Assembly: GCA_013151735.1 (NCBI GenBank)
Contig: JAADHR010000059.1
Span: 1-40,938, forward strand
Direction: 5' to 3'
Origin: Calditrichota bacterium
Lineage (GTDB): Bacteria > Zhuqueibacterota > JdFR-76 > BMS3Abin05
DNA: 40,938 nucleotides
In this document: piece after piece, positions 1 to 40,938 of the stretch
Layout of the letters: every line of letters starts with the position of its first letter
Numbering within the stretch: position 1 is the stretch's first letter
The notes under the pieces: model-generated
Database searches by the model: none
The model's input: the letters and a program-made list of their open reading frames with translations, nothing else
What the model was told of the DNA's origin: nothing
Position numbers and translations under genes: made by a program

Positions 1-94
1 TAAGATAAACCCAAAAAGGCAAAAGCCCAACAAAATAAGATGTTAAGCGAGCGAAGCCGAGTTTAAAATCTGTAGCGCCTGCCTGCCTCAGGGG

Positions 95-120
95 GCTCCG
101 CCCACTTTTCAGGGCGGAGC
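95..120. repeat. 9-bp inverted repeat hairpin
   Basis: GCTCCGCCC (95-103) and GGGCGGAGC (112-120) form a perfect 9-bp stem around an 8-base loop. There is no T-run on either side, so it is not a convincing intrinsic terminator. It sits just upstream of a gene remnant, in a region with no intact gene. Function unknown. Confidence 0.45.
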
Positions 121-197
121 TTCATCCAACAATTTTTTTGATCGGACAATACTCGATGAGTGTCATCGTTCCTGCTTTGGTGAATAGCACGAAGTAG

Positions 198-425
198 TCG
201 CGCATTTTCGAAAAGGAGGGCAACCCGTCCCTTGGAATCCGGCAGCAGCTTGTGGAGCGGCTGAACAGACAGCAGGCAATTATTGAAAAAACCAAACAAA
301 TGGAAAAAGCTATCTTAGGCGGCGGCATTGACGATGCCATTTTTGAAGGCGATTGGGAATGGGTGGAGTTGGAGGAAGTGATAAAAGAAAAACAAAACGG
401 TTGGACGACGCGTACACATGCGTGA
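198..425 (+). pseudogene. Probable remnant of a type I restriction specificity subunit (HsdS)
   Basis: A 75-codon open stretch on the plus strand follows a TAG at 195-197 and has no credible start codon or ribosome binding site. It reads as a polar, coiled-coil-like helix (RQQAIIEKTKQMEKAIL) followed by WEWVELEEV and a short tail with GWTT, then a stop. In HsdS proteins a conserved helical spacer is followed by a target-recognition domain that opens with a W-x-W-V-x-L-x-x-V pattern, and the order here matches. Only this junction survives; both recognition domains are missing and no hsdM or hsdR is nearby. The first part (1-197) shows no gene. The assignment rests on pattern only, so it could be a scrap of another coiled-coil protein. 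Confidence 0.4.
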
Positions 426-455
426 AGGATCCGCTGATTCATAAGGAGGAGATTC

Positions 456-1244
456 ATGAATTTGGAAATCATAAGTGAAGAAGCCGTATCCAATGCGCGT
501 CCCACGCCAATCCTGTTTTTGCATGGTATGTGGCACGCTGCATGGTGTTGGGCGGAGCACTTTATGCCCTATTTTGCCCAACAGGGATACGTATCCTATG
601 CGTTGAGCCTGCGGGGTCACGGGGGGAGTGAAGGACGGGAGCGCCTGCGCTGGACATCCCTTGCGGATTATGTAGCGGATGTAACCCAGGTGGTGAATCA
701 GATGGAGAAACCGCCGGTATTAATAGGGCACTCTATGGGGGGATTGATCGTTCAGAAGTACCTGGAATCAAATGAAGTACCCGCTGCAGTGCTGTTGGCA
801 TCTGTGCCACCCAAAGGGGTGATTCTGGCCACCCTGCGGGTCGCTTCTCGGCACCCGATGGCGTTCATGAAGGCCAACCTAACGCTGAGCATGTTCCCGG
901 TGGTCAGTACCCCGCAACTGACACGGGAGGCATTCTTTTCAGCGGACATGCCCGAGGAGAAGGTGAGGCATTACTTTTCACGACTGCAGGATGAGTCGTA
1001 TCGTGCCTATCTGGACACAATGGGATTAAACTTACCGCGGCCCAAGCGGGTGAAAACACCGCTGCTGGTGTTGGGGGCAGCCAACGACGCGCTCTTTTCT
1101 CCCCGTGAAGTTGAGGCAACCGGGCGGGCGTACAACACGAGGGCAGAGATTTTTCCCAACATGGCACATGATATGATGCTGGAAGACGGGTGGCAGAGGG
1201 CAGCGGACCGGATACTGGGTTGGCTGAACGAGCGGGGCTTGTGA
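456..1244 (+). CDS. Alpha/beta-fold hydrolase
   Basis: A 262-residue serine hydrolase of the alpha/beta fold, lysophospholipase/esterase-like. Visible hallmarks are the oxyanion-hole segment FLHGMW (residues 21-26), the nucleophile elbow GHSMGG with Ser93, an acid in GAANDALF (Asp211) and the catalytic His238 in MAHDMM, all in canonical order and spacing. A cap region lies around residues 120-195. There is no signal peptide, so it is probably cytoplasmic. The start is set by a strong AAGGAGGAG site about 7 bases before ATG. It stands alone, between an HsdS-like scrap upstream and a broken sigma-54 regulator on the opposite strand downstream. The substrate cannot be told from sequence; small esters or monoglycerides are usual for the family. 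Confidence 0.93.
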   Translation: MNLEIISEEAVSNARPTPILFLHGMWHAAWCWAEHFMPYFAQQGYVSYALSLRGHGGSEGRERLRWTSLADYVADVTQVVNQMEKPPVLIGHSMGGLIVQKYLESNEVPAAVLLASVPPKGVILATLRVASRHPMAFMKANLTLSMFPVVSTPQLTREAFFSADMPEEKVRHYFSRLQDESYRAYLDTMGLNLPRPKRVKTPLLVLGAANDALFSPREVEATGRAYNTRAEIFPNMAHDMMLEDGWQRAADRILGWLNERGL

Positions 1245-1389
1245 CGGCCAACTGTGCGGAGAGGGTGTCGGGCGGCGAAACGCGTGTGCCCGCCCGCCGG
1301 ATATAGCGCGCAGCCATGCCGTCCGGCGTCTCCCATTTTCCGAAGGTGAAAGGCTTTGACAGCCTGGGTTCTGTGGCCTTTTGCCAATG

Positions 1390-1560
1390 GAATTGCCGGG
1401 TCAGGGCCGGAACATCCGCGTTGCGTTCGCGCAGCGGCGGAATGCGAATGGGAAAGACATTGAGGCGAAACTACAAATCTTCGCGGAAGCGCCCCTTTCT
1501 GATCATCCCCTCCAGAACGCGGTTGGTGGCAGCCGATTTCAGTATCCACTTGCGGTACGA
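1390..1560 (-). pseudogene. Broken fragment of a sigma-54-dependent (NtrC-type) transcriptional activator
   Basis: Reading the minus strand from 1560, the frame gives AATNRVLEGMIRKGRF, then REDL, a TAG stop (1473-1471), and without a frame change FRLNVFPIRIPPLRER followed by NADVPALTRQF. This is the conserved second half of the AAA+ domain of sigma-54 activators, where the family reads REDLYFRLNVFPI; the tyrosine codon TAT/TAC has become TAG. About 55 residues are recognisable. Neither the GAFTGA loop and Walker motifs upstream nor a helix-turn-helix downstream can be found, so this is a decayed relic and not a working gene. The rest of 1245-1759 holds only unrecognisable sequence that may be further degraded pieces of the same gene. 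Confidence 0.8.
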
Positions 1561-1759
1561 TCCCGAAACATCGGAATGCGATTTTCGTATTATGGGTTAG
1601 AAACTGGCGTCCGATTTGAAAGCGTTCGGATTGGTCAATCATGCCGTCTGAACGGAAACAAAAGTCGAGTAATCGGATTCAAAAGAGGTTGAGGTGATAC
1701 AAATAAACCGTTTTCAGATTCTGTGCCTTAATGCCAGGTGATCGGGAGGATAAAATACG

Positions 1760-2566
1760 ATGGAATTCAGGAAATATGTGATTTTAATTTCGCTGATTTT
1801 ATTAACTACAGGATGTGCTTCCATGAAAAAGACAAAAATATTCACTTTTACAGGGGACAGGCCGGCTGTCCGCGAAAAAATAACCGAGCAGGATATTGCC
1901 GCCTTGCCGTCGGTTGTGCAAAAATACTTGCGCTACACGAACATCGTTGGCAAAGAGAAAATCAAGACCGTGCGCCTGAAACAGGGCGGCGGTTTCCGCC
2001 TAAAGCCGGAACGGGATTTCAAAAATATGAAGGCGGTGCAGTATTTCAACGTGGATTCCATGGAATTCTATTGGCGTGGAAAGATCAGCGTCATCACCGC
2101 TACCGACCGTTTTATCGACGGCAAAGGCGACCTGACCGTAAAACTGCTCGGCTTCATTCGGGTGGCCCACGCCGAGGGGTTGAAAGTGGATCAGGGCGAG
2201 ATTCTGCGTTTCTTAGCCGAGGGCGTCTGGTTTCCGTCTGTATTCGTAAACGACTATATCCGCTGGCAGGCTATTGATGACCGCGCGGCCAGAGCCACCA
2301 TTACGCGGGACGGCCTTTCCGCCTCGGCCACTTTTTTCTTCAATAAGGAAAATCAGGTGGAGCGAATCCTCGCGGAACGCTATATGGACAAAGACGGCAA
2401 ATTCGAGCTGGCAACCTGGGAGATTCAAATCAAAGAATACAAGGCCTTTAACGGGGTGATGATCCCGAGCCTGTCACATGTGGTGTGGAAACTGGACAGC
2501 GGCGACTTTTGCTATTACAAGCCGGAAATTTTCAGCATTGACTATAACGTGCCGCTGCCTTATTGA
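1760..2566 (+). CDS. Lipoprotein of the DUF6544/DUF6920 type
   Basis: A 268-residue protein with a signal peptide ending in a lipobox (LTTGC, Cys19), so probably a lipid-anchored envelope protein. The mature part carries LPSVVQKYLRY near residues 50-60, a QYF...MEFYWRGKI segment, DRFIDGKGDL, LRFLAEGVWFP and the closing VMIPSLSHVVWKL with an SIDYN tail. This succession is what I know from the uncharacterised DUF6544/DUF6920 proteins; no enzymatic function is established for them. The start is supported by GGGAGGA about 11 bases before ATG. It is monocistronic: the next sequence downstream (2567-3388) has no gene, although a second GGGAGGA-ATG (2579) opens a reading frame of only 13 codons, perhaps the stub of a lost partner. 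Confidence 0.85.
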   Translation: MEFRKYVILISLILLTTGCASMKKTKIFTFTGDRPAVREKITEQDIAALPSVVQKYLRYTNIVGKEKIKTVRLKQGGGFRLKPERDFKNMKAVQYFNVDSMEFYWRGKISVITATDRFIDGKGDLTVKLLGFIRVAHAEGLKVDQGEILRFLAEGVWFPSVFVNDYIRWQAIDDRAARATITRDGLSASATFFFNKENQVERILAERYMDKDGKFELATWEIQIKEYKAFNGVMIPSLSHVVWKLDSGDFCYYKPEIFSIDYNVPLPY

Positions 2567-3388
2567 CGGGAGGACGATATGCGCATAGCAAAATACAACG
2601 TCCTGATGCGTTCAATCTGAGGGGGGTGAGTTCAACCCCTCTCGGGGTTGGGAAATTTCTTGAGAGACCGTTTTCTACAAACGTTGAACGCCTTTGGCGT
2701 TCATGGCCAATTCAAGCGGTTTTGGTCATTGAAAAATTGGAATTTATCCTCCGGAGGCGGACAGGTTTGGTTATTGGAATTTGTGATTTGGGAGTTTCTT
2801 TTTCCCTTGCAAATCGGGTTTTTTGGCCGTTTTGGGAATCCACTTCTTGGCGGATGTGATTTGGCAAGTGGTGTGGGGATTATTTTGAGGCCCTACCGGC
2901 CTTTTTGTAGAAAAATGATTAACCGATTGATATGAAAAACCTTCGACTCTCTTCCTTATCCATTCATTCTTCCTGCGTCCGGGAAAACCCGGACAGATAG
3001 AAAATCACCCCCTTCATAGATGATGATATTTCTTTGAGCAACTGTTTCTGATGGTGAAGGATGGGAGCCTTTGATGACCCGTATCCCCGGACGGTGCAGG
3101 GATTGAAAGACCATTGCAGGACGGTTTGCTGCGCTGTATGATTTGCGATACCTGACCAACCAACCGAAGCGCAATGGGATGGATTGACAGGAAGGGAATG
3201 AAAAACTATTTTGAACTTTTTAAAGAATAGCCGGTAAGACTAATGATTTGAAATTTATTGAGGTTTTTCAGATCCCATGTTTGACGGAAGCCTTTTTTCA
3301 AGGTGTTGCGTTCAGAATTCGGGGGAAAAGGAACCCACTCTACAGGCAGGTTCTGCAGCTAAGCGAACCATTCAAAAGGAGAAACAGC
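2567..3388. other. 822-bp gene-free stretch with several small hairpins
   Basis: No reading frame here resembles a protein I know. What can be seen: a ribosome-binding site and ATG (2579) opening a 13-codon frame; CAACCCC/GGGGTTG hairpin at 2633-2650; an 8-bp stem TGAACGCC/GGCGTTCA at 2685-2703; two copies of ATTGGAATTT (2736-2745 and 2773-2782) in AT-rich low-complexity sequence; a weak plus-strand terminator-like AGGCC/GGCCT stem followed by five T (2888-2906); and GTCCGGG/CCCGGAC with an AAAA loop at 2977-2994. Sequence of this kind fits decayed gene space and intergenic repeats. The final part includes the enolase ribosome binding site. Confidence 0.5.
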
Positions 3389-4663
3389 ATGAAAACACTT
3401 ATTAAGAAAATTGATGCGATTGAGATTCTGGACTCACGAGGGAATCCTACGGTAAGAACTTATGTGGAACTTTATGACGGAACAAAAGCAATGGCATCGG
3501 TCCCGTCTGGTGCAAGTACCGGCAAACATGAAGCGGTTGAATTAAGAGATCATGACCCCAGGCGATATGACGGAAAGGGCGTTCTAAAAGCCGTCAAAAA
3601 TGTCAAAGAAATTATCGGGCCAAAACTAATTGATCTGGATGTGACGCGGCAAACGGAAATTGATCAGCTAATGATTGAACTGGATGGAACAGAAAACAAG
3701 TCGAAATTGGGAGCCAACGCGATTTTGGGGGTTTCGATGGCTGTGGCCCGCGCCGCTTCACAGTCGTTGCATTTACCTCTTTATCAGTATCTGGGTGGGG
3801 TAAATGCCGTTCGAATACCTGTGCCCTGCATGAATATTATCAATGGCGGTGAACATGCCGACAACAGTGTTGATTTCCAGGAATTCATGGCTGTTCCTCA
3901 CGGCGCCCCGAATTTTAAGGAAGGCTTACGATATGTGGCTGAAACCTTTCACAAACTCAAAAGCATTCTTAAATCCCGTGGTTTGGCAACCAGCGTGGGG
4001 GATGAGGGGGGTTTTGCTCCGAATTTAAAAAGCAATGAGGATGCGATTGAAACAATCATAGACGCCATTGAAAAGGCCGGTTATACGCCCGGTAAAGATA
4101 TTTCGATTGCCATTGACAGTGCAGCCAATTCTTTTTCGCCGGACCTGGGAACAACGTATGATTTAAAATGGTCCGGCGCCGGAAAAATGACCAGCGAAGA
4201 TTTGATTGAACTTGCGGCCGATTGGATCAAAAAATACCCAATAATTCTGTGGGAAGATCCGCTGTCGGAAGGTGATTGGGATGGTTTTAAAAAATTTACG
4301 GAAAAATTTGGCAAAGAAATTGAGGTTGTAGGCGACGACATCTTTGTTACCAACACGGCATATATCAAAAAGGGCATTTTGCAAGGAACCGCCAATTCGT
4401 CGTTAATTAAACTAAATCAAATTGGCACAGTAACCGAAACCATTCAAGCGGTTAAAATGTGCAGGGAAGCCGGATGGCGATATTTTATTTCTCATCGCTC
4501 GGGCGAAACCGAGGATTCATTTCTGGCTGATTTTGCCGTGGCGATGGACGGCGGTCATTTAAAATCAGGTTCAGCCAGCCGGGGCGAACGACTTGCAAAA
4601 TATAACCGACTTCTGGAAATTGAAAATGAACTTGGCGATCGGGCTGAATACCGGTGGAAATAG
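3389..4663 (+). CDS. eno: Enolase (phosphopyruvate hydratase)
   Basis: Converts 2-phosphoglycerate to phosphoenolpyruvate in glycolysis and gluconeogenesis; cytoplasmic. The 424-residue length is normal for bacteria. Visible are the N-terminal DSRGNPTVR, SGASTGKHE (residues 40-48), GDEGGFAP with the catalytic Glu206, metal ligands Asp243, Glu289 (WEDPL) and Asp316 (GDDIFVTN), the catalytic Lys341 in SLIKLNQIGTVTE, and SHRSGETED (369-377). I start it at 3389, not at an in-frame ATG at 3248: AAAGGAGAAACAGC lies immediately upstream, and the 47 extra residues have no counterpart in the family. The product, PEP, is the phosphoryl donor of the PTS encoded at 11.7-16.4 kb, but the gene is transcribed alone. 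It converges with the barrel gene, leaving only 27 bases between them. Confidence 0.98.
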   Translation: MKTLIKKIDAIEILDSRGNPTVRTYVELYDGTKAMASVPSGASTGKHEAVELRDHDPRRYDGKGVLKAVKNVKEIIGPKLIDLDVTRQTEIDQLMIELDGTENKSKLGANAILGVSMAVARAASQSLHLPLYQYLGGVNAVRIPVPCMNIINGGEHADNSVDFQEFMAVPHGAPNFKEGLRYVAETFHKLKSILKSRGLATSVGDEGGFAPNLKSNEDAIETIIDAIEKAGYTPGKDISIAIDSAANSFSPDLGTTYDLKWSGAGKMTSEDLIELAADWIKKYPIILWEDPLSEGDWDGFKKFTEKFGKEIEVVGDDIFVTNTAYIKKGILQGTANSSLIKLNQIGTVTETIQAVKMCREAGWRYFISHRSGETEDSFLADFAVAMDGGHLKSGSASRGERLAKYNRLLEIENELGDRAEYRWK

Positions 4664-4690
4664 CTGGTTTCAGTCGCCGCGGGTTAATCC

Positions 4691-5953
4691 CTAAAACCGC
4701 AAATTCAAATTCAACCCGAAATCGATGCCTTTGGCGTATGCCGGGAGAAGGCCGCCGCGAAACATCCAGCCGATGTCGAATTTGAAAAAACCGGCGTGGA
4801 GACCAAACCCCATGGCGGGGCTGATGCCGTAGTAGCCGCCCAGCCCCAATCCAAATCGCAGGGGCAGAAAGCCGAGGCCTTGCCATTCACCGGCCACGGC
4901 CAGATACGGTTGGGGCGAAACGCCGGCCCGATTCGAAAACCCCTGATGGTAATCTGCAGCGAAGAGAAAGCTGTGCCAGGTTCGGCTGACGCCGACCCGC
5001 ATTTCCAGAGGAAGGCGGGTGGAGAACGGCTGCAAATCGGTGTCGGTGGTATCCACATGAACCGCTGAATCCTGATCGACCTGAGAAAGGGAAAAAACAT
5101 TCAGTGCCGTTAGTGTGTGGAATCCGCTGTAATAGGCGTGTTTTTCGCCGGTCCATTTGATAGAACCCAGAATATTCGAAAATGCCAGCCCGGCATTCCA
5201 GCCCTTCCAGCGTGTAGCGGCTCCCAGATCAAAAGCAAATCCGTGTCCGAGAAGCGCATATTTTCCGGTCAGTTTTCCGGCGGCATATCCGTCGTAGGAA
5301 TTGTAAATCTCCATTTTTTGGTTTTCGAGGGAGGCGTAACCGATTCCGACCAAGTAGCGCAGATTGGCGCCCACGGCCAAAAAATCCACGTAGGGGACGG
5401 CAAAACGGTGGGCTCCCGAAACGGTGAGCGAGGAGTAGCTCAGGCCCTCACCGTGGGTGTCGCTCAAATCGTAGCGGCGGTTCATATCGATGCCCTCAAG
5501 GGCCAGTTTCATGTAGTCTTTGTCGAGTGTTACATGGGACGCCCCCCGACCGGTGAAGGTGAGTGCAAAGGATTTAAATGAAAAGCCCAGGATTTGAAGG
5601 TGTTCCTTGGAAAGCACGCGAAACCCGGAGTCGGGAATGCGGGACAGGATGTCTTCTTTGTCACTGGCCCCCAAATATTTTCCATTGTACATATCATAAA
5701 AATGCTTGGAGAAGGTGCTGTTGCCGAGGTGCAATCCAAGGCCCGCCAAATTAAAGTCGAGAGAAGGGTTGTCTTCAAGCGCCAGATTGGCGGGATTCCA
5801 GCTCGGGGCGTACACGCCGCGGGCAATGGAAGTAAATGCGTTGGCCAGTCCTACGCTTCTTCCCTGAGAAAGCCCCTGGCTGAAGGTCTGAACAGAGACG
5901 CCGTCCGCCAGTAAAAGAACGGCGGCTATCAGGATTATTTTTTGTATTTTCAT
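4691..5953 (-). CDS. Outer-membrane beta-barrel protein (PorV/DUF5723-like)
   Basis: A 420-residue exported protein: an N-terminal signal peptide (MKIQKIILIAAVLLLADG) is followed by SQGRSVGLANAFTSIARGVYAPSWNPANLA, a segment typical of FCB-group outer-membrane barrels in which a glycine/alanine-rich plug precedes an SWNPA-like turn. The rest alternates short amphipathic strands and turns and ends in a strand with C-terminal Phe (LNLNLRF), the signature recognised for outer-membrane insertion. It is the second gene of an operon: its ATG overlaps the stop codon of the upstream lipoprotein by four bases, so the two are translationally coupled and probably work together. I cannot give a specific transport or secretion function. 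The DUF5723 label is from resemblance only. Confidence 0.82.
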   Translation of the reverse strand: MKIQKIILIAAVLLLADGVSVQTFSQGLSQGRSVGLANAFTSIARGVYAPSWNPANLALEDNPSLDFNLAGLGLHLGNSTFSKHFYDMYNGKYLGASDKEDILSRIPDSGFRVLSKEHLQILGFSFKSFALTFTGRGASHVTLDKDYMKLALEGIDMNRRYDLSDTHGEGLSYSSLTVSGAHRFAVPYVDFLAVGANLRYLVGIGYASLENQKMEIYNSYDGYAAGKLTGKYALLGHGFAFDLGAATRWKGWNAGLAFSNILGSIKWTGEKHAYYSGFHTLTALNVFSLSQVDQDSAVHVDTTDTDLQPFSTRLPLEMRVGVSRTWHSFLFAADYHQGFSNRAGVSPQPYLAVAGEWQGLGFLPLRFGLGLGGYYGISPAMGFGLHAGFFKFDIGWMFRGGLLPAYAKGIDFGLNLNLRF

Positions 5954-7998
5954 TCCGATTCCTCTGGATTTACGTGGTAATTTATTTTGATAAAGGCTTT
6001 TGCGGAAAGGTAATCGTTACGGTAAACGCGAATAAATTTATCCCCGGAACCGGGCAGTGAGATTCGAATTCCCGAAACAACCGTGGGATGCGTAAAAACA
6101 GCCAGTTGGTCTTTATCAAGAGAAATAGTGATCTGGCTGGGGGTTTCCTGAACAACGTTTCCAGTTTCGGAAGTTACTCCCGGATTTAATGTAATAGGGC
6201 CGATTGTCAATTCCGGGTTGGAATAAACGGCGGTGTCTCTGGAGGTGAAATAAAATGTGGCGGACGCGCCGAACGGCAAATGATTTCCAAGTTCCGCCTG
6301 AAAAGACCCTCCATTGAGATTATCCCGAATCTCATTCTGGGCATCCTCATCGACTTCGAGACTGTCCGGATCGAGTGTGAGCTGCTGGTCAGGGAATTTC
6401 AGATTGACCGGAATGCTGACGGTTACCTGTGAAGAAATGGTATCGGTTGCCCGAATGGTGGATTCGGTTAGTCCGTCGCCAAGGATGACAGAACCCGACA
6501 CCGTAATGTCATCGGGCAAGATATTCAGAAAACGGGTAACTTCGTCTCCTTCCAGAATAACGGTTGTAACAGCGGGCTGATCTCCCGCCGGTTGAATGGT
6601 AACGGTTCGCTGAATGGTTGCCTGTTGGCCGGTGTTTGAGTTGGTACCGACAATATTCAGCGTCGGTTGAATCAAAAAGCCGATTCCATTGATCAACTTC
6701 AATTCAATCCGGGCATCGCCAAACTGCAAACCCTCCAAGTCCTTGGGAGTGTCCAGCTGGGTTGACATCGAATCCAGATTGACGTGAATTTGGTTCAGAA
6801 TTCCGGAGAGTTTTGAAAAGGCCAGTTTGGGAATATTGACCGCCAGGGCAATTCCGTCATTTGCATGGATGGTAATGATTTGATCACCTGACCCGGTCGC
6901 TTTTGCCTTCCAGTGAAACCGCACAACGGCCCCTTCACTGGTTCGTTCCGGGCGAAATTTATATCCGCTTAAATCATAATATTGATTGGTTTGTTCGCCT
7001 TTTCGAAGGAAAAGATGGGCCTGAAAGGTATCGCCGGAGGCATCAAAGAAATTTAAAAGCTGGATCGAAAGCTCCAGATCCAACGGCAGATTATTGGTCA
7101 TCTGAAAGGAAATACTTCCGGTGGAGATGTCCGCCTCGGTAACAATGATGGAATCTCCGAGTGTGGTGTAATCGGTATCTTCAAACTCCTGATCCGGTAT
7201 CTTGGCCCGGGCCTCGCTGGCTACAATGTCGGACACATAGACTTCCATGTCGACCGATTGGTTGGTGGCATCCACGAAAACCGAATCGCTGCCGCTGCCC
7301 GGAGAATCCCCCGAAATGGTAAAGGCCAGGTGGCCCGGAAGCCGAATATTCGCAAGAGATTTATTTAGGGTGATCTGTCCGTTGGGAGGCAATTCGTTTT
7401 GAGATACAATTGAAACCACGAGGGTATCCGTATTGTAGTCGTAAAGGCTAATTCCCAATCCGCTTGAGATGGGAATGGGGAGTTTGTTATGGAGTGTAAT
7501 CCGGACGGATCCCTCCCGAATAAGAATGGATTCAAAATCTCCAAAAGCAGGGAGTTCGGTCTTGTCCAGATTAACCGTAAACGGTGGTACCTGGGCCGTT
7601 TGCCCGTTCAGTAAAACCGATTGAGGATAAATGGCCGCAAATTGAACGGAAACGACTTGTGAGCCGGGGGAATCGACTCGAATGTCGCCCAGCGTTACGT
7701 CAAAATCTTCGGAAATTCCCTCAACGCTCAGATTGTCTCCCACTTCCACCGGATCCATGGATTGCGTTACCTGAAATCCAAGAAGACCCGTTGAATCAAA
7801 GGAGATGTCGTCTGTATCCTCCAGAAGCTTACCGATCGTCAGCGTGGTGTCAATGAGCGGGATGGCGACATTGACATCCCATTGGGGGGCTTGCGGTTCC
7901 TTAACTGAACAGCCTGAACCATAAAATAAACCTGCCATAAGAATGACGGGCAAAACCAATCGGGGAATGCTACCCCGGAAACGTCCATGTTTTTTCAT
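5950..7998 (-). CDS. Large lipoprotein with four ~134-residue beta repeats
   Basis: A 682-residue protein of unknown function. Its signal peptide ends in YGSGC (Cys30), a lipobox, so it is probably anchored in the outer membrane. The mature protein is acidic, Ser/Thr/Asp-rich and predicted beta. I see four copies of a similar element at regular spacing: VRITLHNKLPI (about 165), ISFQMTNNLPL (about 296), IELKLINGIGF (about 431) and FQAELGNHLPF (about 566), each followed by a strand and a turn with D or T. This suggests tandem immunoglobulin-like or WHy-like domains. It is the first gene of a two-gene operon with an outer-membrane barrel (4-bp overlap). The start is supported by AAGGA upstream of ATG. 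I do not recognise the family; it may be a surface or periplasmic adaptor for the barrel. Confidence 0.85.
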   Translation of the reverse strand: MKKHGRFRGSIPRLVLPVILMAGLFYGSGCSVKEPQAPQWDVNVAIPLIDTTLTIGKLLEDTDDISFDSTGLLGFQVTQSMDPVEVGDNLSVEGISEDFDVTLGDIRVDSPGSQVVSVQFAAIYPQSVLLNGQTAQVPPFTVNLDKTELPAFGDFESILIREGSVRITLHNKLPIPISSGLGISLYDYNTDTLVVSIVSQNELPPNGQITLNKSLANIRLPGHLAFTISGDSPGSGSDSVFVDATNQSVDMEVYVSDIVASEARAKIPDQEFEDTDYTTLGDSIIVTEADISTGSISFQMTNNLPLDLELSIQLLNFFDASGDTFQAHLFLRKGEQTNQYYDLSGYKFRPERTSEGAVVRFHWKAKATGSGDQIITIHANDGIALAVNIPKLAFSKLSGILNQIHVNLDSMSTQLDTPKDLEGLQFGDARIELKLINGIGFLIQPTLNIVGTNSNTGQQATIQRTVTIQPAGDQPAVTTVILEGDEVTRFLNILPDDITVSGSVILGDGLTESTIRATDTISSQVTVSIPVNLKFPDQQLTLDPDSLEVDEDAQNEIRDNLNGGSFQAELGNHLPFGASATFYFTSRDTAVYSNPELTIGPITLNPGVTSETGNVVQETPSQITISLDKDQLAVFTHPTVVSGIRISLPGSGDKFIRVYRNDYLSAKAFIKINYHVNPEESE

Positions 7999-8267
7999 AA
8001 GTCACCATTCCTTAGTGTCCGACTTTTATGCACATCTGCGGGAAAGTTGAACCGGTTAATGCGGTTTTCTTTTTTGAAATGAAAACACTATCTATTTATC
8101 GGTCAATTTGGTAAAAAATTTATTAATTTACGGAGAATTGAAAATCTTTTTTAGTCCTGATTCGATATCTGCCCTTTACATTTCATGTTCACTATTTTAG
8201 ATGTTTTTCACCAAAGTCAAAATTAAATTTTTATTGTGTTGTGTTTTCGATTTTTGGCGGTAAATAA

Positions 8268-8285
8268 TGTTTTCAAATGAAAACA
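8268..8285. promoter_or_regulatory. Candidate operator, 18-bp inverted repeat
   Basis: TGTTTTCA (8268-8275), AA, TGAAAACA (8278-8285) is a perfect palindrome with a 2-base centre. The 11-base half AAATGAAAACA recurs at 8077-8087. The pair lies upstream of the minus-strand lipoprotein/barrel operon (starts 7998) and away from the ahcY terminator, so it could bind a dimeric repressor. No regulator gene is adjacent. Confidence 0.4.
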
Positions 8286-8304
8286 GATTCCTGAATTCAG
8301 GCTT

Positions 8305-8362
8305 AAAAAAGGCCAGCATTCCCTAAAATTCTGTGTGAACTATTTTACAGAGAATACTGGCC
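8305..8362 (-). terminator. Intrinsic terminator of metK-ahcY
   Basis: On the minus strand GGCCAGTATTCTCT (8362-8349) pairs with AGGGAATGCTGGCC (8324-8311), two wobble or mismatch positions in 14, and the stem continues through AAAAT/ATTTT with a small bulge. The hairpin is followed by six T (8310-8305). It lies 80 bases after the ahcY stop codon. Confidence 0.85.
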
Positions 8363-8442
8363 AAATTTGAAAGTAACTTGCCCGCGGAAGAGATAATCTT
8401 CCTGAATCGATAAAATGGGGTCAATGTGACACAACCAGACGC

Positions 8443-9714
<1,272 letters not shown>

Positions 9715-9725
9715 CTATTTTAAAA

Positions 9726-10859
9726 TTAACGTGCTAATTCTTTTGCTTTATCTGTAATTTCCCAGGTAAATCCCTTTTCCTCACGGCCAAAATGCCCGTA
9801 AGCGGCCGTTCTCCGGTAGATCGGTTTTCGTAATTCAAGCGCATCGATAATGCCTGCAGGGGTCAAATCAAATATCTGGCGAATCTTTTTTACGAGCTCT
9901 CCATTACTGAGTTTTCCCGTGCCAAAGGTGTCCACATGGATGGAAACAGGTTCTGCAACACCGATGGCGTAAGCCAGTTGAACCTCGCATTTGTCTGCCA
10001 GATTGGCTGCAACCACGTTTTTGGCAATCCAGCGCGCGGCGTAAGAAGCCGATCGGTCCACCTTCGTGGGGTCTTTTCCGGAGAAGGCGCCGCCGCCGTG
10101 CCGTGAGTAGCCGCCGTAGGTATCCACGATGATCTTTCGTCCGGTCAGGCCGGTATCTGCATGAGGACCGCCCAAAACAAACCGGCCGGTCGGGTTAATT
10201 AGAAACGAAACCGTCTCCTTCCGAATGTACTCCTCCGGAATAACCGGCAAAATGACGTGCTTGATCACATCCGCTTCGATTTGATCGTGCTCGATATCCG
10301 GCGCGTGTTGGGTGGAGACAACCACGGTTGTGATCTCTACGGGTTTGCCATCCTCGTAGGCTACCGTAACCTGCGATTTTCCATCCGGGCGGAGATAGGG
10401 CAAAACGCCCGTTTTTCGGACGTCAGCCAATCTTTGCGTCAGGCGATGGGCCAGAATAATGGGCAGGGGCATCAGTTCAGGGGTTTCGCGGATGGCGAAA
10501 CCAAACATCATTCCCTGGTCGCCGGCGCCGGCGCGATCCACGCCCATGGCAATGTCGGGGGATTGCTGGTCAATCGCCGTAAGAACGGAGCAGGTGTTGC
10601 CGTCAAAACCCATGAGGGCGTCGGTGTAGCCGATGTCCCGGATCACATCCCGCACTAAATTGGGAATGTCTACGTAGCAGTCTGTGGTAATTTCACCCCC
10701 GACCAGCGCCAATCCTGTGGTGACAAATGTTTCGCAGGCAACCCGCCCGTAGGGGTCTTTTGACATAATGGCATCCAAAACGGCATCAGAAATCTGATCC
10801 GCAACCTTGTCCGGGTGGCCTTCAGTAACCGATTCGGACGTAAATAATGTTCGAGCCAT
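9726..10859 (-). CDS. metK: S-adenosylmethionine synthetase
   Basis: Makes S-adenosylmethionine from methionine and ATP, releasing phosphate and pyrophosphate; cytoplasmic homotetramer. The 377-residue length is normal. Seen: [19 protein letters not shown] with the catalytic His15, the ATP-binding [25 protein letters not shown] and the phosphate loop [16 protein letters not shown]. The C-terminal YGHFGRE is also typical. The start is preceded by GGAGGAAC. It is the first gene of a metK-ahcY operon. The leader (10860 to about 11100) contains two hairpins that could be regulatory, though they do not match the SAM-I consensus. Confidence 0.98.
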
Positions 10860-10926
10860 GAATGAAGTTCCTCCATTTTATAGAATGAGTCGTGTCAAAA
10901 TAAACAGGAATTCTGTTTTCTGTCTG

Positions 10927-11028
10927 CCGGCAGCGGCGAACTTTGCTGTAGCCGGATTTTGGTGAAACCGTTTCTGTTGTTTCGTTCATATCGGCATCTT
11001 CCCTTTTTTGTTGATGTCGGGACGATGC
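10927..11028 (-). promoter_or_regulatory. Candidate structured leader of metK
   Basis: Two hairpins lie within 170 bases upstream of metK. On the minus strand GCATC-TCCC pairs with GGGA-GATGC around an A-rich loop (11028-10994, one internal mismatch). Further on CCGG-CAGC analogues at 10955-10927 form a stem with a 3-base bulge. Position before metK makes a SAM- or SAH-sensing or attenuator role possible, but I cannot match it to a known riboswitch consensus and see no terminator or sequestered ribosome binding site. Confidence 0.25.
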
Positions 11029-11296
11029 TCCCCAAAAACCCTTTTGCAGGTCACGTTCAGCAGAGGAATAGATTCAGCAGGAAAAATAGGATTTTGAGCA
11101 ATTTCTGCAATCGGCGGTTTTTAGAGATTTGAAACGTCACATTTTTAAGTTTAAAACTTAAAAAAAATGGCAATTAAACGCAAGTTTTTTTTGGATGTGG
11201 ATCAGGGGTTTTTAAATTATTTTAATGGTTTCAGTGGCTTTTTTGTGGGGAAGATATTAGATCTTTCAGAATTCGAATAATTGATTAAGAATATTT

Positions 11297-11422
11297 TGTC
11301 ATTTCGAACCCGCTGTCCCTCGACAGGCTCGGGAACCGCGGCGGGTGAAGTTTGGAATGCGCCTTGGGCGTGCAATCTTTAAAGAGATCGCCACGTACGC
11401 CAGAGGCGTACCCGCGATGACA
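11297..11422. repeat. Palindromic intergenic repeat element (126 bp)
   Basis: Starts TGTCATTTCGAACCC and ends ACCCGCGATGACA, so the termini are imperfect inverted repeats (TGTCAT / ATGACA). Inside are GTACGCC-AGA-GGCGTAC (11395-11411) and CCCGC...GCGGG stems, plus GCAATCTTTAAAGAGATCGCCACG. This arrangement matches a type of intergenic repeat common in many Bacteroidota and related genomes (CATTGCGA...GCAATCT...GAGATTGCCACG...GCAATGACA). It has no coding capacity and no transposase. Confidence 0.7.
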
Positions 11423-11673
11423 GGAAGAAACTCAAATCGGAATTCTAAGTATGTTTTTTAAAATACACCATGACAACAACGCCCACAATAATTCCAGTAG
11501 AACCATCTTTAAAAAATGGCAAGCCCCGACCCACATTTTCTGTTTTACTTCAAAAAATATCAGTAAAAACACTGAAAGGGAAAACCTGCTTTTTTTCTGA
11601 AAGGACATTGTTGTAACATTTTATATCGTAAGTATTTAGCAGAATCGGTCCATTCCTGACCCTCCCTCCGGCC

Positions 11674-11695
11674 CCCTCCCTGAAATCAGGGAGGG
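11674..11695. repeat. GC-rich 10-bp inverted repeat
   Basis: CCCTCCCTGA (11674-11683) and TCAGGGAGGG (11686-11695) form a perfect stem with a 2-base loop, inside a longer pyrimidine/purine-skewed tract (about 11655-11715). It lies between the phosphatase stop and the metK region and has no T-run, so it looks like an intergenic repeat and not a terminator. Confidence 0.55.
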
Positions 11696-11748
11696 AGAGT
11701 CAGGGGGTGGGTTCAAAAGGGGTTGTGTCTTATTTTCAGGAGGACCTT

Positions 11749-12684
11749 TTAAAAATCCGAAAGTTCCGTCAGATGGCGTTGAATGTAAAATAACAGTTTT
11801 TCGTGAAGTTTTGCATTGGAGGCGGCTACCAGGGACAGAATTTGTCCGTCCTTCTCGGGAATCAGCGGGAAATCGTCCAGCGAATTTCCATGTGCGTCCG
11901 AAATGAAGACCCCGCCTTGTTTTGCAATAAGCCGGGCGGCTGCGATATCGTAGGGAAAAAGACCCATAATCCGTCCGTTTCCTGCCTCCCGAAAGTGCAG
12001 CTCGGCCTGGTCCAAATTTTCCAGCAAAAATCCTCCCAGATCCAGGTAGGCATCCAGCTGTCCGGTGAGTAGTCGCGTAATAGAATAGGCGGCACTGTTC
12101 CACAAAAAGGTTCCGCCATTGAGCGCACTCCCCTGAATCAGATCGCCCAAAATCGCCATGAGCGGCCGGATGGGACGCCCGACCACGTCGAAACTCCAGA
12201 ACAGACGGGTGAGGTCCGCGGTGTCAGACAAAAGGAGCCCTTTGCCCGGAGGCAGCTCCAGAGAAGACGGCGCAGTGGATGCAAAATAAACCTGCCCTGT
12301 TTTGATTTCAACGACAATGCCCGCCACCAGATCCCGGAAAAGGGGCCTTTCACGGAATCTGGCAATGGCGATGGACACGACCGCCATTTCAAAGCCGGAG
12401 GCCGCCGGGCGGGTTCCATCCACCGGATCGACAATCAGGACGTAGGCCGGGTTGGAAGCAAGTTTTACAAAGCCGCGATCCTCCGAGTAATAGGCCAGGG
12501 GAATGCCGAGATGATCCAATTCCTGTCTCAACACCTCTTCGGCGATTTCATCCAGACGAAAGGTTGTGTCGCCGCTGGAAGCCATTCCTGTAATCGCCTT
12601 CCCGGCCCGGGAATCCAGCAACGGAAGCACCGCCTCCCGGATTTTTAATGCAACCGGAATAAATGTCCTGAAATCGACGTTCAT
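11749..12684 (-). CDS. Inositol monophosphatase-family phosphatase
   Basis: A 311-residue member of the Mg-dependent, Li-sensitive phosphatase superfamily (inositol-1-phosphatase, archaeal-type FBPase, CysQ). The key metal motif DPVDGT is present (Asp86, Asp89), with YSEDRG (Glu68) upstream and FPYDIAAARLIAKQGG near residue 245, where the family has WDxAAG; here Trp is Tyr and the Gly is Ala, so it is somewhat divergent. The segment between residues 120 and 200 is longer than in typical inositol phosphatases. It is the last gene of the PTS operon, seven bases after a 67-codon gene. Substrate unknown; a sugar phosphate would fit the context. Confidence 0.85.
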   Translation of the reverse strand: MNVDFRTFIPVALKIREAVLPLLDSRAGKAITGMASSGDTTFRLDEIAEEVLRQELDHLGIPLAYYSEDRGFVKLASNPAYVLIVDPVDGTRPAASGFEMAVVSIAIARFRERPLFRDLVAGIVVEIKTGQVYFASTAPSSLELPPGKGLLLSDTADLTRLFWSFDVVGRPIRPLMAILGDLIQGSALNGGTFLWNSAAYSITRLLTGQLDAYLDLGGFLLENLDQAELHFREAGNGRIMGLFPYDIAAARLIAKQGGVFISDAHGNSLDDFPLIPEKDGQILSLVAASNAKLHEKLLFYIQRHLTELSDF

Positions 12685-12690
12685 TGTGGT

Positions 12691-12894
12691 TTACCCGGAA
12701 CCTTTCGACAAACTCTTTTTCAAAATGTCAATGGTTTGAATGGTGGAAAGAGCCCTTTGAATCTCAGAGTTTTCTCCGATGGCGATGGCTTCTTCCCCTT
12801 GTGAAGGAAAGCCTTCCAGCAAAGACAGCAAATGGTTTTTGTTTTGATTGTGGAGGGCGTCCCAATCCAAAGAAAATGTCGCAGGGTTGTTCAC
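12691..12894 (-). CDS. Small coupled gene, like the N-terminus of bifunctional phosphoglucose/phosphomannose isomerase
   Basis: A 67-residue frame whose GTG start overlaps the ptsI stop as GTGA, the form of a translationally coupled gene. It reads DWDALHNQNKNHLLSLL followed by EGFPSQGEEAIAIG. To me this recalls the opening helix pair of bifunctional phosphoglucose/phosphomannose isomerases (D-K-x-N-M-L...FPxQ...EAxxIG), which precedes the first SIS domain. The SIS domain itself is absent: the frame stops after KSLSKGSG and the phosphatase begins seven bases later. It may be a truncated isomerase or a small peptide in its own right. Coupling and lack of other use for the gap make it a real reading frame; the homology is tentative. 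Confidence 0.5.
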   Translation of the reverse strand: MNNPATFSLDWDALHNQNKNHLLSLLEGFPSQGEEAIAIGENSEIQRALSTIQTIDILKKSLSKGSG

Positions 12895-14672
12895 TTTTGG
12901 ACTCCCAAACTGTCTTTTGGAAGGCGGCGTTTCAGGAAGCGCTCGGCGTATGCCTGAATTTTTTCCGCCGAATCGTATGTCAGCACCTTCTGAGCCATTT
13001 TTTTCATCTCCCGGTAACGCAGGGAACGGACAATTTTTTTGGTTTTATCCAGAAAATAAGGGGGCACGCTTAATTCATCCAAACCCATTCCCAGAAGAAT
13101 AGGGATGGCCAGGGGGTGGCTTGCCAATTCACCGCACATGCCGACCCATTTTTTTTGCCGGTGTCCGCCTTCAATCGTTTTGTAGATCAATCGCAGTACG
13201 GCCGGGTGGAACCCGGTGTAAAGGGCCGCAATTTTTTCATTTCCCCGATCCACCGCCAGCGTGTACTGAATGAGGTCGTTTGTGCCGATGCTCATGAAAT
13301 CGACCTCACGGGCGTATTCCTCGGCCATCATTGCGGCCGCGGGCACTTCAATCATGATTCCAATAGGCAGGTTTTCGTCGAAGGGCTGTTTCTTCTGGCG
13401 AAGCTCTTTTTTGGCCTCTTCCAGGTATTTTTTGGCCTGACGGATTTCTTCTATTGATGTAATCATGGGAAACATCAGGCGTACGTTTCCTTTTATGCTG
13501 GTTCGCAAAATGGCCCGCAGTTGGGTTTTGAAGATATCCGGTTTGTCCAAGCAAATGCGAATGGACCGCCATCCCAAAAAGGGATTGTCTTCTTTGTTGG
13601 TCAGTTCCGCAATGGAAAGCCGGTCGCCGCCAAGATCAAATGTCCGAAAAATGACGGGTTGAGGAAAAAGCCGGGTGGCCACATTGGAATATTCGGTAAA
13701 TTGCTCCTCCTCGTCGGGGAATTTAGCTTCTCTTAAAAACAGGTATTCTGTTCGATAAAGACCCACGCCCCTGGCTCCATGCAATAAAACCGAGTCCACT
13801 TCTTCCGGGAATTCAATATTTGCCGAAAGTTCAATTTCGTGTCCGTCAAGCGTGATGGGCGATTGTTCCCGTAAAGGAAGCAGGTCTTCCAGATATTTTT
13901 GGTAGTTTTCCTGACGTTTCTGATAGTCTTTTAGCGTCTCCGGTTCAGGATTTAGGATCACCCGGCCCGTGTTCCCGTCAACAATGAGGACATCCTCGTT
14001 GTTGACTTCGCTTGAGAAATGGTGAAGCCCTACCACAGCCGGTTTTTCAAAGGATCGGGCCAGGATGGCGACGTGGGACGTTTTTCCCCCCATGTCGATG
14101 GCGAGCCCCAGAATGCGCGACCGGTTCAAAAGAACAATTTCGGAGGGTGTGAGTTGGTGGCTCACAATAATGCCCGGTTCCGGCAAGTCCGGTCTGACCT
14201 TTTTTGTTTCCCCCTGGTAATTTCGAATGACGCGTCGCTTGACGTCCAAAATATCCAGGCCCCGCTCACGCAAATAATCGTCGTTGCCTGAAATCATGAG
14301 GTCGTGAAAACCCCGCATAATCTGGAAATAAAGCCAATCGGCATTCTTGCGCTCGTCTTTGATTCGGCGGATGGTTTCATCAAGAACAATTTTATCTTCC
14401 AAAATCAGGAGGTGGGCATCAAATACCTTGGCATTCTCTTCGCCAATATTGTTTTGAACGTGTTTTCGAATGCTGAGAATTTCTTCCTTTGTCTTCTGCA
14501 GAGCTTCTTGAAATTTTTGAATTTCTCCCGAAATTTCATCGGGGGAAAGGGTTCGTTCTTCTACCGAAATACTCTCTTTTCCAAAGGGACGTGCCGGTCC
14601 GATGGCAATTCCCGGAGAGGCAGGAATGCCTGTGAAAATTTTTTCAGAGGGTGTAATTTTATAAGCAGACAT
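12891..14672 (-). CDS. ptsI: PTS enzyme I (phosphoenolpyruvate-protein phosphotransferase)
   Basis: Takes phosphate from PEP and passes it to HPr; cytoplasmic dimer. The 593 residues carry the full domain order: N-terminal FTGIPASPGIAIG, HPr-binding helices, the swivelling phosphohistidine domain with GGKTSHVAILARS (His200), then the PEP-binding barrel with GLYRTEYLFL (about 304-313), FDLGGDRL, MIEVPAAAMMAEE, FMSIGTNDLIQYTLAVDR (459-476) and the catalytic GMCGELASHP (Cys513). It lies directly after ptsH and ends overlapping the next small gene. Nothing suggests the NtrX-linked PtsP form (no GAF domain). Confidence 0.98.
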   Translation of the reverse strand: MSAYKITPSEKIFTGIPASPGIAIGPARPFGKESISVEERTLSPDEISGEIQKFQEALQKTKEEILSIRKHVQNNIGEENAKVFDAHLLILEDKIVLDETIRRIKDERKNADWLYFQIMRGFHDLMISGNDDYLRERGLDILDVKRRVIRNYQGETKKVRPDLPEPGIIVSHQLTPSEIVLLNRSRILGLAIDMGGKTSHVAILARSFEKPAVVGLHHFSSEVNNEDVLIVDGNTGRVILNPEPETLKDYQKRQENYQKYLEDLLPLREQSPITLDGHEIELSANIEFPEEVDSVLLHGARGVGLYRTEYLFLREAKFPDEEEQFTEYSNVATRLFPQPVIFRTFDLGGDRLSIAELTNKEDNPFLGWRSIRICLDKPDIFKTQLRAILRTSIKGNVRLMFPMITSIEEIRQAKKYLEEAKKELRQKKQPFDENLPIGIMIEVPAAAMMAEEYAREVDFMSIGTNDLIQYTLAVDRGNEKIAALYTGFHPAVLRLIYKTIEGGHRQKKWVGMCGELASHPLAIPILLGMGLDELSVPPYFLDKTKKIVRSLRYREMKKMAQKVLTYDSAEKIQAYAERFLKRRLPKDSLGVQK

Positions 14673-14674
14673 AC

Positions 14675-14941
14675 CTAATCTTCATCAAATTTGTTTTCAA
14701 AAAGTGCAGCAAGGGTCTCCACAGCCTTATCTTCATCCTCTCCTTCCGCCCGAATGGTTATTTTGCTGCCCATTTCGGCGGCAAGCATCATGAGCCCCAT
14801 AATGCTCTTCCCGTTGACTTCCACGCCATCCTTAATAAGTTGAATATCCGACTTAAATTTGGATGCCTTCCTTACAAAGAGAGCAGAGGGCCGGGCATGT
14901 AACCCCAGTTTGTTTTTCACAATGACTTCTTTCTCGACCAT
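14675..14941 (-). CDS. ptsH: HPr, phosphocarrier protein of the PTS
   Basis: An 88-residue HPr. GLHARPSALF contains the phosphoaccepting His15, and NGKSIMGLMML contains Ser46 in the context phosphorylated by HPr kinase in Gram-positive and many other bacteria. I start at 14941 (MVEKEVIV), where the family begins; a longer frame to 15034 would run through the end of the IID gene and adds no homologous sequence. GGAAG precedes the ATG. The gene sits 26 bases after IID and two bases before ptsI. The conserved Ser46 raises the possibility of HPr kinase control, but no hprK is in the window. Confidence 0.96.
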   Translation of the reverse strand: MVEKEVIVKNKLGLHARPSALFVRKASKFKSDIQLIKDGVEVNGKSIMGLMMLAAEMGSKITIRAEGEDEDKAVETLAALFENKFDED

Positions 14942-14967
14942 TTTCTTCCGTTTTGAATTGGCGTTTC

Positions 14968-15711
14968 CTAAAAAATAAAAACAACCCCGAACATAAGTGC
15001 AAGAGACAGAACCAAGGCCATATAAAAAGACCATCCTTTTCTGAGGATAAAGAAGGTTACGCCTCCTGTAAGAAAAAACAGTCCGCCCATTTCAAGTCCC
15101 ATTTTTGCGGACGTCAAAAAGAGAAAGCCTGCCAGAATTCCCACTGAGAAGAGAGAAACCTTTTCCAGCGCATCGACATATTTTTGGTACCTTCGCATGG
15201 ACAGCTCACTTACGATATCAAACCCCCTTTTGTACCCATGAAAAACCCCGTAATAGCGAATAAAAATATGCGGAATGTTGTACAAAACAAACATGACAAT
15301 GGGTCCAAGAATTCCGCCAATGAGAGCGAAAAAGACCCCCAAAATTGACGCTACAGGTTTAATGGTGCCCCAAAAAAGCCTGTCGCCGATGGCACCCAGG
15401 GGGCTGGACAGCCGGAATTTAAATTTTTCGATGGGAGCAAAATCGGTCCATTTTTCAACGGCGGCTTTTTCTTCCAGCCGGGCAACCGCACCAAGGGCAA
15501 ATGACGAAAAGTACGGATGGGCATTGAAATAACCCAAATGCCGTTTAAGAAACGCTTTTTTATCTTCGGGATCGCTGTATAATTTGTTCAAAATCGGAAG
15601 CAGACAAAAAGCAAATCCCAGATTTAACATTCGTTCAAAATTCCAGGAGCCCTGGATATAAAACGATCGCCAGACAATTTTGACTAAATCCGACTTTTGG
15701 AGTTTTCTCAT
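14968..15711 (-). CDS. PTS mannose/fructose/sorbose-family IID component
   Basis: A membrane subunit of the mannose-family sugar permease, 247 residues from the start chosen here. The N-terminal half is soluble and family-typical (IVWRSFYIQGSWNFERML, then YFNAHPYFSSFALG and LSSPLGAIGDRLFWG); the C-terminal half has about four hydrophobic segments. I place the start at 15711 (MRKLQKSDL), four bases after the IIC stop, since the longer frame would overlap IIC by 100 bases with unrelated sequence. With IIC it forms the transmembrane channel; neither IIA nor IIB is encoded in this operon, so the phosphoryl route from HPr is incomplete here. Confidence 0.93.
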   Translation of the reverse strand: MRKLQKSDLVKIVWRSFYIQGSWNFERMLNLGFAFCLLPILNKLYSDPEDKKAFLKRHLGYFNAHPYFSSFALGAVARLEEKAAVEKWTDFAPIEKFKFRLSSPLGAIGDRLFWGTIKPVASILGVFFALIGGILGPIVMFVLYNIPHIFIRYYGVFHGYKRGFDIVSELSMRRYQKYVDALEKVSLFSVGILAGFLFLTSAKMGLEMGGLFFLTGGVTFFILRKGWSFYMALVLSLALMFGVVFIF

Positions 15712-15715
15712 GGCA

Positions 15716-16408
15716 TTAACCCCAGAGTAATCCGATGACGATTCCAAGGATAACCCCTGCAAACAGGATCGGGCGGTTTTTTTTGCTGGTGTAATAATAT
15801 CCGACAATCCCAATGCCCATTCCCAGAAGCGTGGATTTCAAACCGACGGTTGTAAGCTGTCCCCATTCCCGGGTCCAATTACCCAGTTTATCCAATCCCC
15901 AGGCGCCCACCCAGACAGCCACTACCGTCCAGACGGCTCCGTGAAAAAAGGCATGAAGAATCCCAATTCGGTGCATCCAGGCAACACCCGAGGCGTGTCC
16001 CTTTTTTGCAAAATGATCGGCCCATTTTACGAGAATCCGGTTGTTCCGGCGCATCTGAGGAAGCGTAAACCCGGCCAGATGGGCGATAAGAAAGGCATAC
16101 AGGAACCCACCAAATACCAGCCAGGGTTGGTGAAGCGCATTCTGGGGTTGTGCAAATAAAATGGCCGACATCCCCACAAACGATCCGATATTTCCCTCCG
16201 GCAATTTTGCACCCCCGATCGGAATATCTTTTAGCCAGATCATTTCCATGGCCAATCCAAAGAACAATCCCAGCGGCAAATCCCCGAAAATCCAGCCAAT
16301 CAGGGTGTTGCTGATTAAGGGGTGTGAAATGAGGATTTGCCAGGCGGCAGTTGTATCCAGCCCAATGATTCCGCCCGATAAAAAAAGAATTAAATATTTC
16401 TGAAACAT
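15716..16408 (-). CDS. PTS mannose/fructose/sorbose-family IIC component
   Basis: An integral membrane subunit of about 230 residues with multiple hydrophobic helices. Family features: GGIIGLD near the N-terminus, HPLISNTLIGWIFGDLPLGLFFGLAMEM, and the loop IPIGGAKLPEGNIGSFVG. The frame is open to an ATG at 16459, but I prefer the ATG at 16408: the predicted -10 box (16458-16463) overlaps the upstream ATG, so a transcript would begin after it, and the shorter protein starts where relatives do. No good ribosome binding site marks either start. First gene of the IIC-IID-HPr-EI operon, transcribed divergently from acs. Confidence 0.92.
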   Translation of the reverse strand: MFQKYLILFLSGGIIGLDTTAAWQILISHPLISNTLIGWIFGDLPLGLFFGLAMEMIWLKDIPIGGAKLPEGNIGSFVGMSAILFAQPQNALHQPWLVFGGFLYAFLIAHLAGFTLPQMRRNNRILVKWADHFAKKGHASGVAWMHRIGILHAFFHGAVWTVVAVWVGAWGLDKLGNWTREWGQLTTVGLKSTLLGMGIGIVGYYYTSKKNRPILFAGVILGIVIGLLWG

Positions 16409-16457
16409 CAGGAATCTCAAAAGTTTCAGATGACCCGCAAGATTATTTAATTTAATC

Positions 16458-16486
16458 ATTTTAAAAAAAAATACTTACAAAGTCAA
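16458..16486 (-). promoter_or_regulatory. Promoter of the PTS operon
   Basis: On the minus strand TTGACT (16486-16481), 17 bases, TAAAAT (16463-16458): a good sigma-70-type match. Predicted transcription start is near 16451, giving a 43-base leader to the ATG at 16408. Confidence 0.6.
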
Positions 16487-16498
16487 GAGAAATAATTG

Positions 16499-16527
16499 TT
16501 GACATTCATTATAAATTTCTTTATCAT
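16499..16527 (+). promoter_or_regulatory. Promoter of acs
   Basis: TTGACA (16499-16504), a perfect -35, then 17 bases and TATCAT (16522-16527). Predicted start near 16534 gives a leader of about 120 bases before acs. The -35 box is only 12 bases from the -35 of the divergent PTS promoter, so a regulator bound between them could affect both. Confidence 0.65.
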
Positions 16528-16528
16528 A

Positions 16529-16567
16529 AAATTACGAATTAAAAACCTGTTTCCTCTATCGTAATTT
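16529..16567 (+). promoter_or_regulatory. Inverted repeat at the acs transcription start
   Basis: AAATTACGA (16529-16537) and TCGTAATTT (16559-16567) are perfect 9-bp inverted copies separated by 21 bases. They cover the predicted acs start site, so they could be an operator pair or a hairpin at the 5' end of the mRNA. No T-run follows, so it is not a terminator. Confidence 0.4.
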
Positions 16568-16655
16568 GAACACGGCACCATAAAAGGTAGTCGCTGTCAA
16601 AATAGATTGAACCCACATATCCAATCAACAAATCAAATCAAAAGGAGAAGCAATT

Positions 16656-18548
16656 ATGGCATCTTTAGAGGGAGAGGTATATTATCCATCTCAGACAGTT
16701 ATTGATCAGGCAACCATTAAAGATTACGACTCTTTGTATCAAAAATCCATCAAAAACCGGGAAGAATTTTGGGCCGAGGAAGCCGAAAAGCTGGATTGGT
16801 TTAAAAAGTGGGATCGGGTACTTGATGACCGTGACAAACCCTTTTACAAATGGTTTGTCGGGGGGAAAATCAACATCATCCACAACGCAATCGACCGTCA
16901 TCTCAAAACATGGCGCCGGAATAAACTGGCTCTCATCTGGGAGGGGGAACCGGGAGATTTTAGAACCTTTTCTTACCACGCGTTGAATCGGGAGGTTTCC
17001 AAATTTGCCAATATCCTGAAGAGTATGGGCGTTAAAAAGGGAGACATTGTGACGATCTACATGCCCCAGATTCCCGAATTGATGTTTGCAATGTTGGCCT
17101 GTGCCAAAATCGGGGCCATTCACAGCGTGGTTTACGGAGGATTTAGTGTGGAAGCGCTGGCCGAACGCATTGCCGATGCCAAGAGCCGGGTTCTGGTAAC
17201 CGCGGACGGTGGATGGCGCCGGGGCAAAATTAACGACCTGAAAAAGATCGTGGATGAGGCCATTAAGCGATCGCCAACCATTGAATCGTGCGTGGTGGTC
17301 AAACGAACCGGACACGAGGTGTATATGGAAAGCGGCCGGGACTTTTGGTACGAAGACCTCATGAATTTTCCTATTGCCTGTGAATCGTGTGGAACAGCTG
17401 AAATGGATGCGGAAGACACGCTTTTCATCCTTTACACATCCGGTACCACCGGAAAGCCGAAGGGACAGGTGCACACCCATGGAGGATATGCGGTTTATAC
17501 GTCAACAACCCATCGGTATGTATTCGATATTAAAGAAGATGACCGGTTTTGGTGCGCCGCAGATCCGGGCTGGATTACCGGACACAGTTATATTATTTAC
17601 GGGCCGCTAATTAACGGCGCGACCGTTATGATGTACGAAGGCGCCCCCAATTACCCGTACCCCAATCGCTGGTGGCAAATGATTGAAAAATATGGAATCA
17701 ACATCCTGTACACCTCCCCTACGGCTATTCGCGGCCTGATGCGATTTGGCGATGATTGGCCGCGCCGCTACGATCTGAGCAGTCTGCGGCTTTTGGGGTC
17801 GGTGGGTGAACCCATCAACCCGGAAGCCTGGCGCTGGTACTACGAGGTGATCGGTCAAAAGCGGTGCCCGATCATGGATACCTGGTGGCAAACGGAAACG
17901 GGCGGATTTATGATCACCCCATTGCCCATCACGCCGCTAAAACCGGGATCGGCCACGAAGCCGTTTTTTGGGATTGAGGTCGGGATTGTGGACGAAGAGG
18001 GAAAAGATGTGGCCCCGGGGGAAGAGGGAAAATTGGTGATCAAAGCCCCATGGCCGGGAATGGCCCGGACCATTTTGGGGGACCCTGATCGATATGTAAA
18101 TACGTACTGGAAAGATTACGAAAAACAGGGTTGGTACAAGGCGGGTGATTCCGCCCGAATCGACAAAGACGGCTACATCTGGATTATTGGGCGCATTGAT
18201 GATGTGATTAAGGTGAGCGGGTATCGTCTGGGAACCGCAGAAATTGAAAGCGCTCTGGTGAGCCATCCCTCCGTTTCGGAGGCAGCAGCAATCGGACTTC
18301 CCCATGAGCTAAAGGGACACGCCATCCACGCATTTGTTATTCTGAAAACGGGTCAAAAAGCATCACCGGAATTGGCCGATGAACTGCGGGACCATGTGGC
18401 GCGGGAGATCGGGCCCATTGCCCGTCCGGAGGCCGTTAATTTTGTTGACTCATTGCCCAAAACACGGAGCGGAAAGATCATGCGGCGGGTTCTAAAGGCA
18501 AAAATTCTGGGACAGGATGTGGGAGATTTGAGTACGCTGGAAGAATAG
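16656..18548 (+). CDS. acs: Acetyl-CoA synthetase (acetate-CoA ligase, AMP-forming)
   Basis: Activates acetate via acetyl-AMP to acetyl-CoA; cytoplasmic. The 630-residue protein shows the N-terminal Acs domain (FWAEEAEKLDWFKKWDRV), the P-loop-like YTSGTTGKPKGQVHTHGG, AADPGWITGHSY, LGSVGEPINPEAW, and DTWWQTETGG, whose second Trp limits the acyl pocket to acetate in Acs. The C-terminal RIDDVIKVSGYRLGTAEIE hinge and PKTRSGKIMRR, holding the catalytic lysine that protein acetyltransferases modify, are intact. AAAGGAGAAGCAATT precedes the ATG. It is transcribed alone from its own promoter. A GNAT acetyltransferase and an AcuB-like protein are encoded 2.6 kb downstream on the other strand. Confidence 0.96.
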   Translation: MASLEGEVYYPSQTVIDQATIKDYDSLYQKSIKNREEFWAEEAEKLDWFKKWDRVLDDRDKPFYKWFVGGKINIIHNAIDRHLKTWRRNKLALIWEGEPGDFRTFSYHALNREVSKFANILKSMGVKKGDIVTIYMPQIPELMFAMLACAKIGAIHSVVYGGFSVEALAERIADAKSRVLVTADGGWRRGKINDLKKIVDEAIKRSPTIESCVVVKRTGHEVYMESGRDFWYEDLMNFPIACESCGTAEMDAEDTLFILYTSGTTGKPKGQVHTHGGYAVYTSTTHRYVFDIKEDDRFWCAADPGWITGHSYIIYGPLINGATVMMYEGAPNYPYPNRWWQMIEKYGINILYTSPTAIRGLMRFGDDWPRRYDLSSLRLLGSVGEPINPEAWRWYYEVIGQKRCPIMDTWWQTETGGFMITPLPITPLKPGSATKPFFGIEVGIVDEEGKDVAPGEEGKLVIKAPWPGMARTILGDPDRYVNTYWKDYEKQGWYKAGDSARIDKDGYIWIIGRIDDVIKVSGYRLGTAEIESALVSHPSVSEAAAIGLPHELKGHAIHAFVILKTGQKASPELADELRDHVAREIGPIARPEAVNFVDSLPKTRSGKIMRRVLKAKILGQDVGDLSTLEE

Positions 18549-18570
18549 GTCGGCCTTAAAAAGCCTTTGC

Positions 18571-18599
18571 CCACGAATTTCACGAATTTTCATGAATTG
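18571..18599. repeat. Dispersed ACGAATTTCACGAATT repeat, copy 1
   Basis: CCCACGAATTTCACGAATTT followed by TCATGAATT. Related sequences occur at 24873-24890, 26322-26382, 34547-34621 and about 37357-37402, all between genes. It fills the short gap between the convergent acs and polyprenyl synthase genes. Confidence 0.6.
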
Positions 18600-18608
18600 A
18601 TTGTACGA

Positions 18609-19601
18609 CTAATAATTTCTGTGGGAAACCAATTCCAGGAACAGCTCCAGGTTTTTGCGCCCCCTTGTTTCGGGCAAAACGGAAAGCTGTTCCTGCGCCT
18701 TTTGGAAATGGTCTTGGATGCAGGTTTCAGCGGCTTGCAGGGTTCCCGTTTCCTGAAAGAGTTCGGCAACCCGTTTCACCCCTTCAACATCAATTGCGGG
18801 CCGATCCAGAATGCTGTGGATTTCCCGCTTCGTGGCCGGACTTCCGACTTCGAGGGCGTGAATTAATAAGAAGGTTTTCTTCCGCTGGAGGATGTCGCTG
18901 CCCCAATCCTTTCCGAGAACCTTTTCATCGGCAGTTACATCGAGCAGATCATCCTGAATTTGAAAGGCCATTCCCATATTCAGCCCGTATTCCCACAGGC
19001 TGCGGATGTGTTCTTCGGATCCGTTTCCGAAAATTCCCCCGATCTGCGTACAAAGCGCAATCAGGACGGCCGTTTTTTTGCGAATCATTGTAAAGTAATC
19101 GCTCAGGGTGACATTCCAGCGGCTTTCAAATTCCTTGTCCAGTGCCTGGCCTTCGCATAATTCCCGCAGGGCGTCCGAAAAAAGTTTTCCGATTTCTGCG
19201 ATACGGGGATGGGCACAATTCATCAAATAGCGGTAAGACAGGGCGACCAGCCCGTCGCCGGAGAGAATGGCCACATTCACATCCCATTTTTTGTGGACGG
19301 TTTCCTGACCCCGGCGAATATCGTCCTGATCCATGACATCATCATGAATGAGGGTAAAGTTGTGGAGCATTTCCACGGCTACGGCCGCATCCAGGCAGTC
19401 CTCTGCGCGCCCGCCCACCGCTTCACTGGACAGGAGAAGCAGAACCGGCCGGAGACGTTTTCCTCCGCCGTCAATAATATATTTCATCGGCTCATAAAGG
19501 ATGGCGGGTTCCTTGTGCTCAAAAACGGATTGAATGCGCGTGTTCACAAGGGTCCGAAGATGGGTTAATTTTTTTTCAAATTCAGTCAACAAAAATCCCA
19601 T
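18609..19601 (-). CDS. Polyprenyl (isoprenyl) diphosphate synthase
   Basis: A 330-residue trans-prenyltransferase that elongates allylic diphosphates with isopentenyl diphosphate. Seen: GGGKRLRP (45-52), the first aspartate-rich motif DDVMD (87-91) with RRG (96-98), and the second motif FQIQDDLLD (213-221), followed by GKDWGSDI and KKT. The residue five before the first motif is Phe and the motif has no two-residue insertion, a pattern I associate with short-chain (C15-C20) products, so a GGPP/FPP synthase is likelier than an octaprenyl one; this is inference. No ribosome binding site is obvious before the ATG at 19601. It lies 90 bases after the permease gene on the same strand. Confidence 0.93.
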   Translation of the reverse strand: MGFLLTEFEKKLTHLRTLVNTRIQSVFEHKEPAILYEPMKYIIDGGGKRLRPVLLLLSSEAVGGRAEDCLDAAVAVEMLHNFTLIHDDVMDQDDIRRGQETVHKKWDVNVAILSGDGLVALSYRYLMNCAHPRIAEIGKLFSDALRELCEGQALDKEFESRWNVTLSDYFTMIRKKTAVLIALCTQIGGIFGNGSEEHIRSLWEYGLNMGMAFQIQDDLLDVTADEKVLGKDWGSDILQRKKTFLLIHALEVGSPATKREIHSILDRPAIDVEGVKRVAELFQETGTLQAAETCIQDHFQKAQEQLSVLPETRGRKNLELFLELVSHRNY

Positions 19602-19691
19602 GCATTACATTTGATGAACAGGTTTTTCAATTGCCGGCCATGCCGTATCCGGATAAGAATATTGGGAGCTCCTTTTTTTCAAAAGTTCTCA

Positions 19692-20915
19692 CTATTCGTA
19701 GCGCAGCGCTTCAATTGGATTCAGTTTCGCAGCCTTGGAAGCCGGGTAAATTCCAAAAAAAAGACCCACAAAAGATGAAAACACAATGGCTACCAGGACG
19801 GCCCATACCGGAACAGCTGACGGCATTTTAAGGGCCAGTCCCAGAATTTTTCCGCCCCCCACTCCAAGAATAACACCGATAATTCCACCGATTTCACTCA
19901 GAATAACGGCTTCCACGATAAATTGCCAGAGGATGTCCTTTTTCTTGGCGCCAATGGCTTTCCGGATGCCTATTTCCCGGGTGCGTTCGGTTACGGATAC
20001 CAGCATGATATTCATAATCCCGATACCGCCCACAATAAGTGACATGGCGGCGATGGCCGTGGCCACAATGGATATGTAACCGCTGATTTTATTCCACGTG
20101 TCCAGAAGCGATTCCCGGGTGACAATTTCAAAATCGTTCGGTTTCCCCGGGGGAACTTTCCGTACCGAACGGAGAATGCCTGTGACTTCATCAATTGCAG
20201 GGGCGATGAGATCCGGGCGATCGGCCTGCAAAGCAATGGAAATGGAGCGCCGGCTTCCAAAATATTTGAAAAAGGTGGAAATAGGCATGAAAACAACATT
20301 GTCTTGACTGAACCCAAAAATCTTCCCTTTTTCTTCAAATACCCCGATCACGCGCATTTTATGGCCATTGACCAGAACCAATTTCCCAAGGGGACTCTCA
20401 AAAGGGAAAAGTTTGTCAACGATGTCCATCCCCAGAATACAGACATCCCGGGTGCTGTGCACATCGTCTCTTGTAATGAAACGGCCTTCCTTCAACATGT
20501 AGCCACTCACAAGTGCCCAATATTCATTTCCCCCTTTGGCAAGAACCGTTGGGTTGGTGTGGCGTCCCTTGTATTTTACCGTAATGCCAAACTGATCATC
20601 ATCCGGGGAAATCAATTTAATGAGAGTGGCGCGTTCTTCAATAGCCCGAACCTCTTTCATCGTGATATCCTTGCGATTGCGAATATCACTGCTCAGGCGT
20701 CCGGTTTGAATGGCCGGGTATTTTTGAACATAAAACGTACTGCTTCCGATAATGGACAGCTCTTTGCCCACTCGTTTGTTGAATCCCTGAACCAGAGTCT
20801 GCATAGAAATAATGGCGAGAACTCCGAATACAATGCCAATGGTTGTGAGAATGGCCCGGGCTTTGTTTGCCCGGATAGACTCAATGGCCATCCACAAACT
20901 TTCATGTAAATCCAT
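19692..20915 (-). CDS. MacB/FtsX-type ABC transporter permease
   Basis: A 407-residue protein with the MacB layout: one N-terminal membrane helix (about 20-42, TTIGIVFGVLAIISM), a large periplasmic MacB-type domain (about 43-275), and three C-terminal helices (about 278-305, 330-355, 370-395). The coupling helix reads TERTREIGIRKAIGA, and the protein ends NPIEALRYE, both characteristic. Such permeases drive lipoprotein, peptide or drug extrusion with a separate ATPase and often a membrane-fusion protein, but neither gene is adjacent here. AGAGGTGG lies before the ATG. It follows the terminator of the upstream GNAT operon, so it probably has its own promoter in 20916-21040. Confidence 0.93.
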   Translation of the reverse strand: MDLHESLWMAIESIRANKARAILTTIGIVFGVLAIISMQTLVQGFNKRVGKELSIIGSSTFYVQKYPAIQTGRLSSDIRNRKDITMKEVRAIEERATLIKLISPDDDQFGITVKYKGRHTNPTVLAKGGNEYWALVSGYMLKEGRFITRDDVHSTRDVCILGMDIVDKLFPFESPLGKLVLVNGHKMRVIGVFEEKGKIFGFSQDNVVFMPISTFFKYFGSRRSISIALQADRPDLIAPAIDEVTGILRSVRKVPPGKPNDFEIVTRESLLDTWNKISGYISIVATAIAAMSLIVGGIGIMNIMLVSVTERTREIGIRKAIGAKKKDILWQFIVEAVILSEIGGIIGVILGVGGGKILGLALKMPSAVPVWAVLVAIVFSSFVGLFFGIYPASKAAKLNPIEALRYE

Positions 20916-21042
20916 GAATCCACCTCTTAATAAATTTAAAAATAAGAAATTTCAATAAGATAATCAAGCAGTTCTTTTGATAAAACCGCCAATTTACAGA
21001 TACGGGAAAAATAATAATTTGCTTCAATAAATTTTAATAAAT

Positions 21043-21071
21043 AAAAAAAGCCGAAATCGAATGATTTCGGC
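21043..21071 (-). terminator. Intrinsic terminator after the GNAT gene
   Basis: On the minus strand GCCGAAATC (21071-21063), a 4-base loop, and GATTTCGGC (21058-21050) form a perfect 9-bp stem followed by seven T (21049-21043). It lies 50 bases after the stop of the acetyltransferase gene and ends the PaaK-AcuB-GNAT unit. Confidence 0.9.
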
Positions 21072-21123
21072 CTGAGATCAGCATTTTCTCCCCACTATAT
21101 GAAATCGAGCGGTGACTGCGAAA

Positions 21124-21717
21124 TCAGCCCCCGTGATCCTCGGCATCCATGAGCATCTTATCCATGTATTCCCACAGCTTGGAGATGTCTTGTGTCATGA
21201 TGATGAGGTCGTGTTTTCGTCCCCGTAAATCCTTAACATGGTCTTTCAGCTGGGCTTCCTTTTGAAATCCGATGGTTTCAAAAACACGAATGGCTCCTTC
21301 CTGAGAATCCATCATTTCCGCTTCCACTTTTTCGATGCCAAGGAACTGTGCCAGCAGGAAGATTTCTTTTGCCAGAATTAAGCCCAGTCCCTTTCTTCGG
21401 TATTCGGGAGAGGTGACCATGCGAATTTCTCCCACGTGCTGTGACCATCCGTGGCTGGCACGGTGCAGTGTGGCGTCCCCCACCACTTTGTCATCGATAA
21501 AGGCCAGAATCGGGATAATTTTTTCGTAATCGATGTGTTGGGCCCACTCATGAATCACTTTTGGATCGGTCACGTCGTCTTTAAGAAAGAGACGATCTTC
21601 TGGTCTGAGACCGATGAAAAAATCGTAGAGCGCCTTTTCGTCTGATTTTTTCATGGGTCGAAGGGTTACCGGTGTACCATCCCTTAGCTTCTTGGTTTTT
21701 GGGTAGTCTTTAAACAT
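21124..21717 (-). CDS. GNAT-family acetyltransferase
   Basis: A 197-residue single-domain N-acetyltransferase using acetyl-CoA. It opens GTPVTLRPMKKSDEKALYDFF and carries the acetyl-CoA loop YRRKGLGLILAKEI; the C-terminal part has the usual MDSQEGAIRVFETIGF element. This N-terminus resembles the acetyltransferase module of Pat/Pka-type protein lysine acetyltransferases. I start at 21717 because AAAGGAGTAACT precedes that ATG; an upstream frame to 21852 adds 45 residues of no family character. It is the last gene after a PaaK-like ligase and an AcuB-like sensor, close to acs. In Bacillus, AcuA (GNAT) acetylates acetyl-CoA synthetase, which makes Acs or the neighbouring ligase a possible target; that is inference. 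Confidence 0.9.
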   Translation of the reverse strand: MFKDYPKTKKLRDGTPVTLRPMKKSDEKALYDFFIGLRPEDRLFLKDDVTDPKVIHEWAQHIDYEKIIPILAFIDDKVVGDATLHRASHGWSQHVGEIRMVTSPEYRRKGLGLILAKEIFLLAQFLGIEKVEAEMMDSQEGAIRVFETIGFQKEAQLKDHVKDLRGRKHDLIIMTQDISKLWEYMDKMLMDAEDHGG

Positions 21718-21855
21718 AGTTACTCCTTTTTTAGGTTGAAAAATTGAGAACTTCTGTCTTTGATCTAAAGGGTCAAGAACAAGAATAATAACCTGTTGAA
21801 TTATCGGATTGATGTCAATTGCCGTCAATGAATTCCGCGTTTTGCAGGACAAACA

Positions 21856-22509
21856 TTACTCTTCACAGGCGATCGTTGAAAGGACCACAAATCCTTCTTT
21901 TTCAATTTCAGACACCAATTTATCCACATTTTTTGTGCATTGAATACGCATCACAATTTTGCGCAATTTGGGGTCTTCATGCCGGGGTGCAACCAAGCTG
22001 ATAATATTGACGTGGTATTCTTTAATAATGGAGGCCAATTTGTAGATTTGCCCGGGCTTGTCCTCTGCTTCAATCGTAATCCGAATACCGCGCGCGCCCA
22101 CTCCCATCACATCCAGAAATTGGTCGACAATATCGGTAAGCGTAATAATGCCGAGAAGATTTTTTTTGCGGTCGGTCACCGGCAACCCCCCAATCCGATG
22201 TTCCCGCATAATCATGGCGGCATCTTCCAGAGTCATTTCAGGATGAGCTGTTAAAACATCCTTTGTCATAATATCTTTTGCGGTGATTTTATCCAACAGA
22301 TAATTAAGTTCGTAAACCGAAAGGGTGGTGGCCGGCGAGGCCGATGCCTTTTTAATGTCCGATTCCGTTACAATTCCTACCACTTTCCCCTTTTTCACGA
22401 CCGGGATGTGTCGAATATGGTTTTCCTTCATGGCGTGAATCACTTGGTTGAAGGAATCGGTTTCTCCGACCGTGATTACATCCGTTTTCATGTAATCTTT
22501 AACAATCAT
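21856..22509 (-). CDS. AcuB-like protein: two CBS domains plus ACT domain
   Basis: A 217-residue regulatory protein. CBS domain 1 (about 1-55: MIVKDYMKTDVITV...IPVVKKGKVVGIVTESD), CBS domain 2 (about 75-132: AKDIMTKDVLTAHPEMTLEDAA...LLGIITLTDIVDQFL), then an ACT domain (about 142-212: IRITIEAEDKPGQIYKLASIIKEYHVNI). CBS pairs usually bind adenine nucleotides (AMP, ATP, SAM); ACT domains bind small ligands such as amino acids. This order matches AcuB of the acetoin/acetate utilisation group. It starts four bases after the PaaK-like gene stop, so it is co-expressed with it, and is followed by the GNAT gene. It may sense AMP produced by the AMP-forming ligases. Confidence 0.93.
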   Translation of the reverse strand: MIVKDYMKTDVITVGETDSFNQVIHAMKENHIRHIPVVKKGKVVGIVTESDIKKASASPATTLSVYELNYLLDKITAKDIMTKDVLTAHPEMTLEDAAMIMREHRIGGLPVTDRKKNLLGIITLTDIVDQFLDVMGVGARGIRITIEAEDKPGQIYKLASIIKEYHVNIISLVAPRHEDPKLRKIVMRIQCTKNVDKLVSEIEKEGFVVLSTIACEE

Positions 22510-22513
22510 CTGC

Positions 22514-23740
22514 TCACTCCCATTTTCTTACGTCGATTACCCTACGATCGGGAATTTCAAAAGCATGAACCCATTTCACATTTCCATAGACCTTTACAAC
22601 GCTTTTAAGGGCCTCTTCGATTTCGTCCGTTCGTCCCTCGCACCCGGTTTCGGCCGCAATCAGCTGATAGGTCAGGATGTCTTTGTGACCGGTGCGGGTA
22701 ACCAAAATTTGAAAATCTTTTACACAGGGTATTTTCTTCAACACATCCCAAACCTGGCTGGGGTGAACAAACATGCCCTTCACCTTAACGCCTTCACCCA
22801 CACGCCCCTTGTACCCGCCCAGACGCGGTGAGGCATCGCCACAGGGACAAGGCTCTTTCATAAAAAAGGACAAATCGCCCGTACCAAACCGAATAAGGGG
22901 ATAAGTGGCATTAAAATGGGTGACCACAATCTCACCGGTTTCTCCGGGAGGACATTCCTTGCCTGTGGCCGGGTCGCAAATCTGCACCAGTGTCTGGTCG
23001 CTCACGTGCCAGCCTTCCTGCTGCGTACATTCAAATCCGGCACAGCCAATATCGGCTGTGGCGTAAACTTGAAAAACAGAGATACCGTAGTCCTCCTGAA
23101 ACTCCCTGCGAAGCGAGGGCGGAAGGGGCTCGCCCGTGACCAGGGCCACCCGATAATGCAGCTCCTTTTTGGGATGAATGCCCATTTCTTCTGCCCTTTT
23201 TAGAATGGCCATCAAATAGGAGGGCGTGCCGGTGTAGCCGGTGATGTTTTGAGAAAGGGCTGCCTTTACCTGTAAATCGGTGTTTCCGACACCGGCGGGA
23301 AAGACGACACAACCTATTTTCCGCAAGCCCGCATCCAGCATAAATCCTCCGGGGGTCATGTGATAAGAGAAGGTGTTTTGAACGACATCCCCTTCACGAA
23401 AACCGGCTAAACGGAGGGCCTTTTCAAAGTGCCAAAAATCATCTGTATCGCCTTCGGGATCAAAAATCGGTCCCGGCGAGAGAAAGATTCGTCGTAATTG
23501 ACTCACGGGTTGCGCCAGCCATCCGCCAAACGGCGGATTTTCAGCCTGAAGCCGAATGAGATCATCTTTGTGTGTAACAGGGATTTTTTCCAAATCGGCT
23601 GGCGTAGAAAAATCGTTAGGGTTGAGGTGGTTTGAATCGAGCAAAAATTTAAAATAGGGTGCGTGTGCGTAAGTGTAGGAAATCAGATCGCTTATTGTTT
23701 CCGAAAACGGAAGATGTTTGGTGTTTGGTGTGCGTGTCAC
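22514..23740 (-). CDS. Phenylacetate-CoA ligase-like enzyme
   Basis: A 408-residue AMP-forming ligase of the PaaK family, which activates phenylacetate or other aryl/short acids to CoA thioesters. Seen: LEKIPVTHKDDLIRLQ, SPGPIFDPEGDTDDFW where PaaK has a TSGTTG-type loop (here degenerate, SPGPIFDP), GYTGTPSYLMAI, VYATADIGCAGFEC, GETGEIVVTHFNATYPLIRFGTGD and the C-terminal GRVGEGVKVKGMFVHPSQV. The altered phosphate loop places it in the PaaK-like group without confirmed substrate. The start is GTG at 23740, chosen for the AGGAGAG site eight bases before it. It leads an operon with the AcuB-like and GNAT genes. Indolepyruvate-linked aryl acid activation, as in anaerobes, is possible. Confidence 0.88.
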   Translation of the reverse strand: MTRTPNTKHLPFSETISDLISYTYAHAPYFKFLLDSNHLNPNDFSTPADLEKIPVTHKDDLIRLQAENPPFGGWLAQPVSQLRRIFLSPGPIFDPEGDTDDFWHFEKALRLAGFREGDVVQNTFSYHMTPGGFMLDAGLRKIGCVVFPAGVGNTDLQVKAALSQNITGYTGTPSYLMAILKRAEEMGIHPKKELHYRVALVTGEPLPPSLRREFQEDYGISVFQVYATADIGCAGFECTQQEGWHVSDQTLVQICDPATGKECPPGETGEIVVTHFNATYPLIRFGTGDLSFFMKEPCPCGDASPRLGGYKGRVGEGVKVKGMFVHPSQVWDVLKKIPCVKDFQILVTRTGHKDILTYQLIAAETGCEGRTDEIEEALKSVVKVYGNVKWVHAFEIPDRRVIDVRKWE

Positions 23741-24042
23741 GTTTCTCTCCTACAATCGGTTTGTCAGCAAAGAAAACGCCGGAAAAAATAATCTGATCGT
23801 GCTTCAGGAGATGGAATGGCAAAAATAACTCGGATTAAAGAAACCCGTTTTTCTAACTTTCTGTTTTTATAATATAGGAAAAAGAATTCATAAATTCAAA
23901 ATAAAAATCACAATGGAGAGTTGCTGCTTCCGCAGGTGACAAAAATGAACCGTACCAAATTGACAGGATTATGTGAACAAACGAAGGAACAATGGGATTC
24001 AAAAGGTGCTTATATTTTTTTTCATTGGACGGGCCAGGCGGC
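23741..24042. other. 302-bp intergenic region between livF and the PaaK-like gene
   Basis: No gene seen. It holds the probable promoter of the PaaK-AcuB-GNAT operon (23871-23899) and a leader of roughly 125 bases. No convincing terminator for livF was found in the right part. Confidence 0.5.
23871..23899 (-). promoter_or_regulatory. Probable promoter of PaaK-AcuB-GNAT operon
   Basis: Minus strand TTGAAT (23899-23894), 17 bases, TATATT (23876-23871), with AT-rich flanks. This fits a sigma-70-type promoter about 130 bases before the GTG start. Confidence 0.45.
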
Positions 24043-24834
24043 CTACAGCCACCGTTTCCGGCGTTTGTAATGTTTCACATCGCGGAAGCTTTTTCGTTTG
24101 CCCAGTTCAGACAGGCCCAGATAAAATTCCCGGACATCGGGGTTATCTCTCAACTCTTCCGTCAAACCATCCAGTCCCACCCGCCCATTTTCCATAATGT
24201 AGGCATATTCCGAAATGGAAAGCGCTGCCCGGGCATTTTGCTCAACCAGCAAAATACTGACTTTTTCCTCGGTGTTGATCCGTTGAATAATCTCAAAAAT
24301 TTCCCGGACCAGAAGGGGCGCCAGCCCGAGGGAGGGTTCATCCAGCAGCATGAGGCGGGGTTTGGCCATCAGGGCCCGGCCGATGGCGAGCATCTGTTGT
24401 TCGCCACCGGAAATATAGCCGGCCACATTGTTTTTCAGGTCTTTCAGACGGGGAAAATAATCGTACACCATATCCAAATCCCGCTTCACATTTTGGCCGT
24501 CTTTTCGGGTGTACGCGCCGGCTTTCAGATTCTCTTCAATCGTCAGATGTTCAAACACGCGCCGGCCCTCCAGCACCTGAAAGATCCCCATCTGAACGAT
24601 TTCCTCGGCGCCCTTGTTGTCGATTCGCTTACCATTAAACTCGATGCTTCCGTCCGTAACCTCACCATCCTCGGATTTCAGCAATCCGGAAATCGCCTTT
24701 AACGTCGTGGTCTTTCCGGCGCCATTGGCTCCCAAAAGGGCAATAATTTTTCCATCCGGCACCTCGATGGACATTCCCTTCAGGACCAGGATGACTTTGT
24801 TGTAAACCACTTCAATATTGTTTAGTTTCAGCAT
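24043..24834 (-). CDS. livF: Branched-chain-type ABC transporter ATP-binding protein LivF
   Basis: A 263-residue ATPase. Walker A GANGAGKTT (35-43), the LivF-type Q-loop region MGIFQVLEGRRVFEHLTIEENL, signature YISGGEQQMLAIGRAL (about 148-163), Walker B LMLLDEPSLGLAP and the switch in LLVEQNARAAL are all present. A basic C-terminal tail (about 20 residues ending KRRKRWL) extends past the usual end; such tails are found in liv operons that include an acyl-CoA ligase. It is the last gene of the operon, after livK and separated from it by a strong hairpin. AGGA stands about 8 bases before ATG. Confidence 0.96.
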   Translation of the reverse strand: MLKLNNIEVVYNKVILVLKGMSIEVPDGKIIALLGANGAGKTTTLKAISGLLKSEDGEVTDGSIEFNGKRIDNKGAEEIVQMGIFQVLEGRRVFEHLTIEENLKAGAYTRKDGQNVKRDLDMVYDYFPRLKDLKNNVAGYISGGEQQMLAIGRALMAKPRLMLLDEPSLGLAPLLVREIFEIIQRINTEEKVSILLVEQNARAALSISEYAYIMENGRVGLDGLTEELRDNPDVREFYLGLSELGKRKSFRDVKHYKRRKRWL

Positions 24835-24895
24835 GCGGATCCTGCTAATGACTCTATTTCAAAAAGATTTTGCTCATGAATTTCACGAAAAGAAA

Positions 24896-24923
24896 GCTTC
24901 CGGAGGGACCCCCCTCCGGAAGC
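24896..24923. terminator. Strong hairpin between livK and livF
   Basis: GCTTCCGGAGGG (24896-24907) and CCCTCCGGAAGC (24912-24923) form a perfect 12-bp stem with a 4-base loop. On the minus strand it begins seven bases after the livK stop and is followed by TTTCTTTTC; on the plus strand CCTTTTTTATT follows. It could end most livK transcripts, or protect the 3' end of livK mRNA so that the binding protein is made in excess over livF. Confidence 0.8.
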
Positions 24924-24929
24924 CCTTTT

Positions 24930-26150
24930 TTATTCTTTCCCTTCCATCTCCTCCTTGGGAACAGGCGGGGTTTGAATCCAACCGGTCACAGGAACCAGTT
25001 GACCATCCTTTATCGTGACCAGCTTCACATCTTTTGCCCCCCGGTGATCTTTTTTGGTGTAGCTCACAGGGGTGACAAGGCCATCGATTTTAAAATCCTT
25101 GATCGTCTCGAAGCCTTTTTTAATGAGAGCCCCCGTCACTTTGGAGGGATCATTATTGACCGTTGCAAGGGCAATTTTGATGGCCTGGGCCATAATGGCG
25201 GCGTTTACCCAGCCGGTCATGTAGGGGGGTTCACGATATTTGATTTTTGGATGATACTGTTTGTTGATTTTTTTCAGCAATTGAATACCCTTCACGTTGT
25301 TCTCGCTCCAGATTGCAAAAGGCATGACTCCCAGATAGCCATTTGCGGCCGGTCCGGCCAGCTCTGCCAGTTTTTGCCCGGTGCCCCAGAAATTTCCCGT
25401 AAAAATCGTGGTTAACCCCAATTTTTTGGCGTCTTTAAGAATGGTAGCGGTGGCCATAAAGGTCTCCTGAATAAAGGCATAATCAGCCTTTTTCTGTTTG
25501 ATCCGCAACAATTGGGAGGTGGCGTCCAGTGCTCGCAGCGAAACGTTTTCTTCATCCACAATGTCGATTCCCAGTTTTTTCGCATAACGTTTGGCCGGGG
25601 CCAGTGGCGCGCGCCCGTAACCGCTGTCGTTGAAAATAAGGGCGACGCGGACAGGCCGATTTTGTTTCCAGTGGTCCTTAATGTATTTCAGAACCGTACG
25701 CACGTGGTCGGCATACGTGGTTACCGGGAGGAAATTCCAGTTGCCCGGCATCCAGACGAGATTTTGAGAAAAAGAGGCCGAAATGTAGGGGATTTTGTCT
25801 TTGATAATCTTGGTTCGCAGGGCCTCGCTGTCGCCGGTACCCCAGCCGATGATGGCCTTTACTTTCTCCTGCTCCACAAATTTTTTGTAGGCCGAAATAG
25901 CCTGGGGAATTTTGTACTGGTAATCCGTCCATTTTAAATCGATTTTTACGCCATTGATGCCTCCATTCGCATTAAGCCATTTGTAATAATCCCGAACCCC
26001 GTCTGCATAATGCCACCCTACATCCCCCGTGGGACCCGTGATGTCGAAAATGGCCCCCACTTTGATTGTTTTTGGCCTGGCGCCTACAGGACTCAAAAGG
26101 CCAAATAGAAACAGAATCCCCACGAAAAGAACAGCCCATTTTTTCACCAT
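24930..26150 (-). CDS. livK: Branched-chain-type ABC transporter substrate-binding protein
   Basis: A 406-residue periplasmic binding protein of the Leu/Ile/Val-binding type I fold. The signal peptide (KKWAVLFVGILFLFGLLSPVGA) is followed by TIKVGAIFDITGPTGDVG and GGINGVKIDLKWTDYQY, the usual opening of lobe 1; AIIGWGTGDSEALRTKI and ALIFNDSGYGR are further family elements. The ligand cannot be deduced. The acyl-CoA ligase in the same operon hints at an organic acid and not an amino acid. Ribosome binding site AGAGGAGG lies before the ATG. A 243-base gap separates it from livM, enough for a separate promoter; that gap has a small inverted repeat (GAGTC/GACTC, 26262-26274) and a dispersed repeat. 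Confidence 0.95.
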   Translation of the reverse strand: MVKKWAVLFVGILFLFGLLSPVGARPKTIKVGAIFDITGPTGDVGWHYADGVRDYYKWLNANGGINGVKIDLKWTDYQYKIPQAISAYKKFVEQEKVKAIIGWGTGDSEALRTKIIKDKIPYISASFSQNLVWMPGNWNFLPVTTYADHVRTVLKYIKDHWKQNRPVRVALIFNDSGYGRAPLAPAKRYAKKLGIDIVDEENVSLRALDATSQLLRIKQKKADYAFIQETFMATATILKDAKKLGLTTIFTGNFWGTGQKLAELAGPAANGYLGVMPFAIWSENNVKGIQLLKKINKQYHPKIKYREPPYMTGWVNAAIMAQAIKIALATVNNDPSKVTGALIKKGFETIKDFKIDGLVTPVSYTKKDHRGAKDVKLVTIKDGQLVPVTGWIQTPPVPKEEMEGKE

Positions 26151-26321
26151 TTTTCTGACCTCCTCTTTTAGTTAGACCTTCGACTAACACCTGATATAAC
26201 GTGTATCCCTGAATAAATCCTTAGGACGGAACGAAACAAGAATTCTGAACGTCAATGTGTCGAGTCAGCGACTCAACCCACAATTATCGCGATTAGCCTT
26301 CGTGATTCATGGATGATTTTT

Positions 26322-26382
26322 ATCCACAGATTTCACGGATTTGCACGAATTCTTGGTTCGTGTTCATTCGTGTCATTTATGG
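26322..26382. repeat. Dispersed ACGAATTTCACGAATT-type repeat, copy 3
   Basis: ATCCACAGATTTCACGGATT, then TTGCACGAATTC, followed by an inverse-oriented TTCGTGTTCATTCGTGTCAT. Same family as at 18571 and 34547. It lies in the gap between livM and livK. Confidence 0.5.
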
Positions 26383-26393
26383 GTATTTCTTCC

Positions 26394-27446
26394 CTAATAT
26401 GAAAAGGGCCACAATTTCCAATAGGCCTTGATCATTTGCCAGCGGTGGTAAAGGCCGTCGGGTTCATAAATCAGAAACAGAATTACAATGAGGCCAAAAA
26501 CCAACTCGCGGCTGGCTCCCAGAATATCTCCGATGTTCGGGTAGATACTGCCGAGTGAGCCGGCCAACACCCGCAAAAATTCGGGTAAAAGCGTAATAAA
26601 AATAGCCCCGTAGATGGTACCCAGTACGCTTCCCAGCCCGCCGATAATAATCATCGCCAGATAATCGATCGAAACGGTAATGGTAAAATGCTCGGGCGTA
26701 ATGATGGTAATGTAGTGCGCCCAGAGGCTTCCCGCTATACCCGCATAGAAGGAACTGACGAAAAAGGCCAGGAGCTTGTATTTAAACAGATTAACCCCCA
26801 GAATTTCTGCGGCAATATCGTTGTCCCGAATGGCAATAAAGGCTCTTCCAATGCGGGTTCGCAGCAAATTCCTCGCATACGTGACCGCCAGAACCAACAC
26901 AACAAAAATCAGGTAATAGAACGATCTTTCGCTGGAAAATTCAAAGGATCCGATTTTGGGAGGCGGTACCAGAATTCCAGAGGTGCCGTTGGTCAGGCTT
27001 CTCCAATGAACAATAGTAAATTCAATAATAACCTGGGCCGCCAGTGTAGCGATGGCCAGATAAAGCCCCTTGATTCGCAGAGACGGAACGCCGAAAGCCA
27101 TTCCGACAAAAGCCGTAATAAAACCGGCCATTGGCAGGGCTACCCAAAAACTGAGACCCAGCCGTGTGGTGAGGAGGGCTGAAGCATAGGCGCCCACACC
27201 GATAAAGGCTCCCTGGCCCAGAGAAATCTGCCCGGCCAAGCCTGTTAAAATATTCAGGCCCATCGCCCCGATAATGGCAATTCCCGTAAGATTGGCCATT
27301 GACAGGAGGTAATTGTTCATGTACAAGGGACCGGTCAGAATGGCAATGAAGAATACAATCATCCAGAAACGCAAAAAGCGCGTCCGGAAGATTTCCCGAT
27401 CTTGCTTGTACGAAACATTAAATACGCCAGCTGGACGCTCACTCAT
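26394..27446 (-). CDS. livM: Branched-chain-type ABC transporter permease LivM
   Basis: A 350-residue permease with about ten hydrophobic helices. Family marks: AIIGAMGLNILTGLAGQISLGQGAF near residues 57-82, and the EAA-like loop with IAIRDNDIAAEILGVNLFKYKLLAFFVSS, which docks on the ATPases. GGLGSVLGTIYGA is also typical. It starts eight bases after the livH stop and would form the channel with LivH. Confidence 0.96.
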   Translation of the reverse strand: MSERPAGVFNVSYKQDREIFRTRFLRFWMIVFFIAILTGPLYMNNYLLSMANLTGIAIIGAMGLNILTGLAGQISLGQGAFIGVGAYASALLTTRLGLSFWVALPMAGFITAFVGMAFGVPSLRIKGLYLAIATLAAQVIIEFTIVHWRSLTNGTSGILVPPPKIGSFEFSSERSFYYLIFVVLVLAVTYARNLLRTRIGRAFIAIRDNDIAAEILGVNLFKYKLLAFFVSSFYAGIAGSLWAHYITIITPEHFTITVSIDYLAMIIIGGLGSVLGTIYGAIFITLLPEFLRVLAGSLGSIYPNIGDILGASRELVFGLIVILFLIYEPDGLYHRWQMIKAYWKLWPFSY

Positions 27447-27454
27447 GAATCGAC

Positions 27455-28339
27455 CTACACCCTTTCAATTCGTTCCAAACCGAACAATCCGTACGGTTTG
27501 ATCATTAACACCAGCACCAGGATAATAAAGGGGAAAATCTCTTTCACGCCGCCTCCAAAAAAGGGGTCCAGATAGCCGCCTGCAAGATTCTCCAGTATAC
27601 CAATCGCCAAACCTCCGATAATGGCTCCCGGAATGGAATCCAATCCGCCCAGAATCACGACGGGAAACACCCGCAGGCCCATCATGCTCAGGCTGATATT
27701 TACTCCGTTAATGTTTCCGATGACCACCCCTCCGACGGCTGCAACCAGGGCCGCAATAGCCCATGCGAGACCGTAGATTTTTTTAATGCTGATGCCCATG
27801 GAGAGGGCGGCGTCCTCATCATCGGCGGCCGCGCGCATGGCAATGCCTTCATTGGTGAATTTAAAAAAGACGGTAAAAATTCCAAGGAACAGAACCGCCA
27901 GAATAAAACTCCACATGTAAACCTGGGAAATCACGATCCCGCCGAAATTAATGGGCTTGCTTGGGAAAATGGGAGGGAAAACCCGGGTTTCCGTTCCCCA
28001 GATGATTTCCACGATTCCTCTCAGGAAGCTGGACAACCCGATCGTCAGCATGATGATGGAAAGCACGGGTTCTCCGATCATGGGACGGAGGAAAAACCGT
28101 TCAATCAGCAGACCCACGATCACCGCTACGGTCATGGTTAGTAAGAAAGCCAGGAAAAAGGGCACCTTGTAAGTAGTGGTAAGGGACAGGCACACAAAGG
28201 CTCCCACAAGAACCAATTCGCCCTGGGCAAAATTAATGACCCGGCTGGATTTGTAGATGAGAACAAATCCCAGTGCCACCAGCGCATAAACACTGCCCAC
28301 CACAAAGCCGGTTACCATTAATTGAAGGAAGAATATCAT
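27455..28339 (-). CDS. livH: Branched-chain-type ABC transporter permease LivH
   Basis: A 294-residue membrane permease. It begins MIFFLQLMVTGFVVGSVYALVALGFVLIYKSS, followed by VINFAQGELVLVGAF, the classical LivH opening, and has MRAAADDEDAALSMGI in the coupling loop and VILGGLDSIPGAIIGG near the C-terminus. Its ATG overlaps the ligase stop by four bases (ATGA), so translation is coupled to the ligase gene upstream. GAGG lies about 11 bases before the start. Confidence 0.96.
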   Translation of the reverse strand: MIFFLQLMVTGFVVGSVYALVALGFVLIYKSSRVINFAQGELVLVGAFVCLSLTTTYKVPFFLAFLLTMTVAVIVGLLIERFFLRPMIGEPVLSIIMLTIGLSSFLRGIVEIIWGTETRVFPPIFPSKPINFGGIVISQVYMWSFILAVLFLGIFTVFFKFTNEGIAMRAAADDEDAALSMGISIKKIYGLAWAIAALVAAVGGVVIGNINGVNISLSMMGLRVFPVVILGGLDSIPGAIIGGLAIGILENLAGGYLDPFFGGGVKEIFPFIILVLVLMIKPYGLFGLERIERV

Positions 28340-30261
28340 GAAAGAACCTCTTTCGCCTCGCTTTTCATAAATTCTAATTTTAAATTGGTTCGAATGCGTG
28401 CCTCGCGCCCGTCGCGGTATTTCACCTGCGCTTCAACCTCACAGGTCTGCTGATCGCGGTAAAGGGCTTCCACCAGCTCTTTGTACCGCTCGGCTATGAA
28501 TCCCCGCCTCACTTTTTTCGTGCGAGTCAATTCCGCATCGTCGGCGTCTAATTCCTTATGCAGAATTACAAATTTTCGAATGTGGGCCTTTTCGGGGAGC
28601 TCGCTGTTCACGCGCTCCACGTCGCTTCGAATGAGATCGTACACCTCCGGTTTCTGAGAAAGATCGACGTAGGTGGTGTACGGAATACGGTGCATCTCGG
28701 CCCATTTCCCCACATTGGCCATGTCAATATTGATGAAAACCGTGACGTAATCGCGTCCCTTTCCGAAAGCCACGGCTTCTTTGATGTAGGGACTGAATTT
28801 CAGCTTGTTTTCGATGTACTGCGGCGAGAATCGGCTGCCATCGGACAATCTCATAATGTCCTTTACGCGGTCGAACATTATCAAATGCCCGTCTTCATCG
28901 ATTTCACCGGCATCGCCGGAATGCAGCCAGCCGTCCCGCAGGGCTTCTTTGGTTGCCTCCGGATCCCGGTAGTATCCCACAAAAACGCTGGGACTGCGGG
29001 AGAGGATTTCTCCTTCTTCAGAGATTTTGATCTCCGTCTCGGGAATGGGTTGTCCTACGGTGTTAAATTTGATATCATGGTCCCGGTGCACAACGGAAAT
29101 GCCTGAAATTTCGGTTTGTCCGTAGATCTGTTTCAGGTTAACCCCAATGGCGTGGTAAAAGCGGAAAACATCCGGACCCAGAGCGGCACCGCCCGTGTAG
29201 GCGTAGCGAATTCGCGACAGGCCGATGCGGTCGCGCAGGGCGCGAAAAACCAGAATATCCGCCAGCTTGTGCAGGAATTTCCACCAGAGGCTGGGTTTTT
29301 GTTTGGCGAATTTCATGTCCGCCAGGGGACGCCCGATTTTCATGGCAAAATTAAAAACCCATCGTTTAAAGGCCGTGGTGTCTGCAATTTTGACCTGAAT
29401 ATCCGACAAGATGCTCTCCCAGATACGCGGCGGAGAAAACATGACCTGCGGAGCAATTTCCCGAATATCGGCCCGAATGGTTTCCGGCTCTTCCGGAAAG
29501 TTAACCGTGAAGCCGATTCGCAGGGCACCCGCAACCGACATCATTTGTTCCCCGGCCCAGGCCATTGGCAGGAAGGAAACAAAGTTGTCTTTTTCCTTCA
29601 GCGGGTCTACCTTAATTGACAGATTCTCAGCCATTTTGATCATATTCTTGTGGGTGAGCATAACCAGTTTGGGCCGCCCGGTTGTTCCGGAGGTGGTCAG
29701 AAAAAGGGCAATGTCCTCACCTTTTCCCGCGGCTACCTGCCGTTCAAATTCCCCGGGATGGTCTTTTTTGTAATCTGCTCCCAGCTTTTCGACTTCCTGA
29801 AAACTCATGAGCATAGGATCGCGGTAATACCGCATGCCTTTGGGATCCCAGTAAATGAATTTTTCCGCGCTCGGCAGACGATCCTTAATCTCCAGCAATT
29901 TGTCAATCTGCTCCTGGTCTTCGGCAATCACGTAGCGGGAATTGGAGAAATCAGCGGCAAATTGGACCTCTTCCGGCGTGGAATCCTGGTAAATGCCAAC
30001 GGCAATTCCCCCAAGGGCCTGAACGGCCAGTTCGCCGTACACCCACTCCGGCTCATTATCACCGATAATCGAAACTTTATCACCCCGGTTAAATCCCAGG
30101 GTTAGCAGACCCAGAGCAAAATTTTCCACGTGATTCAGATAATCCTGCCAGGTTACGTTGTTCCAGATACCAAAGTCTTTTTCCCGGATTGCAATTCGTT
30201 TGCGGCCGTATTTTTGGGCTTTTTCAAGCAGGAGTTTTGGGAATGTGTCAGGCGCTGTCAT
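28336..30261 (-). CDS. Long-chain-type acyl-CoA ligase (AMP-forming) in the liv operon
   Basis: A 641-residue AMP-binding ligase that would activate a fatty, aromatic or dicarboxylic acid to its CoA ester. Seen: phosphate loop TTSGTTGRPKLVMLTHKN, IYGQTEISGISVV, DGWLHSGDAGEIDEDGHL, and RVKDIMRLSDGSRFSPQYIE where the hinge has DG. I start at 30261 (MTAPDTFPKLL) because it overlaps the livG stop as ATGA; the frame stays open for 57 more codons only as a shadow of livG. A C-terminal extension of about 30 basic residues follows the usual end. Its place between livG and livH, with 4-bp overlaps on both sides, indicates uptake coupled to activation. It may act at the membrane with the transporter. 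Confidence 0.94.
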   Translation of the reverse strand: MTAPDTFPKLLLEKAQKYGRKRIAIREKDFGIWNNVTWQDYLNHVENFALGLLTLGFNRGDKVSIIGDNEPEWVYGELAVQALGGIAVGIYQDSTPEEVQFAADFSNSRYVIAEDQEQIDKLLEIKDRLPSAEKFIYWDPKGMRYYRDPMLMSFQEVEKLGADYKKDHPGEFERQVAAGKGEDIALFLTTSGTTGRPKLVMLTHKNMIKMAENLSIKVDPLKEKDNFVSFLPMAWAGEQMMSVAGALRIGFTVNFPEEPETIRADIREIAPQVMFSPPRIWESILSDIQVKIADTTAFKRWVFNFAMKIGRPLADMKFAKQKPSLWWKFLHKLADILVFRALRDRIGLSRIRYAYTGGAALGPDVFRFYHAIGVNLKQIYGQTEISGISVVHRDHDIKFNTVGQPIPETEIKISEEGEILSRSPSVFVGYYRDPEATKEALRDGWLHSGDAGEIDEDGHLIMFDRVKDIMRLSDGSRFSPQYIENKLKFSPYIKEAVAFGKGRDYVTVFINIDMANVGKWAEMHRIPYTTYVDLSQKPEVYDLIRSDVERVNSELPEKAHIRKFVILHKELDADDAELTRTKKVRRGFIAERYKELVEALYRDQQTCEVEAQVKYRDGREARIRTNLKLEFMKSEAKEVLS

Positions 30262-31031
30262 TGAACGTCTGCCTCCTCGCCCAGGTATGCGCGAATCACA
30301 TTGGGATTGTTTTTCACGGTTTCCGGCGTTCCCTCGGCGATTTTGAGTCCAAAATCCAGAACACACACACGATTGGAAATGTCCATTACCACTCCCATAT
30401 CGTGTTCGATCAGAACGACTGTAATGTCCCACTCCTCATTGATGTCGATGATGAAGCGGGCGATATCCTCTTTTTCTTCCAGATTCATACCCGCCATGGG
30501 TTCATCCATCAAAATGAGTTTGGGCCGAAGAGCCAATGCCCGTCCAATTTCCAGCCGTTTTTGCAATCCGTAAGAAAGCGTCCCCACAACCTGATTGCGA
30601 ATATGCTCGATTTCCAGGAAATCAATAATTTCTTCGATAAATTTGCGTTCATTGATTTCCTCTTTTTCGGCAAAGCCGAAATAGATCCCCGCAAAAAGAG
30701 CCCCCGACTTTAAGTGCGTGTGGGACCCCAGCATCAGATTGTCAAGAGTGGTCATTCCCTTAAAAAGTTCAATATTTTGAAATGTGCGGGCAATCCCGAG
30801 TTGGGCGCGTTTGTGTGGGGGAAAATGGGAAATGTTTTGGTCGTTGTAAAATATGGACCCGCGCTGGGGATGATACAACCCGCTAATTGAATTGAGAAGA
30901 CTGGTTTTCCCGGCACCATTGGGTCCAATAATTGCGTAAATCTCACCGGAATTCACGGTGAGACTTACGTCTGTGAGGGCATTTACACCCCCAAAGTGCA
31001 GCGATAGATTGCGTACGTCTAAAAGCGCCAT
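30258..31031 (-). CDS. livG: Branched-chain-type ABC transporter ATP-binding protein LivG
   Basis: A 257-residue ATPase, first gene of the liv operon. Walker A GPNGAGKTS (36-44), GIARTFQNIELFKGMTTLDN (Q-loop), LSYGLQKRLEIGRAL as the signature (LSYGLQ in place of LSGGQ, typical of LivG), Walker B LILMDEPMAGMN and VVLIEHDMGVV. The insertion SGALFAGIYFGFAEKEEINERKF is LivG-like. No Shine-Dalgarno sequence is evident before the ATG, which is odd for a leading gene. Upstream lies a 22-bp palindrome. Confidence 0.96.
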   Translation of the reverse strand: MALLDVRNLSLHFGGVNALTDVSLTVNSGEIYAIIGPNGAGKTSLLNSISGLYHPQRGSIFYNDQNISHFPPHKRAQLGIARTFQNIELFKGMTTLDNLMLGSHTHLKSGALFAGIYFGFAEKEEINERKFIEEIIDFLEIEHIRNQVVGTLSYGLQKRLEIGRALALRPKLILMDEPMAGMNLEEKEDIARFIIDINEEWDITVVLIEHDMGVVMDISNRVCVLDFGLKIAEGTPETVKNNPNVIRAYLGEEADVQ

Positions 31032-31357
31032 AAGGTTTTTAGGTTGTTTTCATTAACAAGATGGGACTCTGTTCCGGAATCCCTATTTCCATCTCGCATC
31101 TGATTCCGGCTAATCTATTCTGAAACTGTTCGAATTTAAATTCGAACACGCTTGCACGGCTTTAATGCTGCACTTTGGCGTCCCGTTGAGAAGGGGCAAT
31201 GTGTTGAAAGAGAACTGATCGAATGAAAAAATATACTTATTTTGATATTTATTGTCAAGTAAAAATTGGGAAAGAATCTGCCCCCGCCATTTTTTGCTTG
31301 AAAATTATCCGGGAGTGTTGTAATTTTGAACAGAATTCATTTTTCTGGAGATTTCCC
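31032..31357. other. 326-bp divergent region between livG and the HAD gene
   Basis: Carries the regulatory region of the liv operon (minus) and of the HAD hydrolase (plus). The only clear element is the 22-bp palindrome at 31127-31148. No promoter pair could be chosen with confidence on either strand. An in-frame ATG at 31223 would extend the HAD protein but without family support. Confidence 0.5.
31127..31148. promoter_or_regulatory. Candidate operator: 22-bp perfect palindrome upstream of the liv operon
   Basis: GTTCGAATTTAAATTCGAAC (31128-31147) is fully self-complementary, and the flanking T and A extend it to 22 bp. It lies 96 bases before livG and 210 bases before the HAD gene. Size and perfection fit a site for a homodimeric repressor such as a TetR-family regulator of acyl-CoA metabolism. 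No regulator gene is within the window. Confidence 0.55.
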
Positions 31358-32077
31358 ATGGGAACCCAAGTTTTACGACCCCTTTTGTCTCAGCCTTATG
31401 AAGGCCTGATTTTTGATGTGCTGTATACCCTGGTAGATGATGCCGGTTTTCCACGGGATGTGATTGTGCGGTTTTTGGAAGAAAGCGGTGTTCGGGTTAA
31501 CCGGGAGGCGTACAATCAGGAGTATGACGCCTATCGCAAAACGCTGTTTGACTGGTCCGCTATTCGCCCGTTTGTTCGGGTCTGGGAGCTTCACAGGCGC
31601 CGGCTTCAGCATTTTTACAATTTATATTCCGTCGAACGAAATATTGAAAAGGACCTCTCAAGGTTGTGGGAGTACATGGGAACCAGCCATATTTATCCCG
31701 ATGCTGCAGAGGTTTTGCCGCAGTTGAAGAAGAGATTCAAAATGGGTATTCTTTCGAATGCGGATAAGGATGATCCCCTGATTCGAAAACTAATCGGCCG
31801 GGGATTTGAATTTGATGTGATTTTGACCTCTGAAGAGGCAGGCTGTTACAAGCCGGACCGCCGGATATTTGAGATAATGGGCGAGAAAATGGGCCTGCCT
31901 GCGGATAAGCTTCTCATGATTGGGGACTCCCCCGAAGCCGATATTACCGGTGCTCACCGCGCCGGAATGGATGTGGCCTGGATCAATCGGGACGGGAAGA
32001 AATTGCCTCCAAGGGTGAAGCCGCCCACCTATGAATTTGCGAATCTGAAGGATCTGGCCGCCTTCTTGATCGGTTAG
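31358..32077 (+). CDS. HAD-superfamily hydrolase (subfamily IA)
   Basis: A 239-residue haloacid dehalogenase-like hydrolase. Motif I is FDVLYTLVDD: the nucleophile Asp20 is kept, but the usual general acid two residues later is Leu, and the Gly before Thr is Tyr. Motif II is GILSNADK, motif III the Lys in GCYKPDRR, motif IV MIGDSPEADITGAHRAGM. A helical cap fills about residues 30-110. Loss of the second Asp is seen in dehalogenases and some other non-phosphatase members, so phosphatase activity is uncertain. The start at 31358 is preceded by TGGAGATTTCCC; an upstream ATG at 31223 gives 45 extra residues unlike the family. It converges with the aldo/keto reductase. Confidence 0.9.
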   Translation: MGTQVLRPLLSQPYEGLIFDVLYTLVDDAGFPRDVIVRFLEESGVRVNREAYNQEYDAYRKTLFDWSAIRPFVRVWELHRRRLQHFYNLYSVERNIEKDLSRLWEYMGTSHIYPDAAEVLPQLKKRFKMGILSNADKDDPLIRKLIGRGFEFDVILTSEEAGCYKPDRRIFEIMGEKMGLPADKLLMIGDSPEADITGAHRAGMDVAWINRDGKKLPPRVKPPTYEFANLKDLAAFLIG

Positions 32078-32101
32078 AAGGCGGCACAGGCCACGCAGAT
32101 T

Positions 32102-32166
32102 GCAGCCGCACCCTTCAGGGTGCGCATGTTTTTGGGAATCGCAGGCGTGAAGCCTGCGGCTACAGG
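32102..32166. repeat. Paired-hairpin intergenic repeat, copy at AKR 3' end
   Basis: Two stems in 65 bp: CGCACCCT-TC-AGGGTGCG (32107-32124) and CGCAGGC-GTGAA-GCCTGCG (32140-32158), bordered by GCAGCC and GGCTACAG. The same two modules appear in tandem at 36361-36518. The aldo/keto reductase stop codon (CTA, 32160-32162) lies inside the repeat, so its insertion or drift may have set the C-terminus. It may also end transcripts from both sides. Confidence 0.75.
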
Positions 32167-33104
32167 GTTTCTTCTAACAACGATTCAATCTCCTCTATTT
32201 CTTCTTCGGTTAACCGCCAGCCTGCGGCCCGGACGTTCTCTTCTACCTGCTGAACCGTTCTGGCACCGACAATAGCCGACGTGACGGCCGGATTCCTGAG
32301 TGTCCATGCCACGGCCAAATTACCGACCGTTTTCCCGTGCCGTTCGGCAATAGGCCGTAATTTGTCCACAAATGCCAGAATTTTGGACAGCTTCGGCTCT
32401 CTAAAATCCGGTACTTTGTGCCGCCAGTCGTCCGGCGCCAATCGGCCGGGATCAAATGCACCTGTAAGCAGGCCGGAGGCCATAGGACTGTAAACCACCA
32501 CACCGATCCCGTTTTCCTCACAGAATGGTAAAATTTCTGCTTCAATTTCCCGCCGCAGCAAATGGTACGGAGGCTGCAGCGATTGCACCGGAGCAATTTT
32601 TAGACATTTTTTTAATTGAGGAACATCAAAATTGCTGACGCCAATATAGCGGACTTTTCCTTCCTTTTTTAGCTTGACCATGGTTTCCCATGCCCGGGCA
32701 AGGGAAGCGTTGGGATCGGGCCAATGGATCTGGTAGAGATCAATAACATCGGTTTTGAGGCGGCGAAGACTGTCTTCGGCCTCTTTTCGGATGCTGTCCG
32801 GCTGGAGATTGTTTTTGACCCGTCCCCGGTCATCCCAGACCAGCCCGCACTTTGTGGCCAGAAACACCTCGCTTCTTCGGCCTTCAATGGCCCGTGCCAC
32901 CACCTCTTCGGCATGGCCCAAGCCGTAGATGGCTGCCGTGTCGATCCAGTTCACGCCAAGCTCCAGGGCCTTTCGAATGGCAGCAATGGACTCCTCATCG
33001 TCTTGTTTTCCCCAGCCCCAATCCCAGGGGCCGCCGATGGCCCAGGTTCCCAGTCCGATTTCCGTTAAAAAGGGTCCATCCGTGCCCAGTTGCCGTGTTT
33101 CCAT
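32160..33104 (-). CDS. Aldo/keto reductase
   Basis: A 314-residue NADPH-dependent oxidoreductase of the TIM-barrel AKR superfamily, reducing aldehydes or ketones. The catalytic tetrad is present: Asp55 and Tyr60 (WIDTAAIYGLGHAEE), Lys85 (FLATKCG), His127 (YQIHWPDP). The NADP site includes AIVGARTVQQVEEN near the C-terminus. I start at 33104 (METRQLG) with GGAGGA just upstream; the frame to 33149 adds 15 residues. It lies 71 bases after the NagA-like gene on the same strand and may be co-transcribed with it. Similar to the YghZ/general stress GSP69 type; substrate unknown. Confidence 0.94.
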   Translation of the reverse strand: METRQLGTDGPFLTEIGLGTWAIGGPWDWGWGKQDDEESIAAIRKALELGVNWIDTAAIYGLGHAEEVVARAIEGRRSEVFLATKCGLVWDDRGRVKNNLQPDSIRKEAEDSLRRLKTDVIDLYQIHWPDPNASLARAWETMVKLKKEGKVRYIGVSNFDVPQLKKCLKIAPVQSLQPPYHLLRREIEAEILPFCEENGIGVVVYSPMASGLLTGAFDPGRLAPDDWRHKVPDFREPKLSKILAFVDKLRPIAERHGKTVGNLAVAWTLRNPAVTSAIVGARTVQQVEENVRAAGWRLTEEEIEEIESLLEETL

Positions 33105-33175
33105 GCGTCCTCCGCTTTTTCTTATTTTTGAAGTATTTTTGTAGCTCACGTGTTTTTAAAATAATTGATTTTCAG

Positions 33176-34495
33176 CTAATCCACCGCTTCCCCGGACAAA
33201 AAAACCGTGTTGATTGAAAGCGTGTAGTCTCCTGAATCTCCCGAAATATCGCAAAGCAACAGATCGGCATCCATTCCGGGCATGAGTTCAGGCGGGGCGT
33301 TTTGAGACCGAAGGTTTAAATAATTCAGGGGCGTGAATGCGCACATGTGAAGGGTCCGGTAAACGGCCGTTTCAAACGGCTGTGCCGGATGTTCCCGATT
33401 CCAGATGCCGGCGTGCGAGACCGTTTGCAGGGAAAGCAGATTCTCAAACGCTTTTTTCATAGTAAGAATACTTCCGAAAAGCGTATCGGGGTGGCCGGAC
33501 ACCTGCAAATAATTCCCGCCCTTGCTTACTTCTCCGCGTATTCCGGATATGTGAAAGTGTCGTACATCCGGTAATCCTGTGACAAACATGCTGTCCGTAA
33601 TAGCCAGTACCCGGTCGGGGCCCTTTCGCCGGATGGCATCCAGTAAATAGCCTTTGCTCACGTGGACGTAATCGGGGATAAGCTCTACAAAAACAGGGTC
33701 CAGGGAAAGGGCGGCTTCAAAAGCCCCTCCTCCGTGAAAGGGCTTGTACGAGCTCTTTATTGGCCCGTTCATCAGGTGAACCGCGCCCCGGAGTCCCTTT
33801 TCGCTGGCTTTCTTAAACTGGTTGAAGGTTGCACCCGAATGCCCGGCAACCGTAAGAATGCCCAGCTCCCGCAGGATCGGAATCAAATCCCAGACTTTTT
33901 CCCCGTGTTCCGGTGGAATATTCACCAGGCGGATGTGGCCTTCGGCATCTTCCTGAAGATGTCGGATAAGATCTCGTGTGGGCGTCTGAAAAAATTCGGG
34001 ATTGTGAGCCCCCGCAAATGCCGGCGAAGCGATAAAGGTTCCTTCAATAAAAATTCCCTTAAAAACAGCCCCCAGGGAATGCGTGGCTTTAAACCGGGCA
34101 AATTGCTTCAACACGCGCCGAATTTGTTCCAAAGGGGCGGAAATGGTGGTCAAAATAGCCGTTGTAACGCCCTGTGACAGGAAAAAACGCGCCGCCCGCT
34201 CAAGTCCTTCAAAATAGGCGGATTCTGAGGAATCGAACCTATCCGTTTGTGGATGGTACAGCCCCCAGGTGGTGTCGAAACCGGCGGCTCCGTTGGTGTG
34301 CACATCCACAAATCCGGGGAGGACAATCTGTCCGCCGAGGTCTTCGGCAAACCCGGAAACTGCCCCATTTTGTGGAGGCGTAATTTGTGTAATTTTCCCG
34401 CCCTCAATCCAGATGTCCGCTGTCTCCAGGCCCCGGGACGTAAAAATCCTCCCATTTGTAAAGAGGCGCGGGTTTCTTTTCTGTTCAGAATTCAT
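33176..34495 (-). CDS. nagA: N-acetylglucosamine-6-phosphate deacetylase-like amidohydrolase
   Basis: A 439-residue member of the amidohydrolase superfamily, resembling NagA, which removes acetate from GlcNAc-6-phosphate. Seen: PGFVDVHTNGAAGFDTT (60-76), metal-binding Glu151 in FIEGTFIASPAFAGAHN, His219 in VAGHSGATF, His240 in HLMNGPIKSSYKPF, His278 in YVHVSKG and the catalytic Asp301 in ITDSMFV. Several positions differ from classical NagA: HLMNGP replaces HLFNAM and the region before DSMFVTG is altered. At 439 residues it is longer than the usual 380. So function is likely deacetylation of a related sugar phosphate. It is not linked to nagB, but a mannose-family PTS, which often imports amino sugars, is 17 kb away. 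Confidence 0.8.
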   Translation of the reverse strand: MNSEQKRNPRLFTNGRIFTSRGLETADIWIEGGKITQITPPQNGAVSGFAEDLGGQIVLPGFVDVHTNGAAGFDTTWGLYHPQTDRFDSSESAYFEGLERAARFFLSQGVTTAILTTISAPLEQIRRVLKQFARFKATHSLGAVFKGIFIEGTFIASPAFAGAHNPEFFQTPTRDLIRHLQEDAEGHIRLVNIPPEHGEKVWDLIPILRELGILTVAGHSGATFNQFKKASEKGLRGAVHLMNGPIKSSYKPFHGGGAFEAALSLDPVFVELIPDYVHVSKGYLLDAIRRKGPDRVLAITDSMFVTGLPDVRHFHISGIRGEVSKGGNYLQVSGHPDTLFGSILTMKKAFENLLSLQTVSHAGIWNREHPAQPFETAVYRTLHMCAFTPLNYLNLRSQNAPPELMPGMDADLLLCDISGDSGDYTLSINTVFLSGEAVD

Positions 34496-34546
34496 AAAAT
34501 AGCCGCTTTTTTCAGGCGCATTCCCAATGTGCGCACGTTTTGATGA

Positions 34547-34621
34547 ATAAATTCACTCTAAAAACCACGAATGACACAAATTAAATTTTTGAAAATAATT
34601 CGTGAAATTCGTGGGTAAAGG
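34547..34621. repeat. Dispersed ACGAATTTCACGAATT-type repeat, copy 4
   Basis: Contains AATAAATTCACTCTAAAAA, CCACGAATGACACAAATT and, reversed, AATTCGTGAAATTCGTGGG. The first part recurs near 37357 (AATAAATTCACTTTAAAA followed by CATGACACACATGGCACAAA). It lies in the gap between the DUF4416 and NagA-like genes. Confidence 0.6.
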
Positions 34622-34687
34622 TGTTTTAAAGCAAACGCAATTATTGAAGTTTTTTAAATCGATCTGAGTGAAAACAGGCCCATAATT

Positions 34688-35254
34688 TTAGGGCCGCGAT
34701 TGCGCGGCTGAATTCTTCTGCCGGTCCCGAATCCATTTTTTGTGCTGTACTTTGAACCGTTCCCGAATCAGTAAAAAGGGCCGCTCGTAGCGGTTCGCCT
34801 TGAAGTCGGGAAAGCTCCACGGGTAGGGATAAAAATGCCCCTTCTCATAATAGAGCGTCAGGTCAGCGTAGATTCCGAAATCCAGGTAAATTTTCTGTAT
34901 ATTGTATTTGGCCGATGCCAGGACAACCTTCCCCACGTCCATGTAACCGGGATCCAGATTAACCGGCCGCTTGCCTGAGTCCGCAAATTCGTCTTCGATG
35001 GCAATGGTTTCAATTTTGATCCGGGCCAGGTCCTTGGGATGAATCCACTTTTCGAACGAAACAAACACCCGGAAAATGGGAGAGCCCATTTCGGGCACGT
35101 AATAATCGGTGACATCAAACGGGAAGGCTTGGCTCTGAAAATCGATGGCCCCGTACCGTTTGATGAGCCGGTTCTTGGCCGCTTCCAGGATGGCCTCCTG
35201 CACGTATAAAATCCCGCAAAAAAATTTAACGGGTTCCGGTTCAGCGGGTTTCAT
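34688..35254 (-). CDS. DUF4416-family protein
   Basis: A 188-residue soluble protein of unknown function. It matches my memory of the DUF4416 family: opening EPVKFFCGILYVQEAIL, then RYGAIDFQSQAFPFDVTDYY, EMGSPIFRVFVSFEKWI, RPVNLDPGYMDVGKVVLAS and TLYYEKGHFYPYPWSFPDF. The family occurs singly in many anaerobes and has no known activity. I start at 35254 because AAAGGAAACCC precedes this ATG; the frame runs to 35311 but that is inside the neighbour. Its start overlaps the 3' end of the NAT-fold gene by 14 bases, suggesting coupled translation and a shared task. Confidence 0.88.
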   Translation of the reverse strand: MKPAEPEPVKFFCGILYVQEAILEAAKNRLIKRYGAIDFQSQAFPFDVTDYYVPEMGSPIFRVFVSFEKWIHPKDLARIKIETIAIEDEFADSGKRPVNLDPGYMDVGKVVLASAKYNIQKIYLDFGIYADLTLYYEKGHFYPYPWSFPDFKANRYERPFLLIRERFKVQHKKWIRDRQKNSAAQSRP

Positions 35255-36146
35255 GGGTTTCCTTTCGGGGCTTAAAAATTCCATAGTCCCGCTCAAGCCG
35301 AAGATTTTCACTCAACGCGGCCTGGGCCTGTTCGATGATCTGTTTGTCAATTCCGAAAACACGGGAAATCGCCTCATGGTAATTCTTTTTGATTTTGATG
35401 TTCCGTTTTCCGGAAAATGAGGTTTCCCGCATGAAATCGTTGTGGACAAAAATGAGTCCGTCCGGTGTAAGACGGGTTAAATTGATGCCGTGCATTCCCG
35501 GCTTGAAAAACGACTCCTGCCAATACTGAAAAAACGCGTCCCAGGAAACCGGCTGATCTTTGAATCGATACCGCCAGCGAACCTCTTCCCGGTCAAAGGT
35601 GTACAGATGGTAGTAATCTGTGGCCGGATCGAAGCGCAGCTCCACGCCGGTGAATTCGGTTTTGTACACGCGCGGACGCTTTGAATGGATTTCCATCGGG
35701 TGATTCAGCAAATAACCCGGATCAATCAGAAATTTTCGCCCCTTCCAGAGAACAATGTTTGCCGTGTGGATATTTTCCCCGGCCCGCATATCGGCCATAA
35801 CCGGATAGGTTTTAAATCCGGTTTGAACCAGGATGCTCTGCAAAAAATAGGTCAGCGCAAAACAGGTTCCCCCCAGTTTTTTTGAGATATGATCGGAAAT
35901 CACCTCTTCCGGAAGGCGGATGCGTTTGTCATCCTCATTAAAATGCCGGTTCAGTTTAATGATTTTGCTGATATTTTCGTAGGGCAGAACGGAAAAGGCA
36001 CTCAGGACTTCCTCGAGAAAATCGGGTGTTGCTTCCGGGCGGGAAAGACGAAAGTAATCCCGAAATATTTGGACGCTGTCCTCATTTTTTTCAGGATCTA
36101 AGATAAAATGACCGTGAGCCATTTGTGTTCTTTCTGAATATGCCAA
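35241..36146 (-). CDS. Arylamine N-acetyltransferase-fold protein
   Basis: A 301-residue protein like arylamine N-acetyltransferases, thiol enzymes that transfer acyl groups from acyl-CoA. The Cys-His-Asp triad is visible: GGTCFALTYFL (Cys95), NIHTANIV (His127) and LIDPGYLL (Asp142); VLPYENISKI upstream is the typical PFEN-like element. The C-terminal half is divergent from classic NATs, so the acceptor is uncertain. The start is TTG at 36146 with GAGGTG eight bases upstream; an ATG at 36122 is an alternative but has a weaker site. It overlaps the DUF4416 gene by 14 bases. Confidence 0.85.
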   Translation of the reverse strand: MAYSERTQMAHGHFILDPEKNEDSVQIFRDYFRLSRPEATPDFLEEVLSAFSVLPYENISKIIKLNRHFNEDDKRIRLPEEVISDHISKKLGGTCFALTYFLQSILVQTGFKTYPVMADMRAGENIHTANIVLWKGRKFLIDPGYLLNHPMEIHSKRPRVYKTEFTGVELRFDPATDYYHLYTFDREEVRWRYRFKDQPVSWDAFFQYWQESFFKPGMHGINLTRLTPDGLIFVHNDFMRETSFSGKRNIKIKKNYHEAISRVFGIDKQIIEQAQAALSENLRLERDYGIFKPRKETHETR

Positions 36147-36529
36147 TGGAAATACACCTCAGGCCAAAACCTGTTTTGACAGGATTTACAGGATAGGTTG
36201 TTCATTTTGTACAGCCTGGCCATTTTGATTCATTCACTTATTGTTACGATTGCAATTGAATTGGGTTTCACGCCGCCCAATGGGTACGGTTCGTGTCTGC
36301 GCCTATATGAAATTTAGGATTTTTTTTATTTGAATTCAAGAAGCAAAATTACAATCCTCTGTAGCCGCAGGCTTTATGCCTGCGTTTTTACGTGGACGCA
36401 CCCGTAAAGGGTGCGGTTACAGGGCGTAGCCGCGGGCTTTACGCCTGCGCTTTTTGCGTGGACGCACCCGTAAAGGGTGCGGTTACAGGACCCGCCCGTT
36501 AAAGGGTGCGGGTACAGAGCCGTACGGGT
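36147..36529. other. 383-bp intergenic region filled by repeats
   Basis: The right-hand part (36361-36518) is a tandem of hairpin repeats just after the stop of the AIM24-like gene. The left part (36147-36360) probably holds the promoter of the NAT/DUF4416 pair, but I see no clear box. No gene. Confidence 0.5.
36361..36518. repeat. Tandem paired-hairpin repeats, two and a half copies
   Basis: Copy 1 (36361-36423) and copy 2 (36425-36489) each consist of GTAGCCGC(A/G)GGCTTTA-GCCTGCG, a short spacer and GGACGCACCCGTAAAGGGTGCGG followed by TTACAGG (read in parts); a partial third (36490-36518) has CCCGTTAAAGGGTGCGGGT. Stems are CGCAGGC/GCCTGCG and CGCACCC/GGGTGCG. The module order matches 32102-32166 in inverse. 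Too short and too alike to be CRISPR; looks like an expanding intergenic palindrome. Confidence 0.8.
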
Positions 36530-37324
36530 CTACCCGTTGTCTCCGTCCAGCAAATCGCCCAGGCCGCCCAGAATGGAACCTTCACCCCGGCGCTTTCCTC
36601 CGGCGGAAGGGGCGTAGCGCAGCACACGGTCGGCCATGCGCGAAAACGGCAGGCTCTGCAAGTAGACGATTCCGGTACCCTGCAGCGTAGCCAAAAACAG
36701 GCCTTCTCCACCAAAAAACATCGATTTGAGGCTTCGCACAAATTCAATATCGTAATTAATTCCGGAGGTAAAGGCGGCAATGCAGCCGGTATCCACACGA
36801 AGCATTTCGTTGTGCAGCTCCTTTTTAACCACCGTTCCGCCCACGTGCACAAAGGCCAGTCCGTCTCCTCGAAGGCGCTCCAGGATGAATCCCTCACCGC
36901 CGAAGAAACCCGTTCCGAACCGTTTTGTAAATGCAATTCCGATTTCGGTGCCGTAGGCCGCACACAAAAAGGCATCTTTCTGGCAGAGCAATTCTCCGCC
37001 GACGGATGCCAGATCGATCGGGATAATTTTCCCCGGGTAGGGGGCCGCAAATGCCACGCGTTTTTTCCCGGTACCTACGTTGGTAAAATGGGTTAAAAAA
37101 ATGGATTCTCCGGTCAGAACGCGCTTCCCGGCATTGATCAGTTTTCCGAGGATACCGGCCGTTGCCTCGGTTCCGTCGCCCATTTTGGCCTCGTAGGAAA
37201 TCCCGTCGTGCATGTAATTCATGGCGCCGGCTTCCGCTACGACGGTTTCACCCGGGTCCAATTCCACTTCGACAATCTGGAGATCGTCCCCGATAATTTC
37301 GTAATCCACCTTGTGGCTCTTCAT
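36530..37324 (-). CDS. AIM24-family protein (TIGR00266 type)
   Basis: A 264-residue protein of the AIM24/TIGR00266 family, which folds as a tryptophan-RNA-binding attenuator-like beta structure. Seen: [21 protein letters not shown] opening, [42 protein letters not shown] and [23 protein letters not shown]. The C-terminus ends in a Gly-rich tail. The function in bacteria is not established; the yeast relative affects mitochondrial membrane organisation. Single gene, GAGGATT before ATG. Repeats follow its 3' end. Confidence 0.93.
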
Positions 37325-37477
37325 TTTTTGGAATCCTCATAATTAGGTTTCTGAAATAATAAATTCACTTTAAAACGACACATGACACACATGGCACAAA
37401 TCCAATTTCAATAAAATTAGGTTGTGAATCGGCGCGAAATTTGCAGGCAAATATTTTTTGAAGCAGACGTGCCGTGA

Positions 37478-37519
37478 AAACAAAAAACCTCCCGAATGCT
37501 CGCGTCACCCGAGAGGTTT
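37478..37519 (-). terminator. Intrinsic terminator of fabH
   Basis: On the minus strand AACCTCTCG (37518-37510) pairs with CGGGAGGTT (37494-37486) with one mismatch, loop of 15 bases, followed by TTTTGTTTT (to 37478). It lies 22 bases after the FabH stop. Confidence 0.8.
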
Positions 37520-37540
37520 GAACCCGTTTAAAACACGGTT

Positions 37541-38539
37541 TTACCAGCGGATGGCTGCTGAAGCCCAGGTAAAACCGGAACCAAAAGCGGCCAGAATCAG
37601 CAAGTCACCCTCTTTCAGCATTCCCTTTTCAACCACCTCACTCAAGGCGATCGGAATGGTGGCGGCCGTTGTGTTTCCGTACCACATGATATTGTTGTAA
37701 ACCTTTTCGGGGGGAAGTCCCAGACGCTGGCGCATGGCTTCGGAAATGCGCAGGTTGGCCTGATGCGGAATAACCAGATCCACATCATCGATTGTTGCGC
37801 CAATTGCATTCAGGGCTTCCAGAACGACCTCCGGAAAACGCACCACGGAATGTTTGAACACATCCCTGCCCTTCATTTTGGGAACGGCCCGTCCTTCGTC
37901 AATGAGTTCGTGAGAAATATGCCGGGGTGTGGCACTTCCCGGCGATTCTGTCCAAAGATAAGTCGCATATTTCCCCTGAGAATGGAGGTGGGTGGTGAGA
38001 ATGCCCCGACCGCTATCGTCATCAAAGCCCTCTACAACCGCCGCTCCGGCGCCATCACCAAAAAGAACGGCCACGTCACGACCTTTTGTGGAAATGTCAA
38101 TTCCCTTCGATTGGACTTCGGCTCCCACAACCAGAATGGTTTTGTACACGCCCGATCGGATAAAGGCATCGGCCGTGGACAGGGCGTACATAAAGCCGGA
38201 ACATTGGTTTCGGACGTCCAATGCTCCAATCGTCGGCATACCCAATTTGTCCTGTAGAAGAACGCCGCCGCCCGGGAAAAAGTAATCGGGACTGAGGGTG
38301 GCAAAAATGATAAAATCGATATCTTCCGGTTTTTTGCCTGCTTGCTCAAGAGCTATTTTTGATGCCTCTACGGCAAGGTCAGAGGTGGCCGTTTTTTCAT
38401 CCACCCAGTGGCGTTCAATGATTCCGCTTCGTTCGCGGATCCATTCGTCGCTGGTGTCCATTAATTTTTCAAGATCGTGATTGGTAACCACTCGCGGGGG
38501 TACATAGCGCCCCAGGCCGGTAATACGAGATCGAATCAT
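37541..38539 (-). CDS. fabH: 3-oxoacyl-ACP synthase III (FabH)
   Basis: Condenses an acyl-CoA with malonyl-ACP to start fatty acid synthesis; cytoplasmic dimer. 332 residues. The triad is Cys113 (LDVRNQCSGFMYALS), His259 (VIPHQANLRI) and Asn289 (WYGNTTAATIPIAL); GDGAGAAVVE and the final FGSGFTWASAAIRW are typical. The active-site context NQCSGF differs from the common AACSGF; such variants occur in FabH-like enzymes with altered acyl preference. I start at 38539 (MIRSRITGLG) after AAGGAGAAGGTAT; a longer frame to 38683 is unsupported. It is monocistronic with a terminator; its leader has a 7-bp inverted repeat (38576-38595, TGAATCG/CGATTCA). Confidence 0.95.
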   Translation of the reverse strand: MIRSRITGLGRYVPPRVVTNHDLEKLMDTSDEWIRERSGIIERHWVDEKTATSDLAVEASKIALEQAGKKPEDIDFIIFATLSPDYFFPGGGVLLQDKLGMPTIGALDVRNQCSGFMYALSTADAFIRSGVYKTILVVGAEVQSKGIDISTKGRDVAVLFGDGAGAAVVEGFDDDSGRGILTTHLHSQGKYATYLWTESPGSATPRHISHELIDEGRAVPKMKGRDVFKHSVVRFPEVVLEALNAIGATIDDVDLVIPHQANLRISEAMRQRLGLPPEKVYNNIMWYGNTTAATIPIALSEVVEKGMLKEGDLLILAAFGSGFTWASAAIRW

Positions 38540-38575
38540 ATACCTTCTCCTTATTTTTGGTGATACGTGTCTTTC

Positions 38576-38595
38576 TGAATCGTGCCGTCGATTCA
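38576..38595. promoter_or_regulatory. 7-bp inverted repeat in the fabH leader
   Basis: TGAATCG (38576-38582) and CGATTCA (38589-38595) with a 6-base centre, 37 bases upstream of the fabH start. It could be an operator or a leader hairpin; no regulator is adjacent. Confidence 0.3.
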
Positions 38596-38761
38596 CACCT
38601 GATGAGAAAACAGGGTGAACGGCTCTGTAATTTAATAAAATCTGGTTAGAAATACAAATTATTTTTGGTGACGTGGCCGGCACTGAAAGAAAAGGCCTGC
38701 ACCGTTTTTCAATCTTGAAAAGGCAGTTTGCCCCAAAAATTCCATCCGGATTTGCAAATAG

Positions 38762-39556
38762 TCAGCCTAATTCGTAAAACCGGCTTCTGCGGTCTTCAAA
38801 AAGATTGTTTCGGGGCGTGATCCACTTGTCGCGGGCCTCGGAGGGTTCCAGGTCAACCACCCGTAATTTTTCTTCCGTTTTGGAAAATTGCACGAGTCTT
38901 TCACCCCGGGGTGAAACAATCTGACTCATTCCGGTGAATGTTAGGGGAGGTTTCCCCCCTCGTTTTTCCGTACCGATCCGATTAGCCGTGAGAGTGAAGA
39001 CCCGATTCTCGATGGCCCGGGTGATCATGGCATCCTGACAATAGGGCAGGACCAGATTGGCCGGCTGGCAGATCAGATCCGCTCCTTTCAGGGCAAGGGT
39101 TCGGGCCGCTTCCGGGAAGATCCAATCGAAACAAATCATGAGGCCGACCTTCGCAAACCCAATGTCGAAAACGGGGAATCCCAAATCTCCCTTTTTAAAG
39201 AAGAGTTTTTCTTCGTCAAACAGGTGAATTTTTCGGTACGTCCCCAGCGTGCCTTCGGGACCCACCAGAACCGCTGAATTGTAAAGAGAGTCTCCGTCTT
39301 TTTCAGCTATTCCGGCAATGATAAAGGCCTTTTTCCGGCGGGCCAGTGCTTCCAACTGACGGGTGGTTTTTCCGCCGGGAATAGGCTCGGACAGTTCACG
39401 AACTTCTTCGTGAGAGCTGAACTGGTAGCCGGTGGTACAGAGTTCCGGGAGAACCAGCAAATCAAAATCGGCCGTTTGAGCGGCCGTTTCGATTTTCCCC
39501 AAATTCCCCTCAATGTCTCCAAATAGTGGATGAAATTGAAAAATGGCGGTTTTCAT
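38762..39556 (-). CDS. Carbon-nitrogen hydrolase (nitrilase superfamily)
   Basis: A 264-residue amidase/nitrilase-superfamily enzyme. The Glu-Lys-Cys triad is complete: Glu38 (LPELCTTGY), Lys109 (YRKIHLF), Cys142 (LMICFDWIFPE). The latter part has GADLICQPANLV and MITRAIENRVF, both usual in the branch containing omega-amidase and N-carbamoyl or predicted deaminated-glutathione amidases. Substrate not assignable from sequence. AGGAT lies nine bases before ATG. It is a single gene between FabH (222 bases away) and the transglutaminase-like gene. Confidence 0.94.
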   Translation of the reverse strand: MKTAIFQFHPLFGDIEGNLGKIETAAQTADFDLLVLPELCTTGYQFSSHEEVRELSEPIPGGKTTRQLEALARRKKAFIIAGIAEKDGDSLYNSAVLVGPEGTLGTYRKIHLFDEEKLFFKKGDLGFPVFDIGFAKVGLMICFDWIFPEAARTLALKGADLICQPANLVLPYCQDAMITRAIENRVFTLTANRIGTEKRGGKPPLTFTGMSQIVSPRGERLVQFSKTEEKLRVVDLEPSEARDKWITPRNNLFEDRRSRFYELG

Positions 39557-39676
39557 AGTTGATATCCTATTTCAATCAGTCAATTCCGGTTAGGTTCTTG
39601 CGTCTCTATTAATACCAAAACAGAAATCAGTCATTCGCGCATTCGCGGCAATAACAATAGTCCTTTAAAATGCGTT

Positions 39677-40938
39677 CTACTTTGCCGGATTCAGCAATTC
39701 GACGTTTAAATCGTAGCTCCATTGGTCAAAGTACAAATTGCCTCCTTTCCATTCCACCTCGCCCCGCTGGAAATCCACATCGTCGGAACGAAAATATTTT
39801 TTGGGCGGAAACAATTTCTGTCCGTGATTGGAATTGAAAATGAGCCGGAAATGATCCAGATTTCCGAAGTAAAAATTCAACAGGGCATCTTTCTGCTCTA
39901 ACGTGTACGTAGCTGCGTACTGGCTGATCCAGATTCCCATGTAGGGCTCCACGGGAATCCAGCCGTACGGTTCGAAATACGCTTCGGCCCAGTCGTGGAT
40001 GGTTTCCTGATGGGGAAAGATGTACCACCCCGACTGCCAGCGGGCAGGAATGCCCAGAATCCGCGCAAGTGTGATGAACAGGAGAGCCTCCTGTCCGCAG
40101 TCCCCGTAACGATGCCGGTAGGTGTACATGCTGATATTCGGGATGGTTGAGTATTCGTTGGCATAACTGTACGCGATATTGGAAGCAATCCACCGGTAAA
40201 TTTTTTGTGCCTGTTTCAGGGGATTGGTTTCCGCACCGACAATTTTGTGGGCCAAATCCTGAAGCTCCGGTGTAAAAACCACGTGAGGCGGTTGTTCTTT
40301 TGTGAAGATTTGAACGGCCGGATCGCTTGGGTTGTAGGGAAGAATTTTGGCCGGATCCGGCTCCACAACCACGGAATACATTCGGTACGTGTACGTCACT
40401 TGAAAAACGGTTGGGGAATCTTTCACGGCCGGCTGCTCAAAATAAATGGAACGAATGGGACTGTCGGGCCGGTCAATCCAGAGAGGCTGGGAACTGGCAT
40501 CTACAAAATGGACATCCGTTTGAAAAGGGTAAGCCCGCGGGTACGGCAGCCAGCACCGAATGGTGTCACCGTCCGGGACGGCGTTTGGCTTTACGGTCAG
40601 AGTCATGGTGATTTTGTAATCCTGAGGCAGTGTTTGTCGGTCCGGCGACTCCTGATGGGCAATAATCATGGAGGCATAATTCTTCCAGAAGGCCTGCTCG
40701 TAAGGGGCACGCTCTTTCGGGGGCACTTCCCGATCCTGCAAATCCTTGTACCGCTTGAAGAGATTACTGACGCTGGCGTATTGAAAGTGCATTTTCCCGT
40801 CGATGGTACGGGTGTCAAATCGTCCTTCTTGAAGCCATTTTTTGAATTCGTCTTTTTTGAAATTGGCCACGCGTTTTTGCAATTGATCCAGAATGTCCTT
40901 TTCGGTGTATCTGTAGTCGATGCGCACGCGGTGCATCC
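39677..40938 (-). CDS. Transglutaminase-like domain protein (5' end outside the window)
   Basis: A partial protein of at least 419 residues running off the right edge; the Met at 40936 is probably internal. The C-terminal half is a transglutaminase-like core: YGDCGQEALLFITLARILG with Cys280, GIPARWQSGW, and TIHDWAEAYFEPYGWIPVEP with His314; the third acid position is Glu330 where relatives usually have Asp. The N-terminal half has a beta domain (about 105-190) with a TMTLTV and TYTYRM strand pattern as in periplasmic transglutaminase-like proteins. A signal peptide may be upstream of the window. It is likely a peptidase-like or cross-linking enzyme of the envelope; the specific role is unknown. 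Confidence 0.88.
   Translation of the reverse strand, partial: MHRVRIDYRYTEKDILDQLQKRVANFKKDEFKKWLQEGRFDTRTIDGKMHFQYASVSNLFKRYKDLQDREVPPKERAPYEQAFWKNYASMIIAHQESPDRQTLPQDYKITMTLTVKPNAVPDGDTIRCWLPYPRAYPFQTDVHFVDASSQPLWIDRPDSPIRSIYFEQPAVKDSPTVFQVTYTYRMYSVVVEPDPAKILPYNPSDPAVQIFTKEQPPHVVFTPELQDLAHKIVGAETNPLKQAQKIYRWIASNIAYSYANEYSTIPNISMYTYRHRYGDCGQEALLFITLARILGIPARWQSGWYIFPHQETIHDWAEAYFEPYGWIPVEPYMGIWISQYAATYTLEQKDALLNFYFGNLDHFRLIFNSNHGQKLFPPKKYFRSDDVDFQRGEVEWKGGNLYFDQWSYDLNVELLNPAK

What the first reader, a model, noticed from the sequence alone, without database searches (positions are those of the whole stretch)
4691..7998. Coupled repeat-lipoprotein and outer-membrane barrel: a possible undescribed envelope system
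A 682-residue lipoprotein with four regularly spaced elements (HNKLPI at 170, NNLPL at 302, NGIGF at 437, NHLPF at 572; spacing about 132-135 residues) is translationally coupled to an outer-membrane barrel. The repeat period and the N-x-L-P turn suggest tandem Ig- or WHy-like domains. I know of no described system with this pairing. It could be a surface adhesin display, an export path or a barrel with a periplasmic strut.
Basis: partly seen in the sequence, partly recalled or inferred. Interest (0 to 1): 0.7.

Follow-up and report, generated by a model that had tools for sequence, protein, structure and literature searches.

The report
Conserved lipoprotein and outer-membrane barrel pair
Two overlapping genes encode a chain-like lipoprotein and a partner outer-membrane barrel that have been inherited together across many little-studied bacterial phyla; the barrel is a distant cousin of a subunit of the Bacteroidota outer-membrane protein assembly machine, but the pair is a separate module, for which I found no description.

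Summary
The lipoprotein (5950-7998 -, 682 aa) and barrel (4691-5953 -, 420 aa) overlap by ATGA. The four motifs lie at 170/302/437/572. Profile-profile alignment confirms that the ~135-residue units are related, though R1-R3 and R3-R4 are weak. Copy number is discrete in relatives: N-[R1]-R2 x1 to 5-R3-R4, giving proteins of about 515, 685, 985 and 1281 aa.

Of 80 barrel loci from FCB-type phyla, 79 have the lipoprotein homologue upstream. In 53 genomes of the window's phylum, 43 have both, 1 has the barrel alone and 9 have neither.

The barrel is Pfam DUF5723, in the FadL superfamily and remotely homologous to BamG (hhalign 98%). I tested whether the pair is BamG/BamH, and it is not. The same genome carries a BamG orthologue on another contig, preceded by a CBM96-domain lipoprotein that is probably its BamH. 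The repeat lipoprotein matches no Pfam family, PDB sequence or BamH.

Most likely (about 0.5): a dedicated outer-membrane complex in which the lipoprotein's conserved acylated tail docks on the barrel and holds a variable-length beta-sandwich chain. Docking, membrane side and cargo are inferred, not shown. WHy/Ig domains were not supported; adhesin display is unlikely.

The parts
5950..7998 (-). Repeat lipoprotein gene, 682 aa; no Pfam/NCBIfam family
   Evidence: homologues in 43 of 53 genomes of the phylum and upstream of 79 of 80 barrel loci
7912..7998 (-). Lipoprotein signal peptide, residues 1-29
   Evidence: hydrophobic segment before Cys30, which is invariant in A4
7858..7911 (-). Acylated N-terminal tail C30-P47, motif C-x4-P-x2-P-x-W-(D)-x5-(I/V)P; proposed docking segment
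   Evidence: most conserved 18-residue window of the mature protein, mean entropy 1.70 against 2.48 bits; C30, P38, W40 invariant
7540..7857 (-). N-terminal domain, residues 48-153, not detectably one of the repeats
   Evidence: hhalign of residues 34-159 against R1-R4 at or near null level; unit HMM map
7150..7539 (-). Repeat unit R1 (154-283), contains HNKLPI; absent from the ~515-aa homologues
6790..7149 (-). Repeat unit R2 (284-403), contains NNLPL; the expandable unit, 1-5 copies in relatives
6352..6789 (-). Repeat unit R3 (404-549), contains NGIGF; single copy in the homologues mapped
5953..6351 (-). Repeat unit R4 (550-682), contains NHLPF (P575 invariant); C-terminal cap, single copy in the homologues mapped
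4691..5953 (-). DUF5723 outer-membrane barrel gene, 420 aa, FadL superfamily
   Evidence: Pfam PF18990 67.5 bits; AF2 pLDDT 92; Foldseek BamG/FadL
5774..5875 (-). Barrel N-terminal segment (residues 27-60) with the conserved RSxGxAxAYTAxARG..WNPANL motif, short helices in the model
   Evidence: invariant columns P54 A55 N56 L57; DSSP
5207..5383 (-). Two unusually long strands (191-218, 223-249), predicted to project outside as a hairpin pillar
   Evidence: DSSP of the model; extracellular side inferred from FadL-type topology, not shown
5950..5953 (-). ATGA overlap of lipoprotein stop and barrel start
   Evidence: sequence
8443..10859 (-). ahcY (8443-9702) and metK (9726-10859), conserved upstream neighbours within the phylum; functional relevance doubtful

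Best explanation
The two genes encode a dedicated outer-membrane complex. The DUF5723 barrel, a member of the FadL superfamily and a remote paralogue of BamG, serves as a membrane platform. The lipoprotein's acylated, strongly conserved N-terminal tail docks on that barrel, and its chain of beta-sandwich domains extends from it. Both ends of the chain are fixed (N-tail/N domain and R3-R4) while the middle R2 unit varies from one to five copies, so it behaves like a spacer of lineage-specific length joining the barrel to a second partner, as a scaffold, canopy or strut. Shown here: two-gene unit, co-inheritance, repeats, copy-number variation, barrel class, and separateness from BamG/BamH. Inferred: physical complex, docking by the tail, spacer role. 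Not determined: side of the membrane, second partner, cargo.
For: 79 of 80 barrel loci from KSB1, Calditrichota, Zixibacteria, Marinimicrobia, Cloacimonadota, Latescibacterota, Eisenbacteria and others have the lipoprotein homologue upstream. By crude first-start ORF calls the stop-to-start distance runs from -128 to +104 bases, -4 in 14 cases, plus one outlier at -3046 that is probably an ORF-start artefact. Flanking genes otherwise differ, so the pair travels as a unit. Presence/absence in 53 genomes is 43 both, 1 barrel only, 0 lipoprotein only, 9 neither (hypergeometric 2e-9, ignoring shared ancestry). In some families the genes lie on different contigs yet both are kept. Pairwise distances correlate (r 0.79 in 65 pairs against a permuted maximum of 0.10), though shared species history contributes. 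The barrel family is homologous to the BamG family (hhalign 98%, 309 columns), and BamG is known to bind a lipoprotein (BamH) through the latter's conserved acylated N-terminus (PMC12611786, PMC12578637). The most conserved 18-residue window of this lipoprotein is likewise the tail after the Cys. Fixed ends and variable middle.
Against: Only 10 of 52 homologues have two or more acidic residues within six of the Cys, the surface-export signal described for Bacteroidota, so a BamH-like surface canopy is not specifically supported. In some families of the phylum the two genes are unlinked. Nine of 53 genomes lack both, so the module is not universally required.
Confidence: 0.5

Rival explanations
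1. The pair is the BamG/BamH unit of the outer-membrane protein assembly machine in these phyla.
For: Same architecture and gene order (lipoprotein then FadL-type barrel); best Foldseek hit is P. gingivalis BamG; barrel families homologous; DUF4270 (the family of P. gingivalis BamH) found in only 1 of 53 genomes of the phylum and in 2 of 44 other pair-bearing genomes, one of those below the family cut-off.
Against: The same genome has a separate BamG homologue on contig C127; such a homologue occurs once in 41 genomes of the phylum and twice in a 42nd; the profile built from six of these plus L136 and L137 matches solved BamG chains at 5e-78 to 7e-61. In the window genome it is preceded by a CBM96-domain lipoprotein, the fold class reported for BamH (PMC12611786). 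The DUF5723 profile finds no BamG in the PDB. The repeat lipoprotein shows no similarity to DUF4270 or to the CBM96 lipoproteins beyond the lipobox. The barrel lacks the BamG N-terminal extension, judged from the sequence.
Confidence: 0.04
2. A FadL/TodX-like channel for hydrophobic molecules, with the lipoprotein chain passing substrate across the periplasm.
For: FadL-superfamily fold with N-terminal helical segment; 11 of 63 barrel homologues match Toluene_X; a strut of variable length could suit the periplasm.
Against: Related family members BamG and PorV are scaffolds or shuttles rather than channels; no substrate genes recur next to the pair; domains look separate rather than a continuous groove (pTM 0.56).
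Confidence: 0.22
3. A surface adhesin or display module, the barrel exporting or holding a repeat protein, like the T9SS type B CTD proteins that associate with PorP-like barrels.
For: Variable repeat number; neighbouring barrel; precedent of CTD proteins held by PorP-like barrels (abstract of PMC9143113).
Against: Lipid-anchored by an N-terminal Cys; no T9SS sorting-domain or PorP family match among the Pfam hits; the distal unit R4 is as conserved as the rest; deep conservation over many phyla is unlike an adhesin.
Confidence: 0.1
4. Periplasmic tether or strut from the outer-membrane barrel to peptidoglycan or an inner-membrane partner.
For: Conserved ends with a variable-copy middle; no Bacteroidota-type surface signal in most homologues.
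Against: No peptidoglycan-binding domain; long barrel strands predicted to project outside have no role in this reading.
Confidence: 0.14

Closest known systems
BamG-BamH of the Bacteroidota BAM complex (PMC12611786, PMC12578637)
   Same: Lipoprotein plus FadL-superfamily barrel; where BamH-type and BamG-type genes are adjacent in these phyla the lipoprotein gene comes first; homologous barrels; conserved lipoprotein N-terminus.
   Different: Different orthologous group (BamG present elsewhere in the genome); unrelated lipoprotein; short barrel N-terminus; variable repeat chain.
Pfam DUF5723 (PF18990)
   Same: Barrel is a member (67.5 bits, cut-off 26.8); 58 of 63 homologues match.
   Different: Family of unknown function; found also in a Bacteroides control genome, where its partner was not examined.
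PorV/PorQ (T9SS shuttle barrels)
   Same: FadL superfamily, shared N-terminal WNPA-type motif.
   Different: 17.4 bits against a 90-bit cut-off; partner is a repeat lipoprotein, not a T9SS cargo.
T9SS type B CTD protein with PorP-like barrel (abstract of PMC9143113)
   Same: Extracytoplasmic protein associated with a barrel.
   Different: Lipid anchor instead of a CTD; different barrel family.

Membership tests
DUF5723 (PF18990) | Score over the curated cut-off | tested here: met
   67.5 against 26.8 bits
FadL superfamily | Outer-membrane barrel of the FadL type with N-terminal segment in the barrel | tested here: met
   AF2 model pLDDT 92, Foldseek E 3e-9 to 7e-8 to BamG/TbuX/FadL, but TM-scores only about 0.43-0.54; exact strand count and the position of the N-terminal segment not verified
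BamG | Orthology to solved BamG chains | tested here: not met
   DUF5723 profile finds no BamG chain in the PDB; true orthologue family on another contig
BamG | N-terminal tail extended by about 10 residues | tested here: not met
   About 10 residues precede the conserved GLANA motif against about 27 before the equivalent motif in the BamG of L136; depends on the assumed signal-peptide cleavage site
BamG | Bound to BamA | not testable with these tools
   needs co-purification or a complex model
BamH | DNRLRE/CBM96-like or DUF4270 domain | tested here: not met
   No Pfam match; hhalign against DUF4270 0.6% and against the CBM96 lipoproteins 28%, lipobox only
BamH | Two or more acidic residues within six of the lipid-anchor Cys | tested here: not met
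   10 of 52 homologues; the window protein, CSVKEPQ, has one
BamH | Highly conserved acylated N-terminus | tested here: met
   lowest-entropy window is the tail 30-47; acylation itself not tested
PorV/PorQ family (NF033709) | Score over the NCBIfam cut-off | tested here: not met
   17.4 against 90 bits
WHy (LEA_2) or Ig domain repeats | Detectable domain match or fold | tested here: inconclusive
   No Pfam LEA_2; only a sub-threshold NUP210 Ig-like match, E 0.05-0.12; Foldseek gives assorted beta-sandwich proteins

The most novel reading that the evidence does not exclude
An undescribed outer-membrane machine, parallel to BamG/BamH and present beside it in most of the same genomes examined, in which a BamG-like barrel carries a lipoprotein chain of lineage-specific length, possibly attached to another Omp85 protein or to BamA as an additional assembly or tethering unit.
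Probability: 0.2. Interest if true: 0.8.

Novelty: new variant of a known kind. Interest (0 to 1): 0.55.

Why it matters
The Bacteroidota BAM work of 2025 showed that a FadL-type barrel plus a lipoprotein can be an essential outer-membrane module, and proposed a similar machine across the FCB phyla. This pair shows that a second lipoprotein plus FadL-type barrel unit, unrelated on the lipoprotein side, has been kept across many FCB phyla, mostly beside the first. It gives a function-linked partner to a Pfam family of unknown function (DUF5723) and defines an unclassified repeat lipoprotein whose copy number makes a testable prediction about spacing in the envelope.

Tried and rejected
BamG/BamH identity: attractive, rejected. 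Simple replacement of BamH by this lipoprotein: rejected, because a different lipoprotein directly precedes the BamG homologue in all six genomes inspected (four of the six match CBM96 at E 3e-5 or better, two show only weak related hits), and 9 genomes lack both DUF4270 and the pair. WHy/Ig identity: no sequence support. Homology of the N-terminal domain to the repeats: not supported. Neighbour genes as clue: metK-ahcY is conserved only in part and is metabolic; a pair of membrane-permease-like genes in 8 loci and mixed others were not informative. The A1 and A2 alignments were too divergent for the search for related loci; a narrower barrel alignment worked. PDB sequence searches with the lipoprotein gave nothing. 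Plasmid search: nothing. A search centred on another phylum was not possible, so Bacteroidota genomes could not be surveyed and the partner of DUF5723 there is untested. The whole genome was not available as a file.

Full report
Observation. The window holds two minus-strand genes with an ATGA overlap: a 682-aa lipoprotein (5950-7998) and a 420-aa barrel (4691-5953). The motif alone would not convince, because similar tetrapeptides occur elsewhere in the protein. Profile-profile alignment of the units does: scores up to 76 (R1-R2, 98% probability) against a maximum of 17.2 in shuffled controls, with R1-R3 and R3-R4 weak.

Repeat number. Unit models mapped on 66 homologues give the order N-[R1]-R2(n)-R3-R4. 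Proteins of about 515 aa lack R1; about 685 aa is the window's form; an 847-aa protein has two R2 units, those of about 985 aa three (Marinimicrobia and some Cloacimonadota-type genomes), those of about 1281 aa five. R2 copies within one protein are 11-42% identical, so the expansions are old. In the five-copy proteins most odd copies resemble each other and copies 2 and 4 resemble each other, suggesting a two-domain super-repeat. R3 and R4 stay single.

Linkage. A scan of bacterial and archaeal genomes with a barrel alignment returned the best 80 loci from KSB1, Calditrichota, Zixibacteria, Marinimicrobia, Cloacimonadota, Latescibacterota, Eisenbacteria and others. 79 have the lipoprotein homologue upstream; the exact distances rest on crude first-start ORF calls and include one outlier of -3046, probably an artefact of a wrongly long barrel ORF. 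Other neighbours vary. In 53 genomes of the window's phylum, searched with a completeness floor of 90%, 43 have both genes, 1 has only the barrel, none has only the lipoprotein, 9 have neither (2e-9 by the hypergeometric, without correction for shared ancestry; two of the 43 barrels are fragments). Barrels were counted at E 1e-15 or better, because weak matches to other FadL-type barrels occur in every genome. In several families of the phylum the two genes sit on different contigs; in those I looked at, the barrel stays behind metK-ahcY, sometimes with a small unrelated lipoprotein between. Retention of both after separation argues for a functional tie. Evolutionary distances correlate (r 0.79), although common descent alone produces part of that.

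Barrel. Pfam DUF5723 over its cut-off; 58 of 63 homologues match it, 11 also match the FadL family Toluene_X. The AlphaFold2 model is confident (pLDDT 92). Foldseek ranks BamG of P. gingivalis first, with TbuX, FadL and the other BamG chains close behind, at TM-scores of about 0.43-0.54: a FadL-superfamily fold, without discrimination among subfamilies. Two adjacent strands of 27-28 residues are much longer than a membrane crossing and may form an external pillar; the side is inferred from FadL-type topology.

Test of BamG/BamH. BamG is a FadL-type barrel on the back of BamA that holds the lipoprotein BamH by its acylated, conserved N-terminus (PMC12611786, PMC12578637). This made the pair a candidate BamG/BamH. 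The test fails. P. gingivalis BamH is a DUF4270 protein. One genome of the phylum has a DUF4270-BamG operon, and with that BamG as query 42 of 53 genomes of the phylum, the window's own included (G000:C127:68811-69908), show a BamG homologue: one match each in 41 and two in the genome that supplied the query. A profile of eight BamG proteins matches solved BamG at 5e-78 to 7e-61. In the six genomes inspected a lipoprotein precedes it; four of these give a CBM96 hit at E 3e-5 or better (three over Pfam's cut-off), the other two only weak related hits. A CBM96/DNRLRE-type module is the fold reported as nearest to BamH (PMC12611786). Across 44 other pair-bearing genomes 27 have a strong BamG match (E below 1e-40) and 43 at least a weak one. 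The DUF5723 family is a homologue of BamG (hhalign 98%) but not the orthologue, and the repeat lipoprotein resembles neither kind of BamH.

Lipoprotein. No Pfam, NCBIfam or PDB sequence match. The model is all-beta with good local confidence (pLDDT 87) and modest global confidence (pTM 0.56), consistent with separate domains in flexible arrangement. Foldseek's best matches are 4h3w (an uncharacterised Parabacteroides protein, TM about 0.4 of the target) and assorted beta-sandwich proteins; neither WHy nor classical Ig leads. The most conserved 18-residue window of the mature protein is the tail directly after the Cys. The terminal unit is not hypervariable. Only 10 of 52 homologues carry two acidic residues within six of the Cys.

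Interpretation. Conserved anchor, conserved cap and a variable-copy middle suggest a spacer that joins the barrel to a second partner. By homology of the barrel to BamG, and by the conserved acylated tail, I infer that the tail docks on the barrel. Whether the chain stands on the surface or in the periplasm cannot be settled: the long barrel strands hint at the outside, the lack of the Bacteroidota export signal hints at the inside or at a different rule in these phyla.

Limits. Genomes are mostly metagenome-assembled; the 80 loci were the best of 135 confirmed, so linkage in more distant relatives is not counted. No complex was modelled. Bacteroidota, where DUF5723 also occurs, could not be surveyed.

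Noticed in passing
L136:250-4019 (-) and L137:199-3913 (-): In two genomes a kelch-type propeller-like lipoprotein, a DUF4270 lipoprotein and a BamG homologue are consecutive genes. The Bacteroidota BamI subunit also has a six-bladed propeller, so this may be a BamI-H-G operon.
   Followed up: partly
L139:3090-7079 (+), window genome contig C127: CBM96-domain lipoprotein, BamG homologue and a TPR-repeat protein in a row, followed by genes that look like rpiB, glyA and nrdR; a probable BamH-BamG cluster conserved in the phylum.
   Followed up: partly
L114:5799-6407, L119:3623-4144, L111:6216-6761: Where the repeat lipoprotein is not next to the barrel, small lipoprotein-like ORFs of about 170-200 aa without a Pfam match lie between ahcY and the DUF5723 barrel.
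   Followed up: partly
window 12891-16459 (-): PTS gene cluster: sorbose/mannose-type IIC and IID, an HPr-like ORF (14675-15034) and enzyme I (12891-14672); no IIA or IIB component was seen among the ORFs inspected.
   Followed up: partly
L085:3392-7240 (+), residues 360-1001 of the lipoprotein: Five R2 units in a Cloacimonadota protein: most odd copies resemble each other, and copies 2 and 4 resemble each other, pointing to a two-domain super-repeat.
   Followed up: partly
window 1760-2566 (+): Lipoprotein-like DUF6544/DUF6920 protein of unknown function near the enolase gene.
   Followed up: no
window genome, contigs C93, C36, C193, C174, C50, C26, C118, C90, C18: Nine Omp85 (PF01103) matches in one genome, possible partners for barrel and lipoprotein modules.
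   Followed up: no
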